Source: a virus
Direction: 5' to 3' (one strand)
DNA length: 33,642 nucleotides
Virus record (IMG/VR): IMGVR_UViG_3300043429_000899
Span: 1 to 33,642 of that record
The notes beneath the pieces are model-generated. The model saw only the letters and a list, made by a program, of their open reading frames with translations. It ran no database searches and was not told the origin of the DNA. Made by a program: the position numbers and the translations under genes. This document shows positions 1 through 33,642 of the stretch, one piece after another. Position 1 is the first letter of the stretch. Every line of letters starts with the position of its first letter.

Positions 1-89
1 TTGTCAATAACGATGATGTCACCGAAGTCAATCAAGTCTGTGCAGAATTCGTGGTAATCGCCGGTCTTGAGGACGAAGAAGAATATTGA
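1..89 (+). CDS. C-terminal fragment of a small acidic protein (5' truncated)
   Basis: An open frame enters from the left edge (first complete codon at base 3) and stops at TGA 87-89. The 28 visible residues are acidic and end in LEDEEEY. The stop codon overlaps the -35 box of the next promoter, the compact junction seen elsewhere in this region. The frame is supported by position and codon use only; function unknown. Confidence 0.45.
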   Translation, partial: VNNDDVTEVNQVCAEFVVIAGLEDEEEY

Positions 90-114
90 CAAATAATCAA
101 AAATCGTTTATCCT
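86..114 (+). promoter_or_regulatory. sigma70-type early promoter
   Basis: TTGACA (86-91), 17-base spacer, TATCCT (109-114). The downstream leader CTGTCCTTGAACTG and its GGAG ribosome site recur almost unchanged at the promoters at 7624 and 11905, so promoter and leader appear to be a reused cassette. It should drive the gene at 143. Confidence 0.8.
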
Positions 115-142
115 GTCCTTGAACTGGTGAGGAGAGAGTCCT

Positions 143-310
143 ATGAAAAACCCCATTCTGGTCAATGAGTTAGCCGAGGCCGCGCTGAACTGGCGCCTTG
201 CCAAGGCACTCTATGACGAAACGGGTCAAAAACAACACCGCTGGTTATACGAAGAAGCGGAAGACAAACTCAAAGAAACGGTCGCGAAACTGCACTACAG
301 TCTCGCTTGA
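143..310 (+). CDS. small helical protein, 55 aa
   Basis: Starts at ATG 143 behind a strong GGAGAGAG site and directly downstream of the promoter at 86-114, so it should be strongly expressed early. The protein is rich in Ala, Leu, Glu and Lys and looks like two amphipathic helices; it has no cysteine, signal peptide or membrane segment. Its TGA stop (308-310) lies inside the next -35 box. I do not recognise the family. Confidence 0.65.
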   Translation: MKNPILVNELAEAALNWRLAKALYDETGQKQHRWLYEEAEDKLKETVAKLHYSLA

Positions 311-335
311 CAATACCGCACAGGTGAGGTATAAT
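307..335 (+). promoter_or_regulatory. perfect consensus sigma70 promoter
   Basis: TTGACA (307-312), exactly 17 bases, TATAAT (330-335). Both hexamers are perfect. It overlaps the end of the preceding gene and should start transcription near 342 for the gene chain beginning at 380. Confidence 0.85.
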
Positions 336-379
336 GGTACCGAAGTGAGAGTGAACCCATAAACCAGCCGAGGTGACGA

Positions 380-541
380 ATGAAACCGAATCAATTACAA
401 GCTGTTCTTGAAGGTCTCCAAGAATTACTGGCAAACTATCCGATGGATGTCGCTGATGAACGCCTGGTCAGCTGGGCAGTGTACTACTTGCAACTGGTAA
501 ATCATTCCGGTCTTGTTGAAGGTTATGCCGAGTCGAAGTGA
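380..541 (+). CDS. small helical protein, 53 aa
   Basis: ATG 380 follows an AGGTGA site about 40 bases after the start point of the consensus promoter at 307. The product (MKPNQLQAVLEGLQ...) is predicted to be helical, without cysteines or membrane segments. Its TGA overlaps the ATG of the next gene (TGATG), implying translational coupling. No family recognised. Confidence 0.65.
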   Translation: MKPNQLQAVLEGLQELLANYPMDVADERLVSWAVYYLQLVNHSGLVEGYAESK

Positions 542-723
542 TGAAATACTACATCGTAGAGTACCAACGAAAAGATAATTGGGACCGCGGACTTATTCAG
601 TTCGCGGACATAAATCTGGCAATGGAATTCGCCAAAAACAAAATCACAGAAATGGGACAATCGGTAAAGATTGTCCCTGTTCCGTCAAAGGTCGGCTGGA
701 TTGATATGGGTGAAGACAAGTGA
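541..723 (+). CDS. small alpha/beta protein, 60 aa
   Basis: Start chosen at ATG 541, overlapping the previous stop, rather than the in-frame GTG at 538. The sequence alternates strands and a helix (MKYYIVEYQRK..., LAMEFAKNKI, VKIVPVPSKVGWIDMG). The N-terminal YYIVEY strand recalls other small early proteins here (MNYTYYVVEDD at 14594). Unknown function; coupled to both neighbours. Confidence 0.65.
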   Translation: MKYYIVEYQRKDNWDRGLIQFADINLAMEFAKNKITEMGQSVKIVPVPSKVGWIDMGEDK

Positions 724-944
724 ACGAAGATTACAAACGCATTCGATGGAAACAACTGTTGCGCAAAAAGAACGGCGCTGAACCCAATCTCAAGGCACAT
801 CTGTTATTGCTGATGATTGGTGTCGGTGACATCATTGACGGCATTGTGCTGTTGCTGAGTCTGGGATTTGTGTCTGGTGGATTCGCACTGGAAGCGGCAC
901 GACAAATGGGCATCTATCGAATGGAACTGCGGAATAAACAATGA
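720..944 (+). CDS. small membrane protein, 74 aa
   Basis: Reads from GTG 720, which overlaps the previous TGA (GTGA). A basic N-terminus (YKRIRWKQLLRKKNG) precedes a long hydrophobic stretch around residues 27-58 (LLLLMIGVGDIIDGIVLLLS...), fitting one kinked or two short membrane helices with a central Asp pair. An early inner-membrane protein is likely; the target is unknown. Confidence 0.6.
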   Translation: MNEDYKRIRWKQLLRKKNGAEPNLKAHLLLLMIGVGDIIDGIVLLLSLGFVSGGFALEAARQMGIYRMELRNKQ

Positions 945-1150
945 AACCCAAAATCTATCGATTCGATGTGGGTAAAAACAACAGCACGGATTGTCGTTAT
1001 CGACTGTTTGTTACCAAGGCGGATTATGACCGTCTGTTGAAAGAACACATCGCACTGCAAGAACTCAGTAAGCGACCTGCCAGACGGGTATCGAGGTCGC
1101 GACCCCCTTGGCAAAACGAACCGCGGGCACACGGCCGCTGGAAGGATTAA
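941..1150 (+). CDS. small protein with basic Arg-rich tail, 69 aa
   Basis: ATG 941 overlaps the upstream TGA (ATGA). Residues 1-45 look like a compact strand/helix unit (KIYRFDVGKNNSTDCRYRLFVTKADYDRLL), followed by a basic, probably disordered tail (KRPARRVSRSRPP...) that could bind nucleic acid. No family recognised. Confidence 0.55.
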   Translation: MKPKIYRFDVGKNNSTDCRYRLFVTKADYDRLLKEHIALQELSKRPARRVSRSRPPWQNEPRAHGRWKD

Positions 1151-1152
1151 CC

Positions 1153-1431
1153 ATGACAACTTTAATGAAATACATCGCGTTTGCTTTTCTGGTTCTCGGG
1201 TTGACCGCGTGTTCCCGTGTTTCCCAATCTCCGCCATATCTGCGACATCTGGAATGTTCTGTCAACGGTAAAGTGATTATGCGCTCTGAGTCTGTTGAAC
1301 AGATTATCATGGTCGAAGATACCTATACTTTCTACCAAAAGGAATATGACAATCATGTGGCAGGTCGATATCGTCAGCGCATGGGTGAGTATTGCCAAGT
1401 CTTGCGTAGTCAGGTGGAGACCGAACAATGA
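1153..1431 (+). CDS. predicted lipoprotein, 92 aa
   Basis: Start placed at ATG 1153, giving a classic lipoprotein signal: MTTLMKY, a hydrophobic stretch (IAFAFLVLG) and a lipobox LTAC at about residues 16-19. The mature part (about 73 aa) begins with polar residues and has two more Cys. It resembles the 85-aa lipoprotein at 20746 in layout (short conserved Cys-Ser/Tyr-x-Gly-Gly/Lys segment after the lipobox). Phage lipoproteins often act in superinfection exclusion or lysis; nothing here decides which. Confidence 0.7.
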   Translation: MTTLMKYIAFAFLVLGLTACSRVSQSPPYLRHLECSVNGKVIMRSESVEQIIMVEDTYTFYQKEYDNHVAGRYRQRMGEYCQVLRSQVETEQ

Positions 1432-1865
1432 CCGAATTATTTGTGCAATACCGAGAACAATGCCTACACAGTGAGCGTGCATCTGAACCCTATGGGAATT
1501 GGCGCGAAGAATACGATTTTTCTGTTCTCAGTGCTAGTCTGACCAGTCGCGGTCAATATGACGAAGAAAAGTTTACTGTCGATTTTGAGGTAAAAGCGGG
1601 CGAACCTGTGTTTATACTTCACATAACTTACAGTACCGGAGATAGTTTTGGTACTGCCTATGGTCGTGGTGAAGTGTTGTGGGTATTCAAAGATGCCGAT
1701 TTAGCAGTAGAAGCACTGAAACGGTGGAAAGAAGAAAGTGATACCGAATTTGGTATCGAATTTGAAGTCGAAGGTGGAAAGAAAATCAAACTGAGCAATC
1801 CTGCAGCCGGATATTTCGAGAATTTGGGTTGCATCGAATTACAAACATTTTTAGTTAACCCATAG
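1428..1865 (+). CDS. hypothetical protein, 145 aa
   Basis: ATG 1428 overlaps the lipoprotein stop (ATGA). A soluble, acidic, beta-rich protein with no cysteine pair or membrane segment beyond its N-terminal Cys; the middle (FTVDFEVKAGEPVFILHITYST) looks like antiparallel strands. It is one of the larger proteins in this early cluster and shares transcription with the lipoprotein. Function unknown. Confidence 0.65.
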   Translation: MTELFVQYREQCLHSERASEPYGNWREEYDFSVLSASLTSRGQYDEEKFTVDFEVKAGEPVFILHITYSTGDSFGTAYGRGEVLWVFKDADLAVEALKRWKEESDTEFGIEFEVEGGKKIKLSNPAAGYFENLGCIELQTFLVNP

Positions 1866-1870
1866 GAGTA

Positions 1871-2044
1871 ATGATGGAAAATCGTAAACAAGCCGGACTG
1901 CTGGCACTGCATTCTTTTGCCGGTGCGCTGAATCTGGCAGTCGTTTTGAAAGCCGATGAACTGCCTCTTCTGAATCTTTTGTGTCTCGGACTAAACATCG
2001 GGTTTGCCGTTGCTCACTTTACCGCGATAAGGAACTATCGATGA
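1871..2044 (+). CDS. small membrane protein, 57 aa
   Basis: Two consecutive ATGs (1871 and 1874) follow a TAGGAG site; the second has better spacing, and the difference is one residue. Nearly the whole chain is hydrophobic (HSFAGALNLAVVLKADELPLLNLLCLGLNIGFAVAHF), fitting two membrane helices around a charged KADE turn. Its stop overlaps the next ATG. Unknown target. Confidence 0.6.
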   Translation: MMENRKQAGLLALHSFAGALNLAVVLKADELPLLNLLCLGLNIGFAVAHFTAIRNYR

Positions 2045-2502
2045 ATACAATTGAACTGAAAAGGAAACTGAATTCACTACAAGCGGAAATCGAATCCGTG
2101 AAAAAACAACTGGCGCTCACGGAAAGTTACTTTCCGGAAACCGGTTCTGTGGTTTGGTTTCTGTTTGGTAACGGTAGTGTCAAAGACTTTCGCTGGTGGG
2201 GCGGAGAAACAGATATCGAAATGTTCGAACAAGGCAATGTCTTTCTGACGGAACGCGCAGCGGGATTGACCCGTGATTATCGCCAAGCGGTTGCGCGAAT
2301 CAATCGGGCAATCCGTGCCGGTGAAAGCGGTGATTTGTCTCCGAACTATAACGCATCGGCGCGAGAGTGGTATGCCAAAAGCTTCGGAAGCGCGGACTTC
2401 TGCACAGGTTCGAAATCTTCTATCATGACGATTGTTCGCACCCATTCAGAAGATTTCAATGTGGTTCGCCAATACATCGAAGAGGTACTGCATGGTTCCT
2501 GA
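2041..2502 (+). CDS. hypothetical protein with N-terminal coiled coil, 153 aa
   Basis: ATG 2041 overlaps the upstream TGA. Residues 1-27 form a heptad-like helix (MNTIELKRKLNSLQAEIESVKKQ). Next comes a Trp/Phe-rich segment (VVWFLFGNGSVKDFRWWGG) and a basic helical middle with several Arg-Ala repeats. No catalytic motif is evident. The coiled coil suggests oligomerisation. The end overlaps the next gene by 11 bases. Confidence 0.6.
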   Translation: MNTIELKRKLNSLQAEIESVKKQLALTESYFPETGSVVWFLFGNGSVKDFRWWGGETDIEMFEQGNVFLTERAAGLTRDYRQAVARINRAIRAGESGDLSPNYNASAREWYAKSFGSADFCTGSKSSIMTIVRTHSEDFNVVRQYIEEVLHGS

Positions 2503-2692
2503 TTTCATCAAAATGCCGACCGCCTCGGAAATCCGGTGGCGGTGCGAGAATCAAGGTATGGGCGGTATCGAAGCAAAGGATGCTCTCATAAAAGAGCGTC
2601 TGGTCGAATACATCGATAACAAAAAGTTCTTTTCCCTGAGCAATAACGAACTTGAACAAATCTTGAAGTATCTGATATTGAGAGGTGCATGA
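2492..2692 (+). CDS. small hypothetical protein, 66 aa
   Basis: Start chosen at ATG 2492, shortly after GAGG, because longer versions would overlap the previous gene extensively. Helical protein (IRWRCENQGMGGIEAKDALIKERL...). It resembles short phage proteins of unknown role; there is no motif to assign. Its TGA overlaps ATG 2689 of the next gene. Confidence 0.55.
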   Translation: MVPDFIKMPTASEIRWRCENQGMGGIEAKDALIKERLVEYIDNKKFFSLSNNELEQILKYLILRGA

Positions 2693-2850
2693 TGTGCTTT
2701 CATATATGGTCTGAATGGTCTGAATTGGTGAAGTGTTATAGTGGCACCTACCAATACAGGTCTTGTGAGAAATGCAACAAGATTGACAAACGCCATGCTG
2801 GTTGCAGTAACGATTTCAACCTGCTTATTTGGAACAGGAAACCAAAATGA
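2689..2850 (+). CDS. small Cys-rich protein, possible zinc ribbon, 53 aa
   Basis: Starts at overlapping ATGs 2689/2692. It has five Cys residues, including a CEKC knuckle and a following RHAGC, which fits a degenerate treble-clef or zinc-ribbon fold. The stop overlaps the next ATG (ATGA). Too short for the usual ORF length cut-off, but framed on both sides by coupled genes. Possible DNA- or protein-binding factor. Confidence 0.55.
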   Translation: MMCFHIWSEWSELVKCYSGTYQYRSCEKCNKIDKRHAGCSNDFNLLIWNRKPK

Positions 2851-3134
2851 AACCCGAAGTCCGAATAGTCCGCACGCCCTTTCGCCGAGGCTACTATTAC
2901 CGTGTCGAGAGAAAGGTCAATTTTCTTGGGTTCAAATTCTGGCGGTTTTGGAGTCTTGAATGGAGTCCGGCAATAGCCAGGATTGAGGCAGGAAAACTCT
3001 ATAAGCGCCTGCTCGAAAATAACCAAGAACTTGAAAAAGACACCGTTGTTTGGTATAACGGTAACGAATGGAAACGACCGACCCTACGGGAAGGCAAAGA
3101 ATTGAGTATGATTAAAAAGGGAGACGGAGAATGA
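2847..3134 (+). CDS. hypothetical protein, paralog-like to the 4031 gene, 95 aa
   Basis: ATG 2847 overlaps the upstream stop. Basic, aromatic-rich N-terminal half with the pattern RKVNFLGFKFWRFWSLEW, which matches in style YKKVWFLNFSFWMVHHEC of the 83-aa protein at 4031; both then have a helix ending in Leu/Lys-rich sequence. The two are probably duplicated members of one phage family. Function unknown. Confidence 0.6.
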   Translation: MKPEVRIVRTPFRRGYYYRVERKVNFLGFKFWRFWSLEWSPAIARIEAGKLYKRLLENNQELEKDTVVWYNGNEWKRPTLREGKELSMIKKGDGE

Positions 3135-3427
3135 GTGTTCGTGACGATATCATGTCGGCAAAAAATCCGTTTGTTGGTGAGCACCTTGGTCGCGCATGGA
3201 GTTACAGCCAAGAAAAATGCGCGGATATTGCCGAAGTCAGTGAGAGGAAATTACTGGCAGAAAAGGCCGTGCTTAACGAACACGCTAACGACTTAGCAAA
3301 GGAAATTATCGCACAACAGGCGAAACTGAACGCGCTGATTGCGGAGTTGCGTGAATACTTTGAATATGACCTCGACACGACAGACCACATTGATCCTATC
3401 CTATCCAAATACGAGAACAAACAATGA
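3131..3427 (+). CDS. helical protein, 98 aa
   Basis: ATG 3131 overlaps the upstream TGA after a GGAGACGGAG site. A long Ala/Glu/Leu-rich helix (about residues 30-80) with heptad spacing ends in an acidic tail. Likely coiled-coil protein. No family recognised. Confidence 0.65.
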   Translation: MSVRDDIMSAKNPFVGEHLGRAWSYSQEKCADIAEVSERKLLAEKAVLNEHANDLAKEIIAQQAKLNALIAELREYFEYDLDTTDHIDPILSKYENKQ

Positions 3428-3489
3428 TTACCGCAATAGGTATCGGAGTCTGTCAAAATTGGGTAGTAAATTTTGAGGAGTTAAAATGA
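3424..3489 (+). CDS. possible 21-aa microprotein
   Basis: ATG 3424 overlaps the previous TGA, and its own TGA (3487-3489) overlaps the next ATG at 3486, so the frame fits exactly between two coupled genes. The product begins MITAIGIGVCQNW. It may be a real peptide or a translated linker that keeps ribosomes on the messenger up to the TGAGGAG site of the next gene. Confidence 0.35.
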   Translation: MITAIGIGVCQNWVVNFEELK

Positions 3490-3731
3490 TTAGTCTTACC
3501 GAACTGCAAAACAAACGAATTTCTCCGACCGAGAAGTTTCTGATAGACATCGAGAACCGTATCATCAACTACGATTACCAAGAACTTCGGGAATTTGTTA
3601 TTGAGATACCGAATACCGGTGTCGATATGGCAAAGGTTTACAATACGCTGTATTACGCCGGTTACACCGCCAAGCGGATGGAAACCGAAAAGGGTTATCT
3701 ACTGAACTATCTGCGGATTACATGGGAGTAA
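3486..3731 (+). CDS. small hypothetical protein, 81 aa
   Basis: Preceded by TGAGGAG at good spacing. Helical protein with a Tyr-rich second half (DMAKVYNTLYYAGYTAKRM). It resembles a small winged-helix layout in its helix-helix-strand pattern, but I cannot assign it. TAA overlaps ATG 3731 of the next gene. Confidence 0.6.
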   Translation: MISLTELQNKRISPTEKFLIDIENRIINYDYQELREFVIEIPNTGVDMAKVYNTLYYAGYTAKRMETEKGYLLNYLRITWE

Positions 3732-3919
3732 TGATGAAAAAGATGCGATATTACTGGATTGGTGCGGTCTCTGCAGCGGCCGCTGGATGGTTTTTCATGC
3801 GAACACTGGTCAGTCTTGTTGAAGGTTGGCATGATATTGCACTGACCTCTGGACCCGCAACGGCCGTCTTGCTGGCGATTACCTACTATTCGGTCAAAAA
3901 ATATGAATCAGAAAATTGA
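3731..3919 (+). CDS. small two-helix membrane protein, 62 aa
   Basis: ATGs at 3731 and 3734 follow GGGAG. Basic N-terminus (MMKKMRYYW), then two hydrophobic stretches (about residues 9-26 and 36-53) separated by a polar EGWHD turn. Inner-membrane localisation is inferred. It overlaps the next gene by 17 bases. Confidence 0.6.
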   Translation: MMKKMRYYWIGAVSAAAAGWFFMRTLVSLVEGWHDIALTSGPATAVLLAITYYSVKKYESEN

Positions 3920-4034
3920 AGAAATCATTGAAAGTCGGTTCACATCCACAAATGGTGTGCCGGTGCGTGACATTCGGTTGACTCGCGAGGAATGGTTGTT
4001 ACTGAAACTGCAACTGAAAGAGAACAAGAAATGA
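3903..4034 (+). CDS. small helical protein, 43 aa
   Basis: ATG 3903 lies inside the end of the previous gene; its TGA overlaps the next ATG at 4031. The sequence begins MNQKIEEIIESRF and ends in a Leu/Lys helix (EEWLLLKLQLKENKK). The shared terminal ENKK/NKK also ends the proteins at 4603 and 4875, which suggests sequence exchange at gene junctions. Confidence 0.5.
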   Translation: MNQKIEEIIESRFTSTNGVPVRDIRLTREEWLLLKLQLKENKK

Positions 4035-4282
4035 AACATCCTGAGTACAAACTGGTCTGCCGATACAACAATAAAGGAACACGAACCTTTGTGATTTACA
4101 AGAAAGTCTGGTTCTTGAATTTTTCGTTTTGGATGGTTCATCATGAATGTAGTTGGCGGTGCAGTGAATTCAAGGCGCGTGAAATGACTTTAGGTGCCTA
4201 TGAGGAAGACTTGAAGAAATACTCGTTTCAGAAGAACCCGAAACCTGCCGATGAAGTCCTTATGCACTTGAAGGATGAATAA
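4031..4282 (+). CDS. hypothetical protein, paralog-like to the 2847 gene, 83 aa
   Basis: ATG 4031 overlaps the upstream TGA. The aromatic strand-rich core (FVIYKKVWFLNFSFWMVHHEC) matches the pattern in the 95-aa protein at 2847. Two Cys and two His residues (HHECSWRC) could bind a metal. It overlaps the next gene by 8 bases. Confidence 0.6.
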   Translation: MKHPEYKLVCRYNNKGTRTFVIYKKVWFLNFSFWMVHHECSWRCSEFKAREMTLGAYEEDLKKYSFQKNPKPADEVLMHLKDE

Positions 4283-4403
4283 AAAACCGCGTCCGGTGTG
4301 GACAGAATTCGCACTGGGCATTTTTCTTTTTCTGTGCGTCAATGGCATTTACTCTCTTGTGGTGTATTATGCCGACCCGCAAAATAATGGAGTAGAACAA
4401 TGA
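4275..4403 (+). CDS. single-pass membrane peptide, 42 aa
   Basis: ATG 4275 after AAGG; a basic start (NKKPRP) is followed by one membrane helix (FALGIFLFLCVNGIYSLVVYY) and a short polar tail. The stop overlaps ATG 4400. Such small membrane peptides are common in phage early regions. Confidence 0.5.
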   Translation: MNKKPRPVWTEFALGIFLFLCVNGIYSLVVYYADPQNNGVEQ

Positions 4404-4606
4404 ACCCGAAAATTAAAGAATTTGTAAGGCAGTGCGGCGGGGTGTATTGCTATGAAAGTGGTGAGGAATATGCGCAGGTACTTGCCGGCAATAATATTGA
4501 AAAGTTTGCCGAACTGATTGTGCGGGAATGCGCTAATGTTGCGGCCGAACACGAAGCATTGGATATCTACGAAGAAATTCGTGAACACTTTGGTGTACAG
4601 GGATGA
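4400..4606 (+). CDS. small hypothetical protein, family shared with the 5039 gene, 68 aa
   Basis: Begins MNPKIKEF and contains FAELIVRECANV. The protein at 5039 begins MNPKIEEL and contains FARFIVRECGNF. Both have a Gly-Gly turn after the first helix. This N-terminus/IVREC pattern is familiar from small proteins of many enterobacterial phages, with no known role. ATG overlaps the upstream TGA. Confidence 0.7.
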   Translation: MNPKIKEFVRQCGGVYCYESGEEYAQVLAGNNIEKFAELIVRECANVAAEHEALDIYEEIREHFGVQG

Positions 4607-4878
4607 GCGCACAATTTGACCAACGCACTATCATAGGATTCGTGAAACGACCAGACGGGTATTGGTATCTGACCGAGGATGGTACATTGCACAGTGTTGG
4701 TGATGATACTGGTGAACGCATATTGAGACAAATTCACAAAGTCTGGTGCGATGGACAATCACCGCAAATCAAAGAAGATATCGGTTATTGTTTTTCCATC
4801 ACCAGAAAAACCATCTACAAATACATTCTGGATGTGTACTGGTCGATTCTGACCAAATGGAAAAAGAATAAGAAATGA
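4603..4878 (+). CDS. hypothetical protein, 91 aa
   Basis: ATG 4603 overlaps the upstream TGA. An N-terminal beta-rich part (RTIIGFVKRPDGYWYLTEDGTLH) is followed by a helical, strongly basic C-terminus ending TKWKKNKK. The tail suggests nucleic acid or membrane-surface binding. No family recognised. Confidence 0.6.
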   Translation: MSAQFDQRTIIGFVKRPDGYWYLTEDGTLHSVGDDTGERILRQIHKVWCDGQSPQIKEDIGYCFSITRKTIYKYILDVYWSILTKWKKNKK

Positions 4879-5042
4879 CCGAAGAATATCGTGCGGATTA
4901 TCCTAAACGAAAGATACCGACAAAAGGTAATCCGTACTGGATGTGTGCAAAGTGTGGCAGGTCTGACCCCGAAATCAACGGACAAATCAAAAATCACTAT
5001 TCGCACTGTGAATGGCGAATCAAACAGGAGAACAAGAAATGA
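4875..5042 (+). CDS. small zinc-finger-like protein, 55 aa
   Basis: ATG 4875 overlaps the previous TGA and its own TGA overlaps ATG 5039. It contains CAKC followed by HYSHC, a plausible Cys2-His-Cys metal site (about residues 24-46). Likely a small zinc-binding protein acting on DNA, RNA or a protein partner. Confidence 0.6.
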   Translation: MTEEYRADYPKRKIPTKGNPYWMCAKCGRSDPEINGQIKNHYSHCEWRIKQENKK

Positions 5043-5236
5043 ATCCGAAAATCGAAGAACTTTTCAAACAGGCAGGTGGCTGGGTTGAGGTCGATGATAA
5101 AGGAAATTACTTTACATACACCTCGGAACTTGATGTTGAGTTATTTGCTCGATTTATTGTCCGCGAGTGTGGGAACTTTACTGACCCCGTATCGCGGAAT
5201 CTGATGTTCCTGCATTTTGGTGATAACCATGATTGA
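5039..5236 (+). CDS. small hypothetical protein, paralog of the 4400 gene, 65 aa
   Basis: ATG 5039 is coupled to the upstream stop. It shares the MNPKI start, Gly-Gly turn and FIVREC core with the 68-aa protein at 4400, so the two likely arose by duplication with two genes now lying between them. The stop overlaps the next gene. Confidence 0.7.
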   Translation: MNPKIEELFKQAGGWVEVDDKGNYFTYTSELDVELFARFIVRECGNFTDPVSRNLMFLHFGDNHD

Positions 5237-5426
5237 ACTCATACCAATTCGCGAATACACAGAACTGTTCACCATCAAGGAGTTTGCAGAAGATGTCAAG
5301 CTCGGATGTTTAATTCCCTATGATGGCGATGGCTACTGGGCAACAGAAACACAGCAAAGTCACCTGTGCGTATGGGATACGCCGAAACCCGAATGGGCAA
5401 CTCATGTAGCGTGGTACAACCGATGA
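5229..5426 (+). CDS. small hypothetical protein, 65 aa
   Basis: Start set at ATG 5229, overlapping the previous gene by 8 bases. The stretch LIPYDGDGYWATE is a pattern I have seen in small proteins of varied phages, but with no assigned function. C-terminal Trp-rich segment (CVWDTPKPEWATHVAWYNR). Stop overlaps ATG 5423. Confidence 0.6.
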   Translation: MIELIPIREYTELFTIKEFAEDVKLGCLIPYDGDGYWATETQQSHLCVWDTPKPEWATHVAWYNR

Positions 5427-5569
5427 TTAACACAATCTTTACCATTCTTATCATACTTGCTTTCATAGCACTTGTGTATCAAGTGGCAAAAAACGACAAA
5501 TCCTGTGACAGTTGTAACAGTGGATGTGATTCCTGTTTCAAAACCAAACGCGAAGAAGAAAAGAAATGA
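5423..5569 (+). CDS. membrane peptide with Cys-rich tail, 48 aa
   Basis: One N-terminal membrane helix (TIFTILIILAFIALVYQVA) is followed by CDSCNSGCDSC and a charged tail KTKREEEKK. The paired CxxC motifs could bind a metal or form disulfides. ATG 5423 overlaps the upstream TGA. Confidence 0.6.
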   Translation: MINTIFTILIILAFIALVYQVAKNDKSCDSCNSGCDSCFKTKREEEKK

Positions 5570-5736
5570 AACCTGTAAGAGAATATCGAATTGTCGCCAA
5601 TGTTGATTGGGTTAAAGTCGAAAAACTGGTGCAAGAATACATGAATATGAATCAGGATTGGTATCCTATTGGCGGCGTGATGCAAACCAATCAAGGTCTG
5701 TTTATGCAGGCGATTGCCCGAGAGCGATACGAATAG
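5566..5736 (+). CDS. DUF1737-like small protein, 56 aa
   Basis: The pattern EYRIV, a helix with VQEYMNMNQDWYPIGGV and a final FMQAI strand matches the short DUF1737 fold (about 50-60 aa), widespread in bacteria and phages and of unknown role. ATG 5566 overlaps the upstream TGA. The family call is from memory of the pattern. Confidence 0.65.
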   Translation: MKPVREYRIVANVDWVKVEKLVQEYMNMNQDWYPIGGVMQTNQGLFMQAIARERYE

Positions 5737-5745
5737 GTATAACAA

Positions 5746-5964
5746 ATGAGCGACACAAAGAAACACCAAAGAATGTATCAAGAACGGCAAGGCCAAGAAT
5801 TCAAAAAAGACTTTGATTCTCGCCGTTATGGAAACCGCCGGCGAGAATTGGCACGACTGAAACGAAAAGAAATTCGCCGTGAACGATATGCGGAAAACCG
5901 ATTATTGTCTGATGATGATACCTCAACACGACCGATTAAAAAGTCGAGATATCCATGGGCATGA
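5746..5964 (+). CDS. small highly basic protein, 72 aa
   Basis: ATG 5746 follows a weak site after TAGGTAT. The product is very rich in Arg/Lys (RRYGNRRRELARLKRKEIRR) and probably helical or disordered, suggesting nucleic-acid binding. Its TGA overlaps the next ATG at 5961. Confidence 0.6.
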   Translation: MSDTKKHQRMYQERQGQEFKKDFDSRRYGNRRRELARLKRKEIRRERYAENRLLSDDDTSTRPIKKSRYPWA

Positions 5965-6209
5965 GTAAGTACCCGATGGGACAATCGTGGGAAGAAGAAG
6001 CGCGCCGAGGCGCGGAATGGCACGAAACGCGCCGTGAAAAATGTGCCAAAATCGGTTCTCTAGGAACTTCTCGCGCCTACTCTCACAGTCGAATGTACCA
6101 TGGTATTTTGTGGGTACTGGAACGAGTAAAATCACTAGAATCCGAGAACGCGGAACTGCGGAAAGTCAATAAGGACTTGAAAAAACAGCTGGTTGACAAA
6201 CGCCGGTAA
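5961..6209 (+). CDS. coiled-coil protein, 82 aa
   Basis: The ATG at 5961 overlaps the upstream TGA (ATGA) and is preferred over ATG 5955, which would add two residues. The C-terminal 35 residues form a leucine-zipper-like heptad helix (WVLERVKSLESENAELRKV...). Likely dimeric; unknown partner. The next promoter lies in its last codons. Confidence 0.6.
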   Translation: MSKYPMGQSWEEEARRGAEWHETRREKCAKIGSLGTSRAYSHSRMYHGILWVLERVKSLESENAELRKVNKDLKKQLVDKRR

Positions 6210-6220
6210 ACTGTTATCCT
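6193..6220 (+). promoter_or_regulatory. sigma70-type early promoter
   Basis: TTGACA (6193-6198), 16-base spacer, TATCCT (6215-6220), inside the end of the previous gene. It drives the gene at 6248, whose AGAGGAG ribosome site follows at 6235-6241. Confidence 0.75.
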
Positions 6221-6247
6221 ATGGGTGAACTCAGAAGAGGAGAACCC

Positions 6248-6487
6248 ATGAACGCCGAATATGTCGTGTACTACAATGATGTACTCTTTGGTGATACTCG
6301 CGCTCGCACCTTGCGGTCGCTGAAAGAAGCGCTGGAATTCATCGAAATGCGTGCCATACGACCGCATTTGTACAACGATTTCAAACTGGTCGTGAACGAA
6401 TACGAAATCAAACCCGAAAGCAAATACGATGAACACTGGGTCATGCCGGAAGGTTATGAACTCAAACCGAATCCCAACGCGAAATAA
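6248..6487 (+). CDS. small hypothetical protein, related to the 7681 gene, 79 aa
   Basis: ATG 6248 is the first start after the promoter and the AGAGGAG site. The segment SLKEALEFIEMRAIRPHLYN followed by DFKLVVNEYEI parallels TMNEALEFIREKQDYLELYN and NFTVRALIE of the protein at 7681, so both belong to one early family; each has its own promoter. Predicted strand-helix-strand fold; unknown function. Confidence 0.7.
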   Translation: MNAEYVVYYNDVLFGDTRARTLRSLKEALEFIEMRAIRPHLYNDFKLVVNEYEIKPESKYDEHWVMPEGYELKPNPNAK

Positions 6488-6497
6488 GGAAAATTCG

Positions 6498-6698
6498 ATG
6501 TCTGATTATCCGAATATGTCTTACTGTATGTTCCAAAATACGGCGGCCGCAATGGCACAGGTGCTTGAAGCAATGAACAACGCACCGAATTTCAAAGAAA
6601 TGGATTTGAGTGTCGAAGAAGGTCGTGCATTGCACCGCATGATGCGTATGTGTGCAGACTACATGGATGCTTATGACGATTTGGTGAACAGTCAATGA
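6498..6698 (+). CDS. Met-rich helical protein, 66 aa
   Basis: ATG 6498 after a TAAGGA site. All-helical by composition and unusually rich in methionine (about ten). No motif recognised. TGA overlaps the next ATG. Confidence 0.6.
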   Translation: MSDYPNMSYCMFQNTAAAMAQVLEAMNNAPNFKEMDLSVEEGRALHRMMRMCADYMDAYDDLVNSQ

Positions 6699-6874
6699 AA
6701 TTCACCTACTTATTACATCTGCGAACACCGAAAAGTCCTAGTGCCAAGCGCTGGGAAGTTCCGTCTATCAAGGCAGGCCGCGAGAAAGCGGATAAAGTCC
6801 GCGCACCGGCGAATTCAGAATTCTGGATTGGTTGTTATCTTGATGGTGTTCTGTACAAAACTTATCCTGCTTGA
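6695..6874 (+). CDS. small hypothetical protein, 59 aa
   Basis: ATG 6695 overlaps the upstream TGA. Basic N-terminal half (HLRTPKSPSAKRWEV) and a C-terminal strand pair (FWIGCYLDGVLYKTYPA). No family recognised; coupled position and codon use support it. Confidence 0.6.
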   Translation: MKFTYLLHLRTPKSPSAKRWEVPSIKAGREKADKVRAPANSEFWIGCYLDGVLYKTYPA

Positions 6875-6886
6875 CGGAGAATGATG

Positions 6887-7090
6887 ATGGACAACGAACC
6901 GAACTGGTGGGGTTATCTACACGCAAACGGCACCGTACAAGCAAAACCCGTCACATGGACTTATGCTGATGATGTTCTTGATGCAAAACAAAGTCCGTTT
7001 GTGAAACGAATCATGCTGGCATTTTCCGCAAAAGACCGCGATGATGCTCTGGCACAACTGAAAAAATGTCTCATTGAGGAAAACAAATGA
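6887..7090 (+). CDS. small hypothetical protein, 67 aa
   Basis: Three ATGs in a row (6881, 6884, 6887) follow GGAGA; the last has the best spacing. N-terminal Trp-rich strands (NEPNWWGYLHANGTVQ) are followed by a helical C-terminus (DRDDALAQLKKCL). Unknown function. TGA overlaps ATG 7087. Confidence 0.6.
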   Translation: MDNEPNWWGYLHANGTVQAKPVTWTYADDVLDAKQSPFVKRIMLAFSAKDRDDALAQLKKCLIEENK

Positions 7091-7356
7091 AAATTTACAA
7101 ATACGGACTCACACTGAAATCGATGCCAACCGTTGGTAATTACTTCAACGCAACGGCAGAAATGCCACAGAACGCGGTGATATTGCACATACACGAACAA
7201 CACGGACAAATTTGTATTTGGGCGGAAGTAAGTACTGATGAAAAATTTGAAATACGCGAATTTTATGTCGTGCCTACTGGCGGCGATACTTCACCCGACT
7301 GGATTTACCTTGCCACGGTTCACAACGATGGACTTGTCTGGCACATTTTCGAATAA
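7087..7356 (+). CDS. DUF7352-like small protein, 89 aa
   Basis: MKIYKYGL, a segment MPQNAVILHIHEQHGQICIWAE, a PTGGD loop and the ending HNDGLVWHIFE fit the small beta-rich family annotated as DUF7352 in phages and bacteria, of unknown function. Length is usual for the family. ATG overlaps the upstream stop. Confidence 0.7.
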   Translation: MKIYKYGLTLKSMPTVGNYFNATAEMPQNAVILHIHEQHGQICIWAEVSTDEKFEIREFYVVPTGGDTSPDWIYLATVHNDGLVWHIFE

Positions 7357-7365
7357 CGACAACTC

Positions 7366-7394
7366 TTGCAATAATCAAAAAAGTCTGTTATGAT
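7366..7394 (+). promoter_or_regulatory. sigma70-type early promoter
   Basis: TTGCAA (7366-7371), 17-base spacer, TATGAT (7389-7394), followed by AGAGGAG and the ATG at 7419. Confidence 0.65.
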
Positions 7395-7418
7395 ATTCCT
7401 GAATCAGAGGAGAATATT

Positions 7419-7583
7419 ATGATTGCTTATGTCGCACGAAATCACAACGGAAAACTTGTCGCGTGGAATCAGGACTTTAATACAATTCTGAAAGAAGCTC
7501 GTTTCTATGAGTGGGCGACCGATAACGAAACCTACATCGGAAAAGAAGAATTCGATGGTGAACCCGTCTATAGCATTCACTAA
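7419..7583 (+). CDS. small hypothetical protein, 54 aa
   Basis: ATG 7419 follows an AGAGGAGA site behind its own promoter. The product begins MIAYVARNHNGKLVAWN and ends EFDGEPVYSIH; beta-rich around one helix. Monocistronic unit. Its TAA stop is the first triplet of the conserved TAAGTCATTGATT element. Confidence 0.6.
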   Translation: MIAYVARNHNGKLVAWNQDFNTILKEARFYEWATDNETYIGKEEFDGEPVYSIH

Positions 7584-7652
7584 GTCATTGATTTCCTTGA
7601 TGAAAAATAGTTGCCCGATATGCTTGACAGTGTATCGGGTTTCGTTTATCCT
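7581..7652 (+). promoter_or_regulatory. repeat element + stem-loop + promoter cassette
   Basis: TAAGTCATTGATTTCC (from 7581) begins a motif repeated at 8885, 10281, 11862, 14521 and 28885. A stem CCCGATA/TATCGGG (7614-7620 with 7633-7639) carries the -35 box TTGACA (7624-7629) in its loop; TATCCT follows at 7647-7652 after 17 bases. The hairpin plus TTT could end upstream transcription while the same bases start the next. Confidence 0.75.
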
Positions 7653-7680
7653 GTCCTTGAACTGATAGAGGAGAGACCTC

Positions 7681-7875
7681 ATGAATAACGAAGAAATGAA
7701 AGCCGCTGGTCTGGCCTATTTTTATCTGTTGTCTTATGACAAACTGTACACCGGCGAAAAAGTCACGCGCACTTTCGATACGATGAATGAGGCTCTTGAA
7801 TTCATTCGCGAGAAACAAGATTATCTTGAGTTGTACAACAACTTCACTGTTCGTGCGTTGATTGAACGCGCCTAA
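7681..7875 (+). CDS. small hypothetical protein, related to the 6248 gene, 64 aa
   Basis: Starts at ATG 7681 in the leader ...CTGATAGAGGAGAG shared with two other promoters. Shares NEALEFI...LYNNF with the 79-aa protein at 6248. Likely a duplicated early gene that kept a promoter cassette. Function unknown. Confidence 0.7.
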   Translation: MNNEEMKAAGLAYFYLLSYDKLYTGEKVTRTFDTMNEALEFIREKQDYLELYNNFTVRALIERA

Positions 7876-7889
7876 AAAGGAGAAAGTCG

Positions 7890-8123
7890 ATGGTCAAACT
7901 GACTGCAAAAATGTTGAATGAGCGCCGAGTGCAAATCGTGAAGCACTATATCGAAGAAACGGTCGAAGGTGCGTTGTCTCGCGAAAACGAACTCGGATAT
8001 CGCACGGTATATCTGCGTGATATTCCCGATAATGTTGACCGCGGTATTCTAGAGAACGCTCTCTGGGGTGCGGGTTATGAAGTTGACACCACCGATGCGG
8101 TGGGTCTGGCAATCAGCTGGTAA
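7890..8123 (+). CDS. small hypothetical protein, 77 aa
   Basis: ATG 7890 after AAGGAGA. Helix-rich start (KMLNERRVQIVKHYIEE), then strand and turn segments ending VDTTDAVGLAISW. The layout could be winged-helix-like (GILENALWGAGYEV), but this is speculative. Second gene of the 7624 promoter unit. Confidence 0.6.
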   Translation: MVKLTAKMLNERRVQIVKHYIEETVEGALSRENELGYRTVYLRDIPDNVDRGILENALWGAGYEVDTTDAVGLAISW

Positions 8124-8132
8124 GGAGAAATT

Positions 8133-8507
8133 ATGCAAGTAGATTATAAAATGGTGCCGATGGAACGATGTGACATTCTCTGGTGTTTTCTCAAGGCGCG
8201 TGAACTCGCCGAATCAGGAAACCCGTACAAACCAAATCACGGAATCTGTTTCAATGTGTATTCGATTGCTCGTGACAATTACGGCATGGACATGGAGTAC
8301 TCGTTCTTTGCAGACTTGTTCAAAGGTTGGAAACATCATTCCGGCAATCCTGCGTATCCTGTTCCCAAAGCGTACCGTGAAGCTGATGCGTGGTGGAAAG
8401 GCAAAGGTTATTCTTATCGAATGAATCTCCTAGACTACTGCATTGACCGTCTGGAAAATGATTATCCTTTACCCGAAGTGTTGATTATCGAACAAATTGA
8501 GGGGTGA
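8133..8507 (+). CDS. hypothetical protein, 124 aa
   Basis: ATG 8133 after TAAGGAG. Contains GICFNV, WKHHSGNPAYPVP and a YSYRMNLLDYC segment, a spacing I associate with a recurrent uncharacterised phage family. Several Trp and Cys residues but no obvious catalytic set. Third gene in the operon. Confidence 0.65.
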   Translation: MQVDYKMVPMERCDILWCFLKARELAESGNPYKPNHGICFNVYSIARDNYGMDMEYSFFADLFKGWKHHSGNPAYPVPKAYREADAWWKGKGYSYRMNLLDYCIDRLENDYPLPEVLIIEQIEG

Positions 8508-8508
8508 A

Positions 8509-8748
8509 ATGATGGATGCACAAACACAGCATATGCTCAAGATTGAGCGCGAACTCGATTGTTTCGGTCTCACCAAACACCAGATGAATCTTCAACTGGG
8601 TGAAGCGCTCATCATGTACACGCACCGGCAAATCGCGATATCTATGATGTCTGATGCTCAGGAAGAAATTGAACGCGGTCTGTTCAACAAAGCGCGCCAA
8701 ACTCTGAATCGGGCGAAGTGGGTGCTCTGTCAATCTAACGAGGTGTAA
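8509..8748 (+). CDS. helical protein, 79 aa
   Basis: ATGs at 8509 and 8512 follow GAGGGG. All-alpha, moderately charged, with two Cys. No family recognised. Linked to neighbours by short spacing. Confidence 0.6.
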   Translation: MMDAQTQHMLKIERELDCFGLTKHQMNLQLGEALIMYTHRQIAISMMSDAQEEIERGLFNKARQTLNRAKWVLCQSNEV

Positions 8749-8749
8749 T

Positions 8750-8887
8750 ATGGACAGTGAACATCAATGCGGTGAATGCGGCGGTGAAGCAGACTATGTT
8801 ATGACTTGCGGTATTGAACTGTGTGACCGTTGCACCCACACACACGAACTCAAGTATCAATGCGAAGTCTGGTGTGAACTGGAGTAA
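8750..8887 (+). CDS. small zinc-binding-like protein, 45 aa
   Basis: Contains CGEC, then CGIELCDRCTHTH, with another two Cys near the end (QCEVWCELE): seven Cys and three His in 45 residues, typical of a zinc ribbon or B-box-like knuckle. ATG 8750 follows AGGTG. Its TAA stop begins the second copy of the TAAGTCATTGATT element. Confidence 0.65.
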   Translation: MDSEHQCGECGGEADYVMTCGIELCDRCTHTHELKYQCEVWCELE

Positions 8888-8945
8888 GTCATTGATTTTG
8901 TTGACGAAATTGATGGTTGACAGGATTGCCGGAATCTCGTATCCT
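8885..8945 (+). promoter_or_regulatory. repeat element + promoter cassette
   Basis: TAAGTCATTGATTTTG at 8885 matches the element at 7581. The promoter is TTGACA (8917-8922), 17 bases, TATCCT (8940-8945). This copy lacks a clear stem-loop. It drives the unit beginning at 8972. Confidence 0.75.
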
Positions 8946-8971
8946 AATACAGTGATGGTAAAGGAGTGACT

Positions 8972-9142
8972 ATGAAAGTCTATGTTGTGTTTGAAGTTGA
9001 CTGTCATTCGATGTGGTTTCATGGAATTTACTCCACGGAAAAGCGAGCCGCGAATGCTGTCGCGAAGTTGAAACGGGAACGGTTAAAACTTTGGGGATAT
9101 GCCCCCGAATTCGAAATCAAAGAAAAGGAAATTGATGCTTAA
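8972..9142 (+). CDS. small DUF7336-like protein, 56 aa
   Basis: MKVYVVFEVD, a GIYSTEKRAANAVAKLKRE helix and a final charged strand resemble the short phage/bacterial family in which a sensor-like strand is followed by a 'YST..KA..A' helix (annotated DUF7336). The name is tentative. First gene behind the 8917 promoter; overlaps the HD hydrolase start by 8 bases. Confidence 0.6.
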   Translation: MKVYVVFEVDCHSMWFHGIYSTEKRAANAVAKLKRERLKLWGYAPEFEIKEKEIDA

Positions 9143-9653
9143 CACTAAAGTCGCCAATGCAATTGCTTATGCAGTAATCGCGCATGGCGAACAAAAACGC
9201 AAATACACTCACGAACCGTATGTTGTTCATCCGATTGCGGTTGCGGAAATGCTCAATGCTCTGAACATCGGCGCCACCGAGAATATGTTGTGTGCCGCGA
9301 TTCTTCATGATGTCATTGAAGACTGCGGTGTGACTGCGCAACAAGTCGAAGAGAAATTCGGTGCGGAAGTTGCAAAACTGGTCGTTGAGTTGACCAAAGT
9401 GACTGATGCAAAAGACGGACCTCGAAAGGTTCGCAAAGAAATCGAGCGTCAGCGCTTGAGCAAAGTCTCGCCTGAAGCACAAACTATCAAAGTTGCAGAT
9501 ATGCTTCACAATATGGAATCGATTGTTGAATACGACCCGAAATTCGCAAAGGTGTTCTTGACCGAAATGCGTGAGTTGGTCGAATCGATGAAAGAAGCGA
9601 ATCCGGTGATTGTGGAAATCGCAAACAAGAAATTAAACGAATTGGGATATTGA
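9135..9653 (+). CDS. SpoT/MESH1-like HD-domain hydrolase, candidate (p)ppGpp hydrolase
   Basis: Single HD domain, 172 aa, as in small alarmone hydrolases. The metal-site residues are all present at family spacing: H32 (in VVHPIAVAEML), H58-D59 (AAILHDVIED) and D122 (IKVADMLHN). The E62-D63 pair after HD is the ED motif used in hydrolysis by SpoT/MESH1 enzymes. Start at ATG 9135 with AAGGAA upstream; ATG 9099 would overlap the preceding gene. Inference: it removes the 3'-pyrophosphate of host (p)ppGpp (or a related nucleotide) and so blocks stringent shutdown during infection. No synthetase domain. Confident of family, less so of substrate. Confidence 0.85.
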   Translation: MLNTKVANAIAYAVIAHGEQKRKYTHEPYVVHPIAVAEMLNALNIGATENMLCAAILHDVIEDCGVTAQQVEEKFGAEVAKLVVELTKVTDAKDGPRKVRKEIERQRLSKVSPEAQTIKVADMLHNMESIVEYDPKFAKVFLTEMRELVESMKEANPVIVEIANKKLNELGY

Positions 9654-9654
9654 T

Positions 9655-10095
9655 ATGGGTGACAAAAAGAAATTGTTGATTAAATGCAAATCCTGCAATG
9701 TTGACATCGAAAGTGTGTTTTATGATGGCAAAAAAGATGAAGGTGTTACCATTGAAGAATCGAAAGTGAACATGGAAAAACTGTTTGCCGAACTGGAAAT
9801 CAAAGCGGCACAGTATGACGGCCACAAAATCCGCGTGGAGAGTTATGGTTATGAAGGCGGATGGGGTGTTGAAATGATTCTGTATCGTTGGGAAACCGAC
9901 AAAGAATACAACAAGCGTATCGAGAAAGAAGAAAAAGAACGGCGCGCCAAGGCGGAACGAGCGCGGCGCCGGAAATTGAAACTTCAAGATGAACTGCAAA
10001 AGGCACAAGATGAAGAAAAGAAACTCTTGAAGTCTCTGATTGACAAATACGGAGTACCTAAAGAATTAGACATCAACACTCAAGAAAAGGAGTAA
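9655..10095 (+). CDS. hypothetical protein with CxxC and C-terminal coiled coil, 146 aa
   Basis: ATG 9655 follows one base after the hydrolase TGA. An N-terminal CKSC knuckle sits in a short strand region; the middle (YDGHKIRVESYGYEGGWGVEMILYRWETDKEY) is beta-rich; residues 90-135 are a long highly charged Glu/Lys/Arg coiled coil. Co-transcribed with the HD hydrolase. Unknown function. Confidence 0.65.
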   Translation: MGDKKKLLIKCKSCNVDIESVFYDGKKDEGVTIEESKVNMEKLFAELEIKAAQYDGHKIRVESYGYEGGWGVEMILYRWETDKEYNKRIEKEEKERRAKAERARRRKLKLQDELQKAQDEEKKLLKSLIDKYGVPKELDINTQEKE

Positions 10096-10097
10096 TC

Positions 10098-10283
10098 ATG
10101 GGCATTTTGTTTATTATCATTCTCGCGATTTTTGTCGTTTTACTTCCGTGGTTGGCATTTTGGTCTATCAACCAACTGTTCGGTTTTGTGATTCCGTATG
10201 AACTCTGGAATGTCATTGCATTTTGGGTTTTGATGTTTGCTACGAATCTCAAAGTGAGTACGACTCGCGTAAAATCACGGTAA
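10098..10283 (+). CDS. small membrane protein, 61 aa
   Basis: ATG 10098 after AAAGGAG. Two hydrophobic helices (ILFIIILAIFVVLLPWLAFW and ELWNVIAFWVLMFATNL) with a basic C-terminus. Last gene of the 8917 unit; TAA begins the third copy of the repeat element. Confidence 0.6.
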   Translation: MGILFIIILAIFVVLLPWLAFWSINQLFGFVIPYELWNVIAFWVLMFATNLKVSTTRVKSR

Positions 10284-10350
10284 GTCATTGATTCCCTTGA
10301 AAAAAATAATTTCAAGGGAATCTTGCATTTCCTGATGGTTTTGTTATACT
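10281..10350 (+). promoter_or_regulatory. repeat element + stem-loop + promoter cassette
   Basis: TAAGTCATTGATTCCC at 10281 runs into a perfect 13-bp stem (10290-10302 with 10310-10322) with a 7-base loop. TTGCAT (10323-10328), a 16-base spacer and TATACT (10345-10350) follow directly. Terminator and promoter are back to back. Confidence 0.75.
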
Positions 10351-10376
10351 ATCCTTGTACTGAGAGAGGAGTTTCC

Positions 10377-10550
10377 ATGAATCGTCAAGAAATTATTCTG
10401 TTGATTTTCCGCCACGCGATTGAACTCGATTTTTACAATCCTGATTTGTATCGCAAAGTACGACTGATGAATGATGAAGAGTTGAAAAAAGAACTCGCTC
10501 GTCTCGAAAATCTCGCCGCCTACGGCGAATGTGAAGTTCCCATCTACTGA
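10377..10550 (+). CDS. small helical protein, 57 aa
   Basis: ATG 10377 follows AGAGAGGAG behind the cassette promoter. Helices MNRQEIILLIFRHAIEL and NDEELKKELARLENLA; the protein ends CEVPIY. Unknown function. Confidence 0.6.
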   Translation: MNRQEIILLIFRHAIELDFYNPDLYRKVRLMNDEELKKELARLENLAAYGECEVPIY

Positions 10551-10563
10551 TAGAGGAAAAACT

Positions 10564-10800
10564 ATGGCAATTATCAAACGACACGAACTGCCCGAACAGC
10601 GCCTGATTCTCGACCTTGATGGTCCTGATGGTAACGCATGGGTTCTTCTCGGTTACGCGAAGCGACTTCATGCTGACCTTGACCTTGATGTTCCCTATGC
10701 ACAAATTCGCGATGAAATGAAAGCGAGTGACTATAACAATCTGGTCAATGTGTTCGACAAATATTTCGGTGAAGCGGTTCTTCTGGTGCGAGGCGACTGA
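10564..10800 (+). CDS. small hypothetical protein, 78 aa
   Basis: ATG 10564 after AGAGGAA. Alpha/beta composition with an acidic core (LILDLDGPDGNAWVLLGYAKRL). It resembles uncharacterised small proteins of T4-like phages in the ILDLDGPDGNAW segment, but I cannot name the family. TGA overlaps the next ATG (TGATG). Confidence 0.65.
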   Translation: MAIIKRHELPEQRLILDLDGPDGNAWVLLGYAKRLHADLDLDVPYAQIRDEMKASDYNNLVNVFDKYFGEAVLLVRGD

Positions 10801-10997
10801 TGCAACTCAGCAGAGAAGTGATGAACACAATCGAACGGTCTTATTTGGTCGGCCGAGAACTCGGTGAGACATCCGAAGTCATTTACGAAAAACACGGTGT
10901 CAAATTGACCGTCAATCAACTGCGGGAAATTATCGACAACAATGAAGTCCGTTGGGACGAGAAAAACTTTGAACGAATTTCGGATTATTACGCTTGA
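10800..10997 (+). CDS. small helical protein, possible helix-turn-helix, 65 aa
   Basis: ATG 10800 overlaps the upstream stop. YLVGRELGETSEVIYEKHGVKLTVNQLREII has the spacing of a helix-turn-helix (residues about 14-45). Could be a small regulator; weak evidence. Confidence 0.55.
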   Translation: MQLSREVMNTIERSYLVGRELGETSEVIYEKHGVKLTVNQLREIIDNNEVRWDEKNFERISDYYA

Positions 10998-11013
10998 TAA
11001 AACGGAGAACACA

Positions 11014-11196
11014 ATGAAAAAATTTCTGAACACCTTGGGATTGGGACTGATTTTCTTTTCCTTCTTTCTGGTGGTTTTTAACATCACAATGGCGTATGAA
11101 CACGAAGTCAAATTCTTTTCTGTGCTTGGTATCGCATCGATGATTCTCGGTATGGTTCTGGCATATTTGGGTAACACTGACAAACAACAAAACTGA
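11014..11196 (+). CDS. small membrane protein, 60 aa
   Basis: ATG 11014 after ACGGAGAAC. Two predicted membrane helices (LGLGLIFFSFFLVVFNITM and FSVLGIASMILGMVLAYL) with a short periplasmic or cytoplasmic loop. Unknown role. Confidence 0.65.
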   Translation: MKKFLNTLGLGLIFFSFFLVVFNITMAYEHEVKFFSVLGIASMILGMVLAYLGNTDKQQN

Positions 11197-11209
11197 GGAG
11201 TATTACAAC

Positions 11210-11584
11210 ATGAAAACGCAAAAACTGATTGTCGCGGCCGCTCGGTCGGAAGTGCAAAACGCTAAACAGGCGGTCAAAGAAGCGCGGGAAAATCTGGCGC
11301 GAGCAAAAAAGATTTTGAAAGAAACGCGAGAAGAAGCGCGACTCGAAAAAAATCTGGCAAAACAAGTCCGGGCCGATGTCACGCGACTGCGCCGTGAAAA
11401 ACGCGAAGAAGCTCGCGAACAAAAACGAATCGCAAAGGAAAAGAAAGCGCAAGAACGCGCCGCCAAAGTACAAGCGCGAATCGAAAAAATGCAGGAGAAA
11501 ATCCGTGCATTGCAGGAAAAGAAAGTGACGAAAGTCTCTATCAAGGCGAACAAAAAAGTGAACAACAAAAGGAAGGTGGCATAA
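11210..11584 (+). CDS. Lys/Arg/Glu/Ala-rich coiled-coil protein, 124 aa
   Basis: ATG 11210 after TGAGGAG. Almost the whole chain is one charged helix (repeats of AREN/ARAKK/EEAR/KR) with a very basic C-terminus (KANKKVNNKRKVA). Likely an extended coiled coil that binds nucleic acid or membrane surfaces. Low sequence complexity makes homology searches unreliable. Confidence 0.65.
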   Translation: MKTQKLIVAAARSEVQNAKQAVKEARENLARAKKILKETREEARLEKNLAKQVRADVTRLRREKREEAREQKRIAKEKKAQERAAKVQARIEKMQEKIRALQEKKVTKVSIKANKKVNNKRKVA

Positions 11585-11585
11585 C

Positions 11586-11864
11586 ATGAAAATTTTGATT
11601 TTAGCCGTTATTGTTTTTTCGATTCTGTGGTCACTCAATTCGATTCGAGCATCATTGAAGACAGGTGCGCAAATCAACGAAATCATCGACCGGATTTCCC
11701 GAGTCGGAGATAATTCTTTTGAAGGTTGTAGCAAACGAATTGAATTACTGTCAGAACTGGCACCACGGTCGAATTTCAACAAACATCACAAGTCAGTGTT
11801 CTGGTTCAAAGACCCAATGGTGCATTACAGTGATGAAATTCGTGAACTGATGAAGGAACCGTAA
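11586..11864 (+). CDS. single-pass membrane protein, 92 aa
   Basis: ATG 11586 directly follows the previous TAA. The N-terminal hydrophobic helix (ILILAVIVFSILWSL) could be an anchor or uncleaved signal. The rest is polar with a basic, aromatic patch (NFNKHHKSVFWFKDP). Its TAA begins the fourth repeat element. Confidence 0.6.
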   Translation: MKILILAVIVFSILWSLNSIRASLKTGAQINEIIDRISRVGDNSFEGCSKRIELLSELAPRSNFNKHHKSVFWFKDPMVHYSDEIRELMKEP

Positions 11865-11933
11865 GTTGTTGATTTCCTTCTGAAAAATAAAACCGTTCGG
11901 ATGGTTGATTTCGAACGGTTTTTAGTTTATACT
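11862..11933 (+). promoter_or_regulatory. repeat element + terminator + promoter cassette
   Basis: TAAGTTGTTGATTTCC at 11862 is the fourth copy. A terminator-like stem AACCGTTCG/CGAACGGTT (11891-11899 with 11912-11920) is followed by a T run, and its loop contains the -35 TTGATT (11905-11910). TATACT lies at 11928-11933 (17-base spacer). Confidence 0.75.
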
Positions 11934-11962
11934 GTCCTTGAACTGATAGAGGAGTTTTCCTG

Positions 11963-12172
11963 ATGTGGAATCTTGAAGGAATGCGAATTTGTGGTGTTTA
12001 CTTAGGTGAACACGAAGTTGAAGGTGTTGTCGTTTTGAGTCGGGTCGCATACGGCGGTCGAGTAGTCCATACGATTGTTCTGGATGAACCCAAGAATATT
12101 TACGGAAATCTTCGTGAACGAGTGATTCTTGAACACGAAAATGTCCTTCAGGTCAAAGATAACAACGGTTAA
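11963..12172 (+). CDS. small beta-rich protein, 69 aa
   Basis: ATG 11963 follows the shared leader and GGAG. Strand-rich, Val/Gly/Glu-rich (EVEGVVVLSRVAYGGRVVHTIVLDEPKN). It could be a small beta-barrel (SH3-like). No family recognised. Confidence 0.6.
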   Translation: MWNLEGMRICGVYLGEHEVEGVVVLSRVAYGGRVVHTIVLDEPKNIYGNLRERVILEHENVLQVKDNNG

Positions 12173-12181
12173 GGAGAAAAC

Positions 12182-12601
12182 ATGGCATACATGAATCAGG
12201 TGAAAAAGGCGAAAATCGCCGCAAATCTGAAACCCGTTTTGAAAAAGTACGGCGTCAAAGGTACGCTCGCGGTTCGACATCATTCGACCATTGTTCTGAA
12301 CATCAAATCAGGTCCTATCGATTTTGTCGAGAATCATCTGAAAGCGTGTAAACATCAATACGCCGACCACCCCGAGCGTGCGCGATATGTTCGGGAAAAG
12401 AAATATCTCGATGTAAATCCCTACTGGTATCACGAACACTTTGATGGTGTCGCGAAACAATTCTTGAAAGATGTCATGGAACAAATGTACAGTGCCGATT
12501 GGTACGACAAAAGTGACATTCAAACTGACTATTTCAATACCGCCTACTATGTCGATGTGAATATCGGTAAGTGGAGCAAACCCTATGAGGTCGTAAAATG
12601 A
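12182..12601 (+). CDS. conserved protein, LPD29-like, 139 aa
   Basis: ATG 12182 after TAAGGAG. Motifs LKKYGVKGTLAVRHHSTIVLNI, SGPIDF and SDIQTDYFNTAYYVDVNIGKW are those of a widespread phage/plasmid family that I associate with the large-polyvalent-protein domain LPD29. Its role is unknown but it recurs on mobile elements, suggesting host interaction. TGA overlaps ATG 12598. Confidence 0.7.
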   Translation: MAYMNQVKKAKIAANLKPVLKKYGVKGTLAVRHHSTIVLNIKSGPIDFVENHLKACKHQYADHPERARYVREKKYLDVNPYWYHEHFDGVAKQFLKDVMEQMYSADWYDKSDIQTDYFNTAYYVDVNIGKWSKPYEVVK

Positions 12602-12765
12602 ATTTTAATCGAATCAAGGCAATCTTTGCCTGTCTCACCTGCACGATGGCAGTTCTGAATACGCTAGCGGTCGTATATATTAAACCGGTCGAAACACACT
12701 GGATTTTGTCCGCGATTATGTATTCTGTGGTAACAACATTTCTTTTAATTAAAATTGAGGACTAA
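12598..12765 (+). CDS. small membrane protein, 55 aa
   Basis: ATG 12598 overlaps the upstream stop (ATGA). Two hydrophobic helices (IFACLTCTMAVLNTLAVVYI and WILSAIMYSVVTTFLLI) and a short charged tail KIED. Coupled to both neighbours; unknown function. Confidence 0.6.
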   Translation: MNFNRIKAIFACLTCTMAVLNTLAVVYIKPVETHWILSAIMYSVVTTFLLIKIED

Positions 12766-12766
12766 A

Positions 12767-12979
12767 ATGTACAATTTCGACAAAGAATTTCAAAAATCCG
12801 AGCGCAGATTCAATTTCGTCTGGCGCCTTGCGATGGGCATCATTCTGTTTGTATTTCTGATGATGGGTCTTGGTTTCATTGGTCTGATTTACACAGGCGT
12901 AAATGCCGCCGATGATGTCAATGAACGCGGTCTGAAAGCTGTGCTTGAAGAAGTGTGGTGCGGTAAAGACGGCTGTTAA
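12767..12979 (+). CDS. single-pass membrane protein, 70 aa
   Basis: ATG 12767 one base after the previous TAA, with TGAGGA upstream. A charged N-terminus is followed by a membrane helix (LAMGIILFVFLMMGLGFIGLIY) and a polar tail with two Cys (WCGKDGC). The tail cysteines suggest an oxidising compartment or metal site. Confidence 0.6.
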   Translation: MYNFDKEFQKSERRFNFVWRLAMGIILFVFLMMGLGFIGLIYTGVNAADDVNERGLKAVLEEVWCGKDGC

Positions 12980-12997
12980 TAAATTCAGGCAAATAAT

Positions 12998-13026
12998 AAA
13001 TCCGTTGCACACAAAGCAACGGATTT
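12998..13026 (+). terminator. stem-loop, probable terminator
   Basis: A perfect 11-bp stem (12998-13008 with 13016-13026) with loop ACACAAA, between two genes. It is followed by GTGTTATGG rather than a strong T run. A -35-like TTGCAC lies in the stem and TATGGT follows at 13031, so it may be another terminator-promoter module, with a long 20-base spacer. Confidence 0.55.
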
Positions 13027-13062
13027 GTGTTATGGTATGCGTAATTTAACTAGGAGATACAA

Positions 13063-13338
13063 ATGAGTTTCTGGACAACTTACATTCTTGTCATTCTGGC
13101 GTTGACGCTGGCAGACATCTGTTGGACCAAATACTTTATGGAAACGGCAAACAAAAATGCCACATCCGCCGGTGTTTGGAGTGCGTTGATTATTCTTTGT
13201 GGTAGTTTTGCAACCGTGAGTTTCGTGAGTGACAAACGATTCATCACCGCGGCGATGATTGGTGCATTCTTGGGTACTTGGGCAACCATTACTTGGGATA
13301 AACGAAAAGACAAAGGAGAAAAAAGTGAAACTGTTTGA
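13063..13338 (+). CDS. membrane protein, 91 aa
   Basis: ATG 13063 after TAGGAG. Three hydrophobic helices (residues about 5-20, 37-55, 62-78) and a basic tail KRKDKGEKSETV. Overlaps the next gene. It heads a membrane gene cluster that ends with the SPFH protein, so the products may act together. Confidence 0.65.
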   Translation: MSFWTTYILVILALTLADICWTKYFMETANKNATSAGVWSALIILCGSFATVSFVSDKRFITAAMIGAFLGTWATITWDKRKDKGEKSETV

Positions 13339-13534
13339 TGTGGTGAAATATGTGGTAGGTGTGATACTTTTGTTCGCGCTCTACTTTTTGGCAGTACCCG
13401 CTCTGATTTCCGCTAAGAGCACTGTCGCGGTTGTGGCAGGGGTATTTTTGATTCTCGCGGGTTTTGCAATGTTGTTTAAGTATATTTTTGAACTGTTATC
13501 TGACGAAAAGGAAAAAAATGATGGAAGGTTTTAA
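13325..13534 (+). CDS. small membrane protein, 69 aa
   Basis: GTG 13325 is chosen because AAAGGAG lies just upstream; a start at 13259 would overlap the previous gene deeply. Two membrane helices (VVKYVVGVILLFALYFLAVPAL and VAVVAGVFLILAGFAMLFKYI), then SDEKEKNDGRF. It overlaps the SPFH gene, suggesting coupled expression and perhaps a shared complex. Confidence 0.6.
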   Translation: MKLFDVVKYVVGVILLFALYFLAVPALISAKSTVAVVAGVFLILAGFAMLFKYIFELLSDEKEKNDGRF

Positions 13535-14450
13535 TACTAAGAAAATTCTCGGATATGTACTGGCATTCTTCGCGGTCTGCTTTGTATTCTGGGGAATTGT
13601 GTCGTACAAAAAGGTGCCGGCAGGTAATGTAGGTGTTCATGTTTATCTGTTGGGTGGTGAAAAAGGTGTCGATACGGTTGCCCGAGGCGTTGGTCGCCAT
13701 TTCATCGGTTGGCAACAAGAACTGTATCTGTATCCGACCTTTACACAAAACTACACTTGGACTCGCGAGTGGGTTGATGATAACGGTGACGGAAGACAAG
13801 ACCCGCCGGAAATCGTGGATGAATCACTGTCGTTTCAAGACAAACAAGGTCTAGAAATTTCTGCTGATGTCGGTATCGCATATAATGTGGATCCAAGCAA
13901 AGTGACGGTTTTGTTTCAAAAATACCGAAAAGGTGTTGATGAAATTACCGATACTGTTCTGCGAAATTATGTTCGCGATGCACTGAACACCGAAACATCG
14001 ACCATGACTGTTGAAGAAATCTACGGTGTCGGCAAAGCGGCACTGATGGAACGCGCAACTCAACGAGTGAAGGCACAAGTCGAACCGTTTGGTATTCGAA
14101 TCGAGAAAATCTACTGGATTAATTCGATGCGCTTGCCGAAAGGTGTTCAAGCGGCACTGAACGCGAAGATTGAAGCAACGCAAAAGGCACAACAACGCGA
14201 AAACGAAGTGGCGCAAGCAAAAGCAGAAGCAGACAAAGCGCGAGAAGAAGCGCGAGGTGTTGCCGATGCTCAACTGTTGCGGGCAGAAGCAGAAGCGAAA
14301 TCGATTGCGATTCGTGGTGAAGCACTGCGAAACAATCCGAATCTGGTTGAACTGACTGTTGCAGAAAAGTGGAACGGTAAGTATCCTGATACTTTGATTA
14401 TCGGTGATGGCAAAGGTCAAATCTTGCAAATCCCGATGGGTAATAAGTAA
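13518..14450 (+). CDS. SPFH/band-7 (prohibitin/HflK-like) membrane protein, 310 aa
   Basis: An N-terminal membrane helix (about residues 10-28) is followed by an SPFH domain (KVPAGNVGVHV..., GLEISADVGIAYNVDPSKVTVLFQKY, VRDALNTETSTMTVEEIY, FGIRIEKIYWINSMRLPKGVQAALNAKIEA) and an Ala/Glu/Gln coiled coil (about 215-265). ATG 13518/13521 follow AAAAGGA. SPFH proteins form large membrane rings that organise proteases or protect membranes. An extra DDNGDGRQD segment near residue 90 has the spacing of a calcium-binding loop. Inference: remodels or shields host membrane or FtsH/HflKC activity. Confidence 0.85.
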   Translation: MMEGFNTKKILGYVLAFFAVCFVFWGIVSYKKVPAGNVGVHVYLLGGEKGVDTVARGVGRHFIGWQQELYLYPTFTQNYTWTREWVDDNGDGRQDPPEIVDESLSFQDKQGLEISADVGIAYNVDPSKVTVLFQKYRKGVDEITDTVLRNYVRDALNTETSTMTVEEIYGVGKAALMERATQRVKAQVEPFGIRIEKIYWINSMRLPKGVQAALNAKIEATQKAQQRENEVAQAKAEADKAREEARGVADAQLLRAEAEAKSIAIRGEALRNNPNLVELTVAEKWNGKYPDTLIIGDGKGQILQIPMGNK

Positions 14451-14478
14451 AAAAGTCAAGTAAATAGATGAAATATAA

Positions 14479-14513
14479 GGGTATATAAGTCTCTGATTTA
14501 TATACCCTTTTTA
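14479..14513 (+). terminator. intrinsic terminator after the SPFH gene
   Basis: Stem GGGTATATAA/TTATATACCC (14479-14488 with 14498-14507), 9-base loop, then TTTTTA. Classic rho-independent layout ending the 13063-14450 unit. Confidence 0.85.
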
Positions 14514-14520
14514 TTGTCTG

Positions 14521-14569
14521 TAAGTTATTGATTCCATTGCTTGACCTAGGTCTAGGTATGTGTGATAAT
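14521..14569 (+). promoter_or_regulatory. repeat element + promoter
   Basis: TAAGTTATTGATTCC at 14521 is the fifth copy of the element, here directly after the terminator. TTGACC (14541-14546), 17-base spacer, GATAAT (14564-14569). Drives the gene at 14594. Confidence 0.7.
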
Positions 14570-14593
14570 AATGGTGTAGAAAAGGAGATTTCC

Positions 14594-14737
14594 ATGAACT
14601 ATACTTACTATGTGGTCGAAGATGATGCCGGTCAGTGGCACATCATTCGCGACAATGATTTGGAAATGGGCGCCGCGGTTCTGCACTGCGCTTGTTCGAT
14701 GCGTCAATGTAAGGAATGGATTGCAGAGAACCAATGA
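14594..14737 (+). CDS. small hypothetical protein, 47 aa
   Basis: ATG 14594 after AAAGGAG. Begins MNYTYYVVEDDAGQWHII, a strand pair, then a Cys-containing helix (CACSMRQCKEWIAEN). The three closely spaced Cys could bind metal. TGA overlaps the next ATG. Confidence 0.6.
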   Translation: MNYTYYVVEDDAGQWHIIRDNDLEMGAAVLHCACSMRQCKEWIAENQ

Positions 14738-14910
14738 TTTACGAACCACCTAGTGAAATCCTGATGTTGATTCGTGCGCTTCTGCGATGTGAACAAGGAC
14801 GCGCACTGGAAATAGAAAATTTCATCAAAGTCTGCGGATACAAACGAGAGGCAATGACAGGAAAAGAATTTAGAAATCTGGTTTACCGCATAGACAAAAT
14901 GATGTTATAA
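14734..14910 (+). CDS. small helical protein, 58 aa
   Basis: ATG 14734 overlaps the upstream TGA. Two or three helices (EILMLIRALLRCEQGRALEIENFI, GKEFRNLVYRIDKMML) with a basic linker. Unknown. A possible promoter (TTACCG-N17-TATAAT, 14883-14911) overlaps its last codons. Confidence 0.6.
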   Translation: MIYEPPSEILMLIRALLRCEQGRALEIENFIKVCGYKREAMTGKEFRNLVYRIDKMML

Positions 14911-14911
14911 T
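14883..14911 (+). promoter_or_regulatory. possible promoter with perfect -10
   Basis: TATAAT (14906-14911) with a weak -35 TTACCG (14883-14888) at 17-base spacing, just before the GTAGGAGG site of the gene at 14931. Confidence 0.45.
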
Positions 14912-14930
14912 AGTTTGTAGGAGGTGTAAA

Positions 14931-15140
14931 ATGAGTCGAATGAGTGATTTGAGTATTGAAGTGCAACAGCTTCTGGCGCAAGGTTTGAGTCATGAAGAAA
15001 TCTCGATACAACTGGGTATTCCGGTTGGTTGGGTCGAAGCTGAAGCAGAATATGTTCCCGAAAGTGATTATTACTACGGTGATGATGAACTTGATGCGGG
15101 TATCGGTCTTGCGGATATTTCGGGTGAAAGCGAGTACTAA
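14931..15140 (+). CDS. small protein with helix-turn-helix-like segment, 69 aa
   Basis: ATG 14931 after TAGGAGG. LLAQGLSHEEISIQLGIPVGWVEAEAE (about residues 13-40) has the sequence pattern of a sigma/LuxR-type helix-turn-helix; the C-terminus is strongly acidic (ESDYYYGDDELDAG). A small DNA-binding regulator is plausible. Confidence 0.6.
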   Translation: MSRMSDLSIEVQQLLAQGLSHEEISIQLGIPVGWVEAEAEYVPESDYYYGDDELDAGIGLADISGESEY

Positions 15141-15155
15141 ATCAGGAGATTAAAA

Positions 15156-15353
15156 ATGGAATTTATTGATGTTCGTTGGTTCTGCGGTCACACAAATGTC
15201 GGTATTGTCAAAGTGAATGACAAATACGAAGGTATCAAGTACTACATCGGTGCATTCGAATACGGCAACACTAACGAAGAAGATATTCAAAATCTGATGG
15301 ATTGGGGTACGACCTATCCGAAAGAGGCTGGTGATTGCCTCTTTAGTCTGTAA
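15156..15353 (+). CDS. small hypothetical protein, 65 aa
   Basis: ATG 15156 after AGGAGA. Beta-rich with WFCGHTNVGIVKVND, KYYIGAFEYGNTNEEDIQ and DWGTTYP. It resembles short uncharacterised phage proteins that place G-x-x-x-EEDIQ-x-I/L before a Gly/Pro turn. The last codons form a stem-loop (15321-15344). Confidence 0.6.
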   Translation: MEFIDVRWFCGHTNVGIVKVNDKYEGIKYYIGAFEYGNTNEEDIQNLMDWGTTYPKEAGDCLFSL

Positions 15354-15366
15354 GAACGCATATAAT
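15321..15366 (+). terminator. stem-loop followed by a -10 hexamer
   Basis: AAAGAGGC/GCCTCTTT (15321-15328 with 15337-15344) with an 8-base loop, inside the end of the gene at 15156. TATAAT lies at 15361-15366, and TTGCCT (15335-15340) in the stem is a candidate -35 with a long 20-base gap. Same stem-then-promoter layout as the other cassettes. Confidence 0.5.
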
Positions 15367-15396
15367 TAGCGGTGTCGCGATTTTAAGAGGTGATTT

Positions 15397-15567
15397 ATGG
15401 TGATTATCCAATCCATTCCTATCGTAACCAAGAGTTGCGATGTACCTGATGAACTTGACCGATATCATGTCTGGAAAATCCAGTATGACCGGTTAAGAAA
15501 GAATGCACAGAACTTGGGCGTTGCAGATAGCGTCAAAGAATATTTACAGGAGTTGGAAAATGTCTAG
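15397..15567 (+). CDS. small hypothetical protein, 56 aa
   Basis: ATG 15397 follows AAGAGGTG. Begins MVIIQSIPIVTKSCDVPD and continues as a charged helix (YHVWKIQYDRLRKNAQN). Overlaps the next ATG by 8 bases. No family recognised. Confidence 0.55.
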   Translation: MVIIQSIPIVTKSCDVPDELDRYHVWKIQYDRLRKNAQNLGVADSVKEYLQELENV

Positions 15568-15796
15568 AATAGTTGAAGTCTTATTGGCTTCTCGATATGC
15601 TGAAGTCGAAATCGATTCTCTCAGCACGGATGACCTGATTGAAGAACTGGAACTTCGTGATTGGAAAGTAAGTAAGTACCCCGAAGAAAATGTGCAGGAA
15701 CTGGCCGAAAAAGTTTACTGGCAAATCCGTGACGGTGCTGAAGTGACTCCTGAAATGCGGACTTTGGTCGCACAACTGGCGGATAAAATCCTATGA
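15560..15796 (+). CDS. small hypothetical protein, 78 aa
   Basis: ATG 15560 after CAGGAG, inside the end of the previous gene. Helical and acidic (STDDLIEELELRDWKVSKYPEEN...). The LIEELELRDW pattern recurs in small phage proteins but has no known role. TGA overlaps ATG 15793. Confidence 0.65.
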   Translation: MSRIVEVLLASRYAEVEIDSLSTDDLIEELELRDWKVSKYPEENVQELAEKVYWQIRDGAEVTPEMRTLVAQLADKIL

Positions 15797-16086
15797 GAGC
15801 GTTAGACGACCACATTCAACACATCATGGAGACCTACAATTGGTCTCTCGTACTTTCTGTCATGGAATCATTGGACTGGAAATGGCCTGATGTCGGTGGA
15901 ATTCCTAAAGAACAGGACTTGAAAGACAAGGTGATTAAACTCATGACCGGCGTTTCTGGACTGCATGGTCGCACATTGGGTTCTGGTGGATTCTATGTGA
16001 CCTATTACAAAATCAATGACGACCTTGACAATTTCCGTGTGCATTTTTCTGTTTGCACCCGTGATACCGGAATGAATCTAATCTGA
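15793..16086 (+). CDS. hypothetical protein, 97 aa
   Basis: ATG 15793 overlaps the upstream TGA. Contains WKWPDVGGIPKEQDLKDKV and GRTLGSGGFYVTYY followed by antiparallel strands. This WxW-P...GGF pattern is familiar from uncharacterised T4-like phage proteins. Coupled to both neighbours; function unknown. Confidence 0.65.
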   Translation: MRALDDHIQHIMETYNWSLVLSVMESLDWKWPDVGGIPKEQDLKDKVIKLMTGVSGLHGRTLGSGGFYVTYYKINDDLDNFRVHFSVCTRDTGMNLI

Positions 16087-16442
16087 TGATTGTCTATTGT
16101 CGTGCAACGAACAAAAAGAAAAAACGCAAGGTGAAACCTGTGGCGATTCCGTCCACTGCACCGACAAGTCTTTTCGGCAAACCTGTTCGAAGCGATATCA
16201 AGATTGCAAAATTACAGAAATATCGGGCACCAGACCATTCGCACATTCCTTCTTTGGAAACGAACAGTCAATTCGTGGGTGCGCGGAACAGTATGATGGA
16301 ACCGAGCGTACTGATGAAAGAATCACCAGAGACGCAAAAGGAAATCGTGGCGAAGTCGAAACGCATTTCGATTCCGTTCAACAAGGCGGCGTATCAATAC
16401 ATAGATACACCAGAACAGGCACTTAACATAGGACGCAAATAA
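16086..16442 (+). CDS. hypothetical basic protein, 118 aa
   Basis: ATG 16086 overlaps the upstream TGA (TGATG). Lys-rich start (TNKKKKRKVKP) and a Pro/Ser-rich, probably unstructured body with a short ordered C-terminus (FNKAAYQYIDTPEQALNIGRK). The C-terminal part recurs in phage proteins of unknown role. TAATG overlap with the next gene. Confidence 0.65.
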   Translation: MIVYCRATNKKKKRKVKPVAIPSTAPTSLFGKPVRSDIKIAKLQKYRAPDHSHIPSLETNSQFVGARNSMMEPSVLMKESPETQKEIVAKSKRISIPFNKAAYQYIDTPEQALNIGRK

Positions 16443-16846
16443 TGGAAAATATGGATGGTATTCTGCTGGTTCCACTTATGGAAAAAGACGAAAACGAAAA
16501 AGTATTTGCCAGTGGTATGAGCATTGAAGGTTTCCGTGTCAAAGGTGACCATCACGAATCAATCGAACAATCCGAAGCGGGTTCTAAATATCATGTGGTG
16601 TTCTTTACACCTAAGAACGGCGAACTGGTCGAAACGGATAATTTCGAGGCAATTTTCTCCGACCCGATTACCTATGCGCGAGGTCTTGCCGGATTGAATA
16701 TGTTCGGATTCCTGTTGCGCAAAACGGCAGAAACAGAAAAGTTTCTGGAAAATCACCGCAAAAAGTTTTTGGAATACTTTATCATTAACTACAATGAAAT
16801 GAAGAAAGAAGGACTGCAAGATGCTGGAAAAACTGAAAACAGTTAA
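16442..16846 (+). CDS. hypothetical protein, 134 aa
   Basis: ATG 16442 overlaps the upstream TAA. An alpha/beta N-terminal half with paired strands (KYHVVFFTPKNGELVETDNF) is followed by a helical C-terminus. No catalytic motif visible. Overlaps the next gene by 26 bases. Confidence 0.6.
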   Translation: MENMDGILLVPLMEKDENEKVFASGMSIEGFRVKGDHHESIEQSEAGSKYHVVFFTPKNGELVETDNFEAIFSDPITYARGLAGLNMFGFLLRKTAETEKFLENHRKKFLEYFIINYNEMKKEGLQDAGKTENS

Positions 16847-17078
16847 AGAGTGGCAAGATGCACTGCGCAATCATGTTTTGAATGTGCATTTCACAAAGGC
16901 AGACGGCACCGAGCGTGCGATGATTTGTACGCTGAATCAACAGGAGATTCCTGCTGAATTGATGCCAAGTAAACCTGCAAAAGAGTCGCAAGAACTTGTT
17001 CGCGTATTCGACCTTGAAATGGAAGGTTGGCGCTCGTTCCGAATCGCCTCGGTAACAAATGTTTTTATTTGTGAATAA
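16821..17078 (+). CDS. DUF2693-like small protein, 85 aa
   Basis: The pattern VHFTKADGTERAMICTLN, then LVRVFDLEMEGWRSFRIASV, is that of the small SH3-like phage family DUF2693 (usually 80-100 aa), of unknown function. ATG 16821 has AAGG upstream within the previous gene. It is the last coding gene before the structured RNA region. Confidence 0.75.
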   Translation: MLEKLKTVKEWQDALRNHVLNVHFTKADGTERAMICTLNQQEIPAELMPSKPAKESQELVRVFDLEMEGWRSFRIASVTNVFICE

Positions 17079-17104
17079 TTACTGAATAATTACCGAAATG
17101 CGGG

Positions 17105-17133
17105 TTGACAAGTAGAAAAAAGACCTATATACT
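17105..17133 (+). promoter_or_regulatory. strong consensus promoter of the large RNA region
   Basis: TTGACA (17105-17110), 17 bases, TATACT (17128-17133). Transcription should start near 17140. No ribosome site and gene follow for over 3.5 kb, so the main product must be RNA. Confidence 0.85.
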
Positions 17134-17215
17134 TGTCCACACTGAATGATTGAGAGACCGCTGCTCCCGAAAGGTAGACTCGCAAAGAGTCCAAGGTCAC
17201 CCTTACTGTGAAAGG

Positions 17216-17240
17216 AACCGAAAAGTGCGGTTTTATTTTT
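17216..17240 (+). terminator. possible short-transcript terminator inside the RNA region
   Basis: AACCG/CGGTT (17216-17220 with 17228-17232) with loop AAAAGTG, followed by TTATTTTT. If it works as an attenuator, part of the transcript would be a 90-100 base RNA. Confidence 0.3.
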
Positions 17241-17982
17241 AGAAATGTTTCGATGAAAGTGTCGGTCTCAACACACTCACTACAAATTGGGTGATGTGAG
17301 TGTTAACCCAGTCAAGGCGCGATGAATCACTTTCTTAGAGACCATTGTACACACTTGTTTGTTGGTGTGTGCGATGAACGGTCAACAAACTTTGCATCGG
17401 CTGTGCGGGGGTTTGATGCGAGATTAAATCATTTGTATAAGGTGATTAGCCCGCACCACATTTGCCTCAATAAGAAAAAAGTTGTGATACTATAATCACA
17501 TTACCACTGATGATTCGAAGTTGCTCTTCGATGAAACATTCATTGAATGTATGGTATAGCAACAGGTGAAGCGAAAGATTCATCTGTCAGAAATAAGGTA
17601 CAGTGATGTGCTGAAAGAACAATAGCCACAAAGGTTGTTCACCATGAAAATGGTTTCACTATACAAGCCGACACGCCATGAGGCGATGCTTCAGTTTCAT
17701 GCTTCCATGGAACTAAGTTGAGAACGACTGGTGAATGAAACCTGCACAGAGCCGCTCGGTGAGTGTAGAATCTAACGGGAGTTAGATAGTTCACAATCCA
17801 ACAGTCGCAACGATGGTGAATCGGTAGTGCTTCAAGTTCGAACCTTAGCGGGCAAGGGCGGAAGTGCAACATGAGAGGTTTCGAGAGAAATCGCGAAATG
17901 TGCTTGCGAAAATGTAGTCTTAGCGGACGAAAAGCAAGAGGAAGTCGGGTAGTATTCTGTCACTCAAAAGGTAATGGAACTA

Positions 17983-18099
17983 CGAGCCTGCTCGACTTTA
18001 GTGGCGTAACTTTGTAGCCGAATGGTAAGGCAACTGTATTTGGGACAGTCGATTATTGGTTCAATTCCAATCTAAGAATCTAACGCAAAGTCAGGCTCG
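17983..18099 (+). ncRNA. tRNA-like domain embedded in the large RNA
   Basis: Closing helix CGAGCCTG/CAGGCTCG (17983-17990 with 18092-18099) stacks on ACTTTG/CAAAGT (18009-18014 with 18086-18091). Inside are a 3-bp D-like arm (18017-18019/18029-18031), a 5-bp anticodon-like arm ACTGT/ACAGT with 7-base loop ATTTGGG (18033-18049, reading TTG at positions 34-36), and a perfect T-like arm ATTGG-TTCAATT-CCAAT (18055-18071). Unlike a tRNA, 14 bases separate the T arm from the acceptor strand, and no CCA end follows. Confidence 0.6.
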
Positions 18100-18422
18100 G
18101 TAGTAAGTGAAAATGGCATAATGCTTCACATCTTCGGATGAATGAAGTCACTGCAAAACTCGCAAGGTGAAGTGGTGTTGATGGGAAACTGCAAGTATGG
18201 GGTCGAACCCTTAACTGCTCGCAAGGCAGACTGAATGAGAACCGTTGAATAGCTTACTATGACAGTGGAATCGCCACCACTTTAATCAAGGCTGCCATGT
18301 TGATGAACTAGTCTGCTGTCGAAAGATGGGGATTAGTGGATAAGTCGGGAATACTCTGCAACGAGAAATAATCCGCACGAATGCATTGACACAGAAAGGT
18401 GTAATCTCAACCTTCTATCTCT

Positions 18423-18430
18423 TATAAATA
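18423..18430 (+). promoter_or_regulatory. T4-type late promoter octamer
   Basis: TATAAATA is identical to the T4 late promoter core recognised by gp55. It lies about 60 bases before the first tRNA and could add late transcription of the array. It also falls in the loop of a 7-bp stem (18402-18408/18434-18440). Confidence 0.55.
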
Positions 18431-18446
18431 GTAGAGATTATAAAAC

Positions 18447-18476
18447 AATGTTCTTGGCACTAGACGATGGAACATT
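18447..18476 (+). other. stem-loop upstream of the tRNA array
   Basis: AATGTTC/GAACATT (7 bp) with a 16-base loop, just before the first tRNA. It may mark the 3' end of the large RNA or be a processing site; no strong T run. Confidence 0.45.
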
Positions 18477-18491
18477 ACTTTATAAACTTTC

Positions 18492-18567
18492 GCGGGATTA
18501 ACTCAGTTGGTAGAGTAGAAGTTTTCCAAACTTCCTGTCGCAGGTTCGAATCCTGTATCCCGCTCCA
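18492..18567 (+). tRNA. tRNA-Gly(TCC)
   Basis: Cloverleaf with acceptor GCGGGAT/ATCCCGC, anticodon stem GAAGT/ACTTC with loop TTTCCAA, T arm CAGG-TTCGAAT-CCTG and encoded CCA. Reads GGA. Confidence 0.93.
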
Positions 18568-18573
18568 AATCGC

Positions 18574-18649
18574 GCTGTCTTAGCTCAGTTGGTAGAGCAC
18601 CTGTTTTGTAATCAGGATGTCGTGAGTTCGATTCCCACAGACAGCACCA
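18574..18649 (+). tRNA. tRNA-Thr(TGT)
   Basis: Acceptor GCTGTCT/AGACAGC, anticodon loop TTTGTAA (one T-T mismatch at the top of the stem), standard T arm and encoded CCA. Reads ACA. Confidence 0.92.
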
Positions 18650-18654
18650 AATTT

Positions 18655-18730
18655 GGGTCCTTAGCTCATTTGGGAGAGCAGTAGCTTTGCAAGCTTCAGG
18701 TGGTCGGTTCGAACCCGACAGGATCCACCA
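18655..18730 (+). tRNA. tRNA-Ala(TGC)
   Basis: Acceptor GGGTCCT/AGGATCC with one G-T pair, anticodon loop TTTGCAA, T arm TCGG-TTCGAAC-CCGA, encoded CCA. Reads GCA. Confidence 0.9.
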
Positions 18731-18736
18731 AACAAT

Positions 18737-18819
18737 GCGACTGTGGTGGAATTGGCAGACACTCTGGATTTAGGTTCCAGTGCTTCGGCGTGAGAGTTCG
18801 ACTCTCTCCAGTCGTACCA
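18737..18819 (+). tRNA. tRNA-Leu(TAG)
   Basis: Acceptor GCGACTG/CAGTCGT, anticodon stem CTGGA/TCCAG with loop TTTAGGT, a class II variable arm (TGCTTCGGCGT) and encoded CCA. It is the only Leu tRNA here with a normal long variable arm. Confidence 0.93.
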
Positions 18820-18838
18820 TTATTTGTTATCTGACTAA

Positions 18839-18914
18839 GGGTAGTTAGCTCAATTGGCAGAGTTCTGGTCTCCAAAACCAGCGGTTGTAGGTTCGAGTCC
18901 TACACTGCCCGCCA
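18839..18914 (+). tRNA. tRNA-Trp(CCA)
   Basis: Acceptor GGGTAGT/ACTGCCC, anticodon stem CTGGT/ACCAG with loop CTCCAAA, T arm TGTAG-GTTCGAGTC-CTACA and encoded CCA. Confidence 0.93.
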
Positions 18915-19011
18915 ATAAAAATGCACCGCGGCATTCGCGAGGAGTACACGGCGTGGAGGATGGAGACAAGAACTTCATTTGAAATGGGTGCCTAACAATG
19001 CAAAATTACAA
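18915..19011 (+). other. 97-base inter-tRNA segment with partial RNA structure
   Basis: GC-rich spacer much longer than the usual 6-7 bases. GCACC/GGTGC (18923-18927 with 18987-18991) could close a domain holding the CGCG-GCATT-CGCG hairpin. No tRNA arms and no reading frame. T4 also encodes non-tRNA stable RNAs (species 1 and 2) in its tRNA cluster; this may be an analogue. Confidence 0.4.
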
Positions 19012-19088
19012 CGGGGTGTAGCTCAGTCTGGCAGAGCACTTGCTTTGGGAGCAAGATGTCCTAGGTTCGAATCCTAGTATCCCGACCA
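19012..19088 (+). tRNA. tRNA-Pro(TGG)
   Basis: Acceptor CGGGGTG/TATCCCG (two G-T pairs), anticodon stem CTTGC/GCAAG with loop TTTGGGA, T arm CTAGG-TTCGAAT-CCTAG, encoded CCA. Confidence 0.93.
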
Positions 19089-19187
19089 ATTAAAGAGAGC
19101 AGTAGCCAAGACGCGAATATTGGTGACTTTACTAAACTGCTTTTATTTCGGTAATGCACACGCGATGCGTCAACCGAACAATTTAAT
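19089..19187 (+). other. 99-base inter-tRNA segment with two stem-loops
   Basis: Stem AGCAGT/ACTGCT (19098-19103 with 19136-19141) encloses CCAA/TTGG and is followed by TTTATTT, like an intrinsic terminator. A second stem TTCGGT/ACCGAA (19147-19152 with 19173-19178) follows, and GACGC/GCGTC could join the two loops. Candidate small RNA or array-internal attenuator. Confidence 0.45.
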
Positions 19188-19262
19188 GCAGGTGTAACTC
19201 AGCGGTAGAGTTCTTCGTTGCCAACGAAGATGTCGAGAGTTCGAATCTCTTCACCTGCTCCA
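19188..19262 (+). tRNA. tRNA-Gly(GCC)
   Basis: Acceptor GCAGGTG/CACCTGC, anticodon stem CTTCG/CGAAG with loop TTGCCAA, encoded CCA. Reads GGC/GGT. Confidence 0.93.
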
Positions 19263-19269
19263 AATTTAA

Positions 19270-19344
19270 TGCGCGGTATATCAGTGGCAGATTGTCAGTC
19301 TCATAAGCTGGAGGTCGGTGGTTCGAATCCATCCTGCGCAACCA
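19270..19344 (+). tRNA. tRNA with CAT anticodon (Met; identity uncertain)
   Basis: Acceptor TGCGCGG/CTGCGCA with a weak T1-A72 first pair, loop CTCATAA, stem TCAGT/GCTGG, encoded CCA. The 3' half (GCGCAACCA) resembles initiator tRNA, but the three G-C pairs of initiator anticodon stems are absent. Confidence 0.85.
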
Positions 19345-19394
19345 ATTAAAGTAACATAAACAATTTTTTATTTTCGTTTTTCAACTCAAAGTAT

Positions 19395-19402
19395 TATAAA
19401 TA
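19395..19402 (+). promoter_or_regulatory. T4-type late promoter octamer
   Basis: TATAAATA in an AT-rich gap after the first tRNA block. It would start transcription near 19408, before a terminator at 19565. The interval 19345-19617 has no convincing gene. Confidence 0.55.
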
Positions 19403-19564
19403 AATCTATGAACACCAATTTATTCTCCTGCCAATCACGCAATCACACACGAATCATGAATTCGGTGATGGTCAGCTTTGGCTATAGAATTGATGGCGAG
19501 AAACCACAGGACTATAACGGGGTTTTAAGGTAAGAAAATCTAATACGATTTTTGGCACACTTAG

Positions 19565-19596
19565 AACCCTTGGATTAAATTCAAGGGTTTTTTATT
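19565..19596 (+). terminator. intrinsic terminator of the first tRNA block
   Basis: AACCCTTG/CAAGGGTT (19565-19572 with 19582-19589), 9-base loop, then TTTTTATTT. Ends the block that begins at 17140/18423. Confidence 0.85.
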
Positions 19597-19617
19597 TGGT
19601 AATCGTAAACAAATCGC

Positions 19618-19646
19618 TTGACAGGTAAACATAAAGTGTTTATACT
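19618..19646 (+). promoter_or_regulatory. consensus promoter for the second tRNA block
   Basis: TTGACA (19618-19623), 17 bases, TATACT (19641-19646), 20 bases after the terminator. Same hexamers as the 17105 promoter. Start near 19653. Confidence 0.8.
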
Positions 19647-19652
19647 GTTAAT

Positions 19653-19786
19653 CAATGAATAACGAAGCGCAAACAATGCTTCGTGAACACCGCGGTTGTC
19701 GAATCAGCCGCACCGCTATCCGCAATGGTAGCAATTCCCGCCGAGAGGTGGTATGAGGTTTGCTGTGTTCCTTACAAAAACACAGC
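19653..19786 (+). ncRNA. candidate small structured RNA
   Basis: Starts at the predicted start of the 19618 promoter. Hairpins: GAAGC/GCTTC; GCGG/CCGC (19692-19695 with 19708-19711); GCTATC/GGTAGC (19715-19720 with 19727-19732); and an 8-bp GCTGTGTT/AACACAGC (19762-19769 with 19779-19786) at the end. No reading frame with a ribosome site. Confidence 0.45.
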
Positions 19787-19790
19787 ACTT

Positions 19791-19880
19791 ATAATTGAAT
19801 GCATTATGCTGGTGTAACTGACGAGTTATCGCACAACTTTAGAGTTGAGAGGTTCGATTCCGAATAGTGTGTTCAATTAT
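19791..19880 (+). ncRNA. tRNA-like RNA with a 17-bp acceptor helix
   Basis: Arms 19791-19807 and 19864-19880 pair over 17 consecutive positions (three G-U). Inside are two 5-bp hairpins with 4-base loops (TAACT-GACG-AGTTA and CAACT-TTAG-AGTTG) and a T-loop-like GG-TTCGATT-CC. The order copies D, anticodon and T arms, but the loops cannot present a 7-base anticodon and no CCA follows. Confidence 0.55.
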
Positions 19881-19886
19881 GTGTAA

Positions 19887-19969
19887 GGGAAGTTAAAGCT
19901 GATGGTTTCAGCGGGCAGTCTGTAAAACTGCGCCTTCGGGGAGTGGTTCGATTCCACAACTTCTCACCA
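19887..19969 (+). tRNA. tRNA-Tyr(GTA)
   Basis: Class II tRNA: acceptor GGGAAGT/ACTTCTC, anticodon stem GCAGT/ACTGC with loop CTGTAAA, variable arm GCGCCTTCGGGG region, encoded CCA. Confidence 0.92.
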
Positions 19970-19975
19970 ATTTAT

Positions 19976-20050
19976 GCACCATTCGTCTAACGGTGAGGAC
20001 GCAAGACTTTCAATCTTGAAATAGGGGTTCGATTCCCCTATGGTGTACCA
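19976..20050 (+). tRNA. tRNA-Glu(TTC)
   Basis: Acceptor GCACCAT/ATGGTGT, anticodon stem CAAGA/TCTTG with loop CTTTCAA, T arm AGGGG-TTCGATT-CCCCT, encoded CCA. Confidence 0.93.
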
Positions 20051-20055
20051 AATTC

Positions 20056-20130
20056 GCTCTGATGGCCAAGTGGTAAGGCACTTCCTTGGTAAGGAAGAGA
20101 CCGCAAGTTCGAACCTTGCTCAGAGCACCA
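20056..20130 (+). tRNA. tRNA-Thr(GGT)
   Basis: Acceptor GCTCTGA/TCAGAGC, anticodon stem CTTCC/GGAAG with loop TTGGTAA, encoded CCA. Reads ACC/ACT. Confidence 0.93.
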
Positions 20131-20143
20131 ATTAGAGGTTTGT

Positions 20144-20293
20144 ATGACTGTAGATAAGATTCACAATCTTATGGTCTGTGAATGTAGATACTGTAAAGAA
20201 TACTGGAATACAGTATGGAAAGATTCTGTATCTCATAGAACTCTCGAAAGAAATACAGGAAAAATATTCATCTTGAAAACAATGCGCTCGTAG
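20144..20293 (+). CDS. small Cys-containing protein inside the tRNA array, 49 aa
   Basis: ATG 20144 after TAGAGG. The sequence has CECRYC followed by a basic helical part, so a small metal-binding protein is possible. It stops at TAG 20291-20293, which are bases 8-10 of the next tRNA-Arg, so the last residues (MRS) are read from the tRNA 5' strand. The 20131-20283 gap is otherwise unexplained. Confidence 0.5.
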   Translation: MTVDKIHNLMVCECRYCKEYWNTVWKDSVSHRTLERNTGKIFILKTMRS

Positions 20294-20360
20294 CTCAACT
20301 GGACAGAGCAATAGGCTACGAACTTATAGGTTGGGAGTTCAAATCTCTCCGAGCGTGCCA
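20284..20360 (+). tRNA. tRNA-Arg(ACG)
   Basis: Acceptor GCGCTCG/CGAGCGT, loop CTACGAA, T arm GGGAG-TTCAAAT-CTCTC(C), encoded CCA. Its 5' part and spacer are identical over about 34 bases to those of tRNA-Arg(TCT) at 22492. Decoding of CGU/C/A would need host A34 deamination. Confidence 0.92.
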
Positions 20361-20366
20361 AAATTT

Positions 20367-20458
20367 GGAAGAGTGCCAGAGTCCGGTTTATTGGAACAGT
20401 CTTGAAAACTGTCGGCCCCTAAAAAGGTCCGTGGGTTCAAATCCCACTTCTTCCGCCA
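20367..20458 (+). tRNA. tRNA-Ser(TGA)
   Basis: Class II: acceptor GGAAGAG/TTCTTCC, anticodon stem ACAGT/ACTGT with loop CTTGAAA, long variable arm with a CCCCTAAAAAGG hairpin, encoded CCA. Confidence 0.93.
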
Positions 20459-20464
20459 AATTAT

Positions 20465-20538
20465 TGCTTCGTAGCTCAACGGTAGAGCACACGGCTGATA
20501 ACCGTAAGACACAAGTTCGATTCTTGTCGAAGCAACCA
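20465..20538 (+). tRNA. tRNA-Ile(GAT)
   Basis: Acceptor TGCTTCG/CGAAGCA, D stem GCTC/GAGC, loop CTGATAA, T arm ACAAG-TTCGATT-CTTGT, encoded CCA. Start set at T 20465 because this gives a full 7-bp acceptor and a proper discriminator. Confidence 0.9.
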
Positions 20539-20540
20539 GT

Positions 20541-20637
20541 TTATCCAGTGCGCTTGCAAGTGCGCCAGAAGTCCGAGACGCGAAAGTGGAGTAGGCAAAC
20601 AAATGCTGGTGTAGTGGTTGGATTCCACTCTGGATAA
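20541..20637 (+). ncRNA. tRNA-like RNA with enlarged anticodon-position arm
   Basis: Ends pair perfectly (TTATCCAG/CTGGATAA, 20541-20548 with 20630-20637). A 5-bp T-like arm AGTGG-TTGGATT-CCACT (20613-20629) abuts the 3' strand exactly as in tRNA. A GCGC/GCGC arm sits in the D position and CCAG/CTGG (20565-20568 with 20606-20609) encloses a 37-base loop region. The T loop lacks TTC and there is no CCA. Confidence 0.55.
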
Positions 20638-20646
20638 TTTTACAAT

Positions 20647-20724
20647 GGTCCGTGAGTCTGCTTGGTGTGGATGCCTGCCTGTCGCGCAGGACATAGATGG
20701 GTTCGAAACCCATACGGACCGCCA
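20647..20724 (+). tRNA. tRNA-Asp(GTC)
   Basis: Acceptor GGTCCGT/ACGGACC, anticodon stem CCTGC/GCAGG with loop CTGTCGC, T arm ATGGG-TTCGAAA-CCCAT, encoded CCA. Confidence 0.93.
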
Positions 20725-20745
20725 ATTTCAACAAAGGAGATATAA

Positions 20746-21003
20746 ATGAATAAGCGTTTTGTAATTCTGGTTGTCGCGGCACTTTCTTTGACTGCTTGTA
20801 CAGATGCCGCTCGAAGCAAGCTAACTAACTATGGTTCGCCTGCGCGTGTGCAATGTTACTCTGGCGGCAAACTGATTTATGACGGCGTTTCGACAGGCAA
20901 ATTGATGGAAACGGCCGATTCAGATGGTTACAATTTGCGCGATAACAAGACGAATGACCTTGTTCAAGTAACAGGTGACTGCGTGGTCACCTATCTCGAT
21001 TAA
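20746..21003 (+). CDS. predicted lipoprotein within the tRNA array, 85 aa
   Basis: ATG 20746 after AAAGGAGA, the best ribosome site in the array. Signal MNKRF, a hydrophobic stretch and lipobox LTAC (about residues 15-18). The mature part has RVQCYSGGKLIYDGVSTGK, SDGYNLRDNKTNDLVQVTGDC and ends VVTYLD, a pattern I know from small lipoproteins of many phages and prophages, often near lysis or exclusion genes. It differs from the 1153 lipoprotein but has a similar layout. An envelope role is likely; precise function unknown. Confidence 0.8.
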   Translation: MNKRFVILVVAALSLTACTDAARSKLTNYGSPARVQCYSGGKLIYDGVSTGKLMETADSDGYNLRDNKTNDLVQVTGDCVVTYLD

Positions 21004-21009
21004 TTTTTC

Positions 21010-21086
21010 GGAACGGTAGCTCAGCTGGTAGTAGCAACAGACTTTTAATCTGAAGGTCGTGGGTTCGACTCCCACTCGTTCCACCA
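21010..21086 (+). tRNA. tRNA-Lys(TTT)
   Basis: Acceptor GGAACGG/TCGTTCC, anticodon stem CAGA/TCTG with loop CTTTTAA, T arm GTGGG-TTCGACT-CCCAC, encoded CCA. Starts 7 bases after the lipoprotein stop. Confidence 0.93.
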
Positions 21087-21092
21087 AATCAT

Positions 21093-21167
21093 GGACTATT
21101 AGCACAGCGGTAGTGCAACGGACTGTTAATCCGTCGGTCACAGGTTCGAATCCTGTATAGTCCGCCA
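21093..21167 (+). tRNA. tRNA-Asn(GTT)
   Basis: Acceptor GGACTAT/ATAGTCC, anticodon stem CGGA/TCCG with loop CTGTTAA, T arm ACAGG-TTCGAAT-CCTGT, encoded CCA. Confidence 0.93.
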
Positions 21168-21168
21168 A

Positions 21169-21328
21169 TTTGAGACAGTCGCGGCGGAGTTGCCACTCCA
21201 AAGTGACTGGTTGTATGGTGTATGGATGCACTCTGCGCCTAGTAGTCAAAGTTGACGGAATGGCAATTCCTGATGAAGTGATGAAAAGCGCGGCGGATTG
21301 GGTTCGAATCCCATTGCATTTGCTCAAA
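21169..21328 (+). ncRNA. 160-base RNA element with a T-arm-like module
   Basis: Ends pair TTTGAG/CTCAAA (21169-21174 with 21323-21328). A tRNA-like T arm TGGG-TTCGAAT-CCCA lies at 21299-21313 but 9 bases separate it from the closing strand. Other hairpins: CAGTC/GACTG enclosing GGAGT-TGCC-ACTCC, GTCAA-AG-TTGAC, and GGAAT/ATTCC. It occupies a tRNA slot in the array but cannot fold as a tRNA. Confidence 0.5.
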
Positions 21329-21336
21329 CAATTTAT

Positions 21337-21413
21337 AGGGGTGTCGCCAAGTTGGTTAAGGCACAAGACTTTGATTCTTGCAATCGTAGGTTCGAATCCT
21401 ACCACCTCTGCCA
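21337..21413 (+). tRNA. tRNA-Gln(TTG)
   Basis: Acceptor AGGGGTG/CACCTCT, anticodon loop CTTTGAT, T arm GTAGG-TTCGAAT-CCTAC, encoded CCA. Confidence 0.92.
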
Positions 21414-21419
21414 AACAAT

Positions 21420-21488
21420 GAGTAGATAGTTTCAAGTAAAATGCCAGTTCGCGACTGCGTTGTTGGTTCATGTCCAACTCTACTCACC
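21420..21488 (+). pseudogene. degenerate tRNA or tRNA-like RNA
   Basis: Acceptor GAGTAGA/TCTACTC and T arm GTTGG-TTCATGT-CCAAC are intact, but the D loop is short (CAAGTA, no GG), the anticodon arm pairs as CAGT-TCGCG-ACTG with a 5-base loop, and the 3' end is ACCT instead of ACCA. Either a decayed tRNA (CGC, Ala, if the loop opens) or a member of the array's tRNA-like RNAs. Confidence 0.55.
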
Positions 21489-21496
21489 TAAACAGT

Positions 21497-21571
21497 GGTG
21501 ATTATAGCTCAATGGTAGAGCAATGCACTGTGAATGCATCGGTTCGGGTTCGACTCCCGATATTCACCCCA
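21497..21571 (+). tRNA. tRNA-His(GTG)
   Basis: Includes the His-specific G-1 opposite C73, one mismatch in the acceptor, anticodon stem TGCA/TGCA with loop CTGTGAA, T arm TCGGG-TTCGACT-CCCGA and encoded CCA. Confidence 0.9.
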
Positions 21572-21576
21572 AACAC

Positions 21577-21653
21577 GGCTAGATAGCACAGTTGGTAGTT
21601 GCGTCTCTTTCATACGGAGAATGTCACAGGTTCGAATCCTGTTCTAGCCACCA
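21577..21653 (+). tRNA. tRNA-Met(CAT), elongator-like
   Basis: Acceptor GGCTAGA/TCTAGCC and the GTCACAGGTTCGAATCC 3' half resemble elongator tRNA-Met. Loop TTCATAC, anticodon stem TCTCT/GGAGA with a G-T pair, encoded CCA. Confidence 0.88.
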
Positions 21654-21659
21654 AACAAT

Positions 21660-21736
21660 GCGAGTGTGATGGAATCGGCATACATACCATTCTTAAACTT
21701 TGGGTTCTGAGAGTTCAAGTCTCTCCACTCGCACCA
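21660..21736 (+). tRNA. tRNA-Leu(TAA) with collapsed variable arm
   Basis: Acceptor GCGAGTG/CACTCGC and T arm GAGAG-TTCAAGT-CTCTC are sound, with Leu-type D region (TGATGGAATCGGCA). The anticodon loop CTTAAAC sits on a poor stem (two T-T mismatches), and only about 5 bases replace the long class II variable arm. CCA is encoded. Function is uncertain. Confidence 0.75.
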
Positions 21737-21744
21737 TAAATAAA

Positions 21745-21837
21745 GGAAAGTTGGACGAGTTGGATTATGTCGGCACCCTGCTAAGGTGTTATCTGTAGAA
21801 ATACGGGTCATGGGTTCGAATCCCATACTTTCCGCCA
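21745..21837 (+). tRNA. tRNA-Ser(GCT)
   Basis: Class II: acceptor GGAAAGT/ACTTTCC, anticodon stem CACC/GGTG with loop CTGCTAA, long variable arm, encoded CCA. A CATAAATA sequence just upstream is one base off the late promoter core. Confidence 0.93.
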
Positions 21838-21854
21838 AACAATTACCGCACTAT

Positions 21855-21983
21855 ATGAAAGAAAAAGATAAACTAGAACAAGAAAGTCTGGACACGACAA
21901 CGCAAGAAGTCAGTGAGGACCAATTGATTGATGAAATCGTAAAATTGACAAGTGAGATTTACGATTTGGATTACGCCAAGTAA
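21855..21983 (+). CDS. small acidic helical protein, 42 aa
   Basis: ATG 21855, with only a weak ribosome site; the TAA stop touches the first base of the next tRNA. The sequence is polar with a C-terminal helix (EDQLIDEIVKLTSEIYDLDY). It fills a gap between tRNAs and may be a real microprotein. Confidence 0.45.
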   Translation: MKEKDKLEQESLDTTTQEVSEDQLIDEIVKLTSEIYDLDYAK

Positions 21984-22058
21984 GTGCCTATAGCTTAGCG
22001 GTAGAGCAAGGGACTCATAATCCTTAGGTCCTAGGTTCGAATCCTAGTAGGCGCACCA
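21984..22058 (+). tRNA. tRNA-Ile2(CAT) candidate
   Basis: Acceptor GTGCCTA/TAGGCGC, anticodon stem AGGGA/TCCTT with loop CTCATAA. The GGGACTCATAATCC core looks like bacterial tRNA-Ile2, whose C34 must be changed to lysidine by TilS to read AUA. Encoded CCA. Confidence 0.85.
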
Positions 22059-22070
22059 ACAAGGAAATAT

Positions 22071-22385
22071 ATGTACACATATCAAGCAAAGGTTTACAAT
22101 GTTGTTGACGGTGATACCGTTGATGTATTAGTTGATTTGGGATTCAAGATATATTCCAAACAACGAATTCGTCTGGCACGTATTGACACTCCCGAGCGCG
22201 GTCAAGAGGGATACGACAAAGCCAAAGACCGACTGAAAGAGTTGGTGCTCGATAAAGATGTAGCTTTGACCACAACGAAACCCAGCAAGTGGGGATACTA
22301 CTTGGGTGAGTTGTTCATACTCAATGAGAATGTAAACAACACTATGCTGTCGGAAGGATTGGCCAGACCAACGGCGTGGCGATGA
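22071..22385 (+). CDS. staphylococcal-nuclease-like (SNase) protein, 104 aa
   Basis: ATG 22071 after AAGGAAA. An SNase/OB fold with N-terminal VVDGDT (D13, D15) and IRLARIDTPE (R34, D39, T40, E42), matching the calcium and phosphate ligands of the family. The second catalytic Arg, usually in a D/K-YGR-Y/L motif, is replaced: the region reads KWGYYLGEL. Length is close to a minimal SNase domain without a signal peptide. It may be a weak or non-catalytic nucleic-acid-binding version. Confidence 0.82.
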   Translation: MYTYQAKVYNVVDGDTVDVLVDLGFKIYSKQRIRLARIDTPERGQEGYDKAKDRLKELVLDKDVALTTTKPSKWGYYLGELFILNENVNNTMLSEGLARPTAWR

Positions 22386-22408
22386 TGGCGGCAAGAAAGA
22401 ATGATTTC

Positions 22409-22484
22409 GCTTCGGTAGCTCAGTTGGTAGAGCACTAGACTGAAAATCTAGGTGTCGCCGGTTCGATTCCGGCTCGAAGCACCA
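22409..22484 (+). tRNA. tRNA-Phe(GAA)
   Basis: Acceptor GCTTCGG/TCGAAGC, anticodon stem TAGA/TCTA with loop CTGAAAA, T arm GCCGG-TTCGATT-CCGGC, encoded CCA. Confidence 0.93.
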
Positions 22485-22491
22485 GAACAAT

Positions 22492-22568
22492 GCGCTCGTA
22501 GCTCAACTGGACAGAGCAAGGGACTTCTACTCCCTAGGTTGAGGGTTCGAATCCTTCCGGGCGCGCCA
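22492..22568 (+). tRNA. tRNA-Arg(TCT)
   Basis: Acceptor GCGCTCG/CGGGCGC, anticodon stem AGGGA/TCCCT with loop CTTCTAC, encoded CCA. The first 27 bases and upstream spacer equal those of tRNA-Arg(ACG) at 20284. Confidence 0.93.
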
Positions 22569-22575
22569 TAAATAT

Positions 22576-22649
22576 GTTGAGGTGGCCGAGTGGTTAGGCG
22601 TTGGTCTGCAAAACCAACTACATGGGTTCAATTCCCATTCTCAACTCCA
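22576..22649 (+). tRNA. tRNA-Cys(GCA)
   Basis: Acceptor GTTGAGG/TCTC AAC with one G-T, anticodon stem TTGGT/ACCAA with loop CTGCAAA, T arm ATGGG-TTCAATT-CCCAT, encoded CCA. Confidence 0.92.
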
Positions 22650-22668
22650 AAAAATCATAAGGGGAATT

Positions 22669-22899
22669 ATGATGAAGAGTATACCAGAAAGAGCAACAGA
22701 ATTACTTGAATTTCTTCATTATGAGTACCCAAGAACTGTTAGTATAATTCGACTACATTGGGGTGACCCACAGGCGCAAGTAGTGTTTGAGAACTTGCTG
22801 ACTTACAATCACGCTGAGTCGAAAGACGGATTTAGTTTTCAAGCATTTTCCGCGATAACAGAGTTACAAGAAATCCATGCTCGATTAGCTCAGCGGTAG
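22669..22899 (+). CDS. small protein terminating inside a tRNA, 76 aa
   Basis: ATGs 22669/22672 follow AAGGGG. A helical protein (PERATELLEFLHYEY, QAFSAITELQEIHA) with a middle strand. The reading frame runs 21 bases into tRNA-Val(TAC) and ends at the TAG of its D loop, so the last residues LAQR are encoded by the tRNA D arm. No family recognised. Confidence 0.6.
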   Translation: MMKSIPERATELLEFLHYEYPRTVSIIRLHWGDPQAQVVFENLLTYNHAESKDGFSFQAFSAITELQEIHARLAQR

Positions 22900-22953
22900 A
22901 GCGTCTCCTTTACACGGAGAGGGTCGGCGGTTCGAACCCGTCATCGAGCACCA
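22879..22953 (+). tRNA. tRNA-Val(TAC)
   Basis: Acceptor GCTCGAT/ATCGAGC, anticodon stem CTCC/GGAG with loop TTTACAC, encoded CCA. Its first 21 bases are also the end of the preceding gene. Confidence 0.93.
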
Positions 22954-22959
22954 ACATTT

Positions 22960-23033
22960 GCTCTCGTAGTTAAATGGTAGAACGGTTGTTTCGTAATCAA
23001 CGGATAAAGGTTCGATTCCTTTCGAGAGCACCA
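22960..23033 (+). tRNA. tRNA-Thr(CGT)
   Basis: Acceptor GCTCTCG/CGAGAGC, anticodon stem GTTGT/TCAAC with a T-T mismatch, loop TTCGTAA, encoded CCA. Third Thr tRNA, reading ACG. Confidence 0.9.
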
Positions 23034-23044
23034 AGAAGGTTATT

Positions 23045-23224
23045 ATGATAGAGGTCACAAAAGTTTTTCAGAGTCCTTGCACTCCTGCTGTCGAAGTTGA
23101 ATATAGTGTCAAGATATCTGACCCAGTAGATTTAGCAAATGTATCCGAGTTTGAAAAACAGTTAATCAAAGACCTTGAAAAGATATACACGGAGAGAATT
23201 TTTGGTTCCTTAGCTCAGCGGTAG
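23045..23224 (+). CDS. small protein terminating inside a tRNA, 59 aa
   Basis: ATG 23045 shortly after AGAAGG. Begins MIEVTKVFQSPCTPAVEVEYSV and continues as a helix (NVSEFEKQLIKDLEKIY). It ends GSLAQR, read from the first 21 bases of tRNA-Val(GAC), and stops at the D-loop TAG, exactly like the gene at 22669. Confidence 0.6.
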   Translation: MIEVTKVFQSPCTPAVEVEYSVKISDPVDLANVSEFEKQLIKDLEKIYTERIFGSLAQR

Positions 23225-23278
23225 AGCATCTCCTTGACATGGAGGAGGTCAGTAGTTCGATCCTACTAGGAACCACCA
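23204..23278 (+). tRNA. tRNA-Val(GAC)
   Basis: Acceptor GGTTCCT/AGGAACC, anticodon stem CTCC/GGAG with loop TTGACAT, T arm AGTAG-TTCGATC-CTACT, encoded CCA. Confidence 0.92.
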
Positions 23279-23287
23279 AATAAATAA

Positions 23288-23322
23288 ATGCAAGTCGAGT
23301 TTACAAAACTTCGATTTTGCAT
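23288..23322 (+). other. stem-loop between tRNA-Val and tRNA-Leu
   Basis: TGCAA...TTGCA encloses TCGAGTTT-ACA-AAAC(T)TCGA, a long stem with one bulged T, in the 84-base AT-rich gap 23279-23362. Possible processing or attenuation signal; a TAAATAAATG run precedes it. Confidence 0.45.
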
Positions 23323-23362
23323 AAAAAATTTATGTAATTATGAGAAATCATAAACCAGTTTT

Positions 23363-23438
23363 GCCCGAGTGATGGAACGGTATACGTGTCTGACTCAAAA
23401 TCAGAATTTTGTGGGTTCGAATCCCACCTTGGGCACCA
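23363..23438 (+). tRNA. tRNA-Leu(CAA) with short variable arm
   Basis: Acceptor GCCCGAG/CTTGGGC, anticodon stem TCTGA/TCAGA with loop CTCAAAA, Leu-type D region (TGATGGAACGGTA), T arm GTGGG-TTCGAAT-CCCAC, encoded CCA. The variable region is only about 5 bases, as in the Leu(TAA) gene, not the long arm normal for Leu. Confidence 0.85.
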
Positions 23439-23487
23439 GATTTATTATGTGTAATGTGAAATGTTAATCAACAAGAGGATAGTAATA

Positions 23488-24009
23488 ATGAAAAATCTTT
23501 TTATCGCAACCTTCGCCGCCATTGCTCTATTTGCTTCTGCCGCTAACGCGGAAGACCGTTTGGTCGCAGGTTACAGCTTCCCCGCTGTTTCTTACGCTGA
23601 AGGAGTTTGGTCTGCTGGTGTAGAGAAAGACCTTGGTACACTGGGTAATGTCACCCTGTTCGCTGGCGCCGATTATGCCCGCGCACAAAACACCGACTTC
23701 GCGGATTCACAATGGACCGCATCTGTTGGTGTGCAAGTTCCACTTTCTGACAAAGTGAACTTCAAGGCTGATGTTGCTCGTTCATTCGTCAGTGATGTTG
23801 ATGACCGTGACAGTGTAAGTGCCGGTCTTGTATATCAAGGCGACAAATGGCGCTTCGATGGTTCTGCTGTCAAAGTTGAAGGCCGTGATGTTTTCGCAAA
23901 TGCATCTGCGGAACGCAAGGTACTCGGAAACTTGGCGGTTGGTGTCGGTTCGCAATTCGACACCGGTGAGTATTACGGAACAACCGTGTTCGCGTCTTAT
24001 TCATTCTAA
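23488..24009 (+). CDS. outer-membrane beta-barrel-like protein with signal peptide, 173 aa
   Basis: Start at ATG 23488 gives a clean signal peptide (MKNLFIATFAAIALFASAANA, cut after ANA). The mature protein (about 152 aa) alternates strands typical of an 8-stranded barrel (GNVTLFAGADYA, WTASVGVQVPL, KVNFKADVARSF, SVSAGLVYQ, WRFDGSAVKV, NLAVGVGSQF) and ends in Phe (ASYSF), the outer-membrane barrel signature. ATG follows AAGAGGAT. Inference: inserted into the host outer membrane, perhaps to alter receptors or block superinfection. A GC-rich stem-loop terminator follows at once. Confidence 0.75.
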   Translation: MKNLFIATFAAIALFASAANAEDRLVAGYSFPAVSYAEGVWSAGVEKDLGTLGNVTLFAGADYARAQNTDFADSQWTASVGVQVPLSDKVNFKADVARSFVSDVDDRDSVSAGLVYQGDKWRFDGSAVKVEGRDVFANASAERKVLGNLAVGVGSQFDTGEYYGTTVFASYSF

Positions 24010-24017
24010 GTAATGAT

Positions 24018-24042
24018 ACTCCCCCGTCCGCGGGGGAGTTTA
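24018..24042 (+). terminator. intrinsic terminator with UNCG tetraloop
   Basis: ACTCCCCCG-TCCG-style hairpin: 9-bp stem (24018-24026 with 24031-24039), loop TCCG, then TTTAC. Separates the barrel gene from the conserved T4-like gene block. Confidence 0.8.
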
Positions 24043-24069
24043 CCCAAATAATCAATTTCAGGATATATA

Positions 24070-24240
24070 ATGGCAGCGAAAAACGACATCACAGGCGCGA
24101 GCATTGTGTCGAAGTCCTCAACAAAGCAGTACGAGGATAATTACGACAAAATTTTCCGCAAAAACAAAGTCGAAGAATCAAAAGATTCTCCGCAACCAAA
24201 TGAAGAAAACACAGAATATCCCCCAAAAAGGCGAGAGTAA
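24070..24240 (+). CDS. small conserved T4-like protein, 56 aa
   Basis: MAAKNDITGASIVSKSSTKQYEDNYDKIF matches the N-terminal pattern of a small protein found in many T4-like phages of cyanobacteria and proteobacteria (M-A-A-K-N-D...TGD/AS...Y...D-I-F-G/R-K); no function known. Ribosome site AGGA 24060. Followed by the HNH gene at 6 bases. Confidence 0.7.
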   Translation: MAAKNDITGASIVSKSSTKQYEDNYDKIFRKNKVEESKDSPQPNEENTEYPPKRRE

Positions 24241-24246
24241 AATTTT

Positions 24247-24816
24247 ATGTCCCTAGTATTAATTACCGACAGTTCTGGAAATCCAAAGGAATGGGTCAGT
24301 TACGAAGAGGCGGCTTGTTACTACGCTCGAGGTAAGGTACTGTGGGAAATCGGAACAACAGTTAAACAACTGAATGGTGGTATCTCAGCAGTTACCGGCG
24401 AGCAAAGTCGTTTGCAAGTTGCATCAATTCTTGGTGTAACCGGTCCTCTTCTTGCTGATAAATTCCACTCAAAAGAATCTGTTCTAGCAGAAAGACACAT
24501 CCTGTACGGCCGCGACAAACACCTTTGCGCATACTGTGGTGAACAATTCGATGTAAAGCAATTGACCATCGACCACATTCATCCAAAGAGTAAAGGCGGA
24601 AAGAACACATGGACAAACTGCGTCACTGCTTGTAAGAAGTGCAACCAAAGAAAAGGTAGCAAGACTTTGGAACAAGCAAATATGCAACTTCTATATGTTC
24701 CATATGTACCGAACATCTTCGAAAAGATGATTCTGAAAAACCGCAAGATTCTTGCCGACCAGATGGAATTCTTATTGGCAAGAGTACCGAAAACCAGTAG
24801 GTTACTGGCGGCCTGA
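24247..24816 (+). CDS. HNH endonuclease, 189 aa
   Basis: The C-terminal half has the HNH/zinc module: CAYC (about residues 97-100), IDHIHPKSKGGKNTWTNCVTACKKCNQRKG (His, Asn and paired Cys). The N-terminal 90 residues (VLITDSSGNPKEWVSYEEAACYYARGKVLWEIG) are conserved in T4-like phages. HNH proteins of this layout may be homing or genome-processing nucleases; the fixed position in the conserved block suggests a phage function. The metal and Cys ligands are all present. Confidence 0.88.
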   Translation: MSLVLITDSSGNPKEWVSYEEAACYYARGKVLWEIGTTVKQLNGGISAVTGEQSRLQVASILGVTGPLLADKFHSKESVLAERHILYGRDKHLCAYCGEQFDVKQLTIDHIHPKSKGGKNTWTNCVTACKKCNQRKGSKTLEQANMQLLYVPYVPNIFEKMILKNRKILADQMEFLLARVPKTSRLLAA

Positions 24817-24820
24817 CCGC

Positions 24821-24849
24821 TTGACATTACCTGTTTAGTGTGTTAGGCT
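24821..24849 (+). promoter_or_regulatory. probable promoter before the 357-aa gene
   Basis: TTGACA (24821-24826), 17 bases, TAGGCT (24844-24849). The -35 is perfect, the -10 weak, as for middle promoters that need an activator. Confidence 0.5.
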
Positions 24850-24881
24850 GGTCCAGTAAATAGTGAAAATCGGAGCTTATT

Positions 24882-25955
24882 ATGAGTCGTGCGACAAACA
24901 CAACTGCAATCTTCACCGGTCAAGAACCCAAGTTCGCCGGTGAATTGTCCAAAATTGAACTTGTCAAGGCATTGAACTGGTACAATCAGAACAAAGCCGA
25001 GAAAGATTCCTTGAAGTATGCTTCTGATTACTTCAAAAAGAAACACAAAGTCAATATTTCTCCTGTGATTACGGATTCATATCTGACTTTCGGTTTCTGT
25101 TGTCGAATCGTACAAAACGGTGGTGCCTTACCTGAGCAAAATCAGGCTTGGTTCAAATCGACCACAGAAGAATTGATTAAGAAATCGAAACAACGCAAAG
25201 TTGTCGAGACTGTGGATGCACCGGTCAAAAATGCGCCGAACATCCAACAACGCATGGCAGAAAAAGTCAACGAAATCGCAGGCGAACTTGAAGGTGCCAT
25301 TGACGATTACATCGATTCTGACTTCAAACGCGCACCTTCGCCGTATGCTATCATGCAAGACAAAGCAAAAGGTATGCACGCCAATCGCATTGTCGAAATC
25401 TTCAAACCGCGCCGCAGTGAATATGCGGAAGTGTTAGAGACGAATGACCCTGAACTGAAAGAAGGTTATCGTAATTTCAATAAATCGCAACTGAAAAAAC
25501 TGGTCGCATACTGTGACCAAATCATCACCGATGCTCTGAAAATCGCCGGTGATTCCGTCAAGACTCGCAAACCGCGTAAACGCAAAGCGAAGTCGCCTGA
25601 ACAAGTCGTTGCGAAACTCAACTATCTGAACAAACACGAATCGTACACCTCAATCGAACCGACACAGGTCATTGGTGCGATGTCGCTTTGGGTTTACAAT
25701 GTCAAGACCAAGAAACTCGGTTGCTATATCGCAGATAACGCACTGGGTCTCGCAGTGAAAGGTTCGACCTTGTTGAACTATACTGAATCGAAATCCGTAC
25801 AGAAGAAACTCCGCAAACCTGATGTTGTGTTGAAAGAAGTGTTGGGTGGCGGTAAAGTGGTTTTGCGAAATCTGTTGTCGAACATTCGCGCAGTTGAATC
25901 ACCGTTGACCGGTCGAATCAACAAAGATACGATTCTGTTGCGAGTCGCGAAGTGA
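24882..25955 (+). CDS. conserved T4-like protein, 357 aa, unknown function
   Basis: ATG 24882 follows CGGAGCTT. A basic, mixed alpha/beta protein with a Lys/Arg-rich linker near residue 230 (KTRKPRKRKAKSPEQVVAKLNYL). It lies directly upstream of RNase H, a position held by a conserved hypothetical in several T4-like phages of non-enteric hosts. A DNA- or RNA-binding role near replication is inferred from its charge and neighbours. Confidence 0.8.
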   Translation: MSRATNTTAIFTGQEPKFAGELSKIELVKALNWYNQNKAEKDSLKYASDYFKKKHKVNISPVITDSYLTFGFCCRIVQNGGALPEQNQAWFKSTTEELIKKSKQRKVVETVDAPVKNAPNIQQRMAEKVNEIAGELEGAIDDYIDSDFKRAPSPYAIMQDKAKGMHANRIVEIFKPRRSEYAEVLETNDPELKEGYRNFNKSQLKKLVAYCDQIITDALKIAGDSVKTRKPRKRKAKSPEQVVAKLNYLNKHESYTSIEPTQVIGAMSLWVYNVKTKKLGCYIADNALGLAVKGSTLLNYTESKSVQKKLRKPDVVLKEVLGGGKVVLRNLLSNIRAVESPLTGRINKDTILLRVAK

Positions 25956-25974
25956 AAAATTAAGGAGAACTACC

Positions 25975-26823
25975 ATTATTATTTTTGATTACAATCAGGT
26001 GGCAATCTCCAACCTGATGGAACAAATCGGTTCATCACAGAATGCTGTGGATGAATCGTTGGTTCGACACATGATTCTGAATACGATTCGGACCTATGTG
26101 AAAAAGTTTCGCGGAACATACGGACCGGAAGTGATTATCGCCTGTGACAACAAGAGTTACTGGCGCCGTGAATTGTTTCCGCACTACAAAGCAGGCCGCA
26201 AGAAATCGCGAGAACAATCCGGTCACGACTGGAATTCTATCTTTGAAGTGTTGAATAAAATCCGCGATGAATTGCGAGAGCATTCCCCGTACAAAGTGAT
26301 TGAAGTTCCTACCTGTGAGGCGGATGATATTATCGCCGTACTGGTGCAGAAATATTCATCAACACAGAAAGTGATGATTCTGTCGAGTGACAAGGACTTT
26401 GCCCAATTGCAGAAGTTTCCCAATGTCGAACAGTTTTCACCGATTCTGAAAAAGGCGATTAAAGAACCGTTTCCGTATGTGCAACTGAAACAACTGATTA
26501 TCCGTGGCGACAAAGGTGACGGTATTCCGAACATTCTTTCTCCTGATGATGTCTTTGTCTCTGGTGGTCGGCAGAAACCGATTACCGAGGCGAAACTGAT
26601 TAACTGGTTGAATCAACCACCGAAAGACTTCTGCACCGAAGAAATGTTGGTGCGGTTCAATCGGAACGAACTGTTGATTGACCTGACCAAGATTCCGGAG
26701 AGTCTGGTAAACCAGATACTAAATACTTATGAGAATGCTGAAGGTAAGTCGAAGCAATCTTTCATGAACTACATGATTAAACACCGACTCACGAATCTTA
26801 TTAATGTACTGGATGAATTTTAA
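25975..26823 (+). CDS. rnh: RNase H / FEN-type 5'-3' exonuclease, 282 aa, probable ATT start
   Basis: T4 RNase H-like, removing Okazaki primers. Metal-site motifs: an N-terminal FDYNQ Asp, IACDNKSYWRREL, CEADDIIAVL (about 112-121), LSSDKDFAQLQ and GDKGDGIPN. Start: a GGAG site at 25964 is 7 bases before ATT 25975, and reading from ATT restores the N-terminal Asp (D5) that FEN nucleases need; the first ATG (25999) would lose it. The TAA stop overlaps the next ATG. Confidence 0.9.
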   Translation: MIIFDYNQVAISNLMEQIGSSQNAVDESLVRHMILNTIRTYVKKFRGTYGPEVIIACDNKSYWRRELFPHYKAGRKKSREQSGHDWNSIFEVLNKIRDELREHSPYKVIEVPTCEADDIIAVLVQKYSSTQKVMILSSDKDFAQLQKFPNVEQFSPILKKAIKEPFPYVQLKQLIIRGDKGDGIPNILSPDDVFVSGGRQKPITEAKLINWLNQPPKDFCTEEMLVRFNRNELLIDLTKIPESLVNQILNTYENAEGKSKQSFMNYMIKHRLTNLINVLDEF

Positions 26824-27266
26824 TGAAAACCGACAGACTATATTCTGAAATTTTTGAAGAGTTTGAACAAGCACCAACACGCGCCGAAAAAATCTCGGTG
26901 TTGAAGAAATACGGACACCCAAGATTCCAAGAATTCTTGGTGTACGCAATGAACCCGAATGTCAAATGGGATGTCGAGGTCAGTACCTATCGACCTGCAC
27001 CCGAACCCGCAGGACTGAATTACACTTATCTGCACAACGAAGTGCCGAAGATGCATCGATTCATGTCCAATCATCCGAAGAGTGACCCGAAATTGAAACC
27101 TGAAAAGAAGCGTGCGCTTCTCACAGGCATTCTTGAGGCGTTGCACAAAGACGAAGCCGCTTTGCTTGTTCGCGCAATCAAAAGTGATTTAGATGTCAAG
27201 TATCTGACACCGAAGCTTGTTGCCGAAGCATTTCCCGGAATTAATATTCCAACCGAAGCACAATGA
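26823..27266 (+). CDS. DUF6433-like T4-family protein, 147 aa
   Basis: LYSEIFEEFEQAPTRAEKISVLKKYGHPRFQEFLVYAMNPNVKW, then Pro-rich YRPAPEPAGL and an LLTGILEALHKDEAALL helix, fits the DUF6433 family of T4-like phages, located beside RNase H in related genomes. Function unknown; the second helix pair and the ALLTGILEALH-DEA segment are the conserved core. ATG overlaps the RNase H stop. Confidence 0.75.
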   Translation: MKTDRLYSEIFEEFEQAPTRAEKISVLKKYGHPRFQEFLVYAMNPNVKWDVEVSTYRPAPEPAGLNYTYLHNEVPKMHRFMSNHPKSDPKLKPEKKRALLTGILEALHKDEAALLVRAIKSDLDVKYLTPKLVAEAFPGINIPTEAQ

Positions 27267-28003
27267 AAGTCGCAGTAGTAACACCAACAATCGGTTCGAA
27301 GTATGTTTCGAAGTGCATGGAATCAGTGCAGAATCAAACATACAAAAACCTCACACACTATCTGTTTTTGGATGGTCAGGATGTTCATGTTGAGTTTGAT
27401 GAAGAGTCTCCGGTCAAGACAATCAGAATGCAAGAAAACATAGGAAAAGGATGGTATGGGCACCGAGTCTATGCCGCCTGTTCCTTTTTGGTCAATGCAG
27501 ACATCATCTGTTATTTGGATGAAGATAACTGGATTGAACCGAATCATTTACAAGACATTGTTGATGCTATCAAGCAAGGAAACGATTGGGCTTATTCGTT
27601 AAGAAAAATCTACAATAAAGACGGAGAATTTGTTTGTGAAGACAACTGTGAATCTTTGGGTCAGTGGCCTGTATTTTTCAATGATGCGGTTCACCATGTT
27701 GACACCTCTTGCTTTGCAGTCAAGCGTTCTGTTGCTGTCGCTATTGGCCATGCATGGTACGGCCAGTGGGGTGCTGACAGGCAATTCCTGAATGCGCTGA
27801 AACAGTATTTCCCGAAAGTTGCCTGCACCAATAAATATTCTCTGTGTTACCGTTTGGATGGAAATCCAAACTCTGTGACCAAGGAATTTTTCGAACAAGG
27901 CAATGCGGTGATGCAACAAAAGTATCCAAACGGATTCCCTTGGAATACAAAATCGTACAAAGAAGAAATTTTAGGTCCCGGAATTAAAATCGTAAGTCAA
28001 TGA
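27263..28003 (+). CDS. glycosyltransferase family 2-like protein, 246 aa
   Basis: GT-A fold start VAVVTPTIGSKYVSKCMESVQNQTY, a DGQDV turn, and the acidic metal/donor motif YLDEDNW (DxD-like, about residues 92-97), with later GADRQFLNAL as the acceptor-side helix. ATG overlaps the upstream TGA. It may glycosylate phage DNA, a virion protein or host surface glycan; no target is evident. No signal or membrane anchor. Confidence 0.82.
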   Translation: MKVAVVTPTIGSKYVSKCMESVQNQTYKNLTHYLFLDGQDVHVEFDEESPVKTIRMQENIGKGWYGHRVYAACSFLVNADIICYLDEDNWIEPNHLQDIVDAIKQGNDWAYSLRKIYNKDGEFVCEDNCESLGQWPVFFNDAVHHVDTSCFAVKRSVAVAIGHAWYGQWGADRQFLNALKQYFPKVACTNKYSLCYRLDGNPNSVTKEFFEQGNAVMQQKYPNGFPWNTKSYKEEILGPGIKIVSQ

Positions 28004-28575
28004 ATCAAATGAAAACTCCAGACAATAATACATCAACAGCGGATGACTTGATTGACATTACTCTTCTGAATAGTAATGTTCATTATCTCACCGGCGAAAT
28101 CGATGAAGACAACATCGGAAAAGCAATCAAATGGATTTTGTATTCAAATGCAAAGCCCGGAAAAGTTGCTTATCTAACACTCTACGTCAATTCAATTGGC
28201 GGCGACTTGTGTCAAGCATTCGCGCTGATAGACATGATGAAAACTACCAGAATTCCTGTGAGAACTGTCGGACTCGGTTCGATTTGTTCCGCAGGATTTT
28301 TGATTTTCTCGTCAGGTGAACCGGGCTATCGAACTGTTTTTCGTAACACGGAAATAATGTGCCATCAATATAGTTCAACTATCGAAGGCAAACACCATGA
28401 CTTGAAATCAAATGTAAAGTCTATGGATATGTCGAATGATAAAATGGTTCGACTGTTGTGCGAAAACACAGGCATGGATGCCAAATCGGTGAAGAAAAAA
28501 CTTCTGCCAGAATCAGATGTTTGGTTGACGCCGGAAGAACTTGTCAGTTTGGGTGTTGCAGATAATATCAGGTAG
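28000..28575 (+). CDS. clpP: ClpP-like serine protease, 191 aa
   Basis: The ClpP fold is clear: YVNSIGGDLCQAFALIDMM, GSICSAGFLIFSSG with nucleophile S97, MCHQY with H123, and PESDVWLTPEEL with D174, the canonical Ser-His-Asp triad at family spacing. ATG 28000 overlaps the previous TGA. Host ClpX/ClpA would be needed for unfolding. Inference: altered or redirected proteolysis during infection, or prohead maturation. The N-terminal 25 residues lack the usual processed propeptide motif. Confidence 0.92.
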   Translation: MNQMKTPDNNTSTADDLIDITLLNSNVHYLTGEIDEDNIGKAIKWILYSNAKPGKVAYLTLYVNSIGGDLCQAFALIDMMKTTRIPVRTVGLGSICSAGFLIFSSGEPGYRTVFRNTEIMCHQYSSTIEGKHHDLKSNVKSMDMSNDKMVRLLCENTGMDAKSVKKKLLPESDVWLTPEELVSLGVADNIR

Positions 28576-28583
28576 GTATTGAT

Positions 28584-28733
28584 ATGTTTTCGAGCGAAAA
28601 CAATTTTCAGAAAATCAAGAAAAAATTCCGAGACAATTTCGAATCGGATGACAAACAAGAATTCAAAAAGAAAAAGGACAAAGGAAAATTCCGATTTGTC
28701 CGACAGGAGAAACGCAAACATGAATCAAAATAA
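28584..28733 (+). CDS. small Lys-rich protein, 49 aa
   Basis: ATG 28584 eight bases after the ClpP stop, with AGGTAGG upstream. Highly charged (NNFQKIKKKFRDNF..., KKKKDKGKFRFVRQEKRK), probably disordered and nucleic-acid binding. It overlaps the next gene by 14 bases. Confidence 0.5.
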   Translation: MFSSENNFQKIKKKFRDNFESDDKQEFKKKKDKGKFRFVRQEKRKHESK

Positions 28734-28878
28734 TATGCAAGAATATTTGGTCAATCGCATTGCCGAACTTGACAGATTGATTGAGAAGTGTACCACTGAC
28801 CGCGCCGCATTGAGAGCAGAACTGAATCAGTTGATTTCAGAGAAAAATGACAGCGGTTCTCAATTACTGAAAGGTTAA
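28720..28878 (+). CDS. small coiled-coil protein, 52 aa
   Basis: ATG 28720 follows CAGGAGA; longer forms starting near 28579 would overlap the Lys-rich gene. Heptad helix (MQEYLVNRIAELDRLIEKC...ALRAELNQLISEK). Probably dimeric; unknown function. Confidence 0.6.
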   Translation: MNQNNMQEYLVNRIAELDRLIEKCTTDRAALRAELNQLISEKNDSGSQLLKG

Positions 28879-28884
28879 TTCGCA

Positions 28885-28951
28885 TAAGTCATTGATTTTA
28901 TTGGTAAAAATAGCTGTTGACACCAGTACCCAAAACCTTTATATTGGTACT
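28885..28951 (+). promoter_or_regulatory. repeat element + promoter + early stem-loop
   Basis: TAAGTCATTGATTTTA (28885) is the sixth copy of the element. TTGACA (28917-28922), 17 bases, TATATT (28940-28945). AGTACC/GGTACT (28925-28930 with 28946-28951) brackets the -10. It is found 14 kb from the other copies, so the module moves as a unit. Confidence 0.75.
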
Positions 28952-28968
28952 GTGAGTGAGAGGTGATT

Positions 28969-29121
28969 ATGGATATTGACCAAGTAAATCAAGAGTTGCA
29001 ATTGCTGGCGCAAGAAGCGCGAGAACAACGAATCGATGCGATGTACGAAGAGTTGATTTGGGCACAGTATCGTAATCTTCACGAATATGCAGTGGAGTGC
29101 GGATATGCGAAAGCGGCGTAA
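28969..29121 (+). CDS. small helical protein, 50 aa
   Basis: ATG 28969 after GAGAGGTG, first gene behind the promoter cassette. Acidic, helical (VNQELQLLAQEAREQRIDAMYEELIWAQYR). Overlaps the GIY-YIG-like gene by 17 bases. Confidence 0.6.
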   Translation: MDIDQVNQELQLLAQEAREQRIDAMYEELIWAQYRNLHEYAVECGYAKAA

Positions 29122-29413
29122 CGACCGTAATCATGCGCTTTATGAATTAGAGTTTCCTGACGGTCTCACCTATATCGGTCTGACTGTTGTTAGTGGCCGC
29201 GCAGTGAATCGCGCCGTCAAAGTCCGTATTCAAAAACATATGTCGCGGGCAATTCGCGAAAACAAAGAATGGAAGTTGTATCAATATATGCGTGAAGCGA
29301 ATGTCGATGCAATTGTCTACCGTGTTTTAGAAGTTGTTCGTGGTCGTAAAAATGCACACCAGCGCGAGCGCGAACTGATTGGTCTGTATCAACCTGCTCT
29401 GAATACTTTCTAA
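29105..29413 (+). CDS. GIY-YIG nuclease-like protein, 102 aa
   Basis: ATG 29105 gives MRKRRNDRNHALYELEF. The pair ALYELEFPDGLTYIGLT matches the GIY...YIG motif of the family; an Arg (VRIQKHM) and ERELIGLYQPALN with a Glu and terminal Asn complete the catalytic set. The size suits a single GIY-YIG domain without a DNA-binding tail, like a SegA/UvrC-type catalytic core. It may be a free-standing homing-type endonuclease. Confidence 0.78.
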   Translation: MRKRRNDRNHALYELEFPDGLTYIGLTVVSGRAVNRAVKVRIQKHMSRAIRENKEWKLYQYMREANVDAIVYRVLEVVRGRKNAHQRERELIGLYQPALNTF

Positions 29414-29426
29414 CGGGAGTTTTATA

Positions 29427-29696
29427 ATGAATGTCAATGAAGTCATTGCTTATCTGGTCTCTGCTGAACTGAAAGCCGAAGAAATCAATCGCATTATCGA
29501 AGCGGTTCGATTTGCTCGCGGTAAAGTCGGTCAACAAAACCGAAAAGAATTCAAAATCAACGATAATGTGAAATTCAAAGGCCGCTCGGGTCAATACGAA
29601 TACGGCAAAATCGTGAAAATCAATCGCAAACGCTTCGTTGTCGAAGTCAACTGGCGCCAGTGGAATGTTCCTATGAACATGATTGAGGCCGCATGA
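29427..29696 (+). CDS. small protein with KOW/SH3-like segment, 89 aa
   Basis: ATG 29427 after CGGGAG. A helical N-terminus (MNVNEVIAYLVSAELKAEEINRIIEAVRFARG) is followed by a basic SH3-like strand set (VKFKGRSGQYEYGKIVKINRKRFVVEV) resembling KOW repeats. Possible RNA-binding protein. TGA overlaps the next ATG. Confidence 0.65.
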   Translation: MNVNEVIAYLVSAELKAEEINRIIEAVRFARGKVGQQNRKEFKINDNVKFKGRSGQYEYGKIVKINRKRFVVEVNWRQWNVPMNMIEAA

Positions 29697-30004
29697 CCTA
29701 CAACGAACTCATGAAACGAATCTGCTCAGGTACCGTACATCACATGGGACCTATCGAAATTCGTGAACCTGCATTACCAATTCTATGCAAAGACGGTTTT
29801 GAAATGTCGGTGCAGGCAAGTGAAATGCACTACTGCACACCGAAAATCAACTGTGATTGGTATACCTCTGTTGAAGTGGGATACCCGAGTGAACCCGAAC
29901 CACTACTCAATGAATACCGATACGAAGAAGAAGATTTCTACGGTTGGGTTCCTGTCGAAGTCGTTCTGGAAATCATTCTAAAACATGGTGGTGTTGCAGA
30001 ATAA
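29693..30004 (+). CDS. hypothetical protein, 103 aa
   Basis: ATG 29693 overlaps the upstream TGA. Soluble protein with Cys (GTVHHMGPIEIREPALPILCKDGFEMSVQASEMHYC) and an acidic C-terminus (YEEEDFYGWVPVEVVLEII). It resembles small uncharacterised T4-like proteins containing FEMSVQAS-Y/HYC. Unknown. Confidence 0.6.
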   Translation: MTYNELMKRICSGTVHHMGPIEIREPALPILCKDGFEMSVQASEMHYCTPKINCDWYTSVEVGYPSEPEPLLNEYRYEEEDFYGWVPVEVVLEIILKHGGVAE

Positions 30005-30021
30005 ACAATCATACCCGAATT

Positions 30022-30064
30022 ATACTCAGGCAAACTTGGTACTTTGCCTGAGTATTGCTTTACT
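30022..30064 (+). terminator. terminator stem-loop followed by promoter -35
   Basis: A perfect 13-bp stem (30022-30034 with 30043-30055) with loop CTTGGTAC, then TTGCTTTACTT. TTTACT (30059-30064) and TAGAAT (30082-30087) at 17-base spacing form a promoter for the gene at 30117. Confidence 0.75.
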
Positions 30065-30116
30065 TCCGTACCAACTTCTGTTAGAATATGTTTACAATTG
30101 AAAAAGGAGTATATCT

Positions 30117-30524
30117 ATGGCCCGTGGTCCATCCAAAAAACTGAAACCGTTCCAAAAACTGTTGCTTGCACTTTCATCTGGTGATGCAATGACAATCGAA
30201 CAGATTGATTCGATGCTCGGTAAAGAAATCTATATGTACCGAATCTCGACCTACATCTGGCACTGCAAAACCGAAGCGAATGCGATTATCCGTTCCGTGA
30301 AAGACGGTCGCAAAGTGGTCGCATATCAACTGGTCAACGCACAGGAAGTCAAGAACTATCTTGACCGCACCGGTGCAAATGCCGCCGCGAAGAATCATGT
30401 CTCGGTGGAAAAGAAACCGTCTGTTGCGAAGATTGCAAACAAGACTGTCAGTAATTCGCCAGTCGTTGCCAAAAATGCAACGCGAAAAACCAAAAAGGTT
30501 GACAAGACTGCCGAAGTCGCGTAA
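30117..30524 (+). CDS. winged-helix-like protein with basic C-terminal tail, 135 aa
   Basis: ATG 30117 after AAAGGAG. Residues 8-75 (KPFQKLLLALSSGDAMTIEQIDSMLGKEIYMYRISTYIWHCK...VKDGRKVVAYQLV) have the layout of a small winged-helix domain; residues 90-135 are Lys/Ala/Val-rich. It is a likely DNA-binding transcription regulator of T4-like phages. Promoter and terminator flank it. Confidence 0.65.
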   Translation: MARGPSKKLKPFQKLLLALSSGDAMTIEQIDSMLGKEIYMYRISTYIWHCKTEANAIIRSVKDGRKVVAYQLVNAQEVKNYLDRTGANAAAKNHVSVEKKPSVAKIANKTVSNSPVVAKNATRKTKKVDKTAEVA

Positions 30525-30565
30525 AATCCTAGGTACATCAGAACACCGGTGCAATTCCGGTGTTC
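30499..30565 (+). promoter_or_regulatory. promoter followed at once by a stem-loop
   Basis: TTGACA (30499-30504), 17 bases, TAAAAT (30522-30527), inside the end of the previous gene. The transcript would start near 30534 and immediately form GAACACCGG/CCGGTGTTC (30541-30549 with 30557-30565), a 9-bp stem that can act as terminator of upstream transcription or 5' stabiliser. Confidence 0.75.
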
Positions 30566-30581
30566 TTCTTTGGAGAAGCGT

Positions 30582-31142
30582 ATGAACATTTTCTATCTGT
30601 CGCACGACCCGCGAGTTTGTGCCCAAGAACACCTAGACAAGCACGCGGTCAAAATGATTCTGGAATACTGCCAGTTGTTGTCCACTGCGCACCGTGTTCT
30701 TGACGGTACTCACGACTATGAAATCTCTAAAGGTCGCCGTATTCAACGATGGCGCCATCCGCGAGCAGAAAATCTGCTCTACAAAGCAACACACATCAAT
30801 CACCCGTCTGCCATTTGGGCACGAGCGAGTGATTCAAACTATATCTGGTTATCGACTCTGTTGATTGAGTTGTGTGCCGAATACACCTATCGATACGGCA
30901 AAGTACACAAATGTCAATCCGACGGTCTTGTTGACTGGCTTGCCGGCAATCTGCCCCGCAATATTCCCAGTCACGAATTTACTCAACCGACTCCTGCGAT
31001 GCCTGACCAATACAAAGTTGCAGGTGATTCGATTCAGTCGTATCGCAATTACTACATATATGACAAGATTCGCATGGCGGCTTGGAAACACCGCAATCCA
31101 CCCGATTGGTGGATGTGGGCACCCCATCTTCAAACCAACTAA
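30582..31142 (+). CDS. conserved phage protein, 186 aa, unknown function
   Basis: MNIFYLSHDPRVCAQEHLDKHAVKMILEYCQLLSTAHRVLDG, INHPSAIWARAS, GKVHKCQ, MPDQYK and the ending WKHRNPPDWWMW are the conserved blocks of a family common in T4-like and other myoviruses. Several His, Cys and Glu residues are conserved, suggesting an enzyme, but the activity is not known to me. ATG 30582 follows GGAGAAG. Confidence 0.8.
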   Translation: MNIFYLSHDPRVCAQEHLDKHAVKMILEYCQLLSTAHRVLDGTHDYEISKGRRIQRWRHPRAENLLYKATHINHPSAIWARASDSNYIWLSTLLIELCAEYTYRYGKVHKCQSDGLVDWLAGNLPRNIPSHEFTQPTPAMPDQYKVAGDSIQSYRNYYIYDKIRMAAWKHRNPPDWWMWAPHLQTN

Positions 31143-31150
31143 ATAAAATT

Positions 31151-31471
31151 ATGCCGACCTACACATTCAAAGATACAAAATCTGGTGAGGTGTTTGAGAA
31201 GTTCATGAGTATGAGCGCACTCGACACTTACATGGAAGAAAATCCACACATCATTCGACATCACGAAGGTGCGGGACCGGCGTTCGCCTATAATCTGAAA
31301 AGTTTAGACCAGCGAACAAGTAATGGATGGAAAGAAGTTTTATCCAAAATCTCCGAAAAACACCCCGCTTCTCCTTTGGCTGAGAAGTACGGACCTCGTA
31401 AATCGATTGCAGAAGTCAAAACGCAGGAAATCCGACAGAAGCACAAAAAGAAGAGGGAAAAACAACAATAA
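31151..31471 (+). CDS. T4-like conserved protein with FmdB-like N-terminus, 106 aa
   Basis: MPTYTFKDTKSGEVFEKFMSMSALDTYMEENPHI resembles the start of FmdB zinc-ribbon proteins but has no Cys, so no zinc ribbon forms. The rest, including EVLSKISEKHPASPLAEKYG, is conserved in T4-like phages; basic Lys-rich tail. Leader CTAAATAAAATT recalls late promoters of T4-like phages. Confidence 0.7.
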   Translation: MPTYTFKDTKSGEVFEKFMSMSALDTYMEENPHIIRHHEGAGPAFAYNLKSLDQRTSNGWKEVLSKISEKHPASPLAEKYGPRKSIAEVKTQEIRQKHKKKREKQQ

Positions 31472-31480
31472 GAGGAATTC

Positions 31481-32254
31481 GTGTCCAGAAAGAAACCAGC
31501 TAACTCAACAATTCAAATAGACGATACACAAAAAAATCTACCCTTTAGATTGAAAAGAACTGACCTGAAATCGTTCAGTCCACTTACGGATAATCAAGAC
31601 AAATTCTTTGAAGCATATTCCGCAGGTGATTATTTTATTATGTTGACTGGTTCTGCCGGTACGGGTAAATCCTTCATTGCTTGTTACAAGGCGATTGAAG
31701 ATGTTCTCGAAAAAGGCACATCATTCCACCGTGTTGTGATTGTGCGTTCTGCGGTGCAATCTCGCGATATTGGTTTTACGCCAGGCTCGCTTGAGGACAA
31801 AATGATGTTGTATGAAGCACCATATATGCAGATTTTTCATAATCTGTTTGGTCGCAAGAATGCATACGAGTTGTTGAAAGAGGCAGGAAAAATTGAATTC
31901 ATTTCCACTTCATTCATTCGCGGTATGTCCTATGATGATGCGATTATCATTGTGGATGAATGCCAGAATATGAACTGGGAAGAACTTAGTACAATCATGA
32001 CGCGAGTGGGTTACCGTTCGAAAATCATTTTCTGTGGTGACTACAAACAAAGTGATTTGTATAGAAAGAAAGCAGACACATCCGGTCTAGGTAAATTCCA
32101 TGAAATTGCCAAGATGATGGATTCGTTTACAAACATTGAATTTACAACTGATGATATTGTTCGCAGTAGTTTGGTCAAGGATTTCTTGATTGCCGTGGAC
32201 AAATATGAGGATATGAAAAATAATGAGAAACTTCCAGTGGGTTCAGCTACCTGA
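31481..32254 (+). CDS. phoH: PhoH-like P-loop ATPase, 257 aa
   Basis: GTG 31481 after AAGAGGA is the only good start. Walker A GSAGTGKS (residues 57-64), RSAVQSRDIGFTPGSLEDK, Walker B IIIVDECQNM, CGDYKQSDL sensor motif and a final RSSLVKDF match PhoH, an RNA/DNA-associated ATPase common in marine T4-like phages. The 56-residue N-terminus is basic. Overlaps the next gene by 32 bases. Confidence 0.93.
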   Translation: MSRKKPANSTIQIDDTQKNLPFRLKRTDLKSFSPLTDNQDKFFEAYSAGDYFIMLTGSAGTGKSFIACYKAIEDVLEKGTSFHRVVIVRSAVQSRDIGFTPGSLEDKMMLYEAPYMQIFHNLFGRKNAYELLKEAGKIEFISTSFIRGMSYDDAIIIVDECQNMNWEELSTIMTRVGYRSKIIFCGDYKQSDLYRKKADTSGLGKFHEIAKMMDSFTNIEFTTDDIVRSSLVKDFLIAVDKYEDMKNNEKLPVGSAT

Positions 32255-32918
32255 ACTACAGTTTGATTTACAGGCACAAACAGGTCCGTCAGGAAGATTG
32301 TATTCAACTCCTGACGGCAAAAAGTATCCTTCAATCACAACAGTCCTGTCCGGTTACGACAAGGCAGGACTGCTTGAATGGAGAAAACGAGTAGGCACAG
32401 AAGAAGCGGAAAGAGTTTCGCGCATTGCATCCAATCGAGGAAGCAAACTGCATTCATTGTATGAAAACTACTTGATGAATTCTCCGAACATGAGTCAGTT
32501 GCAGATGCGGGCGATGCCTGATGTCAAGACCATGTTTGCCAAGATGCGCCCCATCATTGACGCTCGCATGGGTCGAGTCTATTCAATCGAACAACCGTTG
32601 TACTCACACCGACTCAAGATTGCAGGTCGTGTTGACTGTATTGCGGAATGGGACGGAATTCTTTCGGTCATTGACTGGAAAACGGCATTGAGACCGAAAC
32701 AGGAAGAATACATTAAATCATATTTCATGCAAGGCACCGCCTACTGTGAAATGTATGAGTGTGTGACCAAGATGCCAATTGAACAGGTAGTCATTGCCAT
32801 TGCGGTAGACTATGATGAACCACAAATTTTCGTGAAGAACAAACGCGATTATTTGGTGGATTTGGAAATGCAAATTGATGAATATTACCGCGATGCCGGT
32901 CAACAACTGTTAAACTAA
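32223..32918 (+). CDS. PD-(D/E)XK exonuclease (Cas4/RecB-like), 231 aa
   Basis: YPSITTVLSGYDKAGLLEWRKRVG...SNRGSKLHSLYENYL is the upstream helix motif (with His) of the Cas4/RecB-type and MGME1-like exonucleases. The core is GRVDCIAEWDGILSVIDWKT (D, then D-x-K) followed by QGTAYCEMYE. No Fe-S cysteine cluster, unlike Cas4. Likely a phage single-strand DNA exonuclease in recombination or host DNA breakdown. ATG 32223 lies inside the phoH end, so the pair is coupled. Confidence 0.88.
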   Translation: MRNFQWVQLPELQFDLQAQTGPSGRLYSTPDGKKYPSITTVLSGYDKAGLLEWRKRVGTEEAERVSRIASNRGSKLHSLYENYLMNSPNMSQLQMRAMPDVKTMFAKMRPIIDARMGRVYSIEQPLYSHRLKIAGRVDCIAEWDGILSVIDWKTALRPKQEEYIKSYFMQGTAYCEMYECVTKMPIEQVVIAIAVDYDEPQIFVKNKRDYLVDLEMQIDEYYRDAGQQLLN

Positions 32919-32922
32919 GGAC

Positions 32923-33201
32923 ATGAGTATGAAAGATAGAATTTTTCCACTGAACACCAAGATTCTGATTCGGGCAAACGAAACCGAGAAACGACAAGAA
33001 AGTTTGATTGTCATTCCTGATGAAGATAAAGGTGAATACCGAACCGCAACCGCAATGCGTGTTGGTCCTGATGTCAAACATATCGAAGAAGGTTACACAA
33101 TTTTTGTCGATTGGCGCAAGTGCATCGACATGAAAATTCAAGGCACCATGTATTGCATGGTTGATGAAGCGGATGTTGTTGCGATTGTGAGTAAATATTG
33201 A
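32923..33201 (+). CDS. GroES/gp31-like co-chaperonin, 92 aa
   Basis: FPLNTKILIRANETEKRQESLIVIPDEDKGEYRTATAMRVGPDVKHIEEGYTIFVDWRKC...DEADVVAIV fits the GroES 10-strand fold with a mobile loop (about residues 18-32) that would bind GroEL. Divergence from bacterial GroES is as strong as in T4 gp31 and relatives. It would let host GroEL fold a large capsid protein. ATG 32923 after AGGACATG. Confidence 0.72.
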   Translation: MSMKDRIFPLNTKILIRANETEKRQESLIVIPDEDKGEYRTATAMRVGPDVKHIEEGYTIFVDWRKCIDMKIQGTMYCMVDEADVVAIVSKY

Positions 33202-33642
33202 TTCTGGTTCACGGAACTTCTACTGCCAACTCGGTGTCTATTCAGAACACCGGAGCAATTCGACCGCGAGTCGGTAAAGGCAATTGGTTCCGTGACACAC
33301 ACCAACCGTCTATTGATGGTTTCGTGTATTTCGCTGGCGATAGAGTCAGAGCAGAGTTTCATGCAACCCGAACAGCGTTGTTGACTAATTCTGATTGTAG
33401 CCTACTCAGCGTTGATGTTGACCCCGACAATTTGTATCCAGATGAAAATCTGTACAATAATAAGGGCATCATCAATCCTAGCGAACTTGCTGAAATGCAA
33501 AGTCGCGCATTAGAGAATAAGAACGATTGGGTCAATTCGTTGAGTCTTATTGACCTAGTTGCTCACAAAGGTTCTGTTTCAACTGACCGAATAGTGAAAG
33601 AAGTGGTGTTTCCGATTCAGATTTCAGAATACTACGGATTCG
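33198..33642 (+). CDS. ORF with ADP-ribosyltransferase-like N-terminus (3' truncated by window)
   Basis: Opens at TTG 33198, overlapping the previous TGA, and stays open to the window edge (148 residues). LVHGTSTANSVSIQNTGAIRP, then GFVYFAGDRVRAEFHA, follows the HGT...I...G...R-P...VYF/L...A pattern of KptA/PARP-type ADP-ribosyltransferase folds (HYE-like class). The later catalytic Glu is not visible. No ATG start nearby; a rare TTG or an upstream-coupled start is assumed. Confidence 0.45.
   Translation, partial: MILVHGTSTANSVSIQNTGAIRPRVGKGNWFRDTHQPSIDGFVYFAGDRVRAEFHATRTALLTNSDCSLLSVDVDPDNLYPDENLYNNKGIINPSELAEMQSRALENKNDWVNSLSLIDLVAHKGSVSTDRIVKEVVFPIQISEYYGF

What the first reader, a model, noticed from the sequence alone, without database searches (positions are those of the whole stretch)
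17105..18480. A 1.3-kb non-coding, pseudoknot-rich RNA with its own consensus promoter
There is a perfect TTGACA-N17-TATACT promoter but no gene for over 3.5 kb. The stretch has at least two classical pseudoknots (17273-17310 and 17392-17456), a 12-bp hairpin, GNRA- and UUCG-capped hairpins, a three-way junction, crossing long-range helices and four copies of CGATGAA. This organisation, placed before a tRNA array in a phage, matches the general description of giant phage RNAs (GOLLD, ROOL), but it is longer than typical examples and I could not align it to them by eye. It may be a new giant RNA class.
Basis: partly seen in the sequence, partly recalled or inferred. Interest (0 to 1): 0.93.

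Follow-up and report, generated by a model that had tools for sequence, protein, structure and literature searches.

The report
GOLLD giant RNA with hammerhead-cut 5' end
This phage stretch is not a new class of giant RNA: it encodes GOLLD, a known RNA that assembles into hollow cages. It also has a feature I found no report of: a self-cutting hammerhead ribozyme motif placed exactly where GOLLD begins, shared with several other phages, which would trim the RNA to size.

Summary
The 17105-18480 stretch is a real structured non-coding RNA locus, but not a new giant class. Rfam GOLLD (RF02032) matches 17940-18413 over its whole model (191.7 bits, E 9e-53). The 5' cap domain, 17552-17939, is supported by compensatory changes in two relatives.

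The apparent 1.3-kb length is explained by a hammerhead ribozyme motif at 17502-17556. Its predicted cut, A17551^U17552, lies two bases before GOLLD's first helix and would release a normal GOLLD of about 860-940 nt. A covariance model built without the window finds this site and nothing else in the window (E 9e-15). The same arrangement occurs in Xanthomonas phages X1 and XacN1, Stenotrophomonas phages RAS14/CM1 and two metagenomic phages. At least five other GOLLD loci lack it. The window copy has a U.U mismatch beside the core, so activity needs a test.

The linker holds a tRNA-like element with a truncated acceptor and no CCA, unlike the other 30 tRNAs.

Full-text searches found no report linking hammerheads to GOLLD. 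Verdict: a known RNA with a new 5'-end maturation feature.

The parts
17105..17133 (+). sigma-70-type promoter TTGACA-N17-TATACT; inferred start of transcription about 17140
   Evidence: pattern scan 11/12; start site inferred, not measured
   Evidence: structure only modestly above shuffles (z -2.25), pseudoknots not above shuffles
17214..17241 (+). terminator-like hairpin with T-rich tail inside the leader (possible early termination)
   Evidence: consensus scan; 3 found vs 1.7 expected, so weak
17483..17500 (+). hairpin directly upstream of hammerhead stem I (UGUGAU...AUCACA); overlaps a TATAAT with a poor -35
   Evidence: fold; different but pairable sequences at the same place in G051 and G065 (sequence)
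17502..17556 (+). type-I hammerhead ribozyme motif. Stem I 17502-17506/17552-17556; core CUGAUGA 17507-17513; stem II 17515-17520/17526-17531; GAAA 17533-17536; stem III 17536-17541/17545-17550; U16.1 17550, H17 = A17551
   Evidence: independent covariance model hit E 9.3e-15; descriptor hit with 0 in 2 Mb of shuffled DNA; compensatory changes; minimum-energy fold is the hammerhead; U.U mismatch at 10.1/11.1
17551..17552 (+). predicted self-cleavage site (A17551^U17552), the inferred 5' end of GOLLD
   Evidence: position fixed by the core; not measured
17521..17525 (+). hammerhead loop II UUGCU, complementary to AGCAA 17558-17562 (possible loop-stem I tertiary contact)
   Evidence: same complement in G051, 4 bp in G065; invariant, so no covariation
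17552..17939 (+). GOLLD 5' (cap) domain; first helix 17554-17559/17659-17664 shares its 5' strand with hammerhead stem I
   Evidence: 115-pair consensus with 42 compensated pairs vs 17.8 shuffled, 0/500; fold switch
17940..18413 (+). GOLLD conserved 3' domain
   Evidence: Rfam RF02032, 191.7 bits, E 9.2e-53, model 1-416
18008..18078 (+). tRNA-like element (anticodon UUG) in the GOLLD linker; acceptor positions 1-2 unpaired, no CCA
   Evidence: ARAGORN, Rfam 45.1 bits, acceptor comparison
18414..18491 (+). 3' trailer up to tRNA-Gly; 3' end probably set by tRNA processing and trimming
   Evidence: inference from position; no hammerhead found here in the window
18492..23438 (+). array of 30 tRNA genes (at least one ORF of 85 aa, 20746-21003, lies inside)

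Best explanation
The locus encodes a phage GOLLD RNA whose 5' end is made by a hammerhead ribozyme. Transcription starts near 17140 (inferred) and runs through a leader into a hammerhead at 17502-17556. The hammerhead folds first and cuts at 17551/17552 (inferred from the core). This leaves the leader with a 2',3'-cyclic phosphate and GOLLD with a 5'-OH end beginning UGGUAUAG. The freed 5' strand, which was half of hammerhead stem I, then pairs with 17659-17664 to form GOLLD's first helix; folding predictions show the two helices exclude each other. The 3' end is probably set by RNase P cutting before tRNA-Gly and by trimming. The mature RNA of about 860-940 nt should fold into a 5' cap domain and a 3' ring domain and assemble into the closed multimeric cage shown for GOLLD env-38. 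A tRNA-like element that lacks a complete acceptor would sit in the cage interior. Shown here: GOLLD identity, conserved 5' domain fold, conserved hammerhead motif at the boundary. Inferred: promoter use, cleavage, cage formation, cargo role.
For: GOLLD: RF02032 full-length hit at 191.7 bits against a 150-bit threshold. 5' domain: 93% of cells paired and 42 of 115 pairs with compensatory changes against 17.8 in shuffles, 0/500. Hammerhead: model R1 was built only from G051 and G065 and finds one site in the window, 17500-17564, 65.6 bits, E 9.3e-15, and X1 at E 1e-4. 8 of 17 hammerhead pairs are compensated vs 3.4 shuffled. The descriptor gives 0 hits in 2 Mb of shuffled DNA. In 2.12 Mb of fetched phage DNA not chosen for hammerheads, every hit was at a GOLLD end or a tRNA junction. 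The same motif sits just 5' of GOLLD in X1, XacN1, RAS14, G051 and G065. A pattern taken from the GOLLD 5' start, without the ribozyme core, retrieved two contigs and both have the motif. In G051 a further hammerhead between tRNA-Gln and tRNA-His would cut exactly before the G(-1) of tRNA-His, and one lies just 3' of GOLLD. In the window the fold switches from hammerhead stem I to the GOLLD first helix when the downstream strand is included. Cage, domains and linker tRNAs: PMC12286853.
Against: The window and G065 have a U.U mismatch at 10.1/11.1; RAS14 and XacN1 have one or two extra U there. Such copies were screened out in PMC3088659, so activity may be low. No hammerhead here reaches an Rfam gathering score (RAGATH-1 20.7 vs 56.3 bits in the window; Hammerhead_1 26.0 vs 34 bits in G051). 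At least five GOLLD loci with upstream sequence (G001, G002/G006, G003, G004, G005) show no hammerhead. No expression, cleavage or assembly data exist for this phage.
Confidence: 0.8

Rival explanations
1. GOLLD with its own long 5' extension: the whole 1.3 kb from 17140 is the functional RNA, and the hammerhead is an inactive relic or only a structural element of it.
For: U.U next to the core and sub-threshold Rfam scores. The leader has a strong promoter match and folds a little better than shuffles.
Against: The leader has no counterpart in any relative, while the hammerhead keeps its pairs through compensatory changes and sits at the exact start of GOLLD's first helix in several phages. 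Relatives reach about 0.9 kb without a leader.
Confidence: 0.13
2. A new giant RNA class distinct from GOLLD and ROOL.
For: The 5' half is not covered by the Rfam model, and length and leader are unusual.
Against: Full-length match to RF02032 over its threshold. The 5' domain lies in the GOLLD order and spacing and is shared with other RF02032-positive loci.
Confidence: 0.02
3. The leader 17140-17482 is an unrelated small RNA or attenuator. It may end at the terminator-like hairpin 17214-17241, and GOLLD is then transcribed from a promoter next to the hammerhead, as the TATACT boxes of G051 and G065 suggest.
For: Terminator-like site. TATACT boxes just upstream of the hammerhead in G051 and G065 and a TATAAT at 17491-17496 in the window (sequence).
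Against: The proximal -10 in the window has only a weak -35 (3/6 at 18 nt) and overlaps a conserved hairpin. The terminator count is near chance. Compatible with the best explanation for the hammerhead itself.
Confidence: 0.3

Closest known systems
GOLLD RNA (Rfam RF02032; cryo-EM of env-38, Kretsch et al. 2025, PMC12286853)
   Same: Full-length match of the 3' domain, separate structured 5' domain of about 390 nt (420 in env-38), variable linker that can hold a tRNA, phage location beside a tRNA array, mature length about 0.9 kb.
   Different: 5' end defined by a hammerhead motif rather than an upstream tRNA or promoter; extra 340-nt leader; the linker tRNA-like element has a truncated acceptor and no CCA.
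Type-I hammerhead ribozymes of prophages (Perreault et al. 2011, PMC3088659; Rfam RF00163 and RAGATH-1 RF03152)
   Same: Core CUGANGA...GAAA...UH^, three stems, possible loop II-stem I base pairing, an upstream hairpin as in RAGATH-1; proposed there to cut long phage transcripts.
   Different: Placed at the start of a giant non-coding RNA and sharing a strand with that RNA's first helix; U.U or extra U beside the core in four of the six 5'-end copies; below Rfam gathering scores.
Theta (HDV-like) ribozymes next to phage tRNAs (Kienbeck et al. 2024, PMC10879173)
   Same: Small self-cleaving ribozymes in phage tRNA clusters, proposed to mature tRNA ends.
   Different: Different ribozyme fold; those cut at tRNA 3' ends, these at the GOLLD 5' end and, in G051, at a tRNA-His 5' end.
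ROOL RNA
   Same: Phage-linked giant RNA that forms a cage.
   Different: No ROOL match in the window; GOLLD sequence and structure instead.

Membership tests
GOLLD (RF02032) | score above Rfam gathering threshold over the whole model | tested here: met
   191.7 vs 150 bits, positions 1-416 of 416
GOLLD (RF02032) | structured 5' domain of about 400 nt upstream of the conserved 3' domain | tested here: met
   17552-17939, 42 of 115 pairs compensated, 0/500 shuffles
GOLLD (RF02032) | variable linker, sometimes with a tRNA | tested here: met
   tRNA-like insert at 18008-18078 inside the model's linker
GOLLD (RF02032) | phage genome, near tRNAs | tested here: met
   30 tRNA genes from 18492; phage genes such as PhoH and a head maturation protease-like protein; virus record
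GOLLD (RF02032) | homo-oligomeric cage, induction during lysis | not testable with these tools
   needs cryo-EM, mass photometry and infection RNA data
hammerhead ribozyme (type I) | invariant core C3-U4-G5-A6-N7-G8-A9, G12-A13-A14-A15.1, U16.1, H17 | tested here: met
   17507-17513, 17533-17536, 17550, 17551
hammerhead ribozyme (type I) | three helices supported by covariation | tested here: met
   97% of cells paired, 8 of 17 pairs compensated, 0/500 shuffles
hammerhead ribozyme (type I) | canonical pair at 10.1/11.1 | tested here: not met
   U.U in the window and G065; G-C in G051 and X1
hammerhead ribozyme (type I) | score above an Rfam hammerhead gathering threshold | tested here: not met
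   window 20.7 vs 56.3 (RF03152); G051 26.0 vs 34 (RF00163)
hammerhead ribozyme (type I) | self-cleavage | not testable with these tools
   needs in vitro transcription
ROOL RNA | match to its Rfam model | tested here: not met
   no ROOL hit over the window at gathering, nor over 17050-18500 at E<=1
new giant RNA class | no match to a described family | tested here: not met
   RF02032 match

The most novel reading that the evidence does not exclude
In a lineage of tRNA-array phages, hammerhead ribozymes act as a dedicated RNA-only processing line: they cut GOLLD out at one or both ends and set tRNA-His 5' ends. The first strand of GOLLD doubles as the ribozyme's stem I, so that cutting and cage folding are ordered, and the cage carries an acceptor-defective tRNA-like domain inside.
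Probability: 0.5. Interest if true: 0.78.

Novelty: new variant of a known kind. Interest (0 to 1): 0.58.

Why it matters
GOLLD's function and natural ends are unknown. A conserved self-cutting motif at its first base would fix the 5' end, predict a 5'-OH terminus, and explain how a cage RNA is freed from long tRNA-array transcripts without host enzymes. It also gives a role to phage hammerheads, whose function is largely unexplained, and provides a simple cleavage assay to test. The acceptor-defective linker tRNA-like element makes the 'tRNA inside the cage' idea testable.

Tried and rejected
New class: rejected by the RF02032 match. Leader as a tmRNA or other known RNA: nothing in Rfam even at E<=10. 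Leader pseudoknots: not above shuffles. Leader homologues in phages or in GOLLD relatives: none. Exact 15-mer AAAGGTGTAATCTCA in viral contigs: mostly chance matches. Upstream protein 16442-16843 as a way to synteny: no relatives. PhoH relatives: their contigs, except G020, carry no GOLLD in the part held. GOLLD in 200 genomes of the class of G082 (a Sporosarcina record): none, but that search used strict filters and nothing rang in the controls, so it says nothing. Pattern from the 5' domain in bacterial genomes: three hits without GOLLD. A hammerhead 3' of GOLLD in the window: none. Hammerhead-pattern contigs in general (L225-L246) mostly have no tRNAs, so hammerheads are not tied to tRNA arrays as such. 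A first MAFFT alignment of hammerheads was misaligned and not used.

Full report
What was checked. The stretch 17105-18480 has a TTGACA-N17-TATACT promoter match, no convincing gene and a tRNA array directly after it. The window is a 33.6-kb virus record with tailed-phage genes such as PhoH, a T4-type RNase H and a head maturation protease-like protein.

It is GOLLD. A scan of the window against Rfam gives RF02032 (GOLLD) at 17940-18413 over the full model, 191.7 bits against a threshold of 150, E 9.2e-53. The same family is found in Xanthomonas phages X1 and XacN1, Stenotrophomonas phage RAS14 and several metagenomic phages, and CM1 matches the same stretch at DNA level. The RNA is not annotated in the public records of X1, XacN1 or RAS14. 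Kretsch et al. (PMC12286853) describe GOLLD as a variable 5' domain plus a conserved 3' domain, often near tRNA islands, sometimes with a tRNA in the linker, assembling into a 14-chain cage. The window fits all features that can be read from sequence.

The 5' domain. Metagenomic phage G051 (locus L250) is 79.6% identical to the window over 926 nt starting at 17500. With G065 as a third sequence, the region 17552-17945 has a 115-pair consensus in which 93% of cells pair and 42 pairs carry compensatory changes, against 17.8 in shuffles (0 of 500) and at most 6 when partners are slid.

The hammerhead. A weak Rfam hit (RAGATH-1 hammerhead, 20.7 bits) led to a motif at 17502-17556: UACCA-CUGAUGA-U-UCGAAG-UUGCU-CUUCGA-U-GAAA-CAUUC-AUU-GAAUG-U-A^UGGUA. 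A strict descriptor finds it once in the window and never in 20 shuffled windows. A relaxed one finds none in 2 Mb of shuffled sequence. A covariance model built only from the hammerheads of G051 and G065 finds exactly one match in the window, at this place, E 9.3e-15. In X1, XacN1 and RAS14 the same motif, with quite different stems II and III, stands at the same place. The fifth pair of stem I is U-A in the window, G-C in X1 and A-U in XacN1 and RAS14. Over the model alignment 8 of 17 pairs have compensatory changes against 3.4 in shuffles. G051 has a fully canonical copy (GUUCAG/CUGAAC stem II, GUC cleavage triplet).

It marks the GOLLD start. The predicted cut, 17551^17552, leaves UG before the first GOLLD helix (17554-17559 with 17659-17664). 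That helix covaries: UAUAG/CUAUA in the window, UCUAG/CUAGA in X1, UUUGA/UCAAA in XacN1 (sequences). Its 5' strand overlaps the 3' strand of hammerhead stem I. Folding 17483-17564 gives the hammerhead; adding sequence to 17670 replaces stem I with the GOLLD helix. This suggests cut first, fold the cage RNA second.

How specific is the pairing? A pattern containing only the hammerhead core and stem I retrieved 31 viral contigs, two of which carry GOLLD downstream: G051 at the usual spacing of about 390 nt, and G065 with the 5' domain starting at the cut but a 0.7-kb endonuclease-like ORF (L233 2805-3503) inserted before the 3' domain. A pattern of the GOLLD 5' start without the core retrieved the same two. 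In 2.12 Mb of fetched phage DNA not chosen for hammerheads, the descriptor fired only at GOLLD ends and tRNA junctions. It is not universal: G001, G002/G006, G003, G004 and G005 carry GOLLD without it. Upstream of GOLLD, G002 (L210) and G004 (L207) have a tRNA, and G001, G003 and G005 have neither tRNA nor hammerhead immediately upstream.

More hammerheads in the close relative. In G051 one hammerhead lies between tRNA-Gln and tRNA-His, and its cut (C927^G928 of L250) is exactly before the G(-1) of tRNA-His. Another lies just 3' of GOLLD. This supports a processing role, though the 3' copy has only three clean pairs in stem I.

The linker tRNA. The element called tRNA-Gln at 18008-18078 has two unpaired A.A at the acceptor end, a U.U inside it and no CCA. 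All 30 other tRNAs of the window have an encoded CCA and 29 have a perfect 7-bp acceptor. The linker elements of G051, L208, L211, L213 and L252 show similar acceptor defects and lack CCA (read from the sequences), while their T and anticodon stems pair. I infer a tRNA-like domain rather than a tRNA gene.

What remains weak. The window and G065 have U.U at the 10.1/11.1 position and RAS14 and XacN1 have extra U there; copies with such mispairs were screened out by Perreault et al. (PMC3088659). No copy reaches an Rfam gathering score. Promoter use, cutting and cage assembly are inferred.

Novelty. The library search for 'hammerhead' with 'GOLLD' found only a drawing-software paper, and the other searches found no report of the pair. 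The library is open-access only, so an earlier mention in a subscription paper, including the original GOLLD description, cannot be excluded. Known precedents are hammerheads in prophage transcripts (PMC3088659) and HDV-like theta ribozymes at phage tRNA 3' ends (PMC10879173), neither tied to GOLLD in the text searched.

Noticed in passing
window 18008-18078; L250 1572-1638; L208 407-478; L211 1827-1898 (-); L213 1825-1885 (-); L252 178-247: tRNA-like elements in the GOLLD linker lack a full 7-bp acceptor and CCA, with anticodons read by eye as UUG, UGU, UUU, UAG, UUA and UUU (all start with U). The 30 other tRNAs of the window encode CCA and 29 have perfect acceptors.
   Followed up: partly
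L250 848-935: Hammerhead between tRNA-Gln and tRNA-His in G051; predicted cut falls exactly before G(-1) of tRNA-His.
   Followed up: partly
L250 1984-2039: A second hammerhead just 3' of GOLLD in G051, so GOLLD there is flanked by hammerheads on both sides.
   Followed up: partly
L233 2805-3503: A 232-aa ORF with Cys-rich N-terminus, endonuclease-like by eye, inserted in a conserved hairpin at the start of the GOLLD 3' domain of G065; possibly a mobile intron or homing gene.
   Followed up: no
L204 132-552 (XacN1): Phage-encoded tmRNA (Rfam tmRNA_permuted 123 bits, tag ANANTFDYALAA) upstream of GOLLD.
   Followed up: no
window 18921-19005, 19798-19882, 20545-20640, 21170-21330, 21420-21490: Gaps in the tRNA array hold sequences with T-arm-like and acceptor-like pairings by eye, but neither ARAGORN nor Rfam scores them as tRNA even at E<=2.
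   Followed up: partly
window 19618-19646: A second TTGACA-N17-TATACT site inside the tRNA array, with the same -35 and -10 hexamers as the one at 17105.
   Followed up: no
window 17251, 17320, 17372, 17529: Four CGATGAA in 280 nt (13 in the whole + strand of the window); the last lies in the hammerhead, the other three have no explanation.
   Followed up: partly
window 9099-9653: 184-aa HD-type metal-dependent phosphohydrolase (PHROG 990), reminiscent of small alarmone hydrolases.
   Followed up: no

Follow-up and report, generated by a model that had tools for sequence, protein, structure and literature searches.

The tRNA-like element at positions 17983-18099 of a viral DNA stretch of 33,642 nucleotides (IMG/VR record IMGVR_UViG_3300043429_000899; the whole stretch is called the window here) is a tRNA body embedded in the variable linker of a GOLLD RNA, and comparison with other GOLLD RNAs establishes that such embedded tRNAs are systematically clipped at the acceptor end, that their three arms are under structural selection and that the element is an exchangeable cassette. 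A tRNA in the GOLLD linker has already been published; the clipping, the covariation of the arms, the exchange of cassettes, a bias in the anticodons and a permuted form are added here. Judged from sequence comparison, the element may be a swappable clipped tRNA mimic, which would most likely serve as a decoy against tRNA-targeting host defence; we hold this reading at somewhat below even confidence, and infer protein binding, target and benefit.

Anatomy of the element in the window

The GOLLD 3' conserved domain spans 17940-18413 and matches the Rfam family RF02032 over the full model (1-416 of 416) with 191.7 bits against a cut-off of 150. All features given here lie on the plus strand. Much of 18045-18074 is treated as an insertion in the Rfam alignment and corresponds to the variable linker, within which the D, anticodon and T arms can be read from the sequence. 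An outer helix of 8 bp pairs CGAGCCTG (17983-17990) with CAGGCTCG (18092-18099), and an inner helix of 6 bp, seen in the sequence and in the context fold, pairs ACTTTG (18009-18014) with CAAAGT (18086-18091), the latter belonging to the GCAAAG element conserved in GOLLD. The 14-bp split helix described by the first-pass annotation is thus present as 8 + 6 bp, with its spacings of 18 bases on the 5' side (between the two helices) and 14 bases on the 3' side (between T arm and acceptor helix) exact in the sequence. However, only the outer 8 bp are common among relatives, whereas the inner ACTTTG/CAAAGT helix is not general. Within 18009-18014, CTTTG can alternatively form a residual acceptor with CTAAG (18072-18076), and the two pairings are mutually exclusive.

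The body consists of a D arm GCC-GAATGGTAA-GGC with GG in its loop (18017-18031; sequence and arm parser), an anticodon arm ACTGT-ATTTGGG-ACAGT with U33 and G37 (18033-18049; ARAGORN and arm parser) whose 7-nt loop ATTTGGG presents the anticodon UUG at 18040-18042, and a T arm ATTGG-TTCAATT-CCAAT with A57 (18055-18071; arm parser). U8 A9, A26 and a 5-nt variable loop are further tRNA features. The three arms, confirmed to the base by sequence, ARAGORN and Rfam as they had first been described, carry the canonical loops of a functional tRNA. The acceptor does not form a 7-bp stem: the stub CTTTG/CTAAG is paired at four of five positions, and from the junction outwards there follow a pair, a mismatch, three pairs and then three mismatches. 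The residual 3' strand CTAAG and its tail (18072-18085; sequence and comparison with free tRNAs) end without CCA.

ARAGORN predicts a tRNA-Gln(ttg) at 18009-18078, and covariance scoring, proposed earlier as a check, gives an RF00005 match of 45.1 bits (cut-off 29, E 1.2e-6) with partial coverage, at model positions 3-68 of 71. Energy folding of the isolated 71-mer does not support the cloverleaf (z 0.30, with a different fold as the minimum); in a context of 171 nt the minimum is the cloverleaf closed by ACUUUGU, but with a z of -0.02. The cloverleaf is nevertheless not attributed to chance, because its arms recur and covary at the same spot in other GOLLDs.

The GOLLD RNA lies in a phage tRNA array, with 30 free tRNA genes downstream (18492-23438; ARAGORN), including a separate tRNA-Gln(TTG) at 21337-21413. 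Origin from the phage's own tRNAs was considered and rejected as a recent event: the best match of the body among them is a tRNA-Thr at 71%, and no recent copy is visible. A sigma-70-like sequence TTGACA-17-TATACT (17105-17133; 11 of 12 positions, by consensus match only) is a possible GOLLD promoter, but such sites are no more numerous here than in shuffles. Two Leu-anticodon free tRNAs of the array (21660-21736 and 23363-23438) measure 76-78 nt, each with a short variable loop and an encoded CCA, and similar ones occur in L180, L171, L011, L112, L009 and L158; ordinary bacterial tRNA-Leu is unlike these. Further downstream, between 24247 and 32918, genes match HNH endonuclease, exonuclease, head maturation protease and PhoH-like families.

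Clipping and structural selection among relatives

Relatives were collected through exact 3'-tail patterns in viral contigs and covariance searches, the latter mainly on pattern loci with an upstream CGCAAGG or CGAAAGG motif (36 and 27 records), giving 74 GOLLD 3' domains (66 distinct), counts from which are not population frequencies owing to the exact-pattern sampling. Excluded before counting were L010, L012, L167, four records with no match, three weak matches of 16 bits, and L014, whose tail lies at the end of the available stretch. L020 was retained by eye with no RF02032 match, L018 and L002-L005 score under the Rfam cut-off, and L177, cut at the end of its stretch, is within the 74 but in neither group. 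Bodies were identified with a parser which takes its score from the D, anticodon and T arms, regardless of the acceptor, and which is offset for some of them (L158/L169, L179/L172/L154). It found a tRNA body in 36 of the 74 domains (29 distinct), while 33 have none; four tRNA-derived inserts fall outside its rules, namely L174 (altered T loop, called tRNA-Arg by ARAGORN), the degenerate L013, and the permuted L007 and L019. L041 (Xanthomonas phage XacN1) has two equal-scoring GOLLD matches, at 38570 and 357365, probably a terminal repeat. No GOLLD was found in 101 bacterial genomes from the same class as a Bacillus genome or in five others, an uninformative count, nor by Rfam in 19 genome-contig loci (L021-L039).

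Six additional records came from cultured phages. The body is present in Phaeobacter phage MD18, phage DSS3_MAL1, Mesorhizobium phage Cp1R7A-A1 and Sinorhizobium phage Phosso, in all of which the question of function is testable, and absent from DSS3P8, which has only a hairpin with the loop TTTAGGA, and from Bestia, which has none. Three of these four inserts are annotated in GenBank as tRNA-Arg or tRNA-Leu (L182:2616-2689, L181:2620-2695, L183:1561-1632), although they are GOLLD linker inserts with no CCA; where public phage genomes show an annotated tRNA in this position, the label is probably mistaken.

The control set consisted of free tRNAs from the loci under comparison, run through the identical script; from 340 distinct sequences, 33 unparsed and 21 scoring below 23 were set aside and 286 used. 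An encoded CCA is found in none of the 29 distinct embedded copies, the window's included, against 282 of the 286 free tRNAs, and all seven acceptor pairs in a single embedded copy (L175, still with no CCA) against 215 of 286. The T stem has five pairs in both sets (27/29 embedded, 265/286 free). Across 30 rows the inner four acceptor pairs form in 24 to 27 and covary, whereas the outer three form in 17, 6 and 11. Most relatives retain, next to the body, 4-5 bp of the acceptor that belongs to the tRNA itself. The outer closing helix reaches at least 7 bp in all 30 rows that carried aligned coordinates. The embedded bodies also share a T loop beginning TTCAA (A57; 23/29 against 32/286 free), and for 24 of the 29 the closest body is another embedded one rather than any of 276 free bodies. 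The claim that this is not a processed tRNA is well supported by the missing CCA and the clipped acceptor.

In an alignment of 30 bodies (A1), paired cells make up 99.2% of the D arm, 99.3% of the anticodon arm and 95.3% of the T arm, and changes on both sides are seen in every pair of the anticodon stem (five) and the D stem (four) and in three of the five T pairs. Cells with such changes number 173 against 62.8 in shuffles, a test inflated by related rows. Sliding the partner by 1-3 columns, a control which retains relatedness, lowers paired cells from 87.1% to 34-47%. This pattern of pairing and covariation indicates that selection maintains a tRNA body with a stub of four to five pairs. 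Poor conservation of the arms in relatives, which would have spoken against the element as first described, was looked for and did not occur (95-99% paired).

Exchange of the cassette and other linker forms

Nine GOLLD pairs have 3' domains at least 90% identical, and in six of them the bodies are less than 80% identical (for 3' domain and body, respectively, L112/L076 at 97.9% and 72%, L009/L013 at 97% and 67%, and L150/L135 at 97% and 66%); two of the remaining three have near-identical bodies and one a body at 82%. The reverse also occurs, with identical bodies in L169/L158 and L180/L160, whose 3' domains are 85% and 88% identical, respectively. On a tree of 34 backbones with the cassette removed, amino-acid identity requires 18 changes against 20.4 with shuffled labels, and 14 of 200 label shuffles are as low as 18, indicating that identity is almost unclustered on the backbone; this is a quick tree with weak support at many forks and with some long branches grouped together.

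The anticodon loop diverges most. Among bodies at least 85% alike, its divergence per site is 0.33 in embedded copies (6 pairs) against 0.038 in free tRNAs (56 pairs), and an alignment-based estimate from 10 pairs gives 0.386, the highest of all regions. U33 is nevertheless kept in 28 of 30 rows. The 30 readable anticodons comprise Lys (10), Asn (6), Arg(UCU) (6), Leu (4) and one each of Ser, Gln, His and Thr. The set excludes L179/L154, L018, L166, L007 and L181, which are ambiguous, limited to 6 nt, permuted or almost a copy of another. Y35-U36, corresponding to AAN/AGN codons, occurs in 23 of the 30 loops against 48 of 332 free tRNAs, the embedded rows being related, and U36A37A38 in 23 of 30 against 90 of 283, a comparison whose statistics ignore relatedness. 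Rows are related throughout, and all significance figures are optimistic. The window itself, with Gln UUG and G37, is an exception to the bias.

Two arguments about these anticodons were abandoned. An in-place change of anticodon had been argued from Leu anticodons on bodies with short variable arms, but 12 free Leu-anticodon controls are equally short (76-78 nt); the same argument from Ser rests on one row. A decoy for Lys alone was suggested by a small first sample, mostly Lys, but only 10 of 30 are Lys in the wider set.

The linkers of L007 (4770-4850) and the identical L019 (reverse strand) hold a circularly permuted tRNA, in which a T arm, an acceptor 3' strand with CCA, eight bases, the acceptor 5' strand, the D arm and the anticodon arm follow one another. 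Put into the usual order they give, in this one lineage, a full tRNA with 7/7 acceptor pairs and a Lys CUU-like loop, and the tRNA fold is therefore present there via another topology. These contigs also match alphaproteobacterial tmRNA and permuted-tmRNA models. Among linkers with no tRNA body, an anticodon-like hairpin (stem of at least 5, 7-nt loop, U33, R37; linker borders set by a text rule) occurs in 10 of 27 related rows against 0.6 expected from shuffles. One tRNA-like hairpin is kept in L016, L017, L161, L151 and L184, with loops CTGTTAA, CTATTAA and TTTAGGA; that of L041, one of the ten, is partly wobble-paired, and other 7-nt hairpins in these linkers lack U33. Such hairpin-only linkers, which retain an anticodon-like loop, are a lead.

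Possible roles and known systems

GOLLD is a very large RNA-only cage whose function the structural paper calls unknown (Kretsch et al. 2025, PMC12286853), and a selected, swappable, anticodon-bearing mimic in many linkers provides a concrete handle on its cargo or target. In the proposed reading, a tRNA body has become fixed in the linker, with its acceptor trimmed to about 4-5 bp and no CCA. Because it is clipped, lacks CCA and is sealed in by a GOLLD helix, the mimic should be hardly releasable or chargeable. The cassette would be kept swappable, with the body conserved and the anticodon loop diversifying. Its anticodon arm, well folded, would be offered to a protein that recognises such arms in tRNAs; the most plausible candidates are an anticodon nuclease of the host or another defence factor that targets tRNAs. 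The cassette would act by competition, a decoy alongside the functional tRNAs that the phage encodes. The linker lies inside the 14-mer cage, shown for env-38, where it is not resolved (PMC12286853); if the present RNA assembles like that cryo-EM-solved GOLLD, 14 copies per cage would face the interior.

Known nucleases both encourage and constrain this proposal. AriB of PARIS cleaves tRNALys(UUU), tRNAThr(UGU) and tRNAAsn(GUU), which have UAAU from position 36 in common, and does not cut tRNAGln(UUG); in that study viral tRNAs are proposed as possible competitors that inhibit it (PMC12409363). Of the 30 embedded loops, 23 have U36A37A38. Phage tRNAs likewise counter retron-Eco7 and PrrC170, and a PrrC cleaves tRNALys (PMC11555353). 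A decoy role would fit the loss of the end used in translation, a loop that diversifies and the preference for Lys, Asn, Arg and Ser codon boxes. The window's own UUG with G37, rather than U36AA, does not fit, being unsuited to the best-known nucleases. Against the proposal also stand the absence of the AriB target Thr(UGU) from the 30 embedded anticodons, the interior position of the linker in the solved cage, which by analogy makes access for a large nuclease questionable, and the 33 of 74 GOLLDs without the element. A broader version, which we consider rather doubtful, would have GOLLD cages be in part RNA-built decoy devices, carrying uncharged, unreleasable mimics whose loops were diversified in an arms race with anticodon-recognising nucleases, with the reduced hairpin-only linkers and the permuted tRNA of L007 answering the same demand.

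Alternatively, GOLLD may use the tRNA body as a handle on decode-like sites or on ribosomes, which the cages would then sequester or tag. The pull-down of ribosomes with GOLLD reported by Kretsch et al. (PMC12286853) and the retained 7-nt loops, U33 and D/T-loop motifs speak for this role. It is unlikely, however: with no acceptor end and CCA, binding to the A, P or E site should be weak, a generic handle would not be expected to change its anticodon rapidly, and the same 33 GOLLDs do without it. An equally unlikely suggestion is that the element binds no partner and works as a compact structural spacer or as an insulator of folding. The element has a constant position within the variable linker, a region not resolved in the solved cage (PMC12286853), and the linkers of GOLLDs lacking it are mostly AT-rich there, but a spacer would need neither U33 (28/30), a 7-nt anticodon loop nor restricted anticodons, and the folding energy of the window's copy is no better than that of shuffles. 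Absence from 33 of 74 3' domains also disfavours the folding core proposed initially. The relic proposed beside it, in which tRNA genes of the array drop into the linker and then erode, is quite improbable. The location of GOLLD within a tRNA array, some degenerate copies (L013, L166, L018) and a linker tolerant of change, in which cassettes turn over, agree with such decay, yet the arms are 95-99% paired with compensatory changes, U33 is kept, the same acceptor end is lost throughout, and 24 of 29 embedded bodies are closer to each other than to free tRNAs. An ordinary tRNA-Gln gene overlapping GOLLD and processed out is scarcely credible: ARAGORN and Rfam call it and GenBank annotates counterparts as tRNA-Arg or tRNA-Leu, but CCA and a 7-bp acceptor are absent, the array already has its separate tRNA-Gln(TTG), and the mycobacterial counterpart has no detected expression (PMC6582537). 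Among the three roles first proposed, the sequence comparisons suggest that recruitment of tRNA-binding factors fits best.

Weinberg 2009 reportedly described a GOLLD RNA with a tRNA in its linker, and we take it to be reference 72 of Behra et al. 2019. That reference is cited by the latter for a predicted tRNA in GOLLD, beside a pseudo-tRNA gene within the GOLLD of Mycobacterium aubagnense whose expression was not detected (PMC6582537), and phage tRNAs are stated to lie sometimes in the GOLLD linker (PMC12286853), in agreement with the initial remark that some GOLLD RNAs occur with tRNA segments. These published cases share with the present one the RNA family (RF02032), the linker position and the neighbouring tRNA array, but in the available text they are spoken of as tRNA or pseudo-tRNA, with no mention of clipping, covariation, exchange or anticodon bias. 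The M. aubagnense insert is likewise tRNA-like and not seen as a separate RNA, although the accessible text reads it as a single pseudogene with no comparative analysis. The available portions of PMC9569102, PMC5643018 and PMC7567579 add nothing on the insert, and neither clipping of the acceptor nor exchange of the cassette was found for GOLLD tRNAs in titles and the openings of abstracts, which is weak evidence of absence as subscription literature is mostly outside that search.

Other tRNA-like RNAs resemble the element in part. The L007/L019 linker shares with permuted (two-piece) tmRNA a T arm, acceptor 3' end and CCA placed before the acceptor 5' end and the D and anticodon arms, but it is flanked by GOLLD rather than tmRNA sequence and is confined to one lineage. 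Bacterial Y RNAs, which according to Chen et al. 2014 reportedly carry a tRNA-mimic module, likewise hold a tRNA-like module inside a non-coding RNA, but no Y RNA family of Rfam matches the window. The phage tRNAs active against PARIS AriB (T5), retron-Eco7 and PrrC170 are also tRNA-shaped phage RNAs, some with Lys or Asn anticodons, for which competition has been suggested (PMC12409363, PMC11555353). However, these anti-defence tRNAs are, in the parts of those papers available, complete molecules which replace the cut tRNAs in translation, whereas the GOLLD mimic lacks the end required to do so.
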